From positions 248,001 to 312,000 of the forward strand of contig QKYL01000001.1 of NCBI GenBank assembly GCA_003255745.1: DNA of 64,000 nt. The letters are read 5' to 3'. The first letter of the stretch is position 1. Each line of letters begins with the position of its first letter. The position numbers and the translations under genes were made by a program. The notes under the pieces are model-generated. The model was not told the origin of the DNA. It did not search any database and saw nothing but the letters and a program-made list of their open reading frames with translations. The stretch is from Paracoccus saliphilus (lineage in GTDB: Bacteria > Pseudomonadota > Alphaproteobacteria > Rhodobacterales > Rhodobacteraceae). Shown here piece after piece: positions 1-64,000 of this stretch.

Positions 1-678
1 CAGCATGATCGTCTGGTTCAGGCCCGCCATGATCTGCGGCAATGCACTTGGCAGTTCGACCTTCCACAACAACTGCCGGGGTGTGGCGCCAAAGGCGGTT
101 GCCGCCTCGACCAAGGCAGGCGGGGTGGAGGCGATGCCCAGTTGCGTCAGACGGATCGGGGCGGGCAGGACGAAGATAACGGTTGCCAGCAGCCCCGGCA
201 CCATCCCGATGCCAAAGAAGACGATGGCCGGGATCAGGTAGACGAACGTGGGCAGCGTCTGCATCAGGTCCAGGACCGGACGCATCCAGGCGTAGAGACG
301 CGGCCGATGGGCGGCGGCGATGCCGATGGGAACGCCCACCGCCATGCAGACGATGCAGGCAGACAAAACCAGCGTCAACGACTGAAGCGTTTCGGTCCAG
401 TACCCTTGGTTCAGGATGAACAGCAGGCCGGCGGTCACCAGAAGGCAGGTCGACAGCCGCCGTTGCAGTGCCCATGTCAGCGCGACTGCCAAGGCAATGA
501 ACAAAAACGGATGTGGCGCCTCCAGCGCCGCAAGCACGGCCCCGATCAACGCCTCCATCGCCACCGAGACGGCGTCGAACACTGCCCCGGCATTCGCGTT
601 CAGCCAGTCGAATACGGTCTTTGCCGTTCGTCCGACGGGTATCTTGTTGTCCGTGACCCACGCGGTCATCTGTTCCAT
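1..678 (-). CDS. choW: Choline/glycine-betaine ABC transporter permease ChoW (3' end cut by window edge)
   Basis: Inner-membrane permease of an ABC importer for choline or betaine (BPD_transp_1 family). The 226 visible codons begin at an ATG (MEQMTAWVTD) and include several hydrophobic segments. The EAA-type region around residues 185-215 carries the typical sequence EAATAFGATPRQLLWKVELP. The C-terminus lies beyond the left edge, so no stop codon is seen. It is 62 bases downstream of choX on the same strand, and the bet operon diverges upstream. This matches the choXW(V) arrangement of rhizobia and Rhodobacteraceae; the ATPase choV is expected further left. Family assignment is firm, and choline rather than betaine specificity rests on the neighbours. 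Confidence 0.88.
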   Translation of the reverse strand, partial: MEQMTAWVTDNKIPVGRTAKTVFDWLNANAGAVFDAVSVAMEALIGAVLAALEAPHPFLFIALAVALTWALQRRLSTCLLVTAGLLFILNQGYWTETLQSLTLVLSACIVCMAVGVPIGIAAAHRPRLYAWMRPVLDLMQTLPTFVYLIPAIVFFGIGMVPGLLATVIFVLPAPIRLTQLGIASTPPALVEAATAFGATPRQLLWKVELPSALPQIMAGLNQTIML

Positions 679-740
679 TTACCGTTCCTCTGATGTCCCG
701 AACCGTCGCCCAATCAGGGTCGCGCCCCCCGATGCGGCGA

Positions 741-1682
741 TCAGCGTTGCAGCGCCTCGGTCAGCGCCGCCTGCGGATCGTTCCCGTCAAAGGTCGTTAC
801 GTCGACCAGCCAGGGCGTGGCCGCGTCAGGGTTGTCCTTCAGCCAGGCGCGGGCGGCGGCCATCGGCTCCATCCCGTCGTTCAGGATCAATCCCATCACC
901 TCGTTTTCCATAGGAAGGGTGAATTCCAGATTTTGCAGGAACTTGCCGACATTCGGACATTCCTCGACATAGCCGGCGCGGGTGTTCGTGCGCACCTCGG
1001 CCCCGCCCAGATTGGGGCCAAAGACGTCGTCGCCGCCGGTCAGGTAGGTCATCTGGAACTGCGCGTTCATCGGATGCGGCTCCCAGCCCAGGAAGACGAC
1101 CGGCTGGTCACGGCTGTCGGCACGGCTGACCTGCGCCAGCATCCCCTGTTCGCTGGATTCCACCACCTCGAAGGTGCCCAGGCCGAACTGGTCCTCGGCT
1201 ACCATTTCCAGCAGCAGGCGGTTGCCGTCATTGCCGGGCTCGATCGCATAGATCTTGCCGTCCAGGGCGTCCTTGTGCTGGGCGATCTTGCTGAAGTCGT
1301 CGATGCCCAGGTCGGCCCCTGCCTTGTTTGTGGCCAAGGTATACTTCGCGCCGGTCAGGTTGGTGCGGACTGTGTCCACGGTCCCCGCATCCCGATATGG
1401 CGCGAAATCGGCCTCCATCGTGGGCATCCAGTTGCCCAGGAAGACGTCGACATCGTCAGTCGACAGGGCGGTGTAGGTCACCGGAACCGACAGGATGCGT
1501 GTTTCGGTTTCGTAGCCGAGAGACTGCAGAACCGTCGAGGCCAAGGCCGTGGTTGCCGTGATGTCGGACCAGCCGACGTCCGAAAACACCACCGTCTGGC
1601 ATTGGTCCGGTTCGGCTGCGGCGGCGGGCAGGCTGGCGGAGGCGCCGATCGCAAGGGACAGCGCAATGCGGGAAAGGGTCAT
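741..1682 (-). CDS. choX: Choline ABC transporter periplasmic binding protein ChoX
   Basis: Periplasmic solute-binding protein (OpuAC family) that delivers choline to ChoW. The start at 1682 (MTLSRIALSL) is chosen over the ATG 33 bases upstream because GGGAG sits about 8 bases before it and a clean signal peptide follows, cleaved near PAAAAEP. The body has the aromatic and acidic pattern of the family, including VFLGNWMPTME near residue 85 and VVFLGWEPHPM near residue 197. The mature protein is of normal length for the family. It is the first gene of the choX-choW unit, diverging from betI with a 14-of-20 palindrome between them, so shared control by BetI is likely. Confidence 0.9.
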   Translation of the reverse strand: MTLSRIALSLAIGASASLPAAAAEPDQCQTVVFSDVGWSDITATTALASTVLQSLGYETETRILSVPVTYTALSTDDVDVFLGNWMPTMEADFAPYRDAGTVDTVRTNLTGAKYTLATNKAGADLGIDDFSKIAQHKDALDGKIYAIEPGNDGNRLLLEMVAEDQFGLGTFEVVESSEQGMLAQVSRADSRDQPVVFLGWEPHPMNAQFQMTYLTGGDDVFGPNLGGAEVRTNTRAGYVEECPNVGKFLQNLEFTLPMENEVMGLILNDGMEPMAAARAWLKDNPDAATPWLVDVTTFDGNDPQAALTEALQR

Positions 1683-1699
1683 TTTGGGACTCCCTGTTC

Positions 1700-1719
1700 T
1701 TGATTGGTTGATCAATTAA
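1700..1719. promoter_or_regulatory. Candidate BetI operator between choX and betI
   Basis: An imperfect 20-bp palindrome, TTGATTGGTTGATCAATTAA, matches its own reverse complement at 14 of 20 positions and contains the perfect core TTGATCAA. It lies in the 89-bp gap between the divergent choX and betI starts, which is the usual place for a BetI site acting on both sides. AT-rich composition also makes it stand out from the surrounding GC-rich DNA. Binding by BetI is inferred. Confidence 0.5.
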
Positions 1720-1771
1720 AGTTACATGTGGGACACAAAGCAACCGTTTTCTTAAGATCGCAGGTGCATTC

Positions 1772-2338
1772 ATGCCGAAACTCGGGGCCGAGCCTATTCG
1801 AAAGGCTGCGTTAATCAACGCCGCGATCCAGGAAGTTGGTCGTGCAGGGTCGCTGGATGTGACCGTTGCGCAGATTGCCAAGCGGGCCGGCATGTCGCCG
1901 GCACTGGCGCATCATTATTTCGGCTCCAAGGAACAGATTTTTCTGGCTGCAATGCGCTTTATCCTTCGCAACTATGGCGATTCGGTCCGGCAGGTGCTGA
2001 AGGGCGGCGATGCGCGGGCACGGCTGGACGGAATCGTCCGCGCCAACTTTGAGCCGCAGAACTTCCAGCGCGAGACGGTCAGCGCCTGGCTGAACTTCTA
2101 TGCGCTGGCCCTGGTAAATCCGAATGCGGCACGGCTGCTGCGGGTCTATCACCGCCGCCTGCGGTCGAACCTGATCTTTTCGCTGCGCGGCCTGACCGAT
2201 CATCCCGAACGGATTGCGGACACGCTTGGGGCGTTGATCGACGGCGTCTATCTGCGCGCCGTTTTGACGCCGGGGCCGACCGATGCCGATGCGGCGCTGA
2301 CCATCATCCAGACCTATCTTGAAGAGGCGCTTGCATGA
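1772..2338 (+). CDS. betI: Choline-responsive TetR-family repressor BetI
   Basis: TetR-family DNA-binding repressor of the choline-to-betaine genes, released by choline in known systems. The 188-residue protein has an N-terminal helix-turn-helix at about residues 30-55 ([22 protein letters not shown]) followed by the BetI-type ligand domain ending in the family pattern [12 protein letters not shown]. It heads the operon and overlaps betB by four bases (ATGA), implying translational coupling. The divergent choX gene and the palindrome at 1700-1719 suggest it controls both directions. Confidence 0.93.
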
Positions 2339-3792
2339 CCCGCAATCCACAGCTTTCGGCGCAACCTGCGGCCAGCCTGTTCATCGATGGCCGGCATGTG
2401 GAGGGGCAGGGCCCGGCGCTGCCCGTCCGCTATGCCTTTACCGGCGCCACGATCGCCACCCTGCACGAGGCCTCGGCCGCCCAGGTTGCGCGCGCCTGCG
2501 AAGTTGCCCGGCAGGCGCAGCCGGCCTGGGCCGCGCTGGCGCCCGTCGAACGGGGGCGCATCCTGGGACGCGCCGCCGCGCTGATCCTTCAGCGCAACGA
2601 CGAACTGGCCCGGCTGGAAACGCTGGATACGGGCAAGCCCATACAGGAGACGCGTGTCGCCGATTGGCCCTCGGGGGCGGCGGCGCTGGAATACTTTGCG
2701 GGATTGGCGGCCACATTGACGGGACAGATGATCCCGCTTGGCGCGGATTGGGCCTATACGCGGCGCGAGGCCTTGGGCGTCTGCGCGGGTATCGGGGCCT
2801 GGAACTATCCCAGCCAGATCGCCTGCTGGAAGGCCGCGCCCGCGCTGGTGATGGGCAACACGATGGTCTTCAAGCCGTCCGAGGAAACCCCACTGGGCGC
2901 GTTGAAACTGGCTGAGATCTTCATGGAGGCAGGAATGCCTTCCGGTGTCTTCAACGTGATCCAGGGACGCGGCGAAGTCGGCGCGGCCCTTGTGACCGAT
3001 CCGCACGTCGCCAAGGTGTCGTTGACCGGGTCGGTACCCACCGGCCGCCGCGTTTATACCGCCGCGGCGCAGGGCATGCGCCACGTCACGATGGAACTGG
3101 GCGGAAAGTCGCCCCTGATCGTCTTCGACGACGCGAACCTGGAGGATGCGGTCAGCGCCGCAATTCTGGCAAACTTCTACAGTTCGGGGCAGATCTGCTC
3201 GAACGGGACGCGGGTCTTCCTGCAGGAAGGCATCAAGGAGGACTTCCTGGCCCGCCTGGCCGAGCGTGTGAAAGCCGTGCGCATGGGCGACCCGCTGGAC
3301 CCGGACACGAATCATGGCCCGATCATCAACGAGGCGCAGGCCGAAAAGATTCGCGCGGCGATCCGGGCCGGTCAGGCGGCGGGCGCGCGGCTGGTCTGCG
3401 GCGGAGAGGGCGAGGGTCCGTTCATTCCCCCCACCGTTCTTGCCGATGCGACCGACGACATGGCCATCGCAACCGATGAGATTTTTGGCCCCGTCATGAC
3501 CGCCCTGAGCTTTCTGAACGAGGACGAGGTCATCCTGCGCGCCAATGACACCGGCTTTGGCCTGGCAGCCGGCGTCTTCACACAGGACCTGACCCGCGCC
3601 CACCGCGTCATCGCCCGCCTGGAAGCTGGCACCTGCTGGATCAACACCTATAACCTGACCCCGGTTGAGATGCCTTTCGGCGGGGTCAAGCTGTCGGGCC
3701 TTGGCCGCGAAAACTCGGCCGCGGCGATCGAACATTATTCGCAGCTGAAATCCGTCTATGTCGGGATGGGAGGCGTCGATGCACCCTACTGA
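2335..3792 (+). CDS. betB: Betaine aldehyde dehydrogenase BetB
   Basis: NAD(P)-dependent aldehyde dehydrogenase that oxidises betaine aldehyde to glycine betaine, the second step of osmoprotectant synthesis from choline. At 485 residues it has normal length. The catalytic glutamate lies in MELGGKSP (near residue 252) and the catalytic cysteine in [11 protein letters not shown] (near residue 287). The substrate/cofactor pattern [16 protein letters not shown], and [13 protein letters not shown] near the C-terminus, are typical of BetB. It overlaps betI by 4 bases and betA by 14 bases, forming one transcript. Confidence 0.95.
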
Positions 3793-5434
3793 AACGCCGC
3801 GCGGCGCCGCACCGGCCGATTACGTCATCATCGGCGCCGGCAGCGCGGGCTGCGCGCTGGCCTATCGGCTGACCGAGGCGGGGCGCAGCGTCACCTTGAT
3901 CGAGTTCGGCGGCAGCGATATCGGCCCCTTCATCCAGATGCCGGGTGCGCTGTCATATCCCATGAACATGTCGCGCTATGACTGGGGGTTTTCCAGCCAA
4001 CCCGAGCCGCATCTGGGTGGCCGACGCCTGGTGACCCCGCGCGGGAAGGTCATCGGGGGATCGTCCTCGATCAACGGCATGGTCTTCGTGCGCGGCAATC
4101 CGATGGATTATCAGCACTGGGCCGACAGCGGGGCGGCGGGCTGGGACTATGCGGGGGTTCTGCCCTATTTCAAGCGCATGGAAACTTGGCATGGCGATCC
4201 GACTGGGGTCAAGACCTCGCCCTGGCGGGGGACCGACGGGCCGCTGCACATCACGCGGGGCAAGCGCAAGAACCCGCTGTTCAACACCTTTATCGAGGCG
4301 GGCCAGCAGGCCGGCTGGCCGCGGACCGACGACTATAACGGTGAAAAGCAGGACGGATTTGGCCCGATGGAGGCCACCATCTGGAAGGGCCGCCGCTGGT
4401 CGGCCGCCAATGCCTATCTGCGCCCTGCGAAAAAGTCGGGGCTTTTGACTGTGGTGCATGGGCTGGCGCATCGCATCTTGTTTCAAGGAAACAGGGCGCA
4501 TGGCGTTGAAATCATGCGGAAGGGTAGGGTTGAGGTGCTTGAGGCCAAGCGCGAGGTCATCGTTTCGGCCAGCACGATCAACACGCCCAAGCTGCTGATG
4601 CTGTCAGGTATCGGCCCCGCCGATCACCTGCGCCAGCACGGGATCACGCCCATCGCGGATCGTCCCGGCGTGGGGGCAAACCTTCAGGATCACCTGGAGG
4701 TTTACATGCAGTACAAGTCACTGAAGCCGATCACACTCTACACTTATTACAACCTTTTGGGCAAAGGCCGGGTCGGGGTGGAATGGCTGTTGCAGAAGAC
4801 GGGCCTGGGGGCGTCGAACCAGTTCGAAAGCTGCGGCTTTATCCGTTCTTCCGATGCGGTGGATTATCCCGATATCCAGTATCATTTCCTGCCGCTGGCG
4901 GTGCGCTATGACGGCAAGTCGGCGGCCAAGGGGCATGGCTTCCAGGCTCATGTCGGGCCGATGCGATCCAAGTCGCGCGGCACGATCCGCCTGACCAGCG
5001 CCGATCCCGCCGCCGCGCCCGAAATCCGCTTCAACTACATGTCCCATGAGGATGACTGGGCCGAATTCCGCGCCTGCGTCCGGCACACGCGCCGCATCTT
5101 TGACCAACCCGCCTTCGCTCCCTATCGCGGAGAGGAGATACAGCCCGGCGATGCGCTCCAGAGCGACGAGCAGATCGACGGCTTCATCCGGGAACATGCC
5201 GAATCAGCCTATCACCCCTGCGGCAGCGCGCGCATGGGTGCGGCCAGCGATCCGATGGCGGTGGTCGACCCCGAGCTGCGCGTCATCGGGATCGAGGGGT
5301 TGCGTGTTGCTGACAGTTCGATCTTTCCACGGATCACGAACGGGAACCTCAACGGCCCGTCGATCATGACGGGCGAAAAGGCGGCCGATCATATCCTGGG
5401 CCGGCAGATGCTGCGGGAAGACCCCGCAGCCTGA
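3779..5434 (+). CDS. betA: Choline dehydrogenase BetA (GMC oxidoreductase)
   Basis: FAD flavoprotein that oxidises choline to betaine aldehyde at the membrane. The start at 3779 is preferred over an ATG at 3758 because GGGAGG lies 5 bases upstream of it. The first residues then lead directly into the FAD-binding Rossmann motif [19 protein letters not shown] signatures follow ([14 protein letters not shown] near residue 90), with the catalytic histidine region [10 protein letters not shown] near residue 485. The length of 551 residues is normal. It is the last gene of betIBA and is followed by a strong hairpin. Confidence 0.95.
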
Positions 5435-5441
5435 TCAGTGA

Positions 5442-5462
5442 GACCCGCGCCCGGCGCGGGTC
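5442..5462. terminator. Bidirectional terminator hairpin between betA and metH
   Basis: A perfect 9-bp stem, GACCCGCGC and GCGCGGGTC, with a 3-base loop fills the 33-bp gap between the convergent stops of betA and the metH C-terminal gene. There is no long T-run on either side, so termination strength is uncertain, but the position suits both genes. Confidence 0.65.
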
Positions 5463-5467
5463 CGCTC

Positions 5468-8177
<2,710 letters not shown>

Positions 8178-8185
<8 letters not shown>

Positions 8186-9221
8186 AAGCAGGCACCTTTC
8201 TGGGGGCGAAACCTTTGACGGCCTCGGCGATGGCGCGGATATGGTCGGGCGTGGTGCCGCAGCAGCCGCCGACGACATTGACCAGACCTTCGCGGGCAAA
8301 TTCGGCCACCTGCACGGCGGTGTCGTCGGGGCCTTCGTCATACTGGCCGAAGGCGTTGGGCAGGCCCGCGTTGGGATAGGCGCAGATCAGCGTTTCCGCC
8401 ACGCCCGACAGTTCGGCCAGGTGCGGACGCATTGCCGCCGCGCCAAGCGCACAGTTCAGCCCGATGGTCCAAGGGTTCGCATGCCGCACGGAATGCCAGA
8501 ATGCCGTGGGCGTCTGGCCTGACAGCGTGCGCCCCGAGGCGTCCGTGATCGTGCCCGAGATCATCATCGGCAGCCGCTGGCCATGCGCCTCCATCGCCTC
8601 GATGCAGGCAAAGATCGCGGCCTTGGCGTTCAGCGTGTCGAAGATCGTCTCGATCAGCAGGATATCGGCGCCGCCCGCGATCAGCCCGTTGGCCTGCTGC
8701 AGATAGGCCTTGCGCAGATCGTCGAAGGTGACCGCGCGAAAGCCCGGATCGTTCACGTCAGGGCTCATTGAGGCAGTGCGGTTCGTGGGCCCGATCGCGC
8801 CCGCGACAAAGCGCGGCTTGCCGTCCTTGGCGGTGGCGCGGTCCAGGGCCCGCCGCACGACGCGCGCCCCTTCGACGTTCAGGTCATGGACCGCCTGCTG
8901 CATCCCGTAATCGGCCTGCGCGATGGTGGTGGCCGAAAAGGTGTTCGTTTCGACGATGTCGGCACCGGCGATGGCATAACGGTAATGAATTTCCTCGACC
9001 GCCTCGGGCTGCGTCAGGATCAGCAGATCGTTGTTTCCGGTCTGCGGGTGGTCCGAATGATGGCGGCAGACATGGCCCGAACCGTGACCGGTATAGTCGT
9101 CCTCGCCCAGGCCCAAGGCCTGGATCTGCGTGCCCATCGCGCCGTCCAGGATCAGGATGCGGTCCGCAGCCGCATGGTTCAGCGCCGCGAATGCGGAGGA
9201 GGGGGAAAGTCTGCCGGTCAT
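8178..9221 (-). CDS. Methionine synthase, N-terminal homocysteine S-methyltransferase part
   Basis: Homocysteine-binding half of a two-piece MetH. The 347 residues form a single zinc-dependent Hcy-binding TIM barrel, starting with [11 protein letters not shown]. The three zinc cysteines lie in IGLNC (near residue 250) and GGCCGTT (near residue 317). The protein ends at the point where one-piece MetH enters its pterin domain. The start has a short upstream gap of 93 bases to the lrp gene on the same strand. The clean 8-base stop/start overlap and intact motifs in both halves argue for a natural split, not a broken gene. Confidence 0.92.
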
Positions 9222-9314
9222 GGTCGCGCCTCTCGTCGGAAGCCTGTCATATAGACCGCCTGGCGCTTGCCAGCAAATTCATAGTTTTCGACAAGATCAT
9301 GAAAGCCGTGCAAG

Positions 9315-9770
9315 TCAAGGCAGGGGAACGTCCCGTTCGTCCTTCAGCGTCTTCAGCACGATCTCGGACCGGACCTGCGCCACCTGCGGATGCGGCAGTA
9401 AATGAAGGTGGATGAAATCGGCAAAGCTGTCCAAATCGCGGGCCCGGATGTCCAGGATATAATCCGCATCGCCTGATACCGAAAAGGCGGACCGGATCAC
9501 CGGCTGGCTGGACACGAAGCGGGCGAATTCCTCCTCGCGCCCTTGGCCGTGGCCGCGCAAATTGACGCGGATGATCGCCCGAAAGCCAAAGCCCAGCTTT
9601 GTAGCTGAGAGCCTTGCGGCATAACCCTCGATCAGGCCGGCCTCCTCCAGCGCCGCCCGCCGACGAGAAATCTGGGACGCAGACAGTCCCACCGTCTCCG
9701 CCAATGCGGCATTGGTCAGCGCACCGTCCCGCTGAAGTGCGGCAAGAATGGCAGAATCCAATCGGTCCAT
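9315..9770 (-). CDS. Lrp/AsnC family transcriptional regulator
   Basis: Small (151 aa) leucine-responsive-type regulator. It has an N-terminal winged helix-turn-helix (LDSAILAALQRDGALTNAAL, then ETVGLSASQISRRRAALEEAG) and a C-terminal RAM ligand-binding domain (VIRSAFSVSGDADYILDI). It diverges from hppD across 129 bases and lies 93 bases upstream of metH on the same strand. Because Lrp proteins often act on the divergent neighbour, control of hppD, and so of tyrosine or phenylalanine breakdown, is the best guess. Readthrough into metH is possible. The ligand is unknown. Confidence 0.88.
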   Translation of the reverse strand: MDRLDSAILAALQRDGALTNAALAETVGLSASQISRRRAALEEAGLIEGYAARLSATKLGFGFRAIIRVNLRGHGQGREEEFARFVSSQPVIRSAFSVSGDADYILDIRARDLDSFADFIHLHLLPHPQVAQVRSEIVLKTLKDERDVPLP

Positions 9771-9899
9771 GCGTTTTCCATGCGTTAACGCAGCATATCA
9801 TGCGTGCCATGTGTGTTATTTCTGCTTGCCGTGCGCGGATTGCAACCGCCGTGCGCCGTTTCGGGTCTATTATTCCTGAAGCAGACAGGAGGAGATTTC

Positions 9900-11012
9900 A
9901 TGGGACCCTTTCCGCACGACGCCCCCAAGGCAAGCATCAGCGCCGCCAACCCCGCCGGCACAGACGGATTCGAATTCGTCGAATTCGCCCATCCCGACCC
10001 GCAGGTCTTGGATCAGATCTTTCGCCAGATGGGCTTTGCGCCCGTCGCGCGTCACAAGACCCGCGACATCACCCTTTATCGTCAGGGCGACGTCAACTAT
10101 CTGCTGAACGCCGAGCCGGGCAGTCACGCAGCCGCCTTCGTGGCCGAACACGGCCCCTGCGCGCCCGCGATGGCCTGGCGCGTTGTCGATGCCCAGGCGG
10201 CGCTGAAGCGCGCCGTGGATCTGGGTGCAACCGAATATACCGGGGCCGGCAAGTCCATCGACGCGCCGGCGGTGCTGGGGATCGGCGGATCGCTTCTTTA
10301 CTTCATCGACCGTTATGGCGATGCCGGCAGCGCCTATGAGGCCGATTACGATTGGTTGGGCGAGGCCGATCCCCGCCCCGAAGGGTTCGGCTTCTTCTAT
10401 CTGGATCACCTGACGCACAACGTCATCCGCGGCAATATGGACACCTGGTACAAGTTCTACCACGACACGTTCAACTTTCGCGAAATCAAGTATTTCGACA
10501 TCAAGGGCAAGCAGACGGGCTTGGTCAGCCGCGCCCTGACCTCGCCTGACGGCAAGATCCGCATCCCGATCAACGAAAGCACCGACGATCACAGCCAGAT
10601 CGAGGAATACCTGCGCGAATACAAGGGCGAGGGCATCCAGCACATCGCGATTGCCAGCAACGACATCTATACCGGGACCGATAGGATCGCCGAAGCGGGC
10701 ATGGAATTCATGCCAGGCCCCCCCGACACCTACTACGAGATGTCGCACCGCCGCGTGAAGGGCCACGAAGAACCCGTCGATCGCATGAAGGCGCGCGGCA
10801 TCCTGATCGACGGCGAAGGCGTGGTGGGCGGGGGCGAAACGCGGATCCTGCTGCAGATCTTCTCGAAGACAGTGATCGGGCCGATCTTTTTCGAGTTCAT
10901 CCAGCGCAAGGGCGACGACGGCTTTGGTGAGGGCAACTTCCGCGCCCTTTTTGAATCCATCGAAGAGGATCAGATCCGGCGCGGCGTCCTGACCGCCACC
11001 CCGGCCCAATAA
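9900..11012 (+). CDS. hppD: 4-hydroxyphenylpyruvate dioxygenase HppD
   Basis: Fe(II) dioxygenase converting 4-hydroxyphenylpyruvate to homogentisate in tyrosine catabolism. The start at 9900 is set by AGGAGGAG about 6 bases upstream; the longer frame reaching back to 9804 lacks such a site. The 370-residue protein has two vicinal-oxygen-chelate repeats. The iron ligands are the histidines in LDHLTHNV (first of the C-terminal repeat) and IQHIAIAS, and the glutamate in IFFEFIQRKG near the C-terminus. It is followed 40 bases later by a Rieske protein gene and is divergent from the lrp gene. Confidence 0.95.
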   Translation: MGPFPHDAPKASISAANPAGTDGFEFVEFAHPDPQVLDQIFRQMGFAPVARHKTRDITLYRQGDVNYLLNAEPGSHAAAFVAEHGPCAPAMAWRVVDAQAALKRAVDLGATEYTGAGKSIDAPAVLGIGGSLLYFIDRYGDAGSAYEADYDWLGEADPRPEGFGFFYLDHLTHNVIRGNMDTWYKFYHDTFNFREIKYFDIKGKQTGLVSRALTSPDGKIRIPINESTDDHSQIEEYLREYKGEGIQHIAIASNDIYTGTDRIAEAGMEFMPGPPDTYYEMSHRRVKGHEEPVDRMKARGILIDGEGVVGGGETRILLQIFSKTVIGPIFFEFIQRKGDDGFGEGNFRALFESIEEDQIRRGVLTATPAQ

Positions 11013-11052
11013 GGGAGCGGCGTGGCGGTCAGCCGACCGCTGCGCCGGCATC

Positions 11053-11406
11053 ATGGGCTGGACCGATTACAGCAGCGCCCCCGCGCCCGGCACCCGCATC
11101 TGCGCGGTAGCCGACATCACCGCAGTGCATCCGCTGACCGTCACGACGGATCGCGGCAAGTTCCCGATCCTTGTCGTGCGGGATGGCGGCAGCATTCGCG
11201 CCTTCGTCAATGCCTGTCCGCACCAGTACCTTCCGCTGGACTATCGCGGCCCGAACCTCTTGTCGGCGGACGGCACGAAGCTTCTCTGCACGGCCCACGG
11301 CGCCAGCTTCGACAAATCGACCGGCGCAGTGCTTGCAGGTGCCAATTGCGGTCTTGACCCGGTTCCGGTCATGCAGAGGGGCGACCACATCGTGATCGCC
11401 CCCTGA
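11053..11406 (+). CDS. Rieske [2Fe-2S] ferredoxin-like protein
   Basis: A 117-residue single-domain Rieske protein. The cluster ligands are visible as CPHQYLPLDY (Cys-x-His, near residue 55) and CTAHGASFD (Cys-x-x-His, near residue 79). No signal peptide or membrane anchor is seen, so it is probably a cytoplasmic electron carrier. It sits 40 bases behind hppD with only a weak ribosome site, and probably shares its transcript. HppD itself needs no electron donor, so its partner may be another aromatic-ring oxygenase or a later step. Family is clear, role unknown. Confidence 0.85.
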   Translation: MGWTDYSSAPAPGTRICAVADITAVHPLTVTTDRGKFPILVVRDGGSIRAFVNACPHQYLPLDYRGPNLLSADGTKLLCTAHGASFDKSTGAVLAGANCGLDPVPVMQRGDHIVIAP

Positions 11407-11424
11407 ATTCTCTGTTGTGGAAAT

Positions 11425-11459
11425 ACCCCGCGGGGGTCCGGGGGCGCGCAGCCCCCGGA
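11425..11459. terminator. Convergent terminator after the Rieske gene
   Basis: Two adjacent GC-rich inverted repeats, ACCCCGCGGGGGT and the stronger TCCGGGGGC-gcgca-GCCCCCGGA (9-bp stem, 11437-11459), lie between the convergent Rieske gene and the binding-protein gene. The short spacing to both stop codons supports a bidirectional terminator. Confidence 0.7.
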
Positions 11460-11468
11460 TTGGCCAGA

Positions 11469-12506
11469 TCAGAAGCCGGCCTTGATCTTCTCGAACTCGG
11501 CCAGCTGGCGCTGGCGCTGCTCGGGGTCGTTCGGGGTTTGGGCCAGAACCGGCACGTCGATCTCGGCCAAGCCCTCGGCCACGGCAGGCTCGTCCGCGAT
11601 GGTCGCCATCGCCTCGGTCGAGGTATGGCCATAGCCGATCGTGTCCAGCAGCGCCTTGCCGGCCGAGGGCTCCAGCCAGGCGTTGATGAAATCATAGGCC
11701 TTGTCTTCGCTGCCCGGCCCATCCTTCAGATTGATGAAGCCGCAGAAGAAGGTCGAAGATCCTTCCTTCGCCTCGCGTTGGAACCCGACGGGATAGTTGT
11801 CTTCCTGCAGATAGACGACGCCGTCATTCCAGGACCAGGCAATGTCCACCGCGCCCGAGGCCATCAGCTGCGCCTGTTCGGACGGATCGGACCAGTAGGC
11901 AGCGACATTCTGGTGCGCCTGGCGCAGCCAGTCGGCGGCGGCATTGAACTGTTCTTCGGTTACATCGGTCCAGTCGGTCACGCCTGTTGCCAAGTAGGCC
12001 AGCGCCCAGACATCGTCCGAACTGTCGGGCAGCGAGGTGCGGCCCTGGTATTTCGGATCGGTGAAGACCTGCAGCGAAGCCACATCCTCGGCCGGCACGG
12101 CTTCCGAGTTGTAGGCGATGGCAGTCGCACCCCAGTCGGTCGGGATGAACCAGACGCCCTGGTCGTCGCGGAACACCTCGGAATCCAGGAACCGTTCGTC
12201 GATCTTGTCAAAGTTGGGAATGCGCGCGGTGTCCCAAGGCTCGATCAGCCCGGCATCGCGGTACTTGCCGACCATCTGGCTGCAAGGGTGAGCCACATCG
12301 GCGCGGAAGCCGGAAGCGATCTTCTGGAAAGCCTCGTCGTCATCGCCGTAGAAGGAGAAGGTGGGCGACTGGCCGTGCTTATCCAGATAGCCTTGGAAGA
12401 TCGACGGTTCCTCGAAGCCCGCCCAATCGAACACGGTCAGCTCCGGATCGGCCGCAAAGGCGGGCAGAGCGGTGGCGGCCAGGATGGTGGTCGTCAGCAA
12501 GCGCAT
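11469..12506 (-). CDS. Orphan polyamine-type ABC transporter substrate-binding protein (PotD/PotF family)
   Basis: Exported 345-residue solute-binding protein. A signal peptide (MRLLTTTILAATALPAFA) is followed by the PotD-type opening ELTVFDWAGFEEPS. The central part includes VWFIPTDWGATAIAYNS, which is typical for spermidine/putrescine or related cationic-substrate binding proteins. No permease or ATPase genes lie next to it: downstream is the terminator shared with the Rieske gene, and upstream is the end of ppk2. It must therefore work with a transporter encoded elsewhere, or serve as a receptor. Substrate is not determined. Confidence 0.85.
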   Translation of the reverse strand: MRLLTTTILAATALPAFAADPELTVFDWAGFEEPSIFQGYLDKHGQSPTFSFYGDDDEAFQKIASGFRADVAHPCSQMVGKYRDAGLIEPWDTARIPNFDKIDERFLDSEVFRDDQGVWFIPTDWGATAIAYNSEAVPAEDVASLQVFTDPKYQGRTSLPDSSDDVWALAYLATGVTDWTDVTEEQFNAAADWLRQAHQNVAAYWSDPSEQAQLMASGAVDIAWSWNDGVVYLQEDNYPVGFQREAKEGSSTFFCGFINLKDGPGSEDKAYDFINAWLEPSAGKALLDTIGYGHTSTEAMATIADEPAVAEGLAEIDVPVLAQTPNDPEQRQRQLAEFEKIKAGF

Positions 12507-12613
12507 GTTTTTGGGCCTCTCCTCTGGTTGAAAGCGAGGATGAGGCTAGCCGCGGCATTCGCGCCGCGCAAGAGCATCGCGCAGCCCTCAGCCGCCTTGC
12601 ATGGATGCCGGTG

Positions 12614-13498
12614 TCAGTCGCGCAGCAGGTCGGGGCCGCCGGCGATGCGGGCGTCGGGGACACCGATCACCGCATCGTCGCGGCCGGCGAAATCGACCGC
12701 CCTCAGCACGGTCTGGATGACCGCGATCCGCGCACGGCGCTTGTCGTCGGCCCGGATCAGCGTCCAGGGGGCGATGGGCGAATGCGACAGGCTCAGCGTT
12801 TCGCGGATCGCATCGCTATAGTCGTCCCACCTTGCCAGGCCGTCCACGTCGATGGGGCTCAATTTCCACTGCTTCAGCGGGTCTTTCTCCCGTTCCAGGA
12901 AACGCCTCAGCTGTTCGGTCCGGCCGACATTCAGCCACAGCTTGACCAGGATTACCCCGTCATCGACCAGCATCTGTTCAAAATTCGGCAGCTGGCGGAA
13001 GAAGGCGTGGCGCTGTGCCTCGGTGGCAAAGCCGAACACCCATTCGACAACGCCACGGTTGTACCAGCTGCGGTCGAACAGTGCGATTTCTCCGGCGGCG
13101 GGCAGCCAATCCACGTAACGCTGGAAATACCATTGCCCGGCCTCGCGCTCGCTGGGCTTTGGCAGGGCCACCACATAGGCCGAACGCGGATTCAGGTTCG
13201 TGCGCACGCGGTCAATGGCGCCACCCTTGCCGGCGGCATCGCGTCCCTCGAAGATCACCACGACGCGCTTCCTGGTTTCGATGATGTCATGCATCATGCG
13301 CACCAGCTGCAGCTGAAGCTGCTGCATGACAGCTTCGTAGTCGTCCTTGTCCATCATGCAGTCATAGGGGAATGAGGGGTCCAGGATCTCGCGTTTGCTG
13401 CCGTCCTTCAGGGCGCGGCGCAGATCTGCGGGGGCCTCCTCCTTCAGAAAACGGCTGATCTGGCCGACCAGCGGCAGCTGAACGTCGGATGCGGTCAT
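12614..13498 (-). CDS. ppk2: Polyphosphate kinase 2 (PPK2)
   Basis: PPK2-family kinase that transfers phosphate between polyphosphate and nucleotides. The start at 13498 ([10 protein letters not shown]) overlaps the metA stop by 4 bases (ATGA), which decides it over the upstream in-frame ATG. The single P-loop domain has Walker [10 protein letters not shown] (near residue 84), Walker B FDRSWYNR (near residue 142) and the lid region [10 protein letters not shown]. At 294 residues it is a one-domain (class I type) enzyme. Its position as last gene of an ATPase-metA-ppk2 unit is unusual and suggests coupling to energy or methionine status, an inference only. Confidence 0.92.
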
Positions 13499-14427
13499 GC
13501 GGGCCTTTCTCCGATGCGCGACATGTCGTACCATGTCGTCTGATAGATCTCGTTGATCCAGTTACCGTAAAGCAGATGCGCATGGCTGCGCCACCGGTTC
13601 GTGGGCGTGCGCGCCGGATCGTCATCCGGATAATAGTTCGACGGCACCGCAATCTGCTTTCCCACCGCGCGGTCGCGGTCATATTCGTCCTTAAGCGTCG
13701 TGCTGTCGTATTCGAAGTGGTTGAAGACATAAAGTGCGCGGTGCGCCGGGTCGGACAGCAGGCAGGGCCCCACTTCCGAACTGGCCAGCAGGGTTTTCAG
13801 GGCAGGGCGGGCATCCACATCCTCCTGGCGCACCTCGGTCCAGCGGCTGACCGGCACCAGCACCTCGTCCGAAAAACCCCGCAGATAGGGCGATGCGGGG
13901 GCCAGGTTCTGGTGGCGGAAGCAACCAAAGGCCTTGGCCGGCAGAATGTGCTTGGGCAAACCGTGGAAATGCCAGGCCATCGCCATGCCGCCCCAGCAGA
14001 CGCCGAAAGTCGAATGTACATGGGTCTGGGTCCAGGCAAAGACGCGGGTCAGCTCGTCCCAGTAGGTCACCTGGTCGAAGGGCAGATGCTCGACCGGCGC
14101 CCCGGTGATGAGCAGACCGTCGAATTTTTCGCCCGTCGCCTCCACGTCCCGGAAGGTGCGGTAAAAGCTTTCCATATGATCAGCGGCCGTGTTGCGGCTT
14201 TCGTGGTCGGACATGCGGATCAGCTGAAAGTCGATCTGCAGCGGCGTTGCCCCGATCAGCCGAGCGAACTGGTTCTCGGTCTGGATCTTCTTGGGCATCA
14301 GGTTCAAAAGCCCGATCCGCAGCGGCCGGATGTCCTGCATCGCGGCACGGCCGGGCGACATGACCATCACCCCTTCGTCCGAAAGAATGCGATAGGCAGG
14401 CAGGTTCTCGTTCAGGGTGATCGGCAT
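13495..14427 (-). CDS. metA: Homoserine O-acyltransferase MetA (predicted acetyl-CoA-specific)
   Basis: Activates homoserine by O-acylation in methionine synthesis. The 310-residue protein follows MetA along its whole length ([14 protein letters not shown] near residue 42). The nucleophile Cys144 lies in FGVCWGGMA and the histidine-glutamate pair in NHFEYDS. Residue 113, in GAPVEHLPF, is Glu where E. coli MetA has Gly111. In studied members this Glu/Gly position sets acetyl- versus succinyl-CoA use, so the enzyme is predicted to be a homoserine O-acetyltransferase despite the usual O-succinyltransferase label. It is 3 bases from the upstream ATPase gene and overlaps ppk2. Confidence 0.93.
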
Positions 14428-14430
14428 GTG

Positions 14431-15294
14431 TCAGTCATCCTTGCGCGCGATGGCGCGGGCGATCAGGTCGGCAAAGTCGTCGGGGCCGCGGATCTGCGAC
14501 ACTTCCTCGGCGGTGACGGTGACGCCTCGACGGGCCATCGCCTCGTAGCGGGGCTGGCGATGGGCCAGGGCGCGGGCATAGGTCCAGCGGATGAAGTCGT
14601 CGGGATTGACCTGCGACGGCTCCAGCCCCTTCTCGACCCGATAGGCGACCCAAGCCTGTTCCAGGAACTGCGGCTGGTAATACATCGGCTTGGGCGCGCG
14701 GTCAAAACGGCGCACCAGTTCCGCCGTGTGCGCACCGCTGCCCTTGATCCAGACCAGCAGCAGGTCGCGCTCCAGCGCCGCCAGGACGGGATCTTCGGGG
14801 TCCTGGGGATCAACCACCTCGCAGATCGAACCGCCGCTGTCGCAGACGAAGTGCGGCAGGCCATAGATGTCCTGCGCCCGGTCCATGAAGTGACGCGTGT
14901 CCAGCAGCGATGCGATTTCAGCTCGTCGGTGCTGGTTCTGGCGCTGGCAGTAATCGTCAAATTCCAGACCGCCCCGGCTGCGGCTGCCGGGCTTGCCCAG
15001 ATAGGTGGACAGGGGCGCCAGGTTGTCGAATGTGATGTTGCTGGCGATATAGACGCTGTCCGACATCAGCAGGTCGCGCAGAAACGGAACTTTCATCGCT
15101 TCACGCTTGAAGTTGTCGGCGATGTATTCGCCCATGTAGCGGGTGCCGATGCGGTAATCGACACTGTAGTGGAACCACGCGCCCGTCTCTCGCAGCATCG
15201 TGGCCAGGTAGGTCTTGCCCAGGCCCGACATGCCGAACAGCACGACCCGCCTTGACGGCGCCGCCCGCCATTCCTCCGCGCTGCGATAGATCAT
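14431..15294 (-). CDS. P-loop ATPase/kinase-like protein of unknown function
   Basis: A 287-residue protein with a Walker A motif FGMSGLGKTYLATMLR at residues 20-35, typical of small P-loop kinases and ATPases. A possible Walker B is LLLVWIKG near residue 180. Acidic and aromatic stretches (HYSVDYRIGTRYMGEYI) follow the P-loop and could form a substrate site. No membrane segment or signal peptide is seen. Its stop is 3 bases upstream of metA and its own start begins the ATPase-metA-ppk2 unit, so it is probably cotranscribed with methionine synthesis. I do not recognise a named family. Confidence 0.75.
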   Translation of the reverse strand: MIYRSAEEWRAAPSRRVVLFGMSGLGKTYLATMLRETGAWFHYSVDYRIGTRYMGEYIADNFKREAMKVPFLRDLLMSDSVYIASNITFDNLAPLSTYLGKPGSRSRGGLEFDDYCQRQNQHRRAEIASLLDTRHFMDRAQDIYGLPHFVCDSGGSICEVVDPQDPEDPVLAALERDLLLVWIKGSGAHTAELVRRFDRAPKPMYYQPQFLEQAWVAYRVEKGLEPSQVNPDDFIRWTYARALAHRQPRYEAMARRGVTVTAEEVSQIRGPDDFADLIARAIARKDD

Positions 15295-15456
15295 CTGGCC
15301 GTCCCTTTCCTGCGCCGCGCCCCTAGGTAATGCTGCCGGCTGGTGTTGGAAAGCCCTGCCAACGCGCGGTCATGTCTTTCATCCTGCTGCACATGTTCGC
15401 CAAGGGCAGTCGTCGCCACCGGCCTCCGGTGCCTGTGTAAGCGGGTGCAGAATGCC

Positions 15457-15487
15457 GAACGGCCCCGCAAGGAATGCGGGGCCGTTC
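15457..15487 (-). terminator. Terminator hairpin behind the FadL-like gene
   Basis: A perfect 13-bp stem, GAACGGCCCCGCA and its complement, with a 5-base loop lies 24 bases after the stop of the FadL-like gene. The T-tract behind it is weak. The rest of the 216-bp gap (15295-15510) shows a small CACCGG-AGG-CCGGTG hairpin near 15420 and no gene. Confidence 0.65.
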
Positions 15488-15510
15488 GCGTACTGGCAAG
15501 CGTGGCTGCC

Positions 15511-16716
15511 TCAGAAACTGTATCCGACGCGGACGCCGACGCCCAGGGCATCGCCGTCTTCCATCCGGGCGCGGGCGGTGTCGGGGGTTCCCGTCTCGGG
15601 GCTGGCGTCGCCCAGCTTGGTGTAGTTGATGCCGGTCGTGATCTTCATCGGCCCTTGTGAATAGATCGCCGCCAGGGTGATGCCCTTGCGGCCGTTCGTG
15701 GGCGCCAGCGGAGAGACCAGGTCGTCGCCCTGTTTTTCGAAGGTGAACGATGCCGAGGCCGACCATGCGTCGCTGAACCGGCGGCCGACGCCGAGCGTGT
15801 AGGTGGTTGAATCCTCCAGATCGACCAGGCCGCCTCCGGTCACGGTCGTGAACTGCCGCGGGTCCACGCGGAACGCGCTCCACTCCACCCAGCGGATCGA
15901 GCCGAAGACCAGCGTGTCGGCGGCGACGCCCGTCTGGAATTCCAGGTTCCAGCTTTCCGGGGTGGAAACTGTTGTGGTCGAGGTGCCGTCCAGCAGCGGC
16001 AGGAAGGGCGCCGGGCCAGCCGGTCCGTCGGGATCGATCAGCGGTCCGCGCTCGACCGTGTCGAAGTCGTGATCGACCTCGGAATTGTAGGTCAGCGAGA
16101 CGCGCGCCGCGATGTCGGGACGTTCCCAGGCCACGCCCCCGACCCAGCCCACGCCGGTGCTGCTGTCCAGATCGACGTCATAACCGCTCACGCCACCCGT
16201 ACAGGGAACGGGCAGCCGTGGATCAGTGTAAGCGCAGCCGTTCAGGCCAACCGCGGCTTCGGCGCGCGATCCCCTGATCCCGCCATGGACCGAGAAGTTG
16301 TTCTGGAACTTGTAGCGCCCGAGGGCGGTGAAGGTGGTCGATTCGACACGGGCGAAGGTGCCGCCCAGCAGCACCGAGCCTTCAGCCGCCGGGTCCGGCA
16401 GCAGCCCGGGCTGTCGCGGATAGCGGATGTCGGCGCCAAAGGGCTGTTCGATGATCAGTGCGCCCGAGAAATTCGGGGTGAACTGGTGCTTGTAGGCCAG
16501 GCCGGCAAAGCCGTAACCCTGCGCCACGTCGCCGGTCCGGAACCCTAGGGCGTCGGTGCCCTCGACGGTGGGGTCGACGCCACCAAAGCTCAGTTCGACA
16601 TAATTGCCTTCTTCGAAAAGCGCGGCCAGCGACTGGGGCGCGCGTTCAATGCCGCCGGCGAAAAGGGGGGTGGCCCCCATCATCAACGCCGCGGCACCCG
16701 TCAATGTTTTCTTCAT
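15511..16716 (-). CDS. Outer-membrane FadL/OmpP1-family transport protein
   Basis: Outer-membrane beta-barrel for hydrophobic substrates such as long-chain fatty acids or aromatics. The 401-residue precursor begins with a signal peptide (MKKTLTGAAALMMGATPLFA) and ends in the aromatic C-terminus VRVGYSF expected for outer-membrane insertion. Alternating polar/hydrophobic strands run through the body, for example ATLAAIYSQGPMKITTGINY-like stretches near the end. Its substrate is unknown. It stands alone, diverging from guaB across a 214-bp gap. Confidence 0.82.
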   Translation of the reverse strand: MKKTLTGAAALMMGATPLFAGGIERAPQSLAALFEEGNYVELSFGGVDPTVEGTDALGFRTGDVAQGYGFAGLAYKHQFTPNFSGALIIEQPFGADIRYPRQPGLLPDPAAEGSVLLGGTFARVESTTFTALGRYKFQNNFSVHGGIRGSRAEAAVGLNGCAYTDPRLPVPCTGGVSGYDVDLDSSTGVGWVGGVAWERPDIAARVSLTYNSEVDHDFDTVERGPLIDPDGPAGPAPFLPLLDGTSTTTVSTPESWNLEFQTGVAADTLVFGSIRWVEWSAFRVDPRQFTTVTGGGLVDLEDSTTYTLGVGRRFSDAWSASASFTFEKQGDDLVSPLAPTNGRKGITLAAIYSQGPMKITTGINYTKLGDASPETGTPDTARARMEDGDALGVGVRVGYSF

Positions 16717-16789
16717 TATTATGTCCTCCCTCGGGGGCGCGCATTCCGGCCCGGATCCAGCTTAGCCGACAGTGGTTACCAATCAATGA

Positions 16790-18379
<1,590 letters not shown>

Positions 18380-18476
18380 CCGAAGGTTCCTGGCGGGTCA
18401 CTGTCATGATCGGCCAGAAACGAACTTAGCGCGACATGGGCCACGGCAGGACACAGGCCTGCTGGGCGCCGTTCAG

Positions 18477-18514
18477 AAGATGCAGATTTGCGAAAGGCGG
18501 ACAAACTGCATCTT
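18477..18514 (+). other. Long hairpin in the guaB-nrsF convergent gap
   Basis: AAGATGCAG(A)TTTG and CAAACTGCATCTT pair over 13 bp with one bulged A, around an 11-base loop. The element lies 98 bases past guaB. A run of T follows about 40 bases later (18556-18563), not directly after the stem. It may be a guaB terminator or a structured RNA end. The rest of 18380-18573 shows no gene. Confidence 0.4.
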
Positions 18515-18573
18515 GTGAAGCCAAAGGCGAACTGCGGGCGGTGCAGGGACTGATCTTTTTTTTGCCGGGTGCC

Positions 18574-18650
18574 CGCTACCAGCCAAAGCATCCTGTGCTC
18601 CAGCAGGGCGCCCGCTACCAGCGAAGCATCCTGTGCCCCAGCAGGGCGCC
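18574..18650. repeat. Tandem duplication (38/39 bp) covering the 3' end of nrsF
   Basis: Two adjacent copies, 18574-18612 and 18613-18650, share CGCTACCAGC, AAGCATCCTGTGC and CCAGCAGGGCGCC and differ at only a few positions plus one indel. The inner copy contains the last codons and TAG stop of nrsF; the outer copy lies beyond the stop. Confidence 0.85.
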
Positions 18651-19256
18651 CACCGTGCTGATGGCCAGGATCGCGATGCCGTACCAGGTGGTGAAGAACA
18701 GCGGCGAATCCTCGGTGCAATAGAGCGCGTAACCGGCAGCAGCCCCGCCGGAGGCTGCAAGGCCGACCAGTCCCCCCGTCAGTCCGGGCCGCAGGGCTGC
18801 GCCACGACGGAACAGAACCAGTCCCGTGATCGTGGCCGGGGCCGCCAACAGGCTGATCGACAGAAGGCAGGCCAGGGCGCTGCTGCCCATGATGCCGGCG
18901 GCGACCTCGCCCATCGGCGTCTGGGTCAGGCGCGACAGGAACAATCCCAAGGCTGCCGCGACGGGAACAGCCAGCGGCCAAAGCGCCACTTTGGCATCGG
19001 GCCGCGCAGACCGCAGCGCCAACAGAAGAGCCGAAAGGGCAATGGTCATGGGCAACATGAGCTTCAAAAGAAGCTCGGGTTCGCCAATCGCTTGGCCAAG
19101 GTCGGCGCGCGGACCTGCCAGCAACAGGAAAAGACCGACGGCCAAGGCGATCGCGCCGAAAAGCCACGCTGCGGCACCGGGTCCGGAGAGCCGGGGCGGA
19201 GGCGGGCAGCTGGCCAATTGCGCAATCAGCGCTTCGGTGGTGGGTCGGGTCGTCAT
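18615..19256 (-). CDS. nrsF: NrsF-type anti-sigma factor (DUF1109), integral membrane
   Basis: Inner-membrane anti-sigma factor of the adjacent ECF sigma factor. The 213 residues form about six membrane segments (for example WLFGAIALAVGLFLLL, near residues 31-46) after a short cytoplasmic N-terminus. Cys130 (SSALAC) and Cys180 (YALYC) fall in membrane-proximal positions 50 residues apart. As I recall, Caulobacter NrsF has cysteines at 131 and 181 that are needed to sense chromium and cadmium. The start overlaps the sigma stop by 4 bases. The gene ends inside a tandem repeat. It is the last of the eight-gene bufferin operon. Confidence 0.85.
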   Translation of the reverse strand: MTTRPTTEALIAQLASCPPPPRLSGPGAAAWLFGAIALAVGLFLLLAGPRADLGQAIGEPELLLKLMLPMTIALSALLLALRSARPDAKVALWPLAVPVAAALGLFLSRLTQTPMGEVAAGIMGSSALACLLSISLLAAPATITGLVLFRRGAALRPGLTGGLVGLAASGGAAAGYALYCTEDSPLFFTTWYGIAILAISTVGALLGHRMLRW

Positions 19257-19825
19257 TTCATCCTCTCTGCCAGGGCTGCAAGCCGTTTCAGGGCGCGGTG
19301 CAGGGCAATGCGAACCGCGCCGGCGGTCAGGCCCAGGCCGGCGGCAACGTCTTCGGTGGTTTTCCCTTCCAGCTTGACCGCCCGGACAAGTGCGGCGGAC
19401 CGTTGGTCGATCATGTCCAGCATCCTGTGCGCGTCCCGGACGGCCAAGGGAGCCGGACCCGGTGTGGCAACCAGAAGATGCGCCACATCCTCGATCGGCA
19501 ATTCGACCGCACGGCCGCGTCGCCGGCAGGCATCGCCGATCTTGTGGCGCGCTACCGCATAAAGCCAAGGCCGAACGGGAGTTTCGGGCTGCCAGCTTTG
19601 ACGCTTGAGATGAACGGCCAGCAGAACCTCTTGAAGGACATCTTCGTGAAGGTCGGCGGGCAGACCGCCGGCGCGGGCACGGATCAGGCGGCGCAGCATC
19701 GGCGTAACCTCGGTCAGAAAACACAGAAATGCCGCGGCGTCGCCATCATTGGCCCGCGCCAGCAGCGCCTCCCAGCTGACATCGGCGTTCAGGGCAGCCT
19801 CCTGTCGTCCGTGGACGTTGCGCAT
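19253..19825 (-). CDS. sigF: ECF sigma factor, SigF type
   Basis: ECF sigma-70 protein of about 190 residues. Region 2 spans roughly residues 30-95 (DVLQEVLLAVHLKRQSW and PVRPWLYAVARHKIGDACRRRGR) and region 4 residues 125-180 (TTEDVAAGLGLTAGAVRIALHRALKRL). The start at 19825 (MRNVHGRQEA) has GGGG about 8 bases upstream; in-frame ATGs at 19888 and 19876 would overlap the thioredoxin gene's end. Pairing with an NrsF anti-sigma identifies it as SigF-like, known in Caulobacter to answer heavy-metal stress and drive bufferin genes. Here it is encoded in the same operon as its expected target. Confidence 0.88.
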   Translation of the reverse strand: MRNVHGRQEAALNADVSWEALLARANDGDAAAFLCFLTEVTPMLRRLIRARAGGLPADLHEDVLQEVLLAVHLKRQSWQPETPVRPWLYAVARHKIGDACRRRGRAVELPIEDVAHLLVATPGPAPLAVRDAHRMLDMIDQRSAALVRAVKLEGKTTEDVAAGLGLTAGAVRIALHRALKRLAALAERMK

Positions 19826-19884
19826 TCTAACCCCGCCCACCAAGTTCGGGCAATGCCCTGAACGCGGCAGGCCCATCGCCTGTG

Positions 19885-20295
19885 TCATGTCATCGCGGCC
19901 GCAAGAGCCCGGTCCAGCAGCGCCTTGATCTCGTCCCGGCCGGTGCCTGCGACGATGCGGCCGATTTCCTCGCGCCCGTCCAGCACAACCAGGGTCGAGC
20001 GGCGGGGGATGGCCAAGGCCTGCGACAGCTCGCCCCGGCCATGCTGGTCCCAATCCACGGTGATGAAGCGGATCGCCTTGTCATAGGCAGGGTTTTCGGC
20101 CCGTAATGCGGTAATGACCCGGTCCTGCGCGGCGCAGGTGCTGCACCAGCTGGCCCAGAAGTCCAGCAGCACGACCTGGCCCGCATCCATGAGGCCTTCG
20201 GCCAGACCGGGCGCATAGAAGGTCCGCTCGTTTGCCCGCGCCGCGGGGGCCAGGGCGATGGCGGCGGCAGAGATCAGCAGGGTTCGACGGTTCAT
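19885..20295 (-). CDS. Exported thioredoxin-like protein in the bufferin operon
   Basis: Periplasmic thiol-redox protein of 136 residues. The start at 20295 gives a signal peptide with twin arginines (NRRTLLISAAAIALAPAARA). The thioredoxin active site is DFWASWCSTC (Cys51 and Cys54). At the place where thioredoxins have a cis-proline the protein reads PRRSTLVV, so a serine (residue 100) replaces it. It sits 14 bases behind ccdA, the membrane transporter of electrons that would keep it reduced, and upstream of sigF. Its likely job is redox upkeep of periplasmic cysteines, possibly those of the bufferin; that is inference. Confidence 0.83.
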   Translation of the reverse strand: MNRRTLLISAAAIALAPAARANERTFYAPGLAEGLMDAGQVVLLDFWASWCSTCAAQDRVITALRAENPAYDKAIRFITVDWDQHGRGELSQALAIPRRSTLVVLDGREEIGRIVAGTGRDEIKALLDRALAAAMT

Positions 20296-20309
20296 GATAT
20301 CCTCGTGGT

Positions 20310-21017
20310 TCAGAATGTGACGGAAAGATCGATAAGCCAGGCGGGCAGCCATGCGATCAGCGCGGCCTCGGCCCGGTGATGCAGCCCCAGGAACAGCGCA
20401 AGCCCCACGCCGATAAAGGCCACGCCCAAGGCCGGGCGCGCGCGGGCCGCGATTTCGGCCATGCGGGTTGCATTGCGTCGCATGAACCCGCGCAACCCAT
20501 AGGCGCCCGCCAGGATCAGCGTCGATACGCCAAAGGCGAATGCCGTCATGATGGCACCCGCCCGCCCAAGGTCCTGGCCCGCGCTGGCCAATGCGATGGC
20601 GGCACCCAGTGTTGGGCCGATGCAGGGGCTCCAGACCGCGCCCAGAAGCGTCCCGCCGACGAACTCGCGCCCAAGTCCGCGTCCCTGCGGCATCATGGCA
20701 TCCGCCGAAGCCGACAGGCCGGCAGTGGCAACGGCAAAGCGGCGGTTCAGCACAGGCGTCAGCATCACCGCTCCAAAGGCCACCATCGCCAGCGCAGCCA
20801 CTTGGCCGACATCCTCGGGGTAAAGGCCCAGGGCCGGCCCAAGTGCCGCAATCCCAAGGCCCAGGGTGACAAAGGACAGGCTCATCCCGGCGGCCAGCGC
20901 CAGCGGCCCGCGCGGATCGGCACCCAGGCTGGCTGTCAGGACGATCGGCAGGACCGGCAGGACGCAGGGGTTGATCAGTGTCAGCAGTCCCGCGACATAT
21001 GCGAAGACCAGCTCCAT
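20310..21017 (-). CDS. ccdA: CcdA-type cytochrome c biogenesis / thiol-disulfide transporter
   Basis: Integral membrane DsbD-beta/CcdA-family protein that carries electrons from cytoplasmic thioredoxin to periplasmic acceptors. The start at 21017 (MELVFAYVAG) gives 235 residues with six membrane segments. The redox cysteines are Cys18 in LINPCVLPVLP and Cys132 in VWSPCIGPTLG, the two conserved ones of the family. It begins 1 base after the DoxX stop and precedes an exported thioredoxin by 14 bases, making a two-protein periplasmic reducing branch inside the bufferin operon. Confidence 0.9.
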   Translation of the reverse strand: MELVFAYVAGLLTLINPCVLPVLPIVLTASLGADPRGPLALAAGMSLSFVTLGLGIAALGPALGLYPEDVGQVAALAMVAFGAVMLTPVLNRRFAVATAGLSASADAMMPQGRGLGREFVGGTLLGAVWSPCIGPTLGAAIALASAGQDLGRAGAIMTAFAFGVSTLILAGAYGLRGFMRRNATRMAEIAARARPALGVAFIGVGLALFLGLHHRAEAALIAWLPAWLIDLSVTF

Positions 21018-21018
21018 C

Positions 21019-21477
21019 TCAGTGCGCCCCTGCGGGGCGGTCCAACCCCAGCAGGTGGTCGACCGAGGCCCGGCCCGGCCCATGCGCCACAACCGCAAGC
21101 AGCGCGGCCGCCCACAGCCCATGCGTCACCCAGGCTTCGGGATAGACAAAGATCTGGATCACCGCCGTCATCGCAAGCAGCCCCAAGGCCGACAGCCGCG
21201 TCATCAGGCCCAGCACCATCAGCACGGGCAGCGCGTGTTCGGCCAGCGTCGCCATCACCGCGGCCCATGGGGCAGGAATGATCGGCAAGGCGTACTCGTG
21301 CTGGAACAGGAACCAGGTGCTGTCCTTGATTGAAAAGCCTTCGACCTTTCTCCGGCCCGACTGCCAGAATATGTTGGCCGGGAAGATCCGCAGCATCAGC
21401 GCCACCAGATCGGGGGGGATCCGCGAGAGCAGGTTGTTTGTTTGTTTGATCACGGCGTCACTCCCTGATCCCTGCAA
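21019..21477 (-). CDS. DoxX-family membrane protein of the bufferin operon (BufD-like)
   Basis: A 152-residue membrane protein of the DoxX family with about four hydrophobic segments (for example [20 protein letters not shown]). The N-terminal part contains [20 protein letters not shown], the typical DoxX opening. It overlaps the bufC end by 20 bases and is separated from ccdA by 1 base. DoxX genes are regular partners of DUF692/DUF2063/DUF2282 clusters. Its biochemical role is not settled; membrane quinone or redox coupling has been proposed for relatives. Confidence 0.85.
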
Positions 21478-22201
21478 GGGCGCCTGCGCGTATCAGGCTG
21501 ACAAGGCGCGGCTGCGGATCGTGATGGGGCTGGACCCGCCGTGCCTTATGCGCGGCAGAGGCAAGCGTCCGCCCCTCAGCCAGCCCCTCGATCAATGCCG
21601 CGTCGCCCCGGCTTATCGCCTCCACCGGCACGGCCAGGGACGCATCGCGCAGGATCAGCGCGATCTGGGGTCCGCTGGGCAGGGGGAGGTGCTGTGCCTG
21701 CGGCTGGTGGCGCGCCCAGATTGCCACCGCAGGATGGGAAAGCCGCAGCACGATGACCGAAGGGTGCAGATGCAGGACCAGCCCTTCGAAATCGGCTGCG
21801 GCCAGCGCGGACGGGTTCAGCGGGGGCGCATCCGCCGCATGATAGGCAAGACCACGCGCGAACTCGATCCGGGCGACATCCGCCATGTAGGGCCAATCGC
21901 TCAGGGCAGGAAAACCTTCCAGAAAATCCGGAAAGTCATCGCCCCATTCGGCCAGAACCGGCGTCCGCGGCGGCGCCTCGGCGATGTAGGCGCGGGCCAT
22001 GACGCGAAAGAAGTCGTCGCCGACCAGCTGCCGGATGACCGGGAACCTTCGCGTCAGGGCGTCAGACAGGCTGACGGCGACATTGTTGCGGTAAACCGAG
22101 AAGCGTCGCTGGATTTCGGACGGTTCGCGTGCCGTGACGCCCGGCGGCAGACCGGCCCCGGCAAGCGCATCCTGAAAGCGGGACAAAAGGTCAGCATGCA
22201 T
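21458..22201 (-). CDS. bufC: DUF2063 protein, bufferin maturation partner (BufC-like)
   Basis: A 247-residue protein whose N-terminal third is the DUF2063 domain ([20 protein letters not shown], residues about 28-47, then [17 protein letters not shown]). In known MNIO systems it acts as the peptide-recognition partner of the DUF692 oxidase. The start at 22201 ([10 protein letters not shown]) overlaps bufB by 11 bases; the earlier in-frame ATG would lie deep inside bufB. The C-terminal part is less conserved and is rich in hydrophobic strands, with no cofactor motif recognised. Confidence 0.87.
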
Positions 22202-23039
22202 GGGCCGGCACTCCGATCTGCGCCAGCAACCGTGCGGCCCGTGCGGCCTCGGCGGCCAGAACCGGCCATTCCGGCAGGTCGTTGTCCCATTCAACCAGCG
22301 TAGGTTTCGGCCCGATTTGGGCTATGACCTCGGCATAAAGGGTCCAGACAGGGTCTGCCACGGCCGCCCCATGACTGTCGATCAGCAGCGGCCCTGTTGG
22401 CAGATCCTCGGCCTCGTGGCCGCCCAGGTGGATCTCTCCAACCGCGTCCATCGGGTATCGCGACAGATAGCCGCGCGGATCAACACGGTGATTGGTGCAG
22501 GAAACAAAGACGTTGTTGATGTCCAGAAGCAGCCCGCAGCCGGTACGGGCGACCACCTCGGCCAGAAACTCTGTTTCAGGAATGTCGGACTGGGCGAAGA
22601 TCACATAAGTGGCCGGGTTTTCCAGCAGCATCCTGCGCCCAAGCGCAGCCTGCACCTGATCGACATGATCGCAGACCAGCGCAAGCGTTTCGGCGGTGTA
22701 AGGCAGCGGCAGCAGGTCGTTCAAGTAATGGTCGCCGTGGCTGGACCATGCCAGGTGCTCTGAAAAGCTCTCTGGCTGGTAGCGGTCGCACAGCTGGCGC
22801 AGCCGGGACAGGTGCCTCTGGTCCAGCCCGCCCGCACCGCCGACGGAAAGTCCGACGCCGTGGATCGAAAGGGCATGATCCGCCCGCAAAGCGGTCAGTT
22901 GCACATGGGGCATCCCGCCTGCGCCCAAATAGTTTTCGGCATGAACCTCGAAGAACGAGATTTCCGGTGCACCGCGGCGGATCGCGGCGAAATGTTCAGG
23001 CTTGAAGCCGACACCGGCTCCGGGGGGCAGGTCTGTCAT
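22191..23039 (-). CDS. bufB: DUF692 multinuclear non-heme iron oxidase (BufB-like)
   Basis: MNIO-family (DUF692, MbnB-like) TIM-barrel enzyme that oxidatively modifies cysteines of a partner peptide. The 282-residue protein has the family opening [12 protein letters not shown] and the metal-ligand regions [47 protein letters not shown] and DSHGAAV, ending with [16 protein letters not shown]-type spacing (GGAGGACGCC) precedes the ATG at 23039. It lies 50 bases after bufA and overlaps bufC, the canonical precursor-oxidase-partner order. Confidence 0.93.
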
Positions 23040-23089
23040 GGCGTCCTCCGTGAAGGGCGGGCGCGGCGGCTGGCCGCACCCGGCCGGCT

Positions 23090-23395
23090 TTACGCCGGGA
23101 TGTCGCGCTCCAGCGGCTCAAGCGCGCCTTCGCGTGCGCCGCCATCCGCGGCGGCGGGCAGTTCCATCGACAGGCAGGTGCCCGCCGGGACCATCTTCCA
23201 AGCGTTGCCCTGGTAATCCATGGTCGAGGTCCCGGCGCAGGTCGTGCCCGGCCCGGCTGCACAATCGTTCTGCCCGGCCAGCGCCACACCGTAGCACTTT
23301 TCCATCTCCTGCGCCTGCACGGCGGTGGCGGCCATCGCGCTCAAGGCACAGGCCAGCGAGGCGCCCAAGGCAAGACGTGACGATGTTGTGGTCAT
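23090..23395 (-). CDS. bufA: Bufferin precursor peptide (DUF2282, BufA-like)
   Basis: Exported 101-residue cysteine-containing precursor, the substrate of the MNIO next door. The start at 23395 has GGGAGAAC 6-7 bases upstream. A signal peptide ends near AVQAQ (residue 29). The mature core holds four cysteines, at 34 (EKCYGVA), 45 (QNDCAAG), 53 (TTCAGTS) and 74 (PAGTC), with the family motif [14 protein letters not shown] between the last two. In characterised bufferins the two central cysteines become thiooxazoles that bind copper. After residue 80 there is an acidic, low-complexity tail (about 20 residues) that short family members lack. Confidence 0.9.
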
Positions 23396-23443
23396 GTTGT
23401 TCTCCCTGATCTCGGAAAGGCCCAAGCGCCTTTCATGGTGCAA

Positions 23444-23469
23444 ATCGCAGCAGGATCCGGCGGCGTTAC
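23444..23469 (-). promoter_or_regulatory. SigF-type ECF promoter of the bufferin operon
   Basis: On the minus strand, GTAACG (23464-23469) is followed after exactly 16 bases by CGAT (23444-23447). This resembles the GTAACC-N16-CGAA pattern reported, as I recall it, for Caulobacter SigF promoters. The -10 element is 48 bases from the bufA ATG, leaving a short leader. The operon encodes a SigF/NrsF pair, so autoregulation is expected. Confidence 0.65.
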
Positions 23470-23528
23470 GCATGTCCGTGAATATTTTGCCGAACCTGCG
23501 TTTCCGTCGGCGACCTGGCAGAGTGCTA

Positions 23529-24297
23529 GGGTCAGGGCGCATAACCAGTAGATGACGGCTGCGGCGAGGGCGATGGCTGAGAGAAAGACCTTTGGACAGC
23601 GATCATACCGTGTTGCCGTGCGCCTCCAGTCCTTGAGCCTGCCGAACATGATCCCGATGCGGTTGCGGCGTTTGTATCGGCGCTTGTCGTATCCGACGGG
23701 TACCCTGCGTTGCTTTCCATCAGGGATACAGGCGCGTCTTCTTTTGTTCTGCAACGCTTCCCGGAACCGATCGGCGTCGTAGCCGCTGTCCCCGAGCAGC
23801 CATTTGACCTTGGGCAGGCTGCCGAGGAGCGCCCGCGTACCAATGTGGTCGCTGACCTGGGCCTGCGGTGACGAACAGGTCGATCGGCCGCCCTTGGCTG
23901 TCGCATATGGCATGCAGTCTGGTGTTCATCCCACCCTTGGTGCGACCGATCAAGCGACCGCGCCCCCTTTTCCCAGGGCCATGCTGGTCGCGATGCGCTA
24001 TGCTTTAAGATAGGTCGCGTCGATCATCACGGTCTTCCTTTTGCGGTGTTCAGCCGCCAGGCCCATTATTGTCCGTGGGAACACGCCTTTCTCGCTCCAC
24101 CGCTTACAGCGGCTGTAGAGCGTCTTGTGCGGCCCACAGGCCGCAGGAGCGTCTCGCCAGCGCAAGCCATTGCGGTTGATGAAGATAATCCCGCTCAGCA
24201 CGCGCTTGTCATCAACCCGGGGCTTTCCGTGCGACTTTGGAAGGAAGGGCTTCAGACGCGCCATCTGCTCCTCCCTCAGCCAGAAAAGATCGCTCAT
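23529..24297 (-). pseudogene. Broken IS5-family transposase
   Basis: The N-terminal part (MSDLFWLREEQMARLKPFLP, then GIIFINRNGLRWRDAP) is intact to TYLKA, where a TAG replaces the usual histidine codon. A further frame change occurs at a shortened G-run (AAAAGGGGGC) before the RLIGRTKGGMN segment. An extra C follows in TAG(C)QVSD. The remaining frame shows LLGDSGYDADRFREAL and the DDE-domain end YKRRNRIGIMFGRLKDWRR. The G-run could be a programmed -1 site in relatives, but the upstream TAG and the extra C rule out an active enzyme. The frame runs through the IS end without its own stop. Confidence 0.85.
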
Positions 24298-24362
24298 GTC
24301 ACCGCTCCGTCTTCAAAGCCGTGGAACCACGCAGCACCACGAAAATCGATGCATCCTGAACC
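23529..24362 (-). mobile_element. Degenerate IS5-family (IS427-group-like) insertion sequence, 834 bp
   Basis: The ends are defined by imperfect terminal inverted repeats: GGGTCAGGGCGCAT at 23529-23542 and the complement of GGTTCAGGATGCAT at 24349-24362 (11 of 14 match). Both ends are flanked by TA, consistent with a 2-base target duplication. Its length fits IS427-type elements. It carries one transposase gene with several lesions, so it cannot move by itself. It lies 59 bases from the bufA -35 element on one side and abuts a truncated gene on the other. Confidence 0.8.
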
Positions 24363-24606
24363 TAAGAAAGCGGTGAAAGACCCAAGACGATGTCGGCGTC
24401 GAACGGGTGCAGCAGCGGCTTGAGCCGTCTCATCAGGGCGAACTGCATCCCCACAAGCGACAGGACCGCAAACCCCAGCCCGCGCGCCAGGTCGCGAGGG
24501 AAACCGCGTGCGGCGGGTGGATTGCCCCACAGGATGACCAAGAAAGGCAGGACCAGCAGCACCCCCCAGCAGCAGCCAGACCAGCGCACGCAGCCAGACG
24601 GCTGAT
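24363..24606 (-). pseudogene. Remnant of a ferric-reductase-like transmembrane gene, cut at the IS
   Basis: Pieced together, the frame reads LRALVWLLLG, then VLLVLPFLVILWGNPPAARG, then LARGLGFAVLSLVGMQFAL and LLHPFDADIV. This is the N-terminal membrane portion of ferric-reductase/ferredoxin-reductase-like proteins. A 6-G run at 24562-24567 shifts the frame by one base within the first membrane helix. The homology stops about 20 bases before the IS end at 24362, and a TAG falls on the junction. The missing heme- and FAD/NAD-binding parts are not on the other side of the IS, so sequence was lost. The start is not certain. The remaining 24607-24788 holds no clear gene. Confidence 0.6.
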
Positions 24607-24788
24607 CCGCGATCCTGAGGGTGACATGGCGGGCGGGATCGGCGCGGAAGCTCAGCCTGGGGAACGTCGACGGGGCAGGGCGGTTCCACCGGAACGGCCG
24701 ACAAGGGAACCCACCCGCGAACAGGCGGTTACATCCTGGCCCCCGCTGACTGCCGGAGCGCACAAGAACAGGGACGAACGATACCAAC

Positions 24789-25517
24789 ATGAACGACGCG
24801 CCGATGCCCTATTGCGGCCCCGCGCCCGAGCCCGGACAGCTGTGGCGAGCCTGGAACTTCGACCCGGTGCTGCTGACCGGGCTGGTGGTCTTTGCGATCT
24901 TGTTGTGGTTTCGCATAGAACGTCAGGGCCGGGCGGGGGCGGCGCTTGGCCTGATGGCGCTTGTTGTGGCCTTTGTATCGCCGCTCTGCGCGATGACTGT
25001 GGCGCTGTTCTCCGCACGGGCGGCGCATCATTTGTTGCTGACAACGGTTGCGGCGCCTGCTCTGGCCGTCGCCCTGCCGCTTTTGCCGCGGCTGCCGGCC
25101 ACCCTGTCACTTTCGGCAGTGTCGGCGGCGATCATCGCCTGGCACCTGCCGTCGGTCTATTGGGCCATCTGGTCGTCGGACACGCTGTACTGGGTAATGC
25201 AAGCGGCCATGCTGGTTCCGGCATGGATCTTCTGGTCTGCGATTTTGGCGCCCGGTATCACCGCCGATTCCGCGCTGCGCCGGGCCCTGTTCGTGGGCGG
25301 ACTGGCCGGCATCATGGGTCTTGTCGGTGCCGCGCTGACCTTTGCGCCGGGCGTGCTTTACATCCAGCACATCGACGGCGCCGCGCGGTGGGGCCTGCCT
25401 GCTCTGGCAGACCAGCAGTTGGCCGGGCTGATCATGTGGGTGCCGGGGTTCTTGCCGCTGGCGGCGCTGGCGTTCCTGATGCTGCGTCGCGGATGGCAGC
25501 AGGGATTCGCGGCATGA
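24789..25517 (+). CDS. CtaG-type cytochrome c oxidase assembly protein
   Basis: Polytopic membrane protein of 242 residues, of the caa3_CtaG family (distinct from Cox11). It supports assembly of CuA-type oxidases. About seven hydrophobic segments are seen, with family-typical histidine patches ARAAHHLLLTT (near residue 78), AWHLPSVYWAIW (near 118) and LYIQHIDGAARWG (near 190). It starts the oxidase cluster and overlaps the next gene by four bases (ATGA). An internal ATG at 24804 is an alternative start. Neighbouring CuA subunit II and subunit I genes fit its assembly role. Confidence 0.87.
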   Translation: MNDAPMPYCGPAPEPGQLWRAWNFDPVLLTGLVVFAILLWFRIERQGRAGAALGLMALVVAFVSPLCAMTVALFSARAAHHLLLTTVAAPALAVALPLLPRLPATLSLSAVSAAIIAWHLPSVYWAIWSSDTLYWVMQAAMLVPAWIFWSAILAPGITADSALRRALFVGGLAGIMGLVGAALTFAPGVLYIQHIDGAARWGLPALADQQLAGLIMWVPGFLPLAALAFLMLRRGWQQGFAA

Positions 25518-26026
25518 TCGCTGCTCTCAAGTTCGTGCACCTGGCGGCCATGCTGTGCTGGTGCGCGGGGCTTATCGCCCTGCCGCTGTTGCTGAGCCTT
25601 TACGGCGGAGCTTGGCGCCGTGGCCACGGCAAAGGACAGTTGCAGGCGCGCTATGCAGAATTCCGTCTGATCACGCATTACGGATATGTGGCCTTTGTCA
25701 CGCCGGCGGCGGTCATCGCCATCGCTTCGGGAACAGGGCTGATCTTCGCGGCGGGGATCTTTGACCTGTGGTTCGCGGCCAAGCTGGCCCTAGTGTCGGG
25801 GATGGCCTTGGTCCACGCCTGGATCGGCCACTTCATCCTGATGTCTGCCGAACAGCGCGGCACCTCCAAGCTGCCCTCGCCGTTGATCGCACTGGGAATG
25901 GCGCTGCCCCTGATCTTCGGGGTGCTGTGGCTGGTCCTGGCCAAGCCCGATCTGTCGGGCCTGACGGACTGGATGCCGGATTTCATGCTGAAGCCCTGGG
26001 GCCAGATGCACTGGGGACAGTCATGA
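25514..26026 (+). CDS. CopD/HemJ-like integral membrane protein
   Basis: A 170-residue protein with four hydrophobic segments. Conserved-looking histidines lie in LKFVHLAAMLCWCAG, FRLITHYGYVAFV and LVHAWIGHFIL, the pattern of CopD-domain and HemJ-like membrane proteins that handle copper or heme. The start overlaps ctaG by four bases (ATGA). Being inside an oxidase operon, it may supply copper or heme to the oxidase; the specific function is not known. Convergent DUF2231 gene follows after 11 bases. Confidence 0.72.
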   Translation: MIAALKFVHLAAMLCWCAGLIALPLLLSLYGGAWRRGHGKGQLQARYAEFRLITHYGYVAFVTPAAVIAIASGTGLIFAAGIFDLWFAAKLALVSGMALVHAWIGHFILMSAEQRGTSKLPSPLIALGMALPLIFGVLWLVLAKPDLSGLTDWMPDFMLKPWGQMHWGQS

Positions 26027-26037
26027 CCGCTTCGACA

Positions 26038-26559
26038 TCACCCTCCTGTTTCGCGCTGCGTGCCGATCCGGTAATCGAAAACCAGCTTGCCGCCGTGCCA
26101 GCCGGTGATCCCTGTCATGACCGCCGCCAAAACGGAGATCAGCGCACCCCAGGGCAGCACCGCACCCACCGGGTCGCCAAGGCGAAAGCCCCAGTTCAGA
26201 CCCAGAAGCGACAGCAGCATCACAGCCAGCACGAAATGGGTCCAGCTGGCGCTGCGGATGCGGATGCCCGACACCATCAGCAGTTCGAACGTTCCAGTCA
26301 CGCCGGCCAGAACCCCCATGCCAAAGGCAAATCCGGCAGCCCACAGCGCAACCCGAGGCCAGAATTCGTCCCCTGTCAGCCAATAGAACGCATCGGCGCC
26401 AAAGACGGAAAATGCCAGCGCGATGGGAAAGGCGACCATCATCGCGTGCAGCGGATGGCCGGCAAGGGCGATCTTGCTTTCGGTCTGGTCGAAGGCCACA
26501 TGCTCCTCGATCGGGTCCGTCAGCCGGCGGCGTTGCTTCCACGAATATTTCTGACGCAT
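26038..26559 (-). CDS. DUF2231 membrane protein
   Basis: A 173-residue inner-membrane protein with four hydrophobic segments and the DUF2231 opening LAGHPLHAMMVAFPIALAFS (residues 32-51). The start at 26559 (MRQKYSWKQRRR) gives a basic cytoplasmic N-terminus. It is inserted in reverse orientation between the CopD-like gene and subunit II of the oxidase. Its start faces the subunit II gene, so the two may share a promoter region around 26560. Function unknown, though such genes are often found beside oxidase or cytochrome genes. Confidence 0.78.
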   Translation of the reverse strand: MRQKYSWKQRRRLTDPIEEHVAFDQTESKIALAGHPLHAMMVAFPIALAFSVFGADAFYWLTGDEFWPRVALWAAGFAFGMGVLAGVTGTFELLMVSGIRIRSASWTHFVLAVMLLSLLGLNWGFRLGDPVGAVLPWGALISVLAAVMTGITGWHGGKLVFDYRIGTQRETGG

Positions 26560-27336
26560 GCGGCGACCCTTCCGTTTCACATCCGCAGGTACAAGCCCGC
26601 GGCTCTGCTGGCGGTTCCGCTGCTGGCGGGTTGCGAAGGGCCGCTGAGCACCTTGGAGCCAGCAGGTCCCATCGCCTTCGAGATCGCCCGGCTGTGGTGG
26701 GTCATGCTGATCGGGGCCGGGCTGATCACCACGCTGGTGATGGTCATGCTGGCCATGGCCCTTCTTCGCAATTCGATGGCTGGCGACCCCGCGCGATCGG
26801 AACGGCGCTGGATCTATGGCTGGGGCCTGGGCTTCACGTTGACCGGGCTGACCCTGCTGTTGGGCTTTGCCTTGTGGACCGGGGAACGGATGCTGGCGCG
26901 CGACGATGGCGCGCTGACGGTGCGGGCCCAGGCTTCGCAATGGGTCTGGAATTTCGTGCAGCCGGGACCGGATGGACAGCCGGTCGCGACCCAGGGCGTG
27001 CTTTACGTCCCGGCCGGGCGGCCCTTCGACGTCTACATCACCTCGACCGACGTAATCCACGGCTTTTGGGTCCCGCAGCTGGGCGGCAAGATGGACGCGA
27101 TCCCGGGTCATCCCAACCTGCACCGGCTGATGGCCGCGACGCCCGGACGGTACGAGGGGCAGTGCGCCGAATTCTGCGGCCGGGGCCATGCCTTTATGCG
27201 GTTCGAGGTGGTCGCCTATGATCCCGCGGGTCCCGTGCCCGATTTCATCAGCGACCCGCAGCTGACCCGTGAACCGCCCCTGTCGGATGCACCCGACATC
27301 GTCACCGACCTGCCCGCCGAGGAAGCCCGCCCATGA
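26500..27336 (+). CDS. Cytochrome c oxidase subunit II with CuA site (start uncertain)
   Basis: Lipoprotein-type subunit II that receives electrons through CuA. A signal sequence RRYKPAALLAVPLLAGC ends in a lipobox cysteine. Two membrane helices follow, then a cupredoxin domain with TDVIHGFWVPQLGGKMD and the complete CuA motif QCAEFCGRGHAFM near the end. The start is a problem: there is no ATG, GTG or TTG shortly before RRYK in this frame. The nearest in-frame ATG is at 26500, which adds 27 residues and overlaps the divergent DUF2231 gene. An ATG at 26558 lies in another frame, so an indel is possible. It overlaps the next gene by 4 bases. Confidence 0.82.
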   Translation: MLLDRVRQPAALLPRIFLTHAATLPFHIRRYKPAALLAVPLLAGCEGPLSTLEPAGPIAFEIARLWWVMLIGAGLITTLVMVMLAMALLRNSMAGDPARSERRWIYGWGLGFTLTGLTLLLGFALWTGERMLARDDGALTVRAQASQWVWNFVQPGPDGQPVATQGVLYVPAGRPFDVYITSTDVIHGFWVPQLGGKMDAIPGHPNLHRLMAATPGRYEGQCAEFCGRGHAFMRFEVVAYDPAGPVPDFISDPQLTREPPLSDAPDIVTDLPAEEARP

Positions 27337-29876
27337 CCGATGCCAGCCTGACCTCTGGGCAAGAGGATACCGCCCAAGCCCTGGCCGACATTGCGTCGAA
27401 CCCGCCGCAGCGCGCGTTGGGGCTGCACCGGCAGCTTGACCGGGTCTGGTCGGATCTGCCGGGCTGGCGCGGCTTCTTCACCTCGGTCAACCACGGCACG
27501 ATTGGCCTGCGCTTCATGGCAACGGCCTTTGTCTTTTTCGCCATCGGCGGCGTTCTGGCCATGCTGATCCGGGCGCAGCTGGCAACGCGGGACGGCGCCT
27601 TCCTGGACAGCGACCTTTATAACCAGATCTTCACGATGCATGGCAGCATCATGATGTTCCTGTTTGCCATCCCCCTGCTGGAGGGACTGGCCCTGTGGCT
27701 TCTGCCCAAGATCCTGGGCGCGCGGGACATGGCCTTTCCGCGCCTCAGTGCGCTTGGCTATTTCTGCTACCTGTTCGGCGGCACGGTGATCGTGCTGTCG
27801 CTGCTGTTCGGGGTGGCGCCCGACGGCGGCTGGTTCATGTATGTGCCGCTGACCGACAAGACCTATTCACCCGGCATCAACGCCGACGTTTGGCTGTTGG
27901 GCATCACCTTTGTCGAAATTTCGGCCATGGCCGCAGCGGTCGAGATCACCGTGACCATTTTGCGCTGTCGTGCCGCCCACATGCCCCTGACGCGCATGCC
28001 GTTGATGGGCTGGTACCTGCTGGGAACGTCGGTGATGATGCTGGTGGGCTTTCCGCCGCTGATTCTGGGGTCGATCCTGCTGGAGGTGCAGCGCGCCTTC
28101 GACTGGCCGTTCTTCGATGTGGCGCGCGGCGGTTCCCCCATGCTGTGGCAGCACTTGTTCTGGCTGTTCGGTCACCCCGAGGTTTATATCATCTTCCTGC
28201 CGGCCGCGGGCGCTCTGTCGACGATCATCCCGGTCCTAAGCCGCACCCCGATCCTGGGATATGGCGCACTGGTCGCGGCCGTGATCGGGCTGGTGTTCCT
28301 GTCCTTTGGCCTTTGGGTGCATCACATGTTCACGGTGGGCATCCCGCACATGGCGCTGGCCTTTTTCTCGGCCGCCTCGGCGCTGGTGGCGGTTCCGACG
28401 GCGGTGCAGGTTTTTGCCTGGATCGGCACGATGTGGGAAGGCCGCGTCCAGTTCCGCCTGCCCATGCTGTATGTCATCGGCTTTTTCGCGACCTTCGTGA
28501 TGGGCGGACTGACGGGGGTCATGCTGGCCATGGTTCCCTTCAACTGGCAGGCGCATGACACGCATTTCGTCGTGGCCCACCTGCATTACGTCCTGACCGG
28601 CGGCTTCGTCTTTCCGATGCTGGCGGCGGTCAGCTACTGGATGCCGCTGATCTGCGGCCGCTGGCGGATCAGGGGCCTCGGCGAGGCCGCGTTCTGGCTG
28701 ATCCTGATCGGCTTTCACGGCACCTTCTTCATCATGCACCTGACCGGCCTGCTGGGCATGCCGCGGCGGGTAAGCGTCTATCCCGGAAATCCTGAATGGG
28801 AATGGCTGAACCTGGTTTCGTCCATCTTCGGGATGATCCAGTCGGCGGGCTTCGCGCTGTTCGCCTTTGACCTGTTCATGCAGTGGATGTTCGGGCGGCG
28901 CAGCTGGCGCAACCCGTGGCAGGCGCCTTCGCTGGAATGGGCGATGCCGATGCCGGCGCCCTCCTACAACTTCGCGTCGCTGCCGGGACCGCGCCAGCCC
29001 GATGCCGGCGCCATGCTGCCCCTGGCGCGGGGCGAGGGGCTGCTGCCCGGCGCACCGCGCGGCTGGCGCGAGACGCTGGTGGTCGAGCCGGGCAGCGGTC
29101 GCCCGCAGCACGTGGCGGTGCTGGCCAGCAACACCGCGCTGCCGGTGGCCACCTCTGCCGCGATTGGCAGCTTTTTTGCGATGATGCTGGCGGGCTTCTA
29201 CTGGCTGGCGCCCCTGGGCATCCTCGCCACGCTGGTGGTCGCGTGGAAATGGGGCGCGATCATGGGCACCGACCGGGACCACGCGCCCGTCGAGGTTGCA
29301 CCGGGGATGCAGCTGCCGCTGCATTGGCAGGTGCGCAACACGCTTGGCTATACCGGGACAGTAGCTCTGCTGGTGGCAGATTCGACGTTGTTCGGGTCGT
29401 TGCTGTTCGGGGTGGGCTTTCTGACCGTTGTCGCGCCAAACTGGCCTGCGCCCCCAAGCGGTATCGCCACCTGGCCGATGCTGGTGATGTCGGCGGGCGC
29501 GCTGACGCTAATGGCCTTGGGTGCCTTGGCGGCACGGCTGGCCGAGGCGCGGCGGGCCACGGGTGCAGCGTTCTGGACCCGGCTCGGACTGCTGTGCTGT
29601 GCGGGGGCATTGGCCCTGCTGGGCGGCATTGCCCTTGGTCTGGATGACCCGACACGGCATGCGCGGGACGCCCTGCGAGGGGCGACTGTTGCCTTTGCCG
29701 TTGTTCACGGCGTCATCGCGCTGATGCTGGCGCTGCGGGCCGACGCGGACGCCCGCAGCGGCCGGATCGGCGCGCAGCGGCGCGGGGCGATCCCGCCCTG
29801 GCAGCTGTTCCAGCTGTTCTGGCTGGGCACCTCGGCGGCCTCGATGGCGCTGATCCTGACGCAGGAGGTGCTTTGA
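27333..29876 (+). CDS. Fused cytochrome c oxidase subunit I-III
   Basis: Heme-copper oxidase subunit I (about residues 40-540) joined to a subunit III-like domain (about 600-847). Heme and copper ligands are present: His103 (TMHGSIMMF), His281 and Tyr285 (GHPEVYI), His330/331 (WVHHMFT), and His416/418 (VVAHLHYV). Asp132 (GARDMAFPR) and Glu283 of the D pathway are kept. However, the K-channel lysine is Gln359 (PTAVQVFAW), and the D-channel asparagines are replaced (Ser139 in PRLSALGY, and a leucine in the N121 position). Chain length is 847 residues. It overlaps subunit II by 4 bases and the next gene by 1. Confidence 0.92.
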   Translation: MTDASLTSGQEDTAQALADIASNPPQRALGLHRQLDRVWSDLPGWRGFFTSVNHGTIGLRFMATAFVFFAIGGVLAMLIRAQLATRDGAFLDSDLYNQIFTMHGSIMMFLFAIPLLEGLALWLLPKILGARDMAFPRLSALGYFCYLFGGTVIVLSLLFGVAPDGGWFMYVPLTDKTYSPGINADVWLLGITFVEISAMAAAVEITVTILRCRAAHMPLTRMPLMGWYLLGTSVMMLVGFPPLILGSILLEVQRAFDWPFFDVARGGSPMLWQHLFWLFGHPEVYIIFLPAAGALSTIIPVLSRTPILGYGALVAAVIGLVFLSFGLWVHHMFTVGIPHMALAFFSAASALVAVPTAVQVFAWIGTMWEGRVQFRLPMLYVIGFFATFVMGGLTGVMLAMVPFNWQAHDTHFVVAHLHYVLTGGFVFPMLAAVSYWMPLICGRWRIRGLGEAAFWLILIGFHGTFFIMHLTGLLGMPRRVSVYPGNPEWEWLNLVSSIFGMIQSAGFALFAFDLFMQWMFGRRSWRNPWQAPSLEWAMPMPAPSYNFASLPGPRQPDAGAMLPLARGEGLLPGAPRGWRETLVVEPGSGRPQHVAVLASNTALPVATSAAIGSFFAMMLAGFYWLAPLGILATLVVAWKWGAIMGTDRDHAPVEVAPGMQLPLHWQVRNTLGYTGTVALLVADSTLFGSLLFGVGFLTVVAPNWPAPPSGIATWPMLVMSAGALTLMALGALAARLAEARRATGAAFWTRLGLLCCAGALALLGGIALGLDDPTRHARDALRGATVAFAVVHGVIALMLALRADADARSGRIGAQRRGAIPPWQLFQLFWLGTSAASMALILTQEVL

Positions 29877-30184
29877 TGGGATGGCTGGCACGGGCGTTGG
29901 CCGGACCGATTCTGTGGTCGGGGCTGTTCTCTCTGGTCTATGCGCTGCACGGCGCGGGATGCAATCTTGGCTGGACCGACCAGCCGTTCCTGTTCACCGA
30001 CCTGCATCACGCGGCGATGTGGGCGGTTTGGCTGGCGGGACTTGCGCTGCACCTCATGCTGGTGGTGATTCTGCCGACGGGAACCGGGCGGGCCCGCAGG
30101 GTCATTGTGGCGGGCAGCTGGATCGGTCTTGTGGCCAGTGCCTTCACGCTGTTCCCGGTGATCGCCACCTCGACCTGCATCTGA
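29876..30184 (+). CDS. Small membrane protein of the oxidase cluster
   Basis: A 102-residue protein with three hydrophobic segments (GPILWSGLFSLVYALHGAGC, then a helix beginning AMWAVWLAGLALHLMLVVIL, and WIGLVASAFTLFPVIA). AGGAGG at 29862-29867 supports the ATG at 29876, which shares one base with the oxidase stop codon. Two histidines in FTDLHHAAMW could bind a metal or heme. It is the last gene of the oxidase cluster; role unknown, but likely oxidase-associated by position. Confidence 0.7.
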   Translation: MGWLARALAGPILWSGLFSLVYALHGAGCNLGWTDQPFLFTDLHHAAMWAVWLAGLALHLMLVVILPTGTGRARRVIVAGSWIGLVASAFTLFPVIATSTCI

Positions 30185-30269
30185 GATTGAGCGTGCTGCC
30201 CGCCCCGTGCTAATCCGGCCCCGGCCAGCCCGGCCAATAGGTTTCCCGTCTTCTTCCAAAGGTTGCCGC

Positions 30270-31430
30270 ATGACCCCCGCCGCCCGCATTTCGGCCGCCA
30301 TCGGCGTTCTGGACGACATCCTGGCCGGCGCGCCTGCCGAACAGGCCCTGCTGCGCTGGTCGCGGGCCAGCCGCTTTGCCGGCTCGGGCGACCGGGCGGC
30401 ATTGCGCGATTTGGTCTTCGGGGCGCTTCGGCAGCGCGACAGCTTGGCTGCCTTGGGCGGTGGTTTGTCGGGTCGGGGGCTGATGATAGGCCATGCGCGG
30501 GCGCAGGGCCTGCCGCTGACGCAGCTGTTCAGCGGCGAAGGCCACGCACCGTTTCCCCTGACAGCGGCAGAGGAAAACCTTCCGCTTCCGGCGAGGCTGC
30601 CCGATGACTTGCCGGACTGGCTGCGCCCGGATTGGCAACAATCGCTTGGCGACAAGGCCGCAGCCGTCGCCCGTACCATGACGACCCGCGCCCCGGTCTG
30701 GCTGCGCGTCAACCTGGCCCGCCCCAAGCCAGAGGCTGCGGCAGCTTCACTGGACGCCGATGGGATACAAACGCAGCCTTGGCCCACCCTGCCTTCGGCG
30801 CTTTGCGTGACTGGCAACGAGCGCGCCGTGGCCCGGTCCGCCGCCTATCGCGACGGGCTGGTCGAGCTTCAGGACCTGTCACCCCAGCTGGCCTGCGCCC
30901 GGCTGCCACTGGCACCGGGCGATCGGGTACTGGATTACTGTGCGGGCGGTGGCGGCAAGGCGCTGGCCCTGGCGGCCCGCCAGCCGCAGGCCCATGTCAC
31001 GGCGCATGATCGTATGCCGGCGCGAATGGCCGACCTGCCGGCCCGCGCGGCCCGCGCCGGCCAGCGCATCGGCATCGAAGCGCGGCCCGCGGGCAGCTTC
31101 GATCTGGTGGTGGCGGATGTGCCTTGTTCGGGTTCAGGCACCTGGCGGCGGACGCCCGATGCCAAGTGGCGGCTGACCCGGGCGCAGCTGGCCGATCTGG
31201 TGGCCGTGCAGGGGCAGATCCTGGATCAGGTGGTTCCCTTGCTGCGGCCCGGCGGGCACCTGGCCTATATGACCTGCTCGGTCCTGATGGCCGAGAACGA
31301 CGACCAGATCGCAGCGTTCCGCCAGCGCCACCCGCGCTTTACCCTTGTGGAAAGGCAGCTGTGGACGCCGCTGGATGCAGGCGACGGCTTTTACATGGCC
31401 TTGCTGCGGGCAGATACCAAAGTCGTTTAA
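30270..31430 (+). CDS. RsmB/NOP-family RNA (cytosine-5) methyltransferase
   Basis: SAM-dependent RNA m5C methyltransferase of 386 residues. The start at 30270 (MTPAARISAA) begins the NusB-like N-terminal region with ALRDLVFGALRQRD. The Rossmann motif I is VLDYCAGGGGKALALAA. The catalytic cysteines are in VADVPCSGSGTWRRTPD (motif IV) and YMTCSVLMAEND (motif VI). The substrate is most likely 16S rRNA, but the protein is shorter than E. coli RsmB and could act on another RNA. Confidence 0.9.
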   Translation: MTPAARISAAIGVLDDILAGAPAEQALLRWSRASRFAGSGDRAALRDLVFGALRQRDSLAALGGGLSGRGLMIGHARAQGLPLTQLFSGEGHAPFPLTAAEENLPLPARLPDDLPDWLRPDWQQSLGDKAAAVARTMTTRAPVWLRVNLARPKPEAAAASLDADGIQTQPWPTLPSALCVTGNERAVARSAAYRDGLVELQDLSPQLACARLPLAPGDRVLDYCAGGGGKALALAARQPQAHVTAHDRMPARMADLPARAARAGQRIGIEARPAGSFDLVVADVPCSGSGTWRRTPDAKWRLTRAQLADLVAVQGQILDQVVPLLRPGGHLAYMTCSVLMAENDDQIAAFRQRHPRFTLVERQLWTPLDAGDGFYMALLRADTKVV

Positions 31431-31491
31431 CGCAATTTTAATCCATCCCGCGCTATCCCAGACCTGTGGAACGGGTAAGGGGACGACTCGC

Positions 31492-33606
31492 ATGGCGCAT
31501 CTGGATGAACAGGCGGGACTTCCGCGCAGTGCCTTGGCGGCGCTGCCGCTTTTGCTGGCGCCGATGGTGCTGGGCGCGGCGATCCTGATTGTGGCTCCGG
31601 GTGCTGCGACCGGATACACGGCTGTGGTTTTCTCGACCATTGCAGTGGCTTGGTATCTGCTGGGCGGCGCGATTTCCCTGTCGCATCTGGCGCGCGGCAT
31701 TGCCGCCCGTCGCGCGCTCGGCTCGATCAAGGGCGAGGTCGCGGCCGCATCCGACCCCGTGTGGCTCTGCGATGCGGACGGGCAGGTCCTCTACCAGAAT
31801 TCCGCCGCCCTGCAGATGTTCGAGGATCTGACCGGCCGCTCCATCCTGTCGCTGCTGGCACGGCTTCGGGCCGACGCGCCAAGCGAGGTCGCGGATCTGA
31901 CGCGGCGGGCGATCCGCCTGGGCAATGCGGAACTGGAGCTTCCCGGCGGCGACATGCTGTCCCTCAGCTGCATGCCGGACGCGCCGCTGCACATTTGGGC
32001 GTTCCACCGCGCCGGAGCCGTTCCTGACAGCTTTGAGATTGCGCTGGCCTTGAACGACGACCCCATGGCCGACGATTTCGAGATGATCCCGGTCGCGCTG
32101 CTACGCTTGGGGCACGACGGCGCGATCCTGCGCGCGAACGGTCACGCGCGGACCCTGCTGGAGGGGATGTTGGCACCCGATGACACCGGCCAAAGCCTGT
32201 CCACGCTGCTGGAGGGGCCTGGGCGTTCCTTGGCCAACTGGCTGGCCGATGTCGCGGCAGGGCGTGCCCAGAACCAGACCGAAGTGCTGCGCCTGCGCCA
32301 TCCCGACAGCCGCGTGGGCGACCTGCGGGACAGGCACTACCAATTGTCGGTCGCGCGGGACCCGGCCGATCCGGGCCAGCTGGTCGCGGTGCTGTCGGAT
32401 GCCAGCGCGCTGAAGACCCTCGAGGCTCAGTTCGTTCAAAGCCAGAAGATGCAGGCCATCGGCCAGCTGGCCGGCGGCGTGGCCCATGACTTCAACAACC
32501 TCCTGACCGCGATCAGCGGTCACTGCGATCTGCTGATGCTTCGGCGCGACAAGGGCGATCCTGATTACGCCGATCTGGACCAGATCAGCCAGAACGCCAA
32601 CCGCGCGGCGGCCCTGGTGGGGCAGCTTCTGGCGTTTTCAAGAAAGCAGACGCTGAAGCTGGAGACCCTGGACCTTCGCGACACGCTGGCAGACTTGACC
32701 CACCTGCTGAACCGTCTGGTGGGCGAGCGTGTCGGCCTGACCATCACCTATGACCCCGCGCTGAGCGCCATCCGCGCCGACAAGCGCCAGCTGGAGCAGG
32801 TCATCATGAACCTTGTCGTAAATGCCCGGGATGCCATGCCCGGCGGAGGCGACATCACCGTCCGCACTGAAAACCTTCATCTGTCGGCGCCGCTGACACG
32901 TGACCGCGCGACCCTGCCTGCGGGCAAGTATGTCCGCATCAACGTCAGCGACCAGGGCTGCGGCATCGCGCCCGATCACCTCAACAAGATCTTCGAGCCG
33001 TTCTTCACTACTAAGCGCATGGGCGAGGGGACAGGTCTGGGGCTATCGACCGCCTATGGCATCGTCAAACAGACCGGCGGCTATATCTTCTGTGACAGCA
33101 CACCGGGAAAAGGGACCTGCTTCTCGCTTTACTTTCCGGCCCATTCGGGTCCGATGGCCAGCGTCTCGCCGCTTCCGATGCCTGCCAGCCGTGCCGCGCC
33201 GCAGCTGCAGAGCGGGCCGCGCGCGACCGTCCTTCTGGTTGAGGATGAGGCCCCGGTCCGCGCCTTCGCCTCGCGTGCGCTGAAGCTCAAGGGTTACGAG
33301 GTGCTGGAGGCCGCATCGGGCGAGGCCGCGCTGGAATTGCTTCAGAATGGCGGTCGTCAGGTGGACATCTTTGTCACTGATGTGGTCATGCCGGGCCTGG
33401 ACGGGCCGGCTTGGGTCCGCGAGGCGCGAAAGCTGCTGCCGGCGGCACGGGTCATCTTCATGTCCGGCTATACCGAGGACATCTTTGTCGAAGGGCAGGT
33501 GCCGGTTCCCGAGGCGGTTTTCCTTGCCAAACCTTTCACGCTGACCGAACTGACCCAGCTGGTCGAAGCGCAGTTGGCCCGTCCCGCCGGCGGCAGGCTG
33601 CACTAG
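31492..33606 (+). CDS. cckA: Cell-cycle hybrid histidine kinase CckA
   Basis: Membrane-bound hybrid sensor kinase that feeds the ChpT-CtrA phosphorelay in alphaproteobacteria. At 704 residues, it has two N-terminal membrane helices (residues about 18-65), two PAS-like regions (about 82-180 and 195-310), then the HisKA dimerisation box GGVAHDFNNLLTAI with His332. The ATPase domain follows (NLVVNARDAMP and GTGLGLST), then a receiver domain with phospho-Asp in VTDVVMPGLDG and Lys in LAKPFTL. The start at 31492 is preferred because upstream codons overlap the previous gene. In Rhodobacterales CckA-CtrA mostly governs motility and gene transfer agents rather than viability. Confidence 0.94.
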   Translation: MAHLDEQAGLPRSALAALPLLLAPMVLGAAILIVAPGAATGYTAVVFSTIAVAWYLLGGAISLSHLARGIAARRALGSIKGEVAAASDPVWLCDADGQVLYQNSAALQMFEDLTGRSILSLLARLRADAPSEVADLTRRAIRLGNAELELPGGDMLSLSCMPDAPLHIWAFHRAGAVPDSFEIALALNDDPMADDFEMIPVALLRLGHDGAILRANGHARTLLEGMLAPDDTGQSLSTLLEGPGRSLANWLADVAAGRAQNQTEVLRLRHPDSRVGDLRDRHYQLSVARDPADPGQLVAVLSDASALKTLEAQFVQSQKMQAIGQLAGGVAHDFNNLLTAISGHCDLLMLRRDKGDPDYADLDQISQNANRAAALVGQLLAFSRKQTLKLETLDLRDTLADLTHLLNRLVGERVGLTITYDPALSAIRADKRQLEQVIMNLVVNARDAMPGGGDITVRTENLHLSAPLTRDRATLPAGKYVRINVSDQGCGIAPDHLNKIFEPFFTTKRMGEGTGLGLSTAYGIVKQTGGYIFCDSTPGKGTCFSLYFPAHSGPMASVSPLPMPASRAAPQLQSGPRATVLLVEDEAPVRAFASRALKLKGYEVLEAASGEAALELLQNGGRQVDIFVTDVVMPGLDGPAWVREARKLLPAARVIFMSGYTEDIFVEGQVPVPEAVFLAKPFTLTELTQLVEAQLARPAGGRLH

Positions 33607-33612
33607 CAGGTT

Positions 33613-34197
33613 TTAGATCGCCTGGTACAGCTCCAGGTCGCGGGCCATGGCGGCCCGCAGCGCCTGTTCGGAGGCCGGGTCCAGATGGACGTCGACACTG
33701 GGCGGCACGTTGATGCGGGGCAGCTCGATCGCGCAATCAAGGCGGCTTTCCAGGAAATCCACGAAATCCTGGATGCGCTCATACGGAAAGATCCGGTCGA
33801 CCGATCCCGCATCATCCGTCAGGAACGCGCTCTGGCTGCCGATCCCCAACTGTGCCGGTCCATCCCGGCGCGCGTATCGGGCGGCGAAATCTGAAAAGCG
33901 GATCCCTTCCATGGCATGCTGGGGATCTTCCTGGTCGTCGCGCAGCTTGAAGCGGTACCAGCTGCGCAGCCAGTCCACCGGCTCTCGCATCAGGGCGACA
34001 GTGGTGAAATCCTGACCGGTCTGCGCCTTCAGCCAAGGCGCTAGGTGACGGCGGAAGGTGGCGATGTTGGTGTGCTTTGCTTCGGCGGGACGTTGCAGCG
34101 ACACGGCTGCCAGAGACTCCAGCGCCATCTCGATGGCGCTGGACCCGGCCTTCGGGGTTGCCAGGAAGACCAGCCGTTGTTCCCAGAAAATCAGCAT
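33613..34197 (-). CDS. Sulfotransferase-like protein
   Basis: A 194-residue protein with sulfotransferase-type motifs: a 5'-phosphosulfate-loop-like ATPKAGSSAIEMAL at residues 13-26 and a 3'-phosphate-binding-like LMREPVDWLRSWYRF near residue 70. No signal peptide or membrane helix is visible. It converges on cckA with 6 bases between the stops and faces away from recA. Acceptor unknown. Proteins like this sit near recA-alaS in related genomes, which is a recollection rather than a check. Confidence 0.7.
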   Translation of the reverse strand: MLIFWEQRLVFLATPKAGSSAIEMALESLAAVSLQRPAEAKHTNIATFRRHLAPWLKAQTGQDFTTVALMREPVDWLRSWYRFKLRDDQEDPQHAMEGIRFSDFAARYARRDGPAQLGIGSQSAFLTDDAGSVDRIFPYERIQDFVDFLESRLDCAIELPRINVPPSVDVHLDPASEQALRAAMARDLELYQAI

Positions 34198-34359
34198 TCC
34201 CGCTGCCTCGATCCATATATTTCCGCAGACCTGCGGTGGATAGCCGCCTCACCTGTCGCTGTAAACGCTTTGTTAACGGCTTCCTTGCATGCTGGCTGCG
34301 ACGGGTTGGCGATTTACCATGATGTTCTTGAAATTCGCATGGCTATGCCACATCTATGC

Positions 34360-34374
34360 GAACAGGACGTGAAC
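34360..34374 (+). promoter_or_regulatory. LexA (SOS) box upstream of recA
   Basis: GAAC-AGGACGT-GAAC is an exact GAAC-N7-GAAC direct repeat, the known LexA site of alphaproteobacteria. It lies 60 bases before the recA start, in the promoter position, in an otherwise gene-free 237-bp gap. SOS control of recA follows. Confidence 0.85.
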
Positions 34375-34434
34375 ATCCGGTCGGCCGAATTGATTGCCCC
34401 GCCCGGAGGGCTGTGAAATAACATGGGGAACCAC

Positions 34435-35508
34435 ATGGCACAGGCGAGCATCTTCGACATGACTGACAAACGCAGCGCGGACAAGCAGAAGGCCCTGGAT
34501 AGTGCCCTGGCCCAGATCGAACGGCAGTTCGGCAAGGGCTCGATCATGAAGCTGGGCAAGGACACTCCGTTCGCAGAGATCGAGGCAACCTCGACAGGCT
34601 CGCTTGGCTTGGACATTGCACTGGGTATCGGCGGGTTGCCCAAAGGGCGAATCATTGAAATTTTTGGGCCGGAAAGCTCGGGAAAGACGACGCTGACGCT
34701 GCATGTCGTGGCCGAGGAACAAAAGAAGGGCGGCATCTGCGCTTTTGTCGATGCCGAACACGCACTGGACCCGCAATACGCCAAAAAGCTTGGCGTGAAT
34801 CTGGACGAGTTGCTGATCAGCCAGCCCGATACGGGCGAACAGGCGCTGGAGATCGTGGACACGCTGGTGCGCTCGGGCGCGGTCAGTCTGGTTGTGGTCG
34901 ACTCGGTCGCGGCGCTGACGCCGAAGTCCGAGATTGAAGGCGACATGGGCGACATGCAGATGGGCAGCCAAGCCCGCCTGATGAGCCAGGCCATGCGCAA
35001 GCTGACCGCCAGCATCGGGCGTTCGAACTGCATGGTGATTTTCATCAACCAGATCCGCATGAAGATCGGCGTCATGTTCGGCAGCCCCGAAACAACGACC
35101 GGCGGCAACGCGCTGAAGTTCTATGCTTCGGTCCGCCTGGACATCCGCCGCACGGGCTCGGTCAAGGACCGCGACGAGGTGACGGGCAACACCACCCGTG
35201 TCAAGGTCGTCAAGAACAAGGTCGCGCCGCCCTTCCGGCAGGTGGAATTCGACATCATGTACGGCGAAGGCATCAGCAAGGTCGGCGAATTGATCGACTT
35301 GGGCGTCAAGGCCGGCGTGGTCGAGAAGTCTGGCGCCTGGTATTCCTATGGCGACGAACGCATCGGCCAGGGCCGTGAGAATGCCAAGCAGTTCCTGCGC
35401 GACCGCCCCGAAGTGGCTTATGCGATCGAGGACAAGATCCGGGCCAGCCACGGCCTGGAATTCGGTTTCGACGGCAGCAGCGGCGAGGATGCCCTGACTG
35501 AAGACTGA
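34435..35508 (+). CDS. recA: Recombinase RecA
   Basis: ATP-dependent strand-exchange protein that also triggers LexA self-cleavage. The start at 34435 ([10 protein letters not shown]) is preceded by GGGGAACC; an in-frame ATG at 34423 with GGAGG further upstream is the alternative, adding 4 residues. The protein is about 357 residues, with the Walker [10 protein letters not shown], the DNA-binding loops ([20 protein letters not shown] and [16 protein letters not shown]) and an acidic tail ending DALTED. A LexA box lies upstream and a strong terminator downstream. Confidence 0.97.
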
Positions 35509-35534
35509 AACCGGTTGATCGCCGTTGATTTCGA

Positions 35535-35567
35535 GGCGCGGGGGCCATGCCCTCGCGCCCTTTTTTT
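35535..35567 (+). terminator. Rho-independent terminator of recA
   Basis: GGCGCG-GGGGC and GCCC-TCGCGCC form a GC-rich stem around a short CAT loop and are followed at once by a run of seven T (35561-35567). It begins 27 bases after the recA stop. The remaining bases up to alaS show nothing further. Confidence 0.88.
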
Positions 35568-35713
35568 GCTGCTATCTGCGCCACGGGACCGGCTGCTCGG
35601 AAGATGCGCCATAACCGGGGCTGTTGCTGGACAGCAGGGGCCAGCAGGGATAGACCATGCACCGAGCCGGCACGGCCGGAGACAGCAGAACCGATTTGCG
35701 ATGAAGGCCCGCC

Positions 35714-38367
<2,654 letters not shown>

Positions 38368-38371
<4 letters not shown>

Positions 38372-38667
38372 CCGCCCTGTGGATCGCCCATGTCACTGTC
38401 ACCGACCCCGACGCCTATGGCCGCTATGCCAAGGAGGCGGGTCCGGCCATAGCCGCGCATGGTGGCGTCTTCCTGGCCCGTGGCGGGCGTTATCACCAGC
38501 TGGAAGGAAATGACCGTGCGCGCAACGTCGTTGCCCGCTTTCCCAGCCTGGAGGCTGCGGTTGCCTGTTATCACAGCAGCGAATATCAGTCCGCCCTTGC
38601 CCATGCCAAAGGTGCAAGCGAACGCGATCTCGTGATCGTTGAAGAAACGCCACCGCCTTCCGCATAG
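38368..38667 (+). CDS. DUF1330 family protein
   Basis: A 99-residue protein with the ferredoxin-like fold of DUF1330: opening [20 protein letters not shown] and the core motif [26 protein letters not shown]. It overlaps the stop of alaS by 4 bases (ATGA), so it is translated with alaS. No catalytic residues can be named and the substrate is unknown. Confidence 0.85.
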
Positions 38668-38727
38668 GGTGATATTTTCATACCTTCGTGCTAGATCTGT
38701 TACAAATCAGGCATGAAGGGGCAGGGC

Positions 38728-39522
38728 ATGTGTCGTTGGGCCGCCTATCTGGGCGCACCGATCTTTCTGGAAGACATCGTCAGCCGGCCGGCCCATTCCC
38801 TGATCCGGCAAAGTCAGGGTGCCATGCGCTGCCTGACGCCTGTCAATGCCGACGGTTTCGGTATCGCTTGGTATGGCGAACGGGCCGAGCCTGGGCTTTA
38901 CCGCGACGTGATGCCAGCCTGGTCCGACCCGAACCTGCGCAGCCTGGTGGCACAGGTCCGGTCCGGGCTGTTCATGGCACATGTCCGCGCCTCGACAGGA
39001 ACGGCGACCAGCCGAAACAACTGCCACCCTTTCACGGTGGGACGCTGGTCCTTCATGCATAACGGACAGTTCGGCGGCTATGACGGGTTTCGCCGTCACG
39101 CCGATGTATTGATCCGCGACGAGTTTTATCCGCATCGCAAGGGCGCCACCGACAGCGAGGCGCTGTTCCTGGTTGCCTTGGGCGAGGGACTGGACCTTGA
39201 CCCCAAAGCCGCGATGGAACGTGCCTTGGGGCAACTGACCGCGCTGGCCCGGCTGCGGGGCGAGGCGCCGCATGTGCGGGCCGCCTGTGCGCTTTCTGAC
39301 GGTGAACGGCTTTATGCGCTGCGCTACAGCAGCGACGAACATGCCCCGTCGCTTTACTACCGATGGTCGGACACGCGGCAGGGTTGGGCGGTGGTTTCGG
39401 AACCGCTTGAAACGGACGAGGCCGACTGGCAAGAGGTTCCCGCCGGCAGCTTCTGCATCTTTGACGGCGAAAAGGTCCAGATCAGCGATTTCAACCCCGT
39501 TGCCCTCAGCGCCGCGGCCTGA
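38728..39522 (+). CDS. Class II glutamine amidotransferase (YafJ/EgtC-like)
   Basis: N-terminal-nucleophile (Ntn) amidotransferase of 264 residues. The start at 38728 places Cys directly after the initiator Met (MCRWAAYLGAP), as required for the Ntn nucleophile; the upstream ATG at 38713 would bury it. GATase II features follow: NADGFGIAWYG, the oxyanion region HVRASTGTATSRNNCHPF, and the FMHNGQFGGYDGFRRH motif. In EgtC-type enzymes this fold hydrolyses gamma-glutamyl conjugates; here no ergothioneine genes are nearby, so the substrate is open. Confidence 0.88.
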   Translation: MCRWAAYLGAPIFLEDIVSRPAHSLIRQSQGAMRCLTPVNADGFGIAWYGERAEPGLYRDVMPAWSDPNLRSLVAQVRSGLFMAHVRASTGTATSRNNCHPFTVGRWSFMHNGQFGGYDGFRRHADVLIRDEFYPHRKGATDSEALFLVALGEGLDLDPKAAMERALGQLTALARLRGEAPHVRAACALSDGERLYALRYSSDEHAPSLYYRWSDTRQGWAVVSEPLETDEADWQEVPAGSFCIFDGEKVQISDFNPVALSAAA

Positions 39523-39525
39523 AGC

Positions 39526-39825
39526 CTACCCCCTCGGCGGCTCGGCATTCGCCGGCGCCGTGCCGGCAACGGTCAATGCAGCGGCGGCTTTCACACGACG
39601 GAACACCAGCAGGTTGTGATAGACCGTGCTGCGGCCGGTCAGGCCGCTGCGTTCTTCGCTTGGAAGAACATCGGCGCGCAGGTATTCCCACCCTTGGGCC
39701 GCCATCCGGTTCAGTTCGGCCGTCAGGGCCGCGGCATACCGTTCGGTCGGCGTCCTGACATCCTTGCTCTTGTCGCCGCGCGTGGGGGCGGCGATCGCGA
39801 TATAGTCGAAATCCTGATCTGCCAT
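39526..39825 (-). CDS. DUF4177-like small protein
   Basis: About 99 residues, starting MADQDFDYIAIAAP, with the DUF4177-type pattern ELNRMAAQGWEYLRADVLPSEER and a strand LLVFRRVK. A hydrophobic, low-complexity tail (AAAALTVAGTAPANA) ends the chain. An ATG 12 bases upstream is also possible. It is convergent with the amidotransferase (3 bases between the stops) and follows gatB on the same strand after two hairpins. Function unknown. Confidence 0.7.
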   Translation of the reverse strand: MADQDFDYIAIAAPTRGDKSKDVRTPTERYAAALTAELNRMAAQGWEYLRADVLPSEERSGLTGRSTVYHNLLVFRRVKAAAALTVAGTAPANAEPPRG

Positions 39826-39844
39826 GGCGCTCTGCATCCTGCAG

Positions 39845-39893
39845 GCGGGCGCAACGCCCGCGATGGAAAGCGGTCCCGGCGGGGCGGGACCGC
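39845..39893 (-). terminator. Double hairpin behind gatB
   Basis: Two hairpins follow the gatB stop in transcription order: GCGGTCCCG(gcggggc)GGACCGC-type stem at 39870-39893 and GCGGGC-gcaac-GCCCGC at 39845-39861. The first is followed by TTTCC on the minus strand. They separate gatB from the DUF4177 gene. Confidence 0.65.
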
Positions 39894-39900
39894 GGCTGCC

Positions 39901-41412
39901 TTACTGGCCCAGCTTGCGGGCGACCAGATCGTTCACAGCAGCGGGATTGGCCTTGCCGCCCGTCGCCTTCAGCACCTGGCCGACAAACCAACCGGCCAGC
40001 TTGGGGTTGGCCTTGGCCTTTTCGACCTGCGCCGGATTGTCGGCGATGATCTGGTCCACGGCCGCCTCGATGGCACCCAGGTCGGTGACCTGCTTCATGC
40101 CGCGCGCTTCCACGATGGTCGCCGGATCGCCGCCCTCGGTCCAGAGGATCTCGAACAGGTCCTTGGCGATCTTGCCCGAGATCGCGCCACCCGCGATCAG
40201 GTCGATCACTCCGCCCAGCTGCGCGGCCGAGACAGGAGAGGTCCCCACCGTAAGCCCCTCCTTGTTCAGGCGCCCGAACAGCTCGTTGATGACCCAGTTC
40301 GCGGCCATCTTGCCATCGCGGCCGGCGGCCACAGCCTCGAAATAGTCGGCATTCTCGACTTCGGCCGTCAACACGCCCGCGTCGTATTCCGACAGCCCCA
40401 TGTCCGCCACGAAGCGCGCCTTCTTTTGGTCGGGTAGTTCGGGCATCAGCGTGGCGATGTCGTCGACCCAGGCCTGTTCGATCTCCAGCGGCAGCAGGTC
40501 GGGATCGGGAAAGTAGCGATAGTCATGCGCCTCTTCCTTGGACCGCATCGACCGCGTCTCGCCCTTGTCGGGATCGTAAAGCCGCGTTTCCTGCACAATC
40601 TGGCCGCCATCCTCCAGAATGGCGATCTGGCGGCGCGCCTCGTATTCAATGGCCGCCTGGATGAAGCGCAGCGAGTTCATGTTCTTGATCTCGCAGCGCG
40701 TCCCCAGGTGGCCGAAATCGCCCGTCTCCTGATACCGCTCATAAGCGCCCGGCTTGCAGACGCTGACGTTCACGTCGGCCCGCAGGTTGCCGTTCTGCAT
40801 GTTGCCGTCGCAGGTTCCCAGATAGCGCATGATCTGGCGCAGCTTGGCGACATAGGCGGCGGCTTCCTCGGGGCCGCGGATGTCGGGGCGGCTGACGATC
40901 TCCATCAGGGCAACGCCGGTGCGGTTCAGGTCGACAAAACTCATCGTCGGGTCCATGTCATGGATCGACTTGCCCGCGTCCTGTTCCAGGTGGATGCGCT
41001 CGATCCGGACGCGGCGCGCGACGCCGGGGGCCATGTCCACCAGCACCTCGCCCTCGCCCACGATAGGGTGGTAAAGTTGGCTGATCTGGTAGCCCTGCGG
41101 CAGGTCGGGATAAAAATAGTTCTTGCGGTCAAAGGCGCTGCGCAGGTTGATCGCGGCCTTCAGTCCCAGGCCCGTCCGCACCGCCTGCGCCACGCAGAAT
41201 TCGTTGATCACCGGCAGCATGCCGGGCATGGCGGCGTCCACAAAGGCCACGTTGCTGTTCGGCTCGGACCCGAAATTGGTCGAGGCGCCGGAAAACAGCT
41301 TGGCCTTGGATGCGACCTGGGCATGAACCTCAAGGCCGATCACCAGCTCCCAATCGCTTTTCGCGCCCTCGATCACCTTGGGCTGTGGGGCGGTATAGGT
41401 CAGGTCAAGCAT
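39901..41412 (-). CDS. gatB: Asp-tRNA(Asn)/Glu-tRNA(Gln) amidotransferase subunit GatB
   Basis: Kinase/tRNA-binding subunit of the GatCAB complex that turns mischarged Glu-tRNA-Gln into Gln-tRNA-Gln. The start at 41412 ([10 protein letters not shown]) leads into the conserved [10 protein letters not shown] and later [16 protein letters not shown]. The 503 residues include the helical Yqey-like C-terminal tail that holds tRNA, with [17 protein letters not shown]. gatA and gatC are not adjacent, which is usual in this group. The upstream 41413-41722 gap carries its promoter. Confidence 0.95.
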
Positions 41413-41722
41413 CTGCGGCCTCGTCTGCGGCGAAAATGGTCTGGCGGCGGTTCTAGGACAAGGGCGCGCGAATGTCACGGGTCGCCGGAACGGTTCACCA
41501 GGGATTTGCCGCGCGTGGGGCGAATCATCCGGTTGGGGGCGAAAGCTTTAATTTGACGTAAACAGTTCGAAGGTCTGGGGGGCACGGTTCAGCCATCGGC
41601 GGATTTCCGATCACCCACAACCCACCTCAAGGCGCGTTCCCGCCGAAGCTGAGGCAAGGTCATTGCCTTGTGGGGAACCTTCTTTAAGCCGGTGGCAGCG
41701 AAACAACCCCTTGAGGTTTCAG
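41413..41722. other. 310-bp gap between divergent gatB and the transglycosylase gene
   Basis: No gene or RNA was recognised here. A TTGACG hexamer at 41554-41559 is a possible -35 for the plus strand but has no good -10 partner. A short GGCAAGGTCATTGCC inverted repeat lies at 41652-41666. TTGAGG before 41723 serves as ribosome site for the next gene. Confidence 0.4.
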
Positions 41723-42334
41723 ATGCGCGCTGCGCTCTCCCTAGCTGCCCTGGCCCTGATGGCCGCCTGTTCCACCAGCCCCACGACCACGGCCGATACC
41801 GCCGTGCAGGCTCAGGAACTCGCACTGGCCCAGACGCCTCCGATGCGGTGGGGAGAGCGCAAGGGATCGGACGAATGGACCAAGGCTACGCTGGCCGCAT
41901 TGGACCGCGAAGGCGTGACCATCCTGTCGCGCGTTCCCAACGACATCACTGAGTTCTGCCCCAACTATCGCCAGCTGGCCGAGCCGGGGCGCAAGGCCTT
42001 TTGGGCGGGACTGCTGTCGGCGGTGGCCAAGCACGAAAGCACCTACAACCCGCAGGCGGCGGGCGGCGGCGGTCGCTGGATCGGGCTGATGCAGATCGCC
42101 CCGGCCACCTGGCGGCATTACGGCTGCGACGGAAACATCCGCGACGGGGCCGACAACATGTCCTGCGCGGTTAAGATCATGTCGCGTCAGGTCGGCCGCG
42201 ACAACGCCGTGGCGCGCGACGGCAGCGGCTGGCGGGGCGTCGCCCGCGATTGGGCGCCGATGCGCAGCTCCTCCAAGCGCGCCGACATCGCGGCCTGGAC
42301 CTCCAGCCAAAGCTATTGCAGCGCCTCCAGCTAA
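41723..42334 (+). CDS. Lytic transglycosylase-like lipoprotein (SLT domain)
   Basis: Exported lipoprotein of about 203 residues. The start at 41723 gives a lipoprotein signal (MRAALSLAALALMAAC, with lipobox LMAAC). The SLT fold spans about residues 70-190: the catalytic glutamate is in VAKHESTYNPQAAG and the glycine-rich GLMQIAPATWRHYGC follows. TTGAGG precedes the ATG. It would cleave peptidoglycan glycan strands at the membrane. It stands alone and is followed by a perfect terminator hairpin. Confidence 0.83.
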   Translation: MRAALSLAALALMAACSTSPTTTADTAVQAQELALAQTPPMRWGERKGSDEWTKATLAALDREGVTILSRVPNDITEFCPNYRQLAEPGRKAFWAGLLSAVAKHESTYNPQAAGGGGRWIGLMQIAPATWRHYGCDGNIRDGADNMSCAVKIMSRQVGRDNAVARDGSGWRGVARDWAPMRSSSKRADIAAWTSSQSYCSASS

Positions 42335-42360
42335 GCGCCGGGTATCAGGGTCGACACAAA

Positions 42361-42390
42361 CAAAGGGCGCGCCGAGTGGCGCGCCCTTTG
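42361..42390. terminator. Bidirectional terminator between the transglycosylase and M20 genes
   Basis: CAAAGGGCGCGC and its exact complement GCGCGCCCTTTG form a 12-bp stem around a 6-base loop. A-T pairs at the base give short T-runs on both strands. The two genes converge here, with 26 and 4 bases to their stops. Confidence 0.88.
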
Positions 42391-42394
42391 CCGT

Positions 42395-43780
42395 TCAGCG
42401 CAGTGCCGACAGGATGCGCGCCCAGGACCGCGCGCCCTTGGCAAAGCTTTCCACGTCATATTTCTCGTTTGGGGAATGGATGCGGTCGTCGTCGCGGCCA
42501 AATCCCACCAGCATCGAATCCATCCCCAGGATCTGCTTGAAGTCCCCGGCGATGGGGATGGAACCTCCGGCGCCAATGAAGGCGGCATCCCGGCCCCATT
42601 CCTCGGTCAAGGCATCCTTGGCCAGTCCAAATGCCGGATCGGAGATATCCATGACACTGGCGGGGCTGGTGCCATGATCGTGGAACTCTACCTTGCAGTC
42701 CGTGGGAACGAAGCTGCGGACGTGATCTTGAAAGGCCGCCCGGACCTTTTCAGGGTCCTGCTGACCAGTCAGGCGAAAGCTAACCTTGGCCCGAGCCTCG
42801 GCCGGCAGCACGGTCTTGAACCCGTCGCCGGCATAGCCGCCGGCAATGCCGTTGATCTCGGCCGTGGGGCGGTTCCAGACCATCTCCAGGGGCGTGCGCC
42901 CAACCTCTCCCACCGGCTGCGAAAGGCCGACTCGGTCCAGGAATCCCGCCGCGTCGAAATCCAGCGCCTGCCAGTCGCGCGCCAGTTCCGGCGTCAGGTC
43001 CTGCACCCCGTCGTAAAAGCCGGGCAAGGTGACACGGCCCTGGTCGTTCTTCAGTGCTGCCAGTGCCTGCGCCAGCACCATAATCGGGTTCGCGGCCAGC
43101 CCGCCAAAGCTGCCCGAATGCAGGTCGCGGTCTGCGCCACGCACCACCACCTCCTGGCCCACCAGCCCGCGCAGCTGGGTGGTGATGGCCGGACGCCCGT
43201 CGGCATAAAGCCCGGTGTCGCAGATCATTGCCAGTGAGGCGCGCAGGCTGTCAGCATGCGCCTCCAGAAACGGCCGCAGCGAAGGCGATCCTGATTCCTC
43301 CTCGCCCTCGAACAGCAGGATCAGGTCGGATGGCAAGGTGCCATGCACGGCCTTCCAAGCTCGAAAAGCCTCAACAAAGGTCATCAGCTGCCCCTTGTCG
43401 TCCGATGCGCCGCGTGCGCGGATCACCCGTCCTGCGGGCGTTTCCTCGATGGCGGATTCGAAGGGCGGGCGGTCCCACAGCTCCAGCGGATCGACCGGCT
43501 GCACGTCATAGTGGCCATAGAACAGCAGCGGCCGCGCATCGCCCGGCTGCGACCGTGCCACCACCATCGGATGGCCCGGTGTGTCATGAACCTGCGCCTG
43601 AAAGCCCAGCCCCGTCAGTTCGTCCGCCAGCCAGTCCGCCGCACGGCGGACATCGCCGGCATGGGCCGGATCGGTCGAGATCGAGGGGATCGTCAGGAAC
43701 GCCATCAGCCGGTCCAGCGCCTCCTCCAGCCCCGCGTCAAGCTGCCTCAGGACGTCCTGAACCCTTGCGGAATCCGTCAT
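42395..43780 (-). CDS. M20-family dipeptidase/metallopeptidase
   Basis: Cytoplasmic zinc dipeptidase of 461 residues, of the M20/M25/M40 family. Metal ligands are visible in LFYGHYDVQP (His and the catalytic Asp), ARGASDDKGQLMTF (bridging Asp), LLFEGEEESGSP (catalytic Glu and ligand) and DRIHSPNEKYD (C-terminal His). A dimerisation domain is inserted in the middle (about residues 200-310). No signal peptide is present. It is monocistronic between a terminator and the hemA promoter region. Substrate probably di- or oligopeptides. Confidence 0.92.
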   Translation of the reverse strand: MTDSARVQDVLRQLDAGLEEALDRLMAFLTIPSISTDPAHAGDVRRAADWLADELTGLGFQAQVHDTPGHPMVVARSQPGDARPLLFYGHYDVQPVDPLELWDRPPFESAIEETPAGRVIRARGASDDKGQLMTFVEAFRAWKAVHGTLPSDLILLFEGEEESGSPSLRPFLEAHADSLRASLAMICDTGLYADGRPAITTQLRGLVGQEVVVRGADRDLHSGSFGGLAANPIMVLAQALAALKNDQGRVTLPGFYDGVQDLTPELARDWQALDFDAAGFLDRVGLSQPVGEVGRTPLEMVWNRPTAEINGIAGGYAGDGFKTVLPAEARAKVSFRLTGQQDPEKVRAAFQDHVRSFVPTDCKVEFHDHGTSPASVMDISDPAFGLAKDALTEEWGRDAAFIGAGGSIPIAGDFKQILGMDSMLVGFGRDDDRIHSPNEKYDVESFAKGARSWARILSALR

Positions 43781-43943
43781 ATTTCCTACCTTTTCGTCAC
43801 GATACGTTGGGTTGTTTCATGCGCCTTTCGTCGAATAAGACGTTTTGGGCCTGTTTTTTTGGCGGTTTGACCTCTATCAATGTCGGGCCGCGCGTGTTCG
43901 GACAATGATCGCACCCAGCCAGCTCTGCAAGGGAACGCCAGCA

Positions 43944-45173
43944 ATGAAATATGATGCCGCCCTCGACCAGGCGATTTCCCGACTGCATGAAGAGGGGCGC
44001 TATCGCACCTTCATCGATATCGAACGCGCCAAGGGCCGGTTTCCGCAAGCCGTCTGGAACCGTCCCGACGGCGAGCAGCAGGAGATCACCGTCTGGTGCG
44101 GCAACGATTATCTGGGCATGGGCCAGCATCCGGTGGTCCTGGCCGCCATGCACGAGGCGCTGGATGCCACCGGCGCCGGTTCGGGCGGCACGCGCAACAT
44201 CAGCGGCACCACGATCTATCACAAGCGGCTGGAGGCCGAGCTGGCCGACCTGCATGGCAAGCAGGCCGCGTTGGTTTTTTCCTCGGCCTATACCGCCAAT
44301 GACGCCACGCTCTCCACGCTGCCCAAGCTGTTCCCCGGCCTGATCATCTATTCAGACGAGCTGAACCACGCCTCGATGATCGAGGGGATCAAGCGCAACG
44401 GCGGCGCCAAGCGAATCTTCCGCCACAACGACCTGGCCCATCTGCGCCAGCTGCTGGAGGCCGACGATCCCGACGCACCCAAGCTGATCGCGTTCGAATC
44501 GATCTATTCGATGGACGGGGACTTCGGCCCGATCGCGGCATTCTGCGATCTGGCCGACGAATTCGGCGCCCTGACATATCTGGATGAGGTTCATGCGGTG
44601 GGCATGTACGGGCCCCGCGGCGGCGGTGTTGCCGAACGCGACCGGTTGTCGGGGCGCGTGGACATCATCAACGGCACACTTGGCAAGGCCTTTGGTGTCT
44701 TTGGCGGCTATATCGCGGCCGGCGCCAAGATGTGCGACGCGATCCGGTCATATGCACCGGGCTTCATCTTCACGACCTCGCTGCCGCCGGCGGTGGCGGC
44801 CGGGGCCGCGGCCTCGATCGCCTTCCTCAAGACGCCCGACGGCCAGAAGCTGCGCGACGAACAGCAGCTGCACGCCCGTATCCTCAAGATGCGCCTGAAG
44901 TCGCTCGGCATGCCGATCATCGACCACGGCAGCCACATCGTGCCGGTTCATGTTGGACACCCGGTGCATTGCAAGGCGCTGTCGGACATGCTGCTGCGCG
45001 ATTATGGCATCTATGTCCAGCCGATCAACTTCCCCACCGTGCCGCGCGGCACTGAACGGCTGCGGTTTACGCCTTCTCCGGTGCATGATCCCAAGCAGAT
45101 CGATCACCTTGTGCGTGCAATGGATGCATTGTGGTCGCACTGCGCGTTGAATCGCGCTGAATTGAGCGCCTAG
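43944..45173 (+). CDS. hemA: 5-aminolevulinate synthase HemA
   Basis: PLP enzyme condensing glycine and succinyl-CoA to 5-aminolevulinate, the first step of heme in alphaproteobacteria. The start at 43944 (MKYDAALDQ) is preceded by AAGGGAA; earlier codons lack homology. Length is 409 residues. The PLP lysine lies in [13 protein letters not shown] (near residue 240), with the glycine-rich [13 protein letters not shown] near residue 80 and [12 protein letters not shown] near residue 213. The 163-bp upstream gap contains its promoter and no other gene. Confidence 0.96.
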
Positions 45174-45284
45174 TCGAATGCACCAGTGAACTGCTCTCGC
45201 CTGCGTGATAACCTCTGTTTAAAGAAGCGTTGATAGCATCCGATTCGGGTGCTGATAATACAACGGGCACACGAGGCATTGGCG

Positions 45285-46541
45285 ATGAGCAGGCTGCGGG
45301 CACAGAACCCGGCAGAGGAGTTCGTACAGGTGGAGGATTCGATACCCTTCCTTGATGACGACACGCGCTTGGGCGACCTGATGCGCGGTGAACGCGCGAC
45401 CTTGGGCAAATCTCTGTTGGACGTGCAACGCGAATTGCGGATCCGCGCCTCCTACGTCGCCGCGATCGAGAATTGCGACACTTCCGCCTTTGACACGCCC
45501 AGCTTCATCGCGGGCTATGTGCGGTCCTATGCGCGCTATCTGGGCATGGACCCGGACTGGACCTTCCGGCGCTTCTGCAAAGAATCGGGCTTCCTGCCCA
45601 CGCATGGCATGGCGCTTGCGGCGGCCGGACCCAAGCCCGCGCGGCGCCCCTCTGATCCGGCCGAGGCCCTGGCCAATCCCCGCGCGCTGTTCATCCCGCA
45701 GGAACAAAGCTTTTGGTCCGAGATCGAACCGCGAGCGATCGGCGCCATCCTTGTGCTGCTCGCCGTGATTGGCGGCTTGGGCTATGGCGGCTGGTCGGTC
45801 CTTCAAGAGGTGCAGCGTGTCACCCTGACGCCGGGCGACGACGTTCCTGCCATCGTGGCCGAACTTGACCCAACGCAGGGGGCCGGGCTGGCCGATCCCG
45901 CGCTGGACAGCACCGACATCGCCAGCGGTCTGCCGCAGCCCGAGGCGATGGACCGTCTTTACCGCCCGCAAATCCTTGAGGCGCCCGTCCTGACGGCGCG
46001 CGACGGGCCCATTGCCGCGATCGATCCGGGCCTGCTGGACAGCGCGACCAGCGTAGACCAGGTCATCGCCATGGCTGGCGACGTGACCGAGGTTCCGCAA
46101 CCCGGCGCCGCGCAGGACGACCGGGCTCAGGTGGCCTTTGGTCCTCAGCTGCCCGAGGCCGAGCCGGCCGTGCGTACCGTGGCCCCCGATGCGCCGCAGG
46201 TCGAGCTGCTGGCGGTGCGCCCGGCCTGGGTACGCGTATCCTCGGCCGATGGCACGGTGCTGCTGGAAAAGATCATGGATGCGGGGGAACGCTTTGTTCT
46301 GCCCAAACTGGAGGAAGCGCCGCGTCTGCGCACCGGCAATTCCGGCGCGATCTATTTCGCAGTCAACGGCCAGGCTTATGGTCCGGCCGCGCCCGGCGCG
46401 CAGGTCATCAGCGATGTCGAATTGTCCACCAACAGCTTGACCGAACGGTATGCATTGGCGGACCTGTCATCGGACCCCGAACTTGCTGAACTGGTGGCGG
46501 TGGCCCAGGCTCAGACCGGCAGCGGGCCCGTCACACAGTAA
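45285..46541 (+). CDS. RodZ-like cytoskeletal/HTH membrane protein (HTH_25 and DUF4115)
   Basis: A 418-residue protein with a cytoplasmic Cro/CI-type helix-turn-helix (residues about 30-95: ERATLGKSLLDVQRELRIRA, YVAAIENCDTSAFD), a single membrane helix near residue 152 (AIGAILVLLAVIGGLGYGGW), and a periplasmic beta domain (VELLAVRPAWVRVSSADGTV). This layout is that of RodZ, which links MreB to the cell wall. The start at 45285 is supported by CGAGG upstream. It precedes a convergent dipeptidase gene. Confidence 0.85.
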   Translation: MSRLRAQNPAEEFVQVEDSIPFLDDDTRLGDLMRGERATLGKSLLDVQRELRIRASYVAAIENCDTSAFDTPSFIAGYVRSYARYLGMDPDWTFRRFCKESGFLPTHGMALAAAGPKPARRPSDPAEALANPRALFIPQEQSFWSEIEPRAIGAILVLLAVIGGLGYGGWSVLQEVQRVTLTPGDDVPAIVAELDPTQGAGLADPALDSTDIASGLPQPEAMDRLYRPQILEAPVLTARDGPIAAIDPGLLDSATSVDQVIAMAGDVTEVPQPGAAQDDRAQVAFGPQLPEAEPAVRTVAPDAPQVELLAVRPAWVRVSSADGTVLLEKIMDAGERFVLPKLEEAPRLRTGNSGAIYFAVNGQAYGPAAPGAQVISDVELSTNSLTERYALADLSSDPELAELVAVAQAQTGSGPVTQ

Positions 46542-46577
46542 ACGTTGCATCCGGACCGCCTCGGTGCGGCTGCCAGG

Positions 46578-47627
46578 TCATGTCTTCCAGCTGCGCTCCA
46601 GCAAGCTGATCCAGTTGTCAGAGGCGATCTTGCGGATCAGCGTCTGGCCATAGTCATGCGCCTCCATCGCGGCGGTCAGGCGCGGCAGGGCGGCGGCATC
46701 GCCCAGGTCGCGCGGCATCAGCGCGCCATCGAAATCCGAACCAAGTGCCACGCCGTCCTCGCCCAGGATGCCCAGAAGGTGATCCAGGTGCCGCAGCATG
46801 GTCTCCAGATCCTCCAGCGGCAGCCGCCGCCCGTCTGGCCGAAGAAAGCTGGAGGCGAAGTTCAGCCCAACCAGCCCGCGGCTTTCCGCGATCTGCCGCA
46901 GCTGCCGGTCGGTCAGGTTGCGGCTGCTTTCGCAGATCGCGTGCACGCAGCTGTGGCTGGCGACCAAGGGCGCGTCCGAAAGGCGGGCAATGTCGTCGAA
47001 GCCCGCCTCGTTCAGGTGGGACAGGTCCAGCATGATGCCAAGCGCGTTGCATTCCCGCACCAGCGCGCGCCCCGCATCCGACAGCCCCCCGCCGGTGTCG
47101 GGCGAGGACGGAAAGGCAAAGGGTACTCCTTCCGCAAAACGCGTCGGCCGCGACCAGACCGGCCCGAGTGAGCGAAGCCCCGCCCGGTGCCACAGGTGCA
47201 GCGCGTCAGGATTGCGGATCGCCTCGGCTCCTTCCATGTGCATGATCGCCGCAATCCGCCCGGCCGCAATGCAGGCGCGCAGTTGCGCGGCGTCGCGGAT
47301 CACGTCAAGCGTGCCGGTCCGCTCCAGCGACAGCAGGGCCGCGGCCTGGGCGAAGGCATGGGGCAGCGCCTCGTCATGCGGGATCTGCGGGGGCAGGGGC
47401 ATGGCAAAAGGCGGATTCTCCATGATCCGCACATGGTCGCCTGCGTTTGGATCGTCGGGCGAAGGCACCCAGATTGCGAAAAAGCCGCCGACCATGCCCC
47501 CCGCGCGCATCCGGGGCAGGTCCAGATGCCCGGTCCCGTCGCCCTCCAGCCACAGGCGCGGACCTTCGGGGCCGGCAGCCACCACGCGCTGCAGAAAGTC
47601 GTTGTGGCCGTCGAATACCGGGATCAT
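46578..47627 (-). CDS. Membrane dipeptidase family M19 (renal dipeptidase-like), cytoplasmic form
   Basis: Zinc dipeptidase of 349 residues. AGGAG precedes the ATG at 47627. The metal-binding entry FDGHNDFLQRV (residues 4-14) is followed by IMHMEGAEAIRNP (bridging Glu), the C-terminal metal histidines in PLVASHSCVHAI and the catalytic Asp in VALGSDFDGAL. There is no signal peptide, unlike the second M19 protein in this window (56154-57335). Substrate is probably small peptides or N-acylated D-amino acids. It is divergent from the small ABM gene. Confidence 0.88.
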   Translation of the reverse strand: MIPVFDGHNDFLQRVVAAGPEGPRLWLEGDGTGHLDLPRMRAGGMVGGFFAIWVPSPDDPNAGDHVRIMENPPFAMPLPPQIPHDEALPHAFAQAAALLSLERTGTLDVIRDAAQLRACIAAGRIAAIMHMEGAEAIRNPDALHLWHRAGLRSLGPVWSRPTRFAEGVPFAFPSSPDTGGGLSDAGRALVRECNALGIMLDLSHLNEAGFDDIARLSDAPLVASHSCVHAICESSRNLTDRQLRQIAESRGLVGLNFASSFLRPDGRRLPLEDLETMLRHLDHLLGILGEDGVALGSDFDGALMPRDLGDAAALPRLTAAMEAHDYGQTLIRKIASDNWISLLERSWKT

Positions 47628-47754
47628 GTCGGCTCCTTTCACCCTGTCGGGCGCAGAATGCACGTCGTGCATGCGGCCCGCAATGGGGCTTGCGCGGCGT
47701 TCCGACGCCTTTAGGCTGAAGGGGCAGAGCCACGCCCAAGGGAGGACCGCCGCC

Positions 47755-48075
47755 ATGCCCCGCATCACCCGCGATTTCCACGGCCAGACCGTCATCACCA
47801 CGTTTGAGGTTACGCCCGGCAGCGCCCATGACGTGCTGGACCTGCTGACCGATGCCTGGGATCAGGTGATCAGCCGCCAGCCCGGCTGCATGGGCGGCGC
47901 GATCCACCTCAACGACGCACAGACCCGCATCGCCACCTATTCCCAGTGGCAGGACCGCAAGGATTACCAGGCCATGCTGCGCACCCAGGAAATGCGCCGC
48001 CGCAACCGCGAGATCCATGCCATGTGCAAGAGCTTCGAGCCGGTGATGTACGAGGTGCAAGGCGTTTTTCCCTGA
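47755..48075 (+). CDS. Antibiotic-biosynthesis-monooxygenase (ABM) domain protein
   Basis: A 106-residue dimeric alpha-beta barrel protein with ABM features: TVITTFEVTPGSAHDVLDLL, then SRQPGCMGGAIHLND and YSQWQDRKDYQAML. GGAGG at 47741-47745 sets the start at 47755. Relatives are small cofactor-free monooxygenases or heme-handling proteins, but no catalytic residues can be named. It lies 75 bases before the ParA gene and may share its transcript. Confidence 0.82.
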   Translation: MPRITRDFHGQTVITTFEVTPGSAHDVLDLLTDAWDQVISRQPGCMGGAIHLNDAQTRIATYSQWQDRKDYQAMLRTQEMRRRNREIHAMCKSFEPVMYEVQGVFP

Positions 48076-48150
48076 TGCTGCACCTGCAGAAAGGGGATGC
48101 ATTCGCCCCCCCGCCTGTTAACCTGAGCGCCACATCACAGGAGGATCAGG

Positions 48151-48786
48151 ATGGCAGGGCGGATCATCACCGTGGCCCAGCAAAAGGGCGGTTCGGGCAA
48201 GACGACGCTGGCGGTTAACCTGGCCGTCAGCCTGCACGCCCGGGGCCATTCGGTGGCGCTGGTCGATACCGACCCGCAGGGAAGCCTGGGCCGCTGGTTC
48301 ATGGAGCGGATGGCCGCGCAGGGCGAGGACGAGGCGATGGATTTTTCGACCTCCTCGGCATGGGGGGCCAGCTACGAATCGGAAAAGCTGAAGAAACGCT
48401 TTGACTTTGTCATCATCGACACGCCGCCCAAGATCGACAGCGACCTGCGCCCGGCGCTGCGCGTGGCGGACCTGGTTGTGGTGCCCGTCGCGTCCAGCCA
48501 TGTCGACCTGTGGGCGACCGAAGGGGTGCTGGACCTGGCCCGCCGGGAAAAGGCTGAGGTGCTGGTGGTGCTGAACCGAACACGCCCCAACACCAAGCTG
48601 GGTGTCGAGGTGGCTGAAAAGGCCGGAGAACTGGGTGCCGCGGTGGCCACGACGCAGGTCGCGAACCGTGTGGCCTATGCCGAAACCCTGGGGCTGGGCC
48701 TGGGCGCGATCGAGCGGGCGAAATCCGGCCCTGCCGTCGCCGAGATGGCCGCACTGACCGACGAGATCTTGGCCCGGATCGGGTAG
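48151..48786 (+). CDS. Orphan ParA/MinD-family ATPase
   Basis: A 211-residue P-loop ATPase with the deviant Walker A QQKGGSGKTTLAVNLA at residues 10-25 and Walker B VIIDTPPKIDSDL near residue 90; switch I is VDTDPQGSLGRW. AGGAGG precedes the start. No parB or centromere-like repeats are adjacent, so it is not a classical partition pair. In this group such orphan ParA proteins position large complexes such as chemoreceptors or carboxysome-like bodies; its cargo is unknown. Confidence 0.9.
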   Translation: MAGRIITVAQQKGGSGKTTLAVNLAVSLHARGHSVALVDTDPQGSLGRWFMERMAAQGEDEAMDFSTSSAWGASYESEKLKKRFDFVIIDTPPKIDSDLRPALRVADLVVVPVASSHVDLWATEGVLDLARREKAEVLVVLNRTRPNTKLGVEVAEKAGELGAAVATTQVANRVAYAETLGLGLGAIERAKSGPAVAEMAALTDEILARIG

Positions 48787-48795
48787 ACTTCGCGA

Positions 48796-49479
48796 TCAGT
48801 CCCTGGCCAGCTGCGCCACCCAGTTCGGGACCGTGCGGCTGGCCGGCCCCAGGATGCGGCAGTCGAAGTCGCGGGCGTTGGTGCTGTTTTCCAGGTTCAG
48901 CTCGATGCATTCGACCCCGTGGCGCCCGGCATGCTGGGCAAAGCCCGCCGCGGGATAGACATTGCCCGACGTGCCGATGGCGGCGAACAGGTCGCTGTCT
49001 TCCAGCGCCTGCCAGATCCGCTCCATCTGCTGGGGGATCTCTCCGAACCAGACGATGTCAGGGCGGGTTGCGGGGGCGGCGCAGGCCGGGCAGGGATCAT
49101 CGGGCGACATGACGGCGGGCGCAGGCCAAGTCTGGCCGCAGGCGGCGCAGCGCGCCCGGTCCAGCGCACCGTGCATATGGATCACTTCAGGGCTGCCGGC
49201 GCGTTCATGCAGGTCGTCCACGTTCTGCGTCACCAGCACCAGGTCGTGATGGCGGGCCAGCCGGGCCAGTGTGTGATGCGCCGCGTTCGGCTGCGCCGCC
49301 GCCGCGCTGGCGCGGCGCATGTTGTAGAACTGGTGCACCAAGGCGGGGTCGCGGGCAAATGCCTCGGGCGTGGCCACATCCTCGATGCGGTGGTTCTCCC
49401 ACAGTCCGTCGCTGGCGCGAAAGGTCGCCAGCCCGCTTTCGGCCGAGATCCCGGCCCCGGTCAGCACCGTGATGCGCAT
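48796..49479 (-). CDS. cobB: NAD-dependent deacylase CobB (sirtuin class III)
   Basis: Sirtuin of 227 residues removing acyl groups from lysines. NAD-binding motifs are TGAGISAESGLATFR (residue 7 on) and VTQNVDDLHERAG; the catalytic histidine is in IHMHGALDR. Four zinc cysteines appear as CAAC and CPAC. Tyr52 and Arg55 (FYNMRR) make the Y-x-x-R pair that binds succinyl-lysine in desuccinylases such as E. coli CobB. It is convergent with the parA gene and follows a frameshifted gene. Confidence 0.92.
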   Translation of the reverse strand: MRITVLTGAGISAESGLATFRASDGLWENHRIEDVATPEAFARDPALVHQFYNMRRASAAAAQPNAAHHTLARLARHHDLVLVTQNVDDLHERAGSPEVIHMHGALDRARCAACGQTWPAPAVMSPDDPCPACAAPATRPDIVWFGEIPQQMERIWQALEDSDLFAAIGTSGNVYPAAGFAQHAGRHGVECIELNLENSTNARDFDCRILGPASRTVPNWVAQLARD

Positions 49480-49484
49480 GCGCC

Positions 49485-49782
49485 TCAGCGGCAGAGCCGC
49501 TCGGACTGGGCGGCAAAGTTGCGATACCGCTTCCAGAAGGCATTGTCCGTGTCGCGTTTGGAGGTCCGAACCTCCTGGGCGCGGTGCGGATCACGGAAGA
49601 ACTGCGCGGCGCTGGTCGGACCGCGACAGGGTCTGGTTCGCCACCTGCTGGATGCAGCCGCACAAGGGCGCGTTGCCGCGCGCGCGGTCCGACCTGACGC
49701 AGGCGGTGTCGATCGGCCCGGCCATGGCCAGCGGCGTCGTCAGGACGATCGCGGCGGCTGCGATCACGAATCGGTTCAGCAT
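49485..49782 (-). pseudogene. Frameshifted small exported protein
   Basis: The frame from 49782 encodes a signal peptide (MLNRFVIAAAAIVLTTPLAMA), a CxC-type region (LCGCIQQVANQTLSRSDQRRA) and then hits a TGA after VLP. In the next frame the sequence goes on at once as QFFRDPHRAQEVRTSKRDTD, then NAFWKRYRNFAAQSERLCR, and ends at a TGA at 49485-49487. Joined, they give a coherent ~97-residue exported protein. The shift lies in the GC-repeat near 49603-49612 (one extra or two missing bases). Either a real lesion or a sequencing error. Function unknown; the product would be periplasmic. Confidence 0.6.
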
Positions 49783-49914
49783 GGACTGTCTCCTCGGTTA
49801 CTGCTCTGCATCGCCGGGCGGCCGGATTGGTCCGGTCTTGCCTGCCCTGGCTGCCGTTCCACCTTTAGCAAGCAATCGCGCCTGGCTCAATCACGCTGGC
49901 GTGAGGGAAGGAGT

Positions 49915-50109
49915 TCAGGCGCCCTCGACGGGGCTAGGGGTGAATCCGGCGTCCTGCAAACGGGACTGGGCGGTTTCGGCGTCCACTCCGGTAACGGTGA
50001 CACGTTTGGCTGCAAGATCCACTTGCGCCTGCCCCCCGGCACCTGCAATCGCTGTCTCGATGGCGGCCTTGCAATGGCCGCAGGTCATGTCTGGAACGGC
50101 AAAGATCAT
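49915..50109 (-). CDS. Heavy-metal-associated (HMA) domain protein, CopZ-like
   Basis: A 64-residue ferredoxin-like metal chaperone. The start at 50109 follows AGGAGG. The copper-binding site is MTCGHC (Cys10 and Cys13), with the usual HMA sequence IFAVPDMTCGHCKAAIETA. It lies apart from any P-type ATPase here and is divergent from the HAD gene. Likely role: cytoplasmic copper buffering or delivery. Confidence 0.88.
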   Translation of the reverse strand: MIFAVPDMTCGHCKAAIETAIAGAGGQAQVDLAAKRVTVTGVDAETAQSRLQDAGFTPSPVEGA

Positions 50110-50181
50110 TGGGACCTCCTGATTGTCGCCGGTCCATGATGCGGCCGGGACGACCGCGGCACAAGACGGAAGGACACGGCG

Positions 50182-50877
50182 ATGATCGACGCCATCGGGC
50201 TGGATGCCGATGACACCCTGTGGGAGAACGAAACCTTCTTCCGCGTGACCGAGGCCGAGTTCGCATCGCTGCTGGCCGATCACGGCGAGGCCGAAGCCAT
50301 CGCCGCGCGGCTTTTCGACATCGAGCGCGTGAACCTTGCGCGCTATGGCTATGGCATCAAGGGCTTCATGCTGTCGATGGTCCAGACCGCGATCGAACTG
50401 ACCGACGGCGCCGTCGACGGCCGAACCATCGGCCGCATCCTGGAACTGGGCCAAGAGATGCTGGCCCATCCCGTCGACCTGCTGCCGGGCGTGGAGGACG
50501 CTTTGGACGCGCTGACAGGGCGCCAGCTGATCCTGGTCACCAAGGGCGACCTGATGGACCAGGAGCGCAAGGTCGCGGCCTCGGGCCTGGCCGACCGCTT
50601 CAGCGCGGTCGAGATCCTGGCCGAGAAGTCCCCCGAGGCTTATGCCCGCGCCTTGCTGGGGCGGGGGGTTGCGCCCGAGTGTTTCCTGATGGCCGGGAAC
50701 TCGATGCGCAGCGACGTTATCCCGGTGCTGGAACTGGGAGGATGGGGCGTCTTCATCCCCCATGACCTGACCTGGGCGTTGGAACATGCCAAGGCACCGG
50801 ACCATCCGCGCCTGCACCAGCTGACGGGAATCGACCAACTGCCCGATTTGGTCGCGCGGATCGAGGCCGGCGCATGA
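50182..50877 (+). CDS. HAD-family hydrolase
   Basis: A 231-residue haloacid-dehalogenase-type phosphatase. Motif I is GLDADDTLWENE (nucleophile Asp8, acid Asp10), motif II is LILVTKGD near residue 115, and motif III/IV is MAGNSMRSDVIPV near residue 172. A helical cap lies between motifs I and II. Substrate unknown. It overlaps the following EamA transporter gene by 4 bases, which hints at linked export or phosphorylation of a metabolite. Confidence 0.88.
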   Translation: MIDAIGLDADDTLWENETFFRVTEAEFASLLADHGEAEAIAARLFDIERVNLARYGYGIKGFMLSMVQTAIELTDGAVDGRTIGRILELGQEMLAHPVDLLPGVEDALDALTGRQLILVTKGDLMDQERKVAASGLADRFSAVEILAEKSPEAYARALLGRGVAPECFLMAGNSMRSDVIPVLELGGWGVFIPHDLTWALEHAKAPDHPRLHQLTGIDQLPDLVARIEAGA

Positions 50878-51809
50878 GCCGCGTCGCGGGGATGACCGAC
50901 AATGGCCGCGCGGCGCTGTTCATGACAGCGTCCATGGCCATGTTCGCGGTCGAGGATGCATTTATCAAGACGCTGACGGACAGCCTGCCGGTCGGGCAGC
51001 TGATGGCGATGACCGGGCTGATGGCAATGCTGGTCTTCTGGGCACGGCTGGCGCGTCGGGGCCTTGCCCTGTGGACCCGTGACCTGCTGCATCCGATGGT
51101 GGTGCTGCGCAATCTGGGCGAGGTGATCGGGGCGCTGAGCTTTGTCACCGCACTGGCGGTGGGAGAGCTGGCGGTGACTTCGGCAATCCTGCAGGTGCTG
51201 CCGCTGACGCTGGTCCTGGGGGCGGCGCTGTTTCTGGGTGAAAAGGTCGGCTGGCGGCGGTGGGCCTCGGTTGCGGTGGGCTTTGCGGGCGTGCTGCTGA
51301 TTCTGCGGCCGGGCACGGCGGCCTTTCACCCGTCAATGCTCTGGGCATTGTTGGGGGTGGCAGGACTGACGCTGCGCGATCTGGCCACGCGGCGCATCCC
51401 ACGCGGCGTGCCGTCTGACCAGCTTTCAGCCTCGGCCTACGGCGCGATGGTGCCGGCGGGGCTGCTGCTGGGGGCGGTGGCGGGGCAGGGCGCGGTGGTC
51501 CCCGGCGCGCTGGAATGGGCGCTGCTGGCGGCAACGGTGGTCTTTGGCGTGTTGGGATATGCCACGCTGGTCGCGGCCTCGCGCTTGGGCGAGGCGTCGG
51601 TCGTGGCGCCTTTCCGCTATACCAGGTTGGGGTTCGCGCTGCTGGTGGCGGCGCTGGTCTTTGGCGAGCGGCCGGACCTGCCGATGCTGCTGGGCGCGGG
51701 GATGATCGCGCTTGCAGGCGGCTATGCGATGTGGCGCGAGGCGGGCCTGCGCCGCCCGGCGGCACCCGCCGGCAAGGTCAGCGGCATCATCCGCAGCGGC
51801 TCGCGCTGA
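50874..51809 (+). CDS. EamA/DMT-superfamily transporter
   Basis: A 311-residue inner-membrane protein with about ten helices and two EamA repeats, the second starting near residue 150. The first repeat includes AALFMTASMAMFAVEDAFIK and LSFVTALAVGELAVTSAILQ, the second ALLAATVVFGVLGYATLVAA. It overlaps the HAD gene start-to-stop by four bases (ATGA). Such transporters export metabolites or amino acids; the substrate is not known. Confidence 0.87.
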   Translation: MSRVAGMTDNGRAALFMTASMAMFAVEDAFIKTLTDSLPVGQLMAMTGLMAMLVFWARLARRGLALWTRDLLHPMVVLRNLGEVIGALSFVTALAVGELAVTSAILQVLPLTLVLGAALFLGEKVGWRRWASVAVGFAGVLLILRPGTAAFHPSMLWALLGVAGLTLRDLATRRIPRGVPSDQLSASAYGAMVPAGLLLGAVAGQGAVVPGALEWALLAATVVFGVLGYATLVAASRLGEASVVAPFRYTRLGFALLVAALVFGERPDLPMLLGAGMIALAGGYAMWREAGLRRPAAPAGKVSGIIRSGSR

Positions 51810-51960
51810 GAACCATGTTCTCGGCAACGGGCAAGCCGGCTGCGGATCCGCAGCGCCGCGACGTCATGCCGAGGAACTCCGGCATCCCGAAAATCATTGT
51901 CTGGCCAGCAGGCGTCGCGCCAGTTCGGCCCGCGCTGTCATGTCCCCAAAGGAGCACCCC

Positions 51961-52656
51961 ATGCCCAAAGCCCTCATCATCCTGACGTCTCATGACAAGC
52001 TGGGCGACACCGGCAAGCCTACGGGCTTTTACTGGGAAGAGCTGGCCGCCCCCTATTGGATCCTGTCCGACGCGGGCTATCAGGTCGAACTGGCCAGCAT
52101 TGCCGGTGGCAAGCCGCCCGCCGACCCGACTTCGGAGGCCGATGACGCCATGAGCGACGAGGTCCGCCGCTTCTGGGCCGATGAGGCCGCCATGAACCGG
52201 CTGGCCAACACCGAACGGGTCGAGGATGTCGACGTGACCGCCTGTGACATCGTCTATCTGCCGGGCGGCCACGGCACGATGTGGGACCTGCCGAAGTCCG
52301 AGACCTTGGGCCAGCTGCTGGCAAAGGCTTGGGAGAAGGGCGCCGTTGTCGGCGCGGTTTGCCACGGTCCTGCGGGCCTTTTGGCGGCGCGGCTTTCGTC
52401 GGGCGATCCGCTGGTCAAGGGGCGCCGCGTAGCGGGCTTCACCAATGCCGAGGAAGAGGCCGTGGGCCTGTCGGATGCCGTGCCGTTCCTGCTGGAGGAC
52501 CAGCTGAAGGCCCAAGGCGGGCGGCACGAGGGCGGTCCCGACTGGCAGTCCTTCGCCATCGCCGACGGCAAGCTGGTCACCGGCCAGAACCCGGCCTCTT
52601 CGGCCGAAGTCGCGCGGCTGATGCTGAAGGCCGCAGACCTTCCCACCGTGCCCTGA
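51961..52656 (+). CDS. DJ-1/PfpI-family (Hsp31-like) protein
   Basis: Type 1 amidotransferase-fold protein of 231 residues. The start at 51961 has AAGGAG upstream. The nucleophile elbow is [12 protein letters not shown] (Cys near residue 139), with the Glu/His partners suggested by [15 protein letters not shown] and [14 protein letters not shown]. This is the layout of Hsp31/YdeA-type glyoxalase III and chaperone-like deglycases. A single-gene unit, with 151 bases of gap before it. Confidence 0.85.
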
Positions 52657-52735
52657 TCCGCACCTGCCTGCGTCAAAGATCGCGGGGCCGCGAAACCCTC
52701 TTTTCGTGGCCCTCGCGCCCCTGTATAGCCCGGCC

Positions 52736-54535
52736 ATGACCGAGCTTTCCCTCATCCGCAACTTTTCGATCGTGGCCCATATCGACCACGGAAAATCCAC
52801 ATTGGCCGACCGGCTGATCCAGCTGACGGGCACTGTCGCCGAACGCGACATGAAGGCCCAGATGCTGGACAGCATGGATATCGAGCGCGAGCGGGGGATC
52901 ACCATCAAGGCCAACACCGTCCGCATCAGCTATCCGGCCAAGGACGGCAAGACCTATGTGCTGAACCTGATCGACACGCCGGGTCACGTGGACTTTGCCT
53001 ATGAGGTCAGCCGCTCGATGCGCGCGGTCGAAGGGTCGCTGCTGGTGGTTGATGCCAGCCAGGGGGTTGAGGCGCAGACGCTGGCCAACGTCTATCAGGC
53101 GATCGACGCGGGGCATGAAATCGTTCCCGTGCTGAACAAGATCGACCTCCCCGCGGCCGAACCCGATCGCGTCAAGGAAAACATCGAGGAAGTCATCGGC
53201 ATCGACGCCCAGGACGCGATCCCGATCAGCGCCAAGACCGGCCTCGGCATCCCCGAGGTGCTGGAGGCCATCGTCACGCGCCTGCCCGCGCCCAAGGGCG
53301 ACCAGAACGCGCCGCTGACCGCCATGCTGGTCGACAGCTGGTACGACGCCTATCTGGGCGTTGTCGTGATGATCCGCGTCATGGACGGGATCATCCGCAA
53401 GGGCGACCAGGTCAAGATGATGCAGACCGGGGCCACCTACAAGCTGGACCGCTTGGCGGTCCTGACGCCAGCGATGAAGGACATCCCCGAACTGGGTCCG
53501 GGTGAGATCGGCGTCTTCACCGCGTCTATCAAGCAGGTCCGCGACACCCGCGTGGGCGACACCATCACGCATGAAAAGAAGCCCGCCGCCAAGGCGTTGC
53601 CGGGCTTCAAGCCGGCGCAGCCGGTGGTCTTCTGCGGCCTGTTCCCGGTGGATGCCAACGATTTCGAACCGCTGCGCGATGCCATCGAAAAGCTGGCCCT
53701 GAACGACGCCTCCTTCAGCTATGAGATGGAAACCTCGGCCGCGCTCGGCTTCGGCTTCCGCTGCGGCTTTTTGGGCCTGCTGCACCTGGAGGTGATCCGC
53801 GACCGGCTGGAGCGTGAGTACGATCTGGATCTGATCACCACCGCCCCGTCCGTGGTCTTCAAGCTGCACATGCGCGACGGAGAGGTGCGCGACCTGCACA
53901 ACCCCGCCGACATGCCCGACCTGACGCTGGTCGATCACATCGAGGAGCCGCGCATCAAGGCCACCATCATGGTGCCCGACGAGTATCTGGGCGATGTGCT
54001 GAAGCTGTGCCAGGACCGCCGTGGCATCCAGATGGATCTGACCTATGCGGGTAGCCGGGCGATGGCGGTCTATGACCTGCCGCTGGCCGAGGTCGTGTTC
54101 GATTTCTACGACCGGCTGAAGTCGGTGACCAAGGGTTATGCCAGCTTCGATTACCAGATCAGCGAATACCGCGAAGATTTCCTGGTCAAGATGTCGATCC
54201 TGGTGAACGACGAACCCGTGGACGCGCTGTCGATGATGGTCCATCGCGACCGTGCCGAAAGCCGCGGGCGGCTGATGGTCGAAAAGCTGAAGGAACTGAT
54301 CCCGCGGCACATGTTCAAGATCCCGATCCAGGCCGCCATTGGCAGTCGCGTGATCGCGCGCGAGACGCTGTCGGCCATGCGCAAGGACGTGACCGCCAAA
54401 TGCTATGGCGGCGACGCCACGCGAAAAAAGAAGCTGCTGGAAAAGCAGAAGGCCGGCAAAAAGAAGATGCGCCAGTTTGGCAAGGTTGAAATCCCGCAGA
54501 CCGCCTTCATCCAGGCGCTGAAGATGGACAGCTGA
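52736..54535 (+). CDS. lepA: Elongation factor 4 LepA
   Basis: Ribosome-bound GTPase of 599 residues that can back-translocate or aid 30S biogenesis. The start at 52736 ([10 protein letters not shown]) is conserved, while the longer frame from 52706 is not. G-domain motifs are [14 protein letters not shown] (P-loop), DTPGHVDF (G3) and LNKIDLP (G4). The LepA-specific C-terminus has [21 protein letters not shown]. Followed by a hairpin terminator. Confidence 0.96.
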
Positions 54536-54541
54536 TCGCCA

Positions 54542-54574
54542 CGGGCGGCCGCGTCGCGGTCGCCCGATCGATTT
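54542..54574 (+). terminator. Terminator behind lepA
   Basis: CGGGCGGCCGC and GCGGTCGCCCG pair over 11 bp with one G-T wobble and a 3-base loop, followed by ATCGATTTT. It starts 6 bases after the lepA stop. Confidence 0.7.
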
Positions 54575-54671
54575 TCAGGGCGAATGGCGTATGGGGCGCT
54601 GCTTGACCCAGATCAACACCTAACAGAACCATCGCGGCTAGTGTGGCGTCACCTTGAGGATGGAGACGACC

Positions 54672-54872
54672 ATGCAGCGCCTGTTCCTGCTTCTTTTGAC
54701 GATCATCATGTCAAGCCTTGCCGGGGCAGGGGTGATTCTTGTGCTGGTCCTGGGCTATTACGGGATCCTGCCGATCCTGCTGGCCGCAGCGGCGGGGGCC
54801 GTGCTGGCGGTGCCCGCCACCTGGTTCGTCACCCGCCGCATCCTGGCGACCGAGCGGCAGCGCGAAGGTTGA
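54672..54872 (+). CDS. Small two-helix membrane protein
   Basis: A 66-residue protein made almost wholly of two hydrophobic helices (LFLLLLTIIMSSLAGAGVIL and ILPILLAAAAGAVLAVPATW) ending in a basic tail ATERQREG. GGAG at 54662-54665 sets the start at 54672. Similar small Rhodobacteraceae proteins have been misnamed CTP synthetase; no such function is visible. Role unknown. Confidence 0.65.
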   Translation: MQRLFLLLLTIIMSSLAGAGVILVLVLGYYGILPILLAAAAGAVLAVPATWFVTRRILATERQREG

Positions 54873-54969
54873 GCCGTCCAACAAGATAGCTAAAACCCGC
54901 ACGGATTGTTCTTTGTGCGAAAGGCTTTTGCGCGCTAGGTTTCATATGATCCCAAAGTGCGAGAACACC

Positions 54970-55455
54970 ATGCCCGACCAGACCCCAGCCCTTCCCGGCA
55001 TCGCTGCCCGACCGGCCGAAGCCGCCGCCATCCAGTACTCGCTCGACACCGTCCGCGAACGCCTTGGGATGGAGGTGGCTTACCTTTCGGAATTTGTGGA
55101 TGAACGCGCGGTCTTCCGCGCCGTCAGCGCGCCCGGACTGGAGGCGTTGATCCAGCCCAGCCAAAGCATGGATCTGCGCGAAGTCTACTGCAAGCACATC
55201 CTTGACGGCGGGCTGCCGCGGCTGATGCCCGACACCAGCGCGCACCCCATCGCAACTGACCTGCCGATCACGCAAATGATTCCCATCGGCAGCCATCTTA
55301 GCGTGCCCGTCCTTCGCCCCGATGGCAGCGTCTTTGGCATGTTTTGCTTTCTCAGCAGAACGCCCCGCCCGGACCTGAACGACCAGGCGCTGGCGCTGGT
55401 TGAGACCCATTCGGCGCTGGTTTCAACCCGTCTGGCCACTGGCCCTGACGCCTGA
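54970..55455 (+). CDS. Stand-alone GAF-domain protein
   Basis: A 161-residue soluble protein consisting of one GAF sensory domain: AIQYSLDTVRERLGMEVAYL, then VYCKHILDGGLPRLMPDTSA, and LSVPVLRPDGSVFGMFCFLS. No output domain (GGDEF, EAL, kinase) follows before the stop, so it may be a separate signalling partner or a relic of a GAF-EAL gene. An upstream ATG at 54946 is an alternative start. Ligand unknown. Confidence 0.78.
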   Translation: MPDQTPALPGIAARPAEAAAIQYSLDTVRERLGMEVAYLSEFVDERAVFRAVSAPGLEALIQPSQSMDLREVYCKHILDGGLPRLMPDTSAHPIATDLPITQMIPIGSHLSVPVLRPDGSVFGMFCFLSRTPRPDLNDQALALVETHSALVSTRLATGPDA

Positions 55456-55502
55456 TGTTCCGCATTTTCTTGGGCCGTGGCGCGAACACCTGCCACGCAA
55501 AA

Positions 55503-55531
55503 GCCCCCCGCACTGAGTGCGAGGGACTTTG
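55503..55531 (-). terminator. Terminator of the entericidin-like gene
   Basis: On the minus strand CCCTCGCACT-CA-GTGCGGGGGG forms a hairpin followed by CTTTT, within 52 bases of the stop of the small lipoprotein gene at 55555. It also separates it from the convergent GAF gene. Confidence 0.7.
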
Positions 55532-55554
55532 ACTACCTTTATCCTTGGCAGGGA

Positions 55555-55701
55555 TTACATCCCGGCCTGAACCTCGGCACTTTCTTCCTGAACGACAGCT
55601 CCGGCCGTCGAGATATCACGGCCAGCACCTTGCACGGTCTCGCAGGCGGCCAGAGTCATCATCGCCAGAATGGCGCTCAGTCCCAGAATCTTCTTCTGCA
55701 T
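55555..55701 (-). CDS. Entericidin-like small lipoprotein (EcnA/B family)
   Basis: A 48-residue lipoprotein. The signal and lipobox MQKKILGLSAILAMMTLAAC are followed by the entericidin-type motif ETVQGAGRDISTAGAVVQEE. The mature part is only about 29 residues. Entericidins are small cell-envelope lipoproteins linked to stress or programmed lysis. It is monocistronic, with its own terminator. Confidence 0.85.
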   Translation of the reverse strand: MQKKILGLSAILAMMTLAACETVQGAGRDISTAGAVVQEESAEVQAGM

Positions 55702-55762
55702 GGCATTGTTTCCTGTGCATAAATATCTGTTGTCGAACGCACTCAGGGCCGGCTGGTTCCCC

Positions 55763-56146
55763 TTAAAATGCCACGCCGGACCACAGGCAGATATTGGCAT
55801 AAGGCGTGAACTCACCAGTCCGCACGATGGCCCGTGCCTCGATCGTGCAGGTTTTGAAGGTGGTGTGCGGAAGCCGCGCAACCGTGCAGATGTTCCGCTG
55901 GCAGAACCGCTTTTGCAGCTCGGGTGCGGCCTCCTCGGCCAGCGCCGCCCGTTCCACGACCATCTCTGTTAGAAGCGCGTCAAGAACATCGAAAACGCCC
56001 GGAATGCCGCGGCTCAACGCCAGGTCGATGCAACGCACGCCGCGCGGAACTGGCAGTCCGGCATCGCCGACCACCAATAGATCGCCATGGCCAAGTGTGG
56101 CCACCAGACCAGAAAGCTCTCCGTGCAGCAGCATTGTCCGTTTCAT
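55763..56146 (-). CDS. RbsD/FucU-family sugar mutarotase
   Basis: A 127-residue RbsD-type protein that interconverts pyranose and furanose (or beta and alpha) forms of a sugar. The conserved histidine is in LGHGDLLVVGDAGLPVP (near residue 20) and the C-terminal aromatic ICLWSGVAF closes the active site. It lies 7 bases behind an M19 dipeptidase gene on the same strand and not with ribose transport genes, so the usual role in an rbs operon does not apply here. Confidence 0.85.
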   Translation of the reverse strand: MKRTMLLHGELSGLVATLGHGDLLVVGDAGLPVPRGVRCIDLALSRGIPGVFDVLDALLTEMVVERAALAEEAAPELQKRFCQRNICTVARLPHTTFKTCTIEARAIVRTGEFTPYANICLWSGVAF

Positions 56147-56153
56147 TGGTGTC

Positions 56154-57335
56154 CTATTCCGCAGGAAGGATTTCGGCCAGATAGGCCATCATGTTGCCGC
56201 CCATGACCTTTGCAATCTGCGCCTCGGTCAGCCCTTGGTCCAGCAGCGCCTGCGTCAGCGCCGGCAGATGCGCGGCGTCGATGGGCGAATCCACCGATCC
56301 GTCCCAGTCCGAGCCGAGCGAGACGTGATCCTCTCCAGCCACCTTGATCGCGGCCGCAATGGCTGCGGCAATGTCGGCCGGAGTTTTGCCGCAAACCACA
56401 TCCGACCAGAAGCCGATCCCGATGATCCCGCCAGCCGCAGCGATGCGCGAAACCAGTTCGTCAGGCAGGTTGCGGGGGCTGGAGCAATGACGGGTGATAC
56501 CAGTATGGGACAGGACCGGGCGGGTTCCGGGGATTGCCAGCACGTCCTCAACCATTCGGGGTGCGGCATGTGTGACGTCGATTACCATGCCCAACTGCAT
56601 CATGCGATCGACGACCTGGCGACCAAAGTCCGAAAGACCGGCCCCGCTGCCGCCTTCACCATGCAGGCTGCCGCCCAGTTCGTTGTCGAAGAAATGGGTC
56701 AGCCCCATCAGCCGAAAGCCCGCGTCGTAGAGGACTTGCAAATTGGCCAGTTCACCCTCAAGCGGATGCCCACCCTCCGATCCCAGAAGCCCGCCCAGAA
56801 CAAGCTGCCCGGCGGCGCGATCCGCCAGCAGGGCTTGCAGATCCGCCTTGGTGCGGATCACGCGCAGCCGGTCGGGCGCACGCTCGGCCGCACGATGCAG
56901 GGCCTCGGCCTGAACCAGCGCCCGTTCGCGCAGGGAAAACCATGCGCGGGGCGGGCGCAACTGACCGATGAACAGGGGCGTGATGCTGTCGCCTGCTTCG
57001 CTGCTGTTGTGCTCATAGTTCTGGCCACTGGGACTTTTCGTCACTGTCGTAAAAACCTGCAGCGCCATGTTGCCCTCCAACAGGCGCGGCACGTCGCTGT
57101 GGCCGCGGTCCACGCGTGCCAGCAGGTCCCGGTCCCACAGAAGGGCATCGGAATGCCAGTCGCCGATGACCAGACTGTCATGCAGCGCCTGCGCCTCGGA
57201 CGTGACCGGCCAACCCTCGGCGGGCATGGTCAGCGGGTTCAGCATTCTTTCAACATAGGCCGGGGCAAAAGCCAGGAAAGCGGCCAAGGCTGCCAGCATC
57301 AGCACAGGCACTGCCAGCAGCAGCCGCTTCAGCAT
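56154..57335 (-). CDS. Membrane-anchored M19 dipeptidase
   Basis: A 393-residue zinc dipeptidase with an N-terminal anchor or signal helix (LLLAVPVLMLAALAAFLAF). Metal-binding and catalytic segments are VIGDWHSDALLWDRD, LGSEGGHPLEGELANL (bridging Glu), PVLSHTGITRHC and VSLGSDWDGSVDSP. The annotation differs from the M19 gene at 46578-47627, which has no anchor. Located 7 bases upstream of rbsD, in the same unit. Substrate not known. Confidence 0.87.
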   Translation of the reverse strand: MLKRLLLAVPVLMLAALAAFLAFAPAYVERMLNPLTMPAEGWPVTSEAQALHDSLVIGDWHSDALLWDRDLLARVDRGHSDVPRLLEGNMALQVFTTVTKSPSGQNYEHNSSEAGDSITPLFIGQLRPPRAWFSLRERALVQAEALHRAAERAPDRLRVIRTKADLQALLADRAAGQLVLGGLLGSEGGHPLEGELANLQVLYDAGFRLMGLTHFFDNELGGSLHGEGGSGAGLSDFGRQVVDRMMQLGMVIDVTHAAPRMVEDVLAIPGTRPVLSHTGITRHCSSPRNLPDELVSRIAAAGGIIGIGFWSDVVCGKTPADIAAAIAAAIKVAGEDHVSLGSDWDGSVDSPIDAAHLPALTQALLDQGLTEAQIAKVMGGNMMAYLAEILPAE

Positions 57336-57378
57336 GGCAGATCCCGGTCAGGGACCGGGTGTTCCATGCTGCGCGGCC

Positions 57379-59199
57379 TCATGCTTCCAAAGCCTCCAGC
57401 TGATCGATGAAGTCTTCGATCATGGACAGGCCTTTGTCCCAGAAGGCCGGGTCCGAAGCATCAAGCCCGAATGGAGCCAGAAGTTCTTTATGATGCATTG
57501 AACCGCCGGCCTTCAGCAGGGCGAAATACTTGTCCTGGAAGTCCGGAAGGCCATCCTCGTAGGCGGCATAAAGCGCGTTCACCAACCCGTCGCCAAAGGC
57601 ATAGGCATAGACATAGAAGGGCGAATGCACGAAATGCGGCACATAGGTCCAGAAGGTCTCGTAGCCGGGCATGAACTCGAATACCGGTCCCAGGCTTTCA
57701 TGCTGCACTGACATCCACAGCGCGTTGATGTCGTCGGGGGTCAGCTCGCCCTCGGCGCGCGCGGCATGCAGACGGCATTCAAAGTCATAGAAGGCGATCT
57801 GGCGGACCACCGTGTTGATCATGTCCTCGACCTTGCCAGCCAGCAGAGCCTTTTTCTGCGCCGGATTGGTGGTCTTCGCCAGCAGCGCGCGGAAGGTCAG
57901 CATCTCGCCAAAGACCGAGGCGGTTTCCGCCAGCGTCAGGGGTGTTGACGCCAGCAATTCGCCCTGACCTGCGGCCAGGCGCTGATGGACGCCATGCCCC
58001 AGTTCGTGCGCCAGCGTCATCACGTCGCGCGGCTTGCCCAAGTAGTTCAGCAGGATATATGGATGCGCGGTGGTGACCGTCGGATGGGCAAAAGCGCCGG
58101 GAGCCTTGCCTGGCTTCACGCCCGCATCGATCCAGCCCTTGTCGAAAAAGGGTTGCGCCAGATCGGCCAGTTCCGGCGAAAACCCGGCATAGGCGTCAAG
58201 CACCGTGGCCTTTGCCTCGGGCCAATCGATGGTGCGGGGCGTTTCCGTTGGCAGCGGCGCGTTGCGGTCCCAAACCTGCAGCTTATCCAGTCCCAGCCAG
58301 CGCGCCTTCAGCGCGTAGTAGCGGTGCGACAGGCGCGGATAGGCCGCGGTGACGGCGTTGCGCAGCGCCTCGACCACCTCGGGTTCGACATGGTTCGACA
58401 AGTGCCGGCCGTGCTGTGGCGTGGGCATCTTGCGCCACTTGTCCTCGATGGCCTTTTCCTTGGCCAGCGTGTTGTGGATGCGCGAAAACAGACCGACATT
58501 TGCGGTGAAAACCTTTGCCAGCGCCCGCGCGCCAGCTTCGCGACGGGCACGATCGTGGTCGGTCAGCAGGTTCAGCGTCGCTTCCAGGCCCAGTGTTTCG
58601 CCGTCTACATCAAAAGTCAGCGCGGCGGTGGTTTCGTCAAACAAACGGTTCCAGGCGGCGGCGCCAACGACCGACGTGTCGTGCAGGAACTGCTCCAGCT
58701 CGTCAGACAGCTGGTGGGGGCGCATGGCGCGCATCCGGTCGAACACGGGCTTGTAACGCGCGGGGCCATCGGGCGCGGTGAAGACAGCCTGGTAGATGTC
58801 GTCCGGGATGCGGTTGAATTCCAAGCTGAAAAATACCAGCGGCGTCGTCAGGTCGGTGATCCGGGCCTGAAGGTCGCCCATCTGCTTGGCGCGCGCAGGG
58901 TCGGTGGTATTCTGGTAATAGCGCAGCCCGGCATAGGACATGATCCGCCCGGCGAGGATGTCAATCTGCTGATACGTCTCGATGCAGGCCAGCATCTGGC
59001 CCGGGGTCAGCTGCGCCAGCTTGCCCCGATAGTCGGCGGCAAAGGCTTGAACCATGCGGTCCAGGCTGTCGATGTCGGCAGCAAGCTGCGGGCTGTCCGG
59101 CGCGGGGTAAAGATCGGTCAAATCCCATTCGGGAAGATTTCCAAAGCTGTCGGAAGCCTGCGCCCGGTCCGTCGCGTCATACGCCATGATGCCTGCCAT
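57379..59199 (-). CDS. pepF: Oligoendopeptidase F (M3 family)
   Basis: Cytoplasmic zinc metallopeptidase of 606 residues that cuts medium-length peptides. The zinc motif HELGH lies in LAHELGHGVHQRLA (near residue 395) with the third-ligand glutamate in TLAETASVFGEML. The start at 59199 (MAGIMAYDATD) is preceded by AAAGGA. The M3B-type N-terminal helical region and the C-terminal LAPFGLDASDPAFWDKGL are present. Single-gene unit. Confidence 0.94.
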   Translation of the reverse strand: MAGIMAYDATDRAQASDSFGNLPEWDLTDLYPAPDSPQLAADIDSLDRMVQAFAADYRGKLAQLTPGQMLACIETYQQIDILAGRIMSYAGLRYYQNTTDPARAKQMGDLQARITDLTTPLVFFSLEFNRIPDDIYQAVFTAPDGPARYKPVFDRMRAMRPHQLSDELEQFLHDTSVVGAAAWNRLFDETTAALTFDVDGETLGLEATLNLLTDHDRARREAGARALAKVFTANVGLFSRIHNTLAKEKAIEDKWRKMPTPQHGRHLSNHVEPEVVEALRNAVTAAYPRLSHRYYALKARWLGLDKLQVWDRNAPLPTETPRTIDWPEAKATVLDAYAGFSPELADLAQPFFDKGWIDAGVKPGKAPGAFAHPTVTTAHPYILLNYLGKPRDVMTLAHELGHGVHQRLAAGQGELLASTPLTLAETASVFGEMLTFRALLAKTTNPAQKKALLAGKVEDMINTVVRQIAFYDFECRLHAARAEGELTPDDINALWMSVQHESLGPVFEFMPGYETFWTYVPHFVHSPFYVYAYAFGDGLVNALYAAYEDGLPDFQDKYFALLKAGGSMHHKELLAPFGLDASDPAFWDKGLSMIEDFIDQLEALEA

Positions 59200-59262
59200 G
59201 ATGGGTCCTTTCTGGTGGTTGCCCAAGATGTGGACCCTTCGCCCGCCCGGCGCAAGGTGCGG

Positions 59263-60051
59263 TCAGAGACGCGCGAAGGCGGGGGCCTGAATGACCGGTC
59301 CACCGCCCGGCAGGTCGCCACGGACCATCAGGCGTGTACGCGCCGACAGCGGCCGAAACCCGGCGCGGGCGCAGAAGGCCACGTCGCCGCGCACCACCAC
59401 GGGCCGATCGCCCGCCTCGGCCAGAACCGCCGCCAGTAACGCCTGCCCCAGGCCGCGACCTTGCAGTGCCGGATGCACCGCAAGCGACGCCAGGGAAAAG
59501 CCGGGCCGATCATCCAGCAACGGCGCCAGCGCGGCATGGCCCACCGGCAAGCCGCGCGCATGCGCCACCAGCGACACAGCCAGATCACCGTCCGCGCGCA
59601 GGTCGCGTATCAGTTGTGCCTCCTCGGCATGGCCGAAGGCGACAGTCAAAAGACGGTCCAGCCCCTCCTGGTCGGACGGCAGTTCGGCCCGGATCAGCGG
59701 GTGCAGGGCATGGCGGTGCAGCGCGCGGGACATGCCTTGGCTGTCGCGGCCCCACTGGCTGTCAGCGCTGCGTGCCTGATGGGCCGTAAAAGCCGCCTCG
59801 TCCGCAAAGATCTCATCCAGCTGCCAGACCAGCGGGTTGTCGCTTTGCGCGATGTCGAACCGCAGGCAGCCCGGTTCAGCCCGGCTGAGTTCAACGTGGC
59901 GCGGCAGCAGGTCCAGCGCCGTCAGCATCTGGCCCATGTCCGCGCAGGTCAGGCACCCATCGACCGCAACCAGAGGCCGGGACAGCGTGACGGCGGTGCC
60001 GCTGCTGTCGGTCGATGTCGGCGCGTGGGTCCCGCAGCAGGCACAGCTCAT
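59263..60051 (-). CDS. ABM-like plus GNAT acetyltransferase fusion protein
   Basis: A 262-residue chain with two domains. Residues about 25-115 resemble the ABM dimeric alpha-beta barrel (VELSRAEPGCLRFDIAQSDN and WQLDEIFADEAAFTAHQ). Residues about 120-250 are a GNAT acetyltransferase with the acetyl-CoA motif HPALQGRGLGQALLAAVL. The N-terminus is MSCACCGTHAPTS, a cysteine cluster that could bind a metal. I know of no named family with this order, and the function is open. It lies between pepF and guaA. Confidence 0.8.
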   Translation of the reverse strand: MSCACCGTHAPTSTDSSGTAVTLSRPLVAVDGCLTCADMGQMLTALDLLPRHVELSRAEPGCLRFDIAQSDNPLVWQLDEIFADEAAFTAHQARSADSQWGRDSQGMSRALHRHALHPLIRAELPSDQEGLDRLLTVAFGHAEEAQLIRDLRADGDLAVSLVAHARGLPVGHAALAPLLDDRPGFSLASLAVHPALQGRGLGQALLAAVLAEAGDRPVVVRGDVAFCARAGFRPLSARTRLMVRGDLPGGGPVIQAPAFARL

Positions 60052-60186
60052 GGCGCTTCCTCTTGTTTTCGTTGAGGCACCATCCTTTGGCCGAGGCGGC
60101 AGGTCAAGCGCCGCGATGCCTCAGGACACGTGCCGGTTCGGACACGGCGCGCATATCGCCGTGACGCGCGGCAGGCGTCCGCCACG

Positions 60187-61746
60187 TTATTCCCACTCGA
60201 TCGTGCCCGGCGGCTTCGAGGTGATGTCATAGGTGCAGCGATTTATTCCCTTCACCTCGTTGATGATCCGGGTCGCTGTTTCTCCCAGGAATTCATGGGT
60301 GAAGGGATAGAAGTCCGCCGTCATGCCATCGACCGAGGTGACGGCGCGCAGGGCACAGGCAAAGTCATAGGTGCGCCCGTCGCCCATCACGCCCACGGTG
60401 CGGACAGGCAGGATAGCGACAAAGGCCTGCCAGATTTCGTCATAAAGCCCGTGCCTGCGGATCTGGTCGATGAAGACCGCATCCGCCTTGCGCAGGATCT
60501 CCAGCTTTTCACGGGTGATCTCTCCGGGGCAGCGGATCGCCAGGCCCGGACCGGGGAAGGGGTGGCGGCCGATGAAGCTGGCCGGCAGGCCCAGTTCGCG
60601 GCCCAGTTCGCGGACCTCGTCCTTGAACAGCTCGCGCAGCGGCTCGACCAGCTTCAGGCCCATCTTTTCCGGCAGGCCGCCTACGTTGTGATGCGACTTG
60701 ATCGTGACGGACGGACCGCCACTGAAGCTGACGCTTTCGATAACGTCGGGATAAAGCGTGCCTTGCGCCAGGAATTCGGCGCCCTCGATCTCTCCGGCAT
60801 AGCGCTGGAAGACGTCGATGAACAGCCGGCCGATGGTCTTGCGTTTGACCTCAGGGTCGCTGACGCCCTCAAGCGAGCCCAGGAACAGTTCGGTCTCATC
60901 GGCGTGGATCAGGGGAATGTTGTAGTTGTCGCGGAACATCTTCACGACTTCCTCGGCCTCGTTCAGCCGCAGAAGACCGTGGTCCACGAACACGCAGGTC
61001 AGCTGGTCGCCGATCGCCTCGTGGATCAGGACGGCTGCCACGCTGCTGTCCACGCCGCCCGACAGCCCGCAGATGACCTTGCGGTCGCCCACCTGCTCGC
61101 GGATCTTGCGGATCGCCTCGTCCTTGTAGGAGGCCATGGTCCAGTCGCCGGTAAAGCCCGCCAGCCGGACGAAGTTGTCCAGCATGATGCGGCCGTTCGG
61201 CGTGTGATGCACCTCGGGGTGGAACTGCACGGCATAGAAGTGGCGCGTCTCGTCCGCGATCATCGCCATGGGCGCGTTGGGCGAGGTGCCGATCACCTCG
61301 AAGCCAGGGGCCAGGACCGTGACGCGGTCGCCATGGCTCATCCAGACTTCCTCGCGGCCTGTTCCGAACAGGCCAGAAAAGATCCCGTCACCCTTGTGAC
61401 CCGGCGCGGGAGAGATGAAGGCCCGCCCGTATTCCGCGTGATGGCCGGCCTCCACCTTGCCCCCCAGCTGCTCCATCATGACCTGCTGGCCATAGCAGAT
61501 GCCAAAGACCGGCACTCCCAGTTCGAACACCGCCTGCGGTGCGCGCGGGCTGCTGTCCTGGGTCACGCTGGCGGGGCTGCCTGACAGGATGATCGCCTGA
61601 GGCGCCATCTGGTGCAGGACCTCGTCGGTCACCGTGTTGAACGGGTGGATTTCGCAATAGACGTTCAGCTCTCGCAGGCGACGCGCGATCAGCTGCGTCA
61701 CCTGGCTGCCGAAGTCGATGATCAAAAGGCGCTGGTGCTGGGTCAT
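60187..61746 (-). CDS. guaA: GMP synthase GuaA
   Basis: Glutamine-hydrolysing GMP synthetase of 519 residues. The N-terminal class I amidotransferase has its nucleophile in [15 protein letters not shown] (near residue 84) and the His-Glu pair in [12 protein letters not shown]. The synthetase domain has the PP-loop [12 protein letters not shown] (near residue 227). The C-terminus ends in the conserved [15 protein letters not shown]. The partner IMP dehydrogenase gene is at 16931, so they are not in one operon. Confidence 0.96.
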
Positions 61747-61880
61747 GGGTGCGCTTTAAGCGCGGTTTCAGAGCCTTGCAAGGGTTTCGAAAGGTTGGGC
61801 GGCGGAACTTGGACAGGCAGTAGGCGTTCGGTAACCGCCGGTTCCACCGGTGAACCTGTTGTCCCTTCAAAGGAGTTCTG

Positions 61881-62393
61881 ATGATGCGAGCGTTTACATC
61901 AGCCGTCTGCCTGCTAGCGTTGGCCGCCTGCGAGGATTCACGGCCGGGTGTCTACAGCCCGCAATCCTCGGCCGACGAGGCGCTGGCATTACAGTGTGAA
62001 GGCGATGCCGAAGCCGCAGAAACCCTGTCGGCCTCCATCAATCTGGCCCGCGACCTTGAAGGAAAGAACATCCTTGTCCCGGTCGAAAAGCTTGACCTGA
62101 TCGCCAAGACCCATGCCTGTGACATGGTCCGCATGAACATGGCCATCGTCGCGGGGTCAAACGGGTCCAACGTCGTGGACCGGGCGCGTGCCGTCGATTA
62201 TCCGACCTGCGGAGTGGTTCAGCTGGTGGGGGTCGGTGGCACTCCGGAAGCGACTGTTGCGACCTGGCTGAATGCCACGCCCCTGCGTGAACAGGTCCTT
62301 GGGCAACTCAGCTACGAGATCGGCACCGGCGTCGTACGGGGGCCGGACGGTCGCTTGTGGCACAGCGCCGTGCTGGGCAACGACTGCGCCTGA
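61881..62393 (+). CDS. CAP-like (SCP/PR1-type) lipoprotein
   Basis: A 170-residue lipoprotein with lipobox LLALAAC. The body matches a divergent CAP fold: KLDLIAKTHACDMVRMNMAI, VAGSNGSNVVDRARAVDYP, GTPEATVATWLNATPLREQV and VRGPDGRLWHSAVLGNDCA. The canonical CAP histidine/glutamate cavity is only partly kept. AAAGGAG precedes the ATG, and MM gives two possible starts. Located outside guaA on the other strand. Function unknown. Confidence 0.65.
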   Translation: MMRAFTSAVCLLALAACEDSRPGVYSPQSSADEALALQCEGDAEAAETLSASINLARDLEGKNILVPVEKLDLIAKTHACDMVRMNMAIVAGSNGSNVVDRARAVDYPTCGVVQLVGVGGTPEATVATWLNATPLREQVLGQLSYEIGTGVVRGPDGRLWHSAVLGNDCA

Positions 62394-62428
62394 CATGTTG
62401 GGGGCGCGATCAGGCGCCCCCCTAGCGC

Positions 62429-63763
62429 CTACTTTTCCGGCAAAAGCCCACGCGGTGCAAAGCGCAGCACCAGCAGCAGCACAAGACCCATCGCGATGAA
62501 GCGCATGTGCGGTGCGCTGTCCAGCAGATGCGCCTTGAAGGCGCTGTCGGGCAGCGGACCGGTCAGCAGGGCGATCAGGGCAGGGCCCCAGACCTCGGCC
62601 TTGATCCACAGGAACCAGATCGTGACCGATCCCAGCACCGCGCCCCAGTTGTTGCCGGACCCGCCCACGATCACCATGACCCAGATCAGGAAGGTATAGC
62701 GCAGCGGGTTGTAGCTGGTCGGCGCCAAAAGCCCGTCCAGCGTGACCATCATCGCGCCCGCAACGCCGATGACCGCAGACCCCAGGATAAAGATCTGCAG
62801 GTGGCGGCGGGTGACGTCCTTGCCCATCGCCTCGGCCGCGGTTTCATTGTCGCGGATGGCGCGCATCATGCGTCCCCAAGGCGATTTAAGTGCCAGTTCA
62901 GCCAGCAGGATGATGATCAGCAGCACCACCAGGAATAGCGACATGTAGGAAAGCTTGACCCAGATGCCCGATGCCTCGGCCGCCGGAAAGCCCCAGCCGG
63001 TCGCGAAATCGACGAAATCAGGGTTCTGCTGCAAGTCGACCTCCTGCGCGACAGGGCGCGGGATAGATGTGATGTTCTTGACGCCGCGCGCCAGCCAGTC
63101 TTCGTTCTTCATGATGGCGACGATGATCTCGCCAATGCCCAGGGTCGCGATGGCCAGATAGTCTGAACGCAGGCCAAGCGCCACCTTGCCGACCGCCCAT
63201 GCCGCGGCTGCCGCGAAAAGCCCGCCGACCAGCCAGGAGAACAGGACCGGCAGGCCGAGCCCCCCGATATTGCCGTTGCGGGCCGGGTTGTTGGCCTCGA
63301 TCGCGGTCACGGCCGGATCAAACAGCCAGCGATAGGCCACGAAGCCTGCGATCAGGACGACCGTGACGACGATGCCGCTGCGGGTGCGCGTCCAGGCCAG
63401 CTTGGCCATGGCCAGCGTCCCAAGGCCGACCACCAGGGCCAGCAGCAGGCGGGGCACGCCCGCCTGCCACGCGCCCTCGACCGGGGGCAGTGAGATAAGG
63501 ACCGGAGCCAGCGCGCCCATGGCCAGAAAGCCCACGACGCCCACATTGAAAAGGCCCGCATAGCCCCATTGCATGTTCACCCCAAGCGCGGTGATGGCCG
63601 AGATCAGCCCCATGTTCAGGATTGCCAGCGAGGTGTTCCAGCTGCCCGAGAACATGCTGTTGCGGACGGTGCCTTCCAGCACGAACAGCGCGGCCAGCAC
63701 CGCGAACAGGATCGGTGCGCGCCACGGGCTGGAGGAGGTTGCGGCCTGACGGTTGGTTGCCAT
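62429..63763 (-). CDS. livM: Branched-chain amino acid ABC permease LivM
   Basis: Inner-membrane permease of 444 residues for leucine/isoleucine/valine or related substrates. About ten hydrophobic segments are seen, with the typical GLFNVGVVGFLAMGAL (residues near 69) and LRSDYLAIATLGIGEIIVAI, and the cytoplasmic RAIRDNETAAEAMGKDV loop that contacts the ATPase. The start at 63763 (MATNRQAATS) follows the end of livH by 11 bases, so the pair is cotranscribed. Confidence 0.92.
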   Translation of the reverse strand: MATNRQAATSSSPWRAPILFAVLAALFVLEGTVRNSMFSGSWNTSLAILNMGLISAITALGVNMQWGYAGLFNVGVVGFLAMGALAPVLISLPPVEGAWQAGVPRLLLALVVGLGTLAMAKLAWTRTRSGIVVTVVLIAGFVAYRWLFDPAVTAIEANNPARNGNIGGLGLPVLFSWLVGGLFAAAAAWAVGKVALGLRSDYLAIATLGIGEIIVAIMKNEDWLARGVKNITSIPRPVAQEVDLQQNPDFVDFATGWGFPAAEASGIWVKLSYMSLFLVVLLIIILLAELALKSPWGRMMRAIRDNETAAEAMGKDVTRRHLQIFILGSAVIGVAGAMMVTLDGLLAPTSYNPLRYTFLIWVMVIVGGSGNNWGAVLGSVTIWFLWIKAEVWGPALIALLTGPLPDSAFKAHLLDSAPHMRFIAMGLVLLLVLRFAPRGLLPEK

Positions 63764-63774
63764 GATGGTTCCCC

Positions 63775-64000
63775 TTACACCGATTTGCCGCGGAACAGGC
63801 CAGTCGGCCTGAACAGCAGCACGACGATCAGAATGACGAAGCTGACCGCGAACTTGTATTCCGTGCCCAGAAGCTGCATCAGCCCCCCCGGCTCGTACCA
63901 AGGGGCCAGATAACCCACGACCTTGACCCAGGGGTAGGTGACGGCGACCTCCGAAAAGGCCACCAGGAACCCGCCCGCGATGGCGCCGACCGGGTTGCCC
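63775..64000 (-). CDS. livH: Branched-chain amino acid ABC permease LivH (5' part beyond window)
   Basis: C-terminal 74 codons of a permease, running off the right edge. Visible are AIAGGFLVAFSEVAVTYPW, a helix LLGTEYKFAVSFVILIVVLL and the typical end FRPTGLFRGKSV of LivH proteins. Adjacent livM supports the identification; the ATPases and binding protein are probably to the right. Confidence 0.85.
   Translation of the reverse strand, partial: GNPVGAIAGGFLVAFSEVAVTYPWVKVVGYLAPWYEPGGLMQLLGTEYKFAVSFVILIVVLLFRPTGLFRGKSV

Follow-up and report, generated by a model that had tools for sequence, protein, structure and literature searches.

A Paracoccus saliphilus bufferin operon that carries SigF/NrsF and a CcdA–thioredoxin pair, and cis-elements common to bufferin and ccdA–trx loci in Rhodobacterales

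Introduction

Why would a bufferin operon carry its own sigma/anti-sigma pair together with a membrane thiol electron carrier and a thioredoxin? The question is raised by a locus of P. saliphilus in which bufA-bufB-bufC-doxX-ccdA-trx-sigF-nrsF occur as eight ORFs, all on the minus strand between positions 23395 and 18615 of the 64,000-nucleotide stretch analysed here (the window). A sequence-only reading of this DNA had proposed that the genes form one self-regulated unit, that the joining of sensor and target was new, and that cysteine-redox upkeep is part of bufferin function or maturation. Sigma factor and NrsF genes in Buf1 clusters have already been reported (PMC12452194), and a thioredoxin/DsbD-like pair in an ECF16 regulon is in print for Bradyrhizobium (PMC3420878). 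Our literature search found no paper that joins CcdA or Trx to bufferins.

Results

The P. saliphilus locus

ORF analysis of the window recovered all eight genes in this order, each with Pfam domains above the curated cut-off (Table 1). The spacing was also as first described, with gaps of 50 bases between bufA and bufB and 59 bases between trx and sigF, and gaps of 1–14 bases or overlaps at the other five junctions (bufB–bufC, overlap of 11; bufC–doxX, gap of 4; doxX–ccdA, gap of 1; ccdA–trx, gap of 14; sigF–nrsF, overlap of 4). Fragments of a transposase sit just before the promoter; these border the operon and are not part of it, and no inverted repeat of at least 12 bases was found around them at 23380–24500.

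Table 1. Features of the bufferin locus in window coordinates
Feature	Description	Position	Strand	Evidence
Transposase	IS4/5-type, fragmented	23548..24297	-	PF13586 42.7 bits, PF13340 70.9 bits, separate frames
Promoter	SigF (ECF16)-type, GTAAC-N17-CGA	23445..23469	-	74 bases before bufA start
bufA	DUF2282 (Buf1) precursor, 101 aa	23090..23395	-	PF10048 89.9 bits
bufB	MNIO (DUF692) maturase	22191..23039	-	PF05114 (MbnB_TglH_ChrH) 349.6 bits
bufC	DUF2063 partner, PME type 1	21458..22201	-	PF09836 88.1 bits; start 22201
doxX	DoxX family membrane protein, GTG start at 21453	21019..21453	-	PF07681 59.5 bits
ccdA	Short membrane thiol electron carrier, two-Cys pair	20310..21017	-	PF02683 (DsbD_TM) 31.4 > 27.1
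trx	Thioredoxin, WCSTC site, Tat-like MNRRTLL N-terminus	19885..20295	-	PF00085 31.5 > 23.5
sigF	ECF sigma factor, ECF16/SigF-like	19253..19825	-	Sigma70_r2 35.7, r4_2 32.7, over cut-off
nrsF	Membrane anti-sigma factor, Cys pair	18615..19256	-	PF06532 (NrsF/DUF1109) 146.5 > 26.8

The N-terminus of BufA is signal-peptide-like as judged by eye, and its four cysteines are conserved in 52, 52, 52 and 51 of the 52 aligned BufA sequences. BufB exceeded the cut-off of the NCBIfam model NF050167 (MNIO_BufB; 382 versus 310) and is kin of 3bww. The narrower NCBIfam models HvfC and HvfX stayed below cut-off with BufC (64.7 < 142) and DoxX (54.2 < 80), respectively. From the four-cysteine DUF2282 protein, the BufB-type MNIO, the DUF2063 partner and DoxX, we assign the first four genes to a predicted Buf1 cluster. 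BufA was also considered as a Buf2 precursor, an assignment rejected at 18.7 bits with NCBIfam BufA2 (NF050166), for which the cut-off is 60.

CcdA matches the CcdA structures 5vkv and 2n4x, and its cysteine pair is kept in 103 of 103 homologues. The two cysteines of the Trx CxxC site are present in 98 and 102 of 102 homologues, and RRx[FLIVM] precedes the site in 86 of 96 (by pattern match only); Trx is probably an exported protein. Both cysteine positions of NrsF were found in all 51 homologues, although the narrower NCBIfam NrsF equivalog scored below its cut-off (54.7 < 300). The start of sigF is uncertain, because its open frame extends upstream of the assigned start. Among NCBIfam sigma models, the highest score (177.5) fell below the cut-off of 198.

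Distribution of the eight-gene layout and of ccdA–trx

A synteny search for the proposed gene order established that the layout recurs in related loci and is not a product of chance; it is real but rare, with examples in Paracoccus, Tabrizicola, Gemmobacter and Rhodobacter records. Among the best 80 of 301 ccdA-like loci, ten had the same order; nine of these are complete, and in the tenth, L036, the contig ends within sigF. The eight-gene order is also present at two genus loci, L127 and L123, the latter on the same contig as L002. Across the 25 bufferin-bearing Paracoccus genomes, six contain a six-gene unit, bufABC-doxX-sigF-nrsF, and 13 a divergent layout; a further divergent layout is truncated where its contig ends. 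In 22 of these genomes the bufferin stretch lacks ccdA–trx, and 21 have no close CcdA homologue at all (E 1e-20; present in 4/25). Since sister operons and most of these genomes do without it, ccdA–trx is accessory and dispensable to bufferins, and the operon has probably lost it on one or more occasions.

The CcdA distribution follows that of NrsF. This CcdA occurs in six of 101 Paracoccus genomes, all of them among the 35 that have NrsF (p = 0.0013). In a set of 192 alphaproteobacterial genomes, CcdA was found in 15 of 34 with NrsF versus 9 of 158 without it (p = 1e-7). When NrsF is present, CcdA occurs in 12 of 24 genomes with DUF2282 versus 3 of 10 without; the corresponding values for NrsF-less genomes are 1 of 50 and 8 of 108. 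From these data we conclude that, across the 192 genomes, CcdA tracks NrsF and not DUF2282. Taken with the probable loss of ccdA–trx and its rarity in Paracoccus, this speaks against the proposal that redox upkeep is required for bufferin maturation.

SigF-type promoters

The printed ECF16 consensus is (T/C)GTAAC-N17-CGAA (PMC8315932), and the full site before bufA, CGTAAC-N17-CGAT, differs in one base, the last consensus letter. GTAAC-N17-CGA has this one exact match in the window, which is not significant by itself because shuffles averaged 0.54. At related loci, an exact promoter lies at −74 to −81 of bufA in 8 of 12 eight-gene loci and in all six six-gene loci. The exact motif was found in the eight-gene loci before none of 12 ccdA, 12 trx or 11 sigF genes, and five control motifs made by permutation had 0 or 1 matches in these sets. 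A promoter before bufA and none before ccdA, trx or sigF is consistent with a self-regulated unit.

ccdA–trx is also a separate module of the SigF regulon, and it is often found beside sigF–nrsF with no bufferin in the locus. This arrangement occurs in 14 loci among the best 80 of the 301 ccdA-like loci, and an exact SigF-type promoter precedes ccdA–trx in 11 of 14 loci that diverge from nrsF–sigF. In the genomes with this divergent arrangement the bufferin genes are mostly elsewhere, and 3 of 14 such bufA upstream regions have the exact SigF motif. For stand-alone ccdA–trx, the CG[AT] form of the promoter is present in 3 of 5 loci with NrsF versus 1 of 39 without (p = 0.003), a comparison that covers the 44 of 54 loci for which the genome was included in the NrsF search.

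A second element common to bufferin and ccdA–trx loci

In Rhodobacterales a further putative element, AC-N6-GTGA, precedes many bufferin operons and ccdA–trx pairs, and not sigF. Among NrsF-less genomes it was found in 21 of 28 ccdA and 15 of 20 bufA upstream regions; none of the 28 trx and none of the 20 bufB upstream regions contained it, and its frequency in random windows was 2–4%. The element also lies upstream of the SigF promoter, at a fixed spacing from it, at 10 of 15 divergent bufA and 9 of 14 ccdA genes (19/29 combined) versus 0 of 28 sigF genes (p = 4e-8). The reverse test was less clear: a bufA matrix exceeded shuffle level in 6 of 33 ccdA upstream regions at width 24 and 4 of 33 at width 30, and a ccdA matrix of width 30 did so in 5 of 20 bufA upstream regions. 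AC-N6-GTGA was not found in the P. saliphilus window itself.

Cis-elements common to the two sets of genes, with and without NrsF, make a thiol-redox link with bufferins more likely, and to that extent the suggestion that redox upkeep belongs to bufferin function gains ground. Co-regulation of bufferin genes and ccdA–trx probably reflects a functional link.

Discussion

The most likely explanation for this locus, to which we give a probability of roughly 60%, is a redox- or metal-triggered, self-amplifying operon that pairs a thiol metallophore with a reductant keeping periplasmic thiols (of the bufferin, NrsF or others) reduced. In this view, an ECF16 (SigF/NrsF)-type envelope-stress operon would combine two periplasmic responses to copper or oxidants. 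SigF would be freed when the NrsF cysteine pair is oxidised or binds metal; it would then start at the promoter before bufA and yield all eight proteins, SigF and NrsF included, presumably from one transcript. By analogy with relatives, BufB–BufC would turn the central BufA cysteines into thiol-bearing 5-thiooxazoles in the cytoplasm, and BufA would then be exported and chelate Cu. Electrons would pass from the cytoplasmic thioredoxin pool via CcdA across the membrane to exported Trx, which would reduce oxidised periplasmic thiols. Its likeliest clients, the most conjectural step, may be the metallophore thiols, the NrsF cysteine pair and other damaged envelope proteins; reduction of the NrsF pair would switch the response off. 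What the sequences contribute to this reading is the genes, the promoter, the conserved catalytic and sensor cysteines and the cis-elements common to bufferin and ccdA–trx at different loci, whereas Buf1 copper chelation and thiooxazoles, the need for the NrsF cysteines and ECF16 promoters are drawn from literature on relatives. In favour of this reading, a thiooxazole peptide fragment (fontiphorin) is described as having alkylatable thiols and as forming aggregates (PMC12668002).

A narrower version, which we put forward only tentatively, is that Trx fed by CcdA keeps the thiooxazole thiols of the bufferin reduced and Cu-reloadable. Rhodobacterales would hard-wire this pairing via SigF and an AC-N6-GTGA-binding factor, and the eight-gene operon would be both modules and the switch fused. 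We found nothing in the parts of the literature consulted on how bufferins stay working after export.

At a little under even odds, CcdA–Trx is instead a general periplasmic repair system of the ECF16 regulon, supplying electrons to methionine sulfoxide reductases or to damaged cysteines. Bufferins would never be its substrates, and its genes would lie in the bufferin operon for the sole reason that SigF controls both. The association of CcdA with NrsF rather than DUF2282 and the 14 bufferin-free loci favour this explanation, as do the proposal of the Bradyrhizobium authors that Bll1026/Bll1027 feed periplasmic Msr (PMC3420878) and the recurrence of Msr genes in ECF16 regulons (PMC8315932). 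However, AC-N6-GTGA ties ccdA–trx to bufferin operons even where NrsF is lacking and is absent at the 28 sigF promoters, and Pfam identified no Msr domain in the eight operon proteins. It is rather doubtful that there are two transcripts, with bufABC-doxX read from the SigF promoter and an internal housekeeping promoter serving either ccdA-trx-sigF-nrsF or just sigF-nrsF. Caulobacter sigF is partly transcribed via another regulator (PMC3511200), and weak sigma-70-like matches precede trx (20321–20294) and sigF (19853–19824); with three such matches in the region versus 0.7 in shuffles, an internal promoter is possible. Five of the seven junctions are short gaps or overlaps, however, and the exact SigF motif is missing before the internal genes. 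A further possibility is a periplasmic loop in which Trx reduces the NrsF cysteine pair to turn SigF off, parallel to the resetting of RsrA by cytoplasmic thioredoxin in Streptomyces (SigR system); it would suit the association of CcdA–Trx with NrsF. This alternative is unlikely, as CcdA has no match at E 1e-15 in 19 of the 34 genomes with NrsF and 40 of 45 genomes of mostly stand-alone ccdA–trx loci have no NrsF match, despite the invariant NrsF pair, the SigF promoter before ccdA–trx in many NrsF genomes and the description of a relative's second anti-sigma cysteine (C179) as periplasm-exposed (PMC8315932).

Several known systems resemble the self-amplifying operon that we favour. ScsBCD and DsbD combine a membrane electron carrier with a periplasmic thioredoxin-fold partner and are linked to copper tolerance; the P. 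saliphilus CcdA is short (235 aa), and the likeness is one of description. The Buf1 clusters (captophorins), including Caulobacter CC3254–CC3257 with CC3253–CC3252, have the same four-cysteine DUF2282, MNIO, DUF2063 and DoxX proteins and an adjoining SigF/NrsF pair (PMC3511200, PMC12452194). The sequence-only reading had placed the Caulobacter pair apart from its bufferin targets, which is incorrect, since only the second bufferin operon, CC2907–CC2905, lies apart from sigF–nrsF (PMC3511200). With these clusters (PMC12452194) and the six-gene and divergent Paracoccus layouts, the union of sensor and target is not new, although the promoter pattern fits the self-regulated unit. The P. saliphilus genes differ in being unidirectional, in having bufA as the only gene preceded by a SigF-type promoter and in carrying ccdA–trx between doxX and sigF; thioredoxin, DsbD and CcdA are not named in the main text of PMC12452194 on Buf1 clusters.

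Bradyrhizobium EcfF/OsrA (ECF16) has the same two-cysteine DUF1109 anti-sigma factor, and EcfF controls the periplasmic thioredoxin Bll1026 and the DsbD-like membrane protein Bll1027, whose genes rank as the top two by fold change in the table consulted for the osrA mutant (PMC3420878). That pair, likened here by description, is co-regulated with methionine sulfoxide reductases, and the terms 'DUF692' and 'DoxX' are absent from the text on EcfF (PMC3420878). In Sinorhizobium, the ECF16 sigma gene of RpoE7–EcfR7 diverges from the DUF692/DUF2063 operon SMb20530–SMb20527, with TGTAAC and CGAA promoters; the layout differs in being divergent, and ccdA–trx is not named among the mapped targets (PMC6180224). 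Haemophilus RpoE2 and Neisseria SigE control a DoxX/UPF0276/DUF2063 cluster and MsrAB, but have another, small anti-sigma factor and a sigma gene apart from the DoxX cluster, in which CcdA–Trx is not named (PMC7907618).

Copper-handling peptides of the bufferin type form a large family. Should a thiol reductase dedicated to bufferins exist, they could be recycled instead of being used only once, and a missing pathway component would become testable in Paracoccus and Rhodobacter relatives. The candidate AC-N6-GTGA element provides a handle for a second bufferin regulator in those Rhodobacterales that have bufferins but no NrsF.

Genes, cysteines and borders of the operon

The sequence-only reading had joined bufA-bufB-bufC-doxX-ccdA-trx-sigF-nrsF into one operon, and open frames and family profiles confirmed all eight genes as the families it had named. 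Its account of the junctions was also borne out: two of them have gaps of 50 and 59 bases, and at the remaining five the genes overlap or lie 1-14 bases apart. Searches of the P. saliphilus genome yielded one DUF2282 (BufA family) match and one match to the anti-sigma factor NrsF. All four Buf1 cysteines are present in the window BufA. The catalytic cysteine pair of CcdA is kept in 103/103 aligned homologues, the two cysteines of Trx in 98/102 and 102/102, and the sensor cysteine pair of NrsF in 51/51. By pattern match only, a Tat-like RR pattern was found at the Trx N-terminus in 86 of the 96 homologues examined.

Coordinates of the operon, the DNA bordering it and an annotated gene fusion in a relative
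Feature	Sequence	Position	Strand	Remarks
Eight-gene operon	window	23395-18615	minus	bufA to nrsF
SigF-type motif CGTAAC-N17-CGAT	window	74 bases before bufA		candidate promoter
IS4/5-type transposase	window	23548-24297		at least two frames; reads toward bufA; ends ~80 bases before the promoter
Heme-copper oxidase set	window	24789-29876		Caa3_CtaG and COX2 domains (Pfam); 847-aa frame, oxidase subunit I/III-like by eye; begins ~1.4 kb from bufA, past the insertion element
DoxX-CcdA annotated as a single protein	locus L182, P. liaowanqingii plasmid NZ_CP040764	4569-5735		rejected as a fusion

Read-through from the transposase into the operon is conceivable. The closeness of a copper enzyme to the bufferin operon may be chance.

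Layouts among relatives

With the window CcdA as query, 301 relatives were found in species genomes, and the best 80 of the 301 loci were analysed with up to 8 kb of flank per side, less where a contig ended. A Trx frame lay 3' of ccdA, or overlapped it, on the same strand in all 80. The gene order proposed from the window recurred in 10 of these 80 loci, one of which ends at a contig edge. In 14 others ccdA-trx diverged from nrsF with no bufferin in the stretch (sigF labelled in 13), one (L019) had bufABC-doxX plus ccdA-trx without sigF, and 55 had neither nrsF nor bufferin in the stretch.

DUF2282 was found in 25 of 101 Paracoccus genomes. Three of the 25 bufferin loci have the eight-gene layout and six the six-gene layout (bufABC-doxX-sigF-nrsF), including two with broken genes, L118 and L115, the latter with bufB split over two frames. 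In 13 loci nrsF-sigF diverges from the bufferin genes, and one more (L106) is divergent as far as its contig reaches. Among the divergent loci, L114 retains only bufA and part of bufB as recognisable bufferin genes, and bufB is broken in L126. The remaining two (L108, L129) have no sigF in the stretch. DoxX adjoined a CcdA of this kind in 4 of 296 family genomes (G000, G499, G554, G555), a search that scored at most the first 6 candidates of a genome, so that its absences are provisional. From these counts we conclude that the eight-gene unit is real but rare, and that in the genomes covered it is restricted to related Rhodobacterales. Two Paracoccus genomes (G001, at L118, and G071:C65) have nrsF split over two frames; if real, the split would leave SigF unchecked.

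Two loci of other alphaproteobacteria combine the same parts differently: L143 reads promoter-trx-ccdA-sigF-nrsF, and in L142 bufABC-doxX, sigF-nrsF and trx-ccdA lie side by side. In three alphaproteobacterial genomes of 1.8-2.4 Mb (L145, L146, L147) a CcdA/DsbD-like frame of ~550 aa adjoins sigF-nrsF, with two DUF2282 genes in L145. Nine neighbouring proteins scanned at stand-alone and other ccdA-trx loci comprised an EamA transporter, chorismate synthase, AMP nucleosidase, a DNA-binding protein, adenine deaminase, an esterase, a DnaJ protein and two without a family match; no partner of ccdA-trx was therefore read from them.

The annotated DoxX-CcdA fusion of P. liaowanqingii was not taken as evidence of interaction. 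Aligned with the P. gahaiensis locus, it differs by one base in a G run ahead of the junction, and beyond this point the DoxX tail is out of frame. The listed matches in the 296 family genomes held no other DoxX front joined to CcdA without a stop, and G499 has the stop. We therefore treated the fusion as a probable frameshift or sequencing error.

SigF-type promoters before bufA and ccdA-trx

Passages of PMC8315932 give the ECF16 consensus of relatives as (T/C)GTAAC-N17-CGAA, and one in PMC3511200 gives the form GTAACC-N16-CGAA. The exact motif (GTAAC-N17-CGA) occurs once in the 64 kb, which by itself is not significant. GTAAC-N16/17-CGA had 30 matches in the P. saliphilus genome versus 209 for a reversed control pattern; the motif alone is thus far too weak for a genome-wide search. 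Downstream frames inspected by eye at 19 of the 29 other sites offered no convincing further SigF target, the clearest gene start being response regulator-like.

It is the fixed place of the motif across relatives that counts as evidence for these putative promoters. The exact motif preceded bufA in 8/12 eight-gene, 6/6 six-gene and 11/15 divergent loci, and the CG[AT] form preceded 14/15 divergent bufA genes. Within eight-gene loci the exact motif was absent before ccdA (0/12), trx (0/12) and sigF (0/11). Permuted control motifs gave at most two matches in any locus set.

Where ccdA-trx diverges from nrsF-sigF, the exact motif preceded it in 11 of 14 loci. In other alphaproteobacteria it stood at 5/11 ccdA-trx modules with NrsF in the genome and at 0/6 without; this check took 11 of the 15 genomes with NrsF and CcdA, omitting P. 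saliphilus and three with long DsbD-like genes, and 6 of the 9 CcdA genomes without NrsF. The count of 5/11 missed L142, in which the site follows nrsF and is ~890 bases upstream of the trx frame. Among the best 80 of 301 loci, 3/54 stand-alone ccdA-trx loci had the exact motif. The genomes of 44 of these were searched for NrsF, and a CG[AT] match was present at 3/5 with NrsF versus 1/39 without (p 0.003); stand-alone modules of NrsF-bearing Paracoccus had this form 48 bases upstream in 3/3, one of them exact. We conclude that the motif follows NrsF where ccdA-trx sits apart from bufferin. Of the 14 bufA genes lying away from sigF in genomes whose ccdA-trx is divergent or SigF-promoted, three had the exact motif.

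A second element shared by bufA and ccdA

An EM search of 29 bufA upstreams (20 from NrsF-less genomes and nine apart from sigF in divergent-type genomes) recovered the motif cGTgac.CACgggcccGTGA.TgG, mostly 85-115 bases before bufA, with a log-likelihood of 303 versus 82-90 for shuffles. With 160 bases upstream of ccdA as input, the search settled on the tail of an upstream gene; repeated on the 85 bases preceding 28 ccdA genes of NrsF-less genomes, it gave CtgACg.g.a.GTGA (198 versus 46-62 for shuffles). The two separate searches thus arrived at the same AC-N6-GTGA core. The ccdA matrix exceeded the 95% shuffle level in 15/20 (width 16), 13/20 (22) and 5/20 (30) bufA upstreams; the reverse test was weaker, the bufA matrix passing in 6/33 (width 24) and 4/33 (30) ccdA upstreams. 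These uneven cross-tests indicate that the common part is the core, not the flanks.

Counts in NrsF-less genomes used 28 of 39 stand-alone ccdA loci (the 11 omitted were mostly close relatives) and the bufA stretches of 20 among the 36 genomes with DUF2282. The core was present in 21/28 ccdA upstreams (100 bp) and 15/20 bufA upstreams (160 bp), in no bufB (0/20) or trx (0/28) upstream, and in 66/2880 (100 bp) and 106/2880 (160 bp) windows drawn at random from these loci. In NrsF-less Rhodobacterales (L198-L217) the element is conserved ~85-115 bases before bufA and often doubled, with AC-N6-GTGA repeated at 15 bases.

In SigF-type loci the core was found in 13/23 bufA and 8/14 ccdA upstreams, three of the 13 (L009, L025, L027) having it near the -10 region only. 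With its position fixed at 4-6 bases ahead of GTAA[CT], the core was present at 10/15 divergent bufA and 9/14 ccdA genes but at none of the 28 sigF promoters in those divergent loci (19/29 vs 0/28, p 4e-8; as the loci are related, p-values overstate independence). The sharing was not inherited from one locus, because bufA and ccdA occupy different places in these genomes. The core held this place in 8/12 eight-gene bufA upstreams if G[TC]GA was allowed and in 1/12 strictly, and in 2/7 six-gene loci including L108. It is absent from the window and from the loci of P. gahaiensis and P. liaowanqingii, and among the promoters listed from outside Rhodobacterales it was seen at one (L162).

Co-occurrence of CcdA, NrsF and DUF2282

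Among 192 alphaproteobacterial genomes, NrsF was found in 34, CcdA in 24 (E 1e-15) and DUF2282 in 74; some of these searches scored only the first candidates of a genome (at most 15 or 14), so that absences are provisional. CcdA was present in 15/34 genomes with NrsF versus 9/158 without (p 1e-7). Given NrsF, it was found in 12/24 genomes with DUF2282 versus 3/10 lacking it, and without NrsF in 1/50 versus 8/108. These class counts include five long frames of 409-575 aa (G109, G150, G161, G184, G198) that are probably DsbD-like; counted by hand without them, CcdA was in 12/34 genomes with NrsF and 7/158 without. Paracoccus genomes with CcdA had NrsF in 6/6 cases versus 35/101 overall, and DUF2282 in 4/6 versus 25/101 (p 0.03).

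The class-level counts indicate that CcdA follows the switch (NrsF) rather than the peptide (DUF2282). By contrast, DUF2282 is present in 15 of the 16 genomes whose ccdA-trx is divergent or SigF-promoted. A second, largely stand-alone set of 45 genomes, sharing L006 and L008 with the first, has NrsF in 5/45 and DUF2282 in 40/45; no association was drawn from the DUF2282 count.

Descent of the operon

Trees of CcdA, BufB and SigF were built with IQ-TREE. The 13 eight-gene rows of the CcdA tree form one clade (100/93). Its nearest neighbour is L005, from an NrsF-bearing genome and with a SigF motif upstream of ccdA, followed by L019/L033/L079 and then by divergent-type rows. In the BufB tree the eight- and six-gene loci plus L108 and L184 form one clade of 21 rows (95/91). 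Within it, four six-gene Paracoccus loci and four Paracoccus eight-gene rows make a clade of 8 (99/94), and two other six-gene loci branch lower without support. In the SigF tree some six-gene loci fall within that Paracoccus group (98/94) and others branch below the eight-gene groups (91/78 to 97/86). A single capture of ccdA-trx by a six-gene operon, with later loss at least once, is the simplest reading. In L184 a partial ccdA remains after doxX, and a second ccdA-trx of that genome adjoins sigF-nrsF (L011). Given this reading of the trees and the partial ccdA, ccdA-trx is accessory.

Proposed role of CcdA-Trx

In the proposed mechanism, oxidation of NrsF would free SigF to transcribe all eight genes. 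BufBC would put thiol-bearing thiooxazoles onto BufA, which would then be exported and bind copper, and CcdA-Trx would supply reducing power to the compartment of exported BufA. The sequence-only reading had suggested that cysteine-redox upkeep is part of bufferin function or maturation, and had set this operon against Caulobacter, where it placed SigF/NrsF apart from the bufferin targets. Its direction stands; the Caulobacter contrast does not, and the claim was stronger than the operon alone allows.

Passages of PMC12668002 report two alkylatable thiols in a fontiphorin fragment, ascribe its aggregation to disulfides and cite 5-thiooxazoles in Caulobacter bufferin 1, so that a reductant makes sense. 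For Buf1, a passage of PMC12452194 reports a disulfide between the first and last cysteines, and another puts additional conserved genes at extremely low proportions. A word search of the main text of that paper found no mention of thioredoxin, DsbD or CcdA, and no title or abstract among the listed matches on bufferin, MNIO and ECF16 joined CcdA-Trx to bufferins.

The clients of CcdA-Trx could instead be NrsF, Msr or general repair, and these are live rivals, as co-regulation cannot discriminate between BufA and other clients. A SigF-switched operon with a copper-binding BufA and CcdA-Trx as reductant is the best-supported reading. The part worth following is the comparative result, namely the shared SigF-type promoters and the second shared element.
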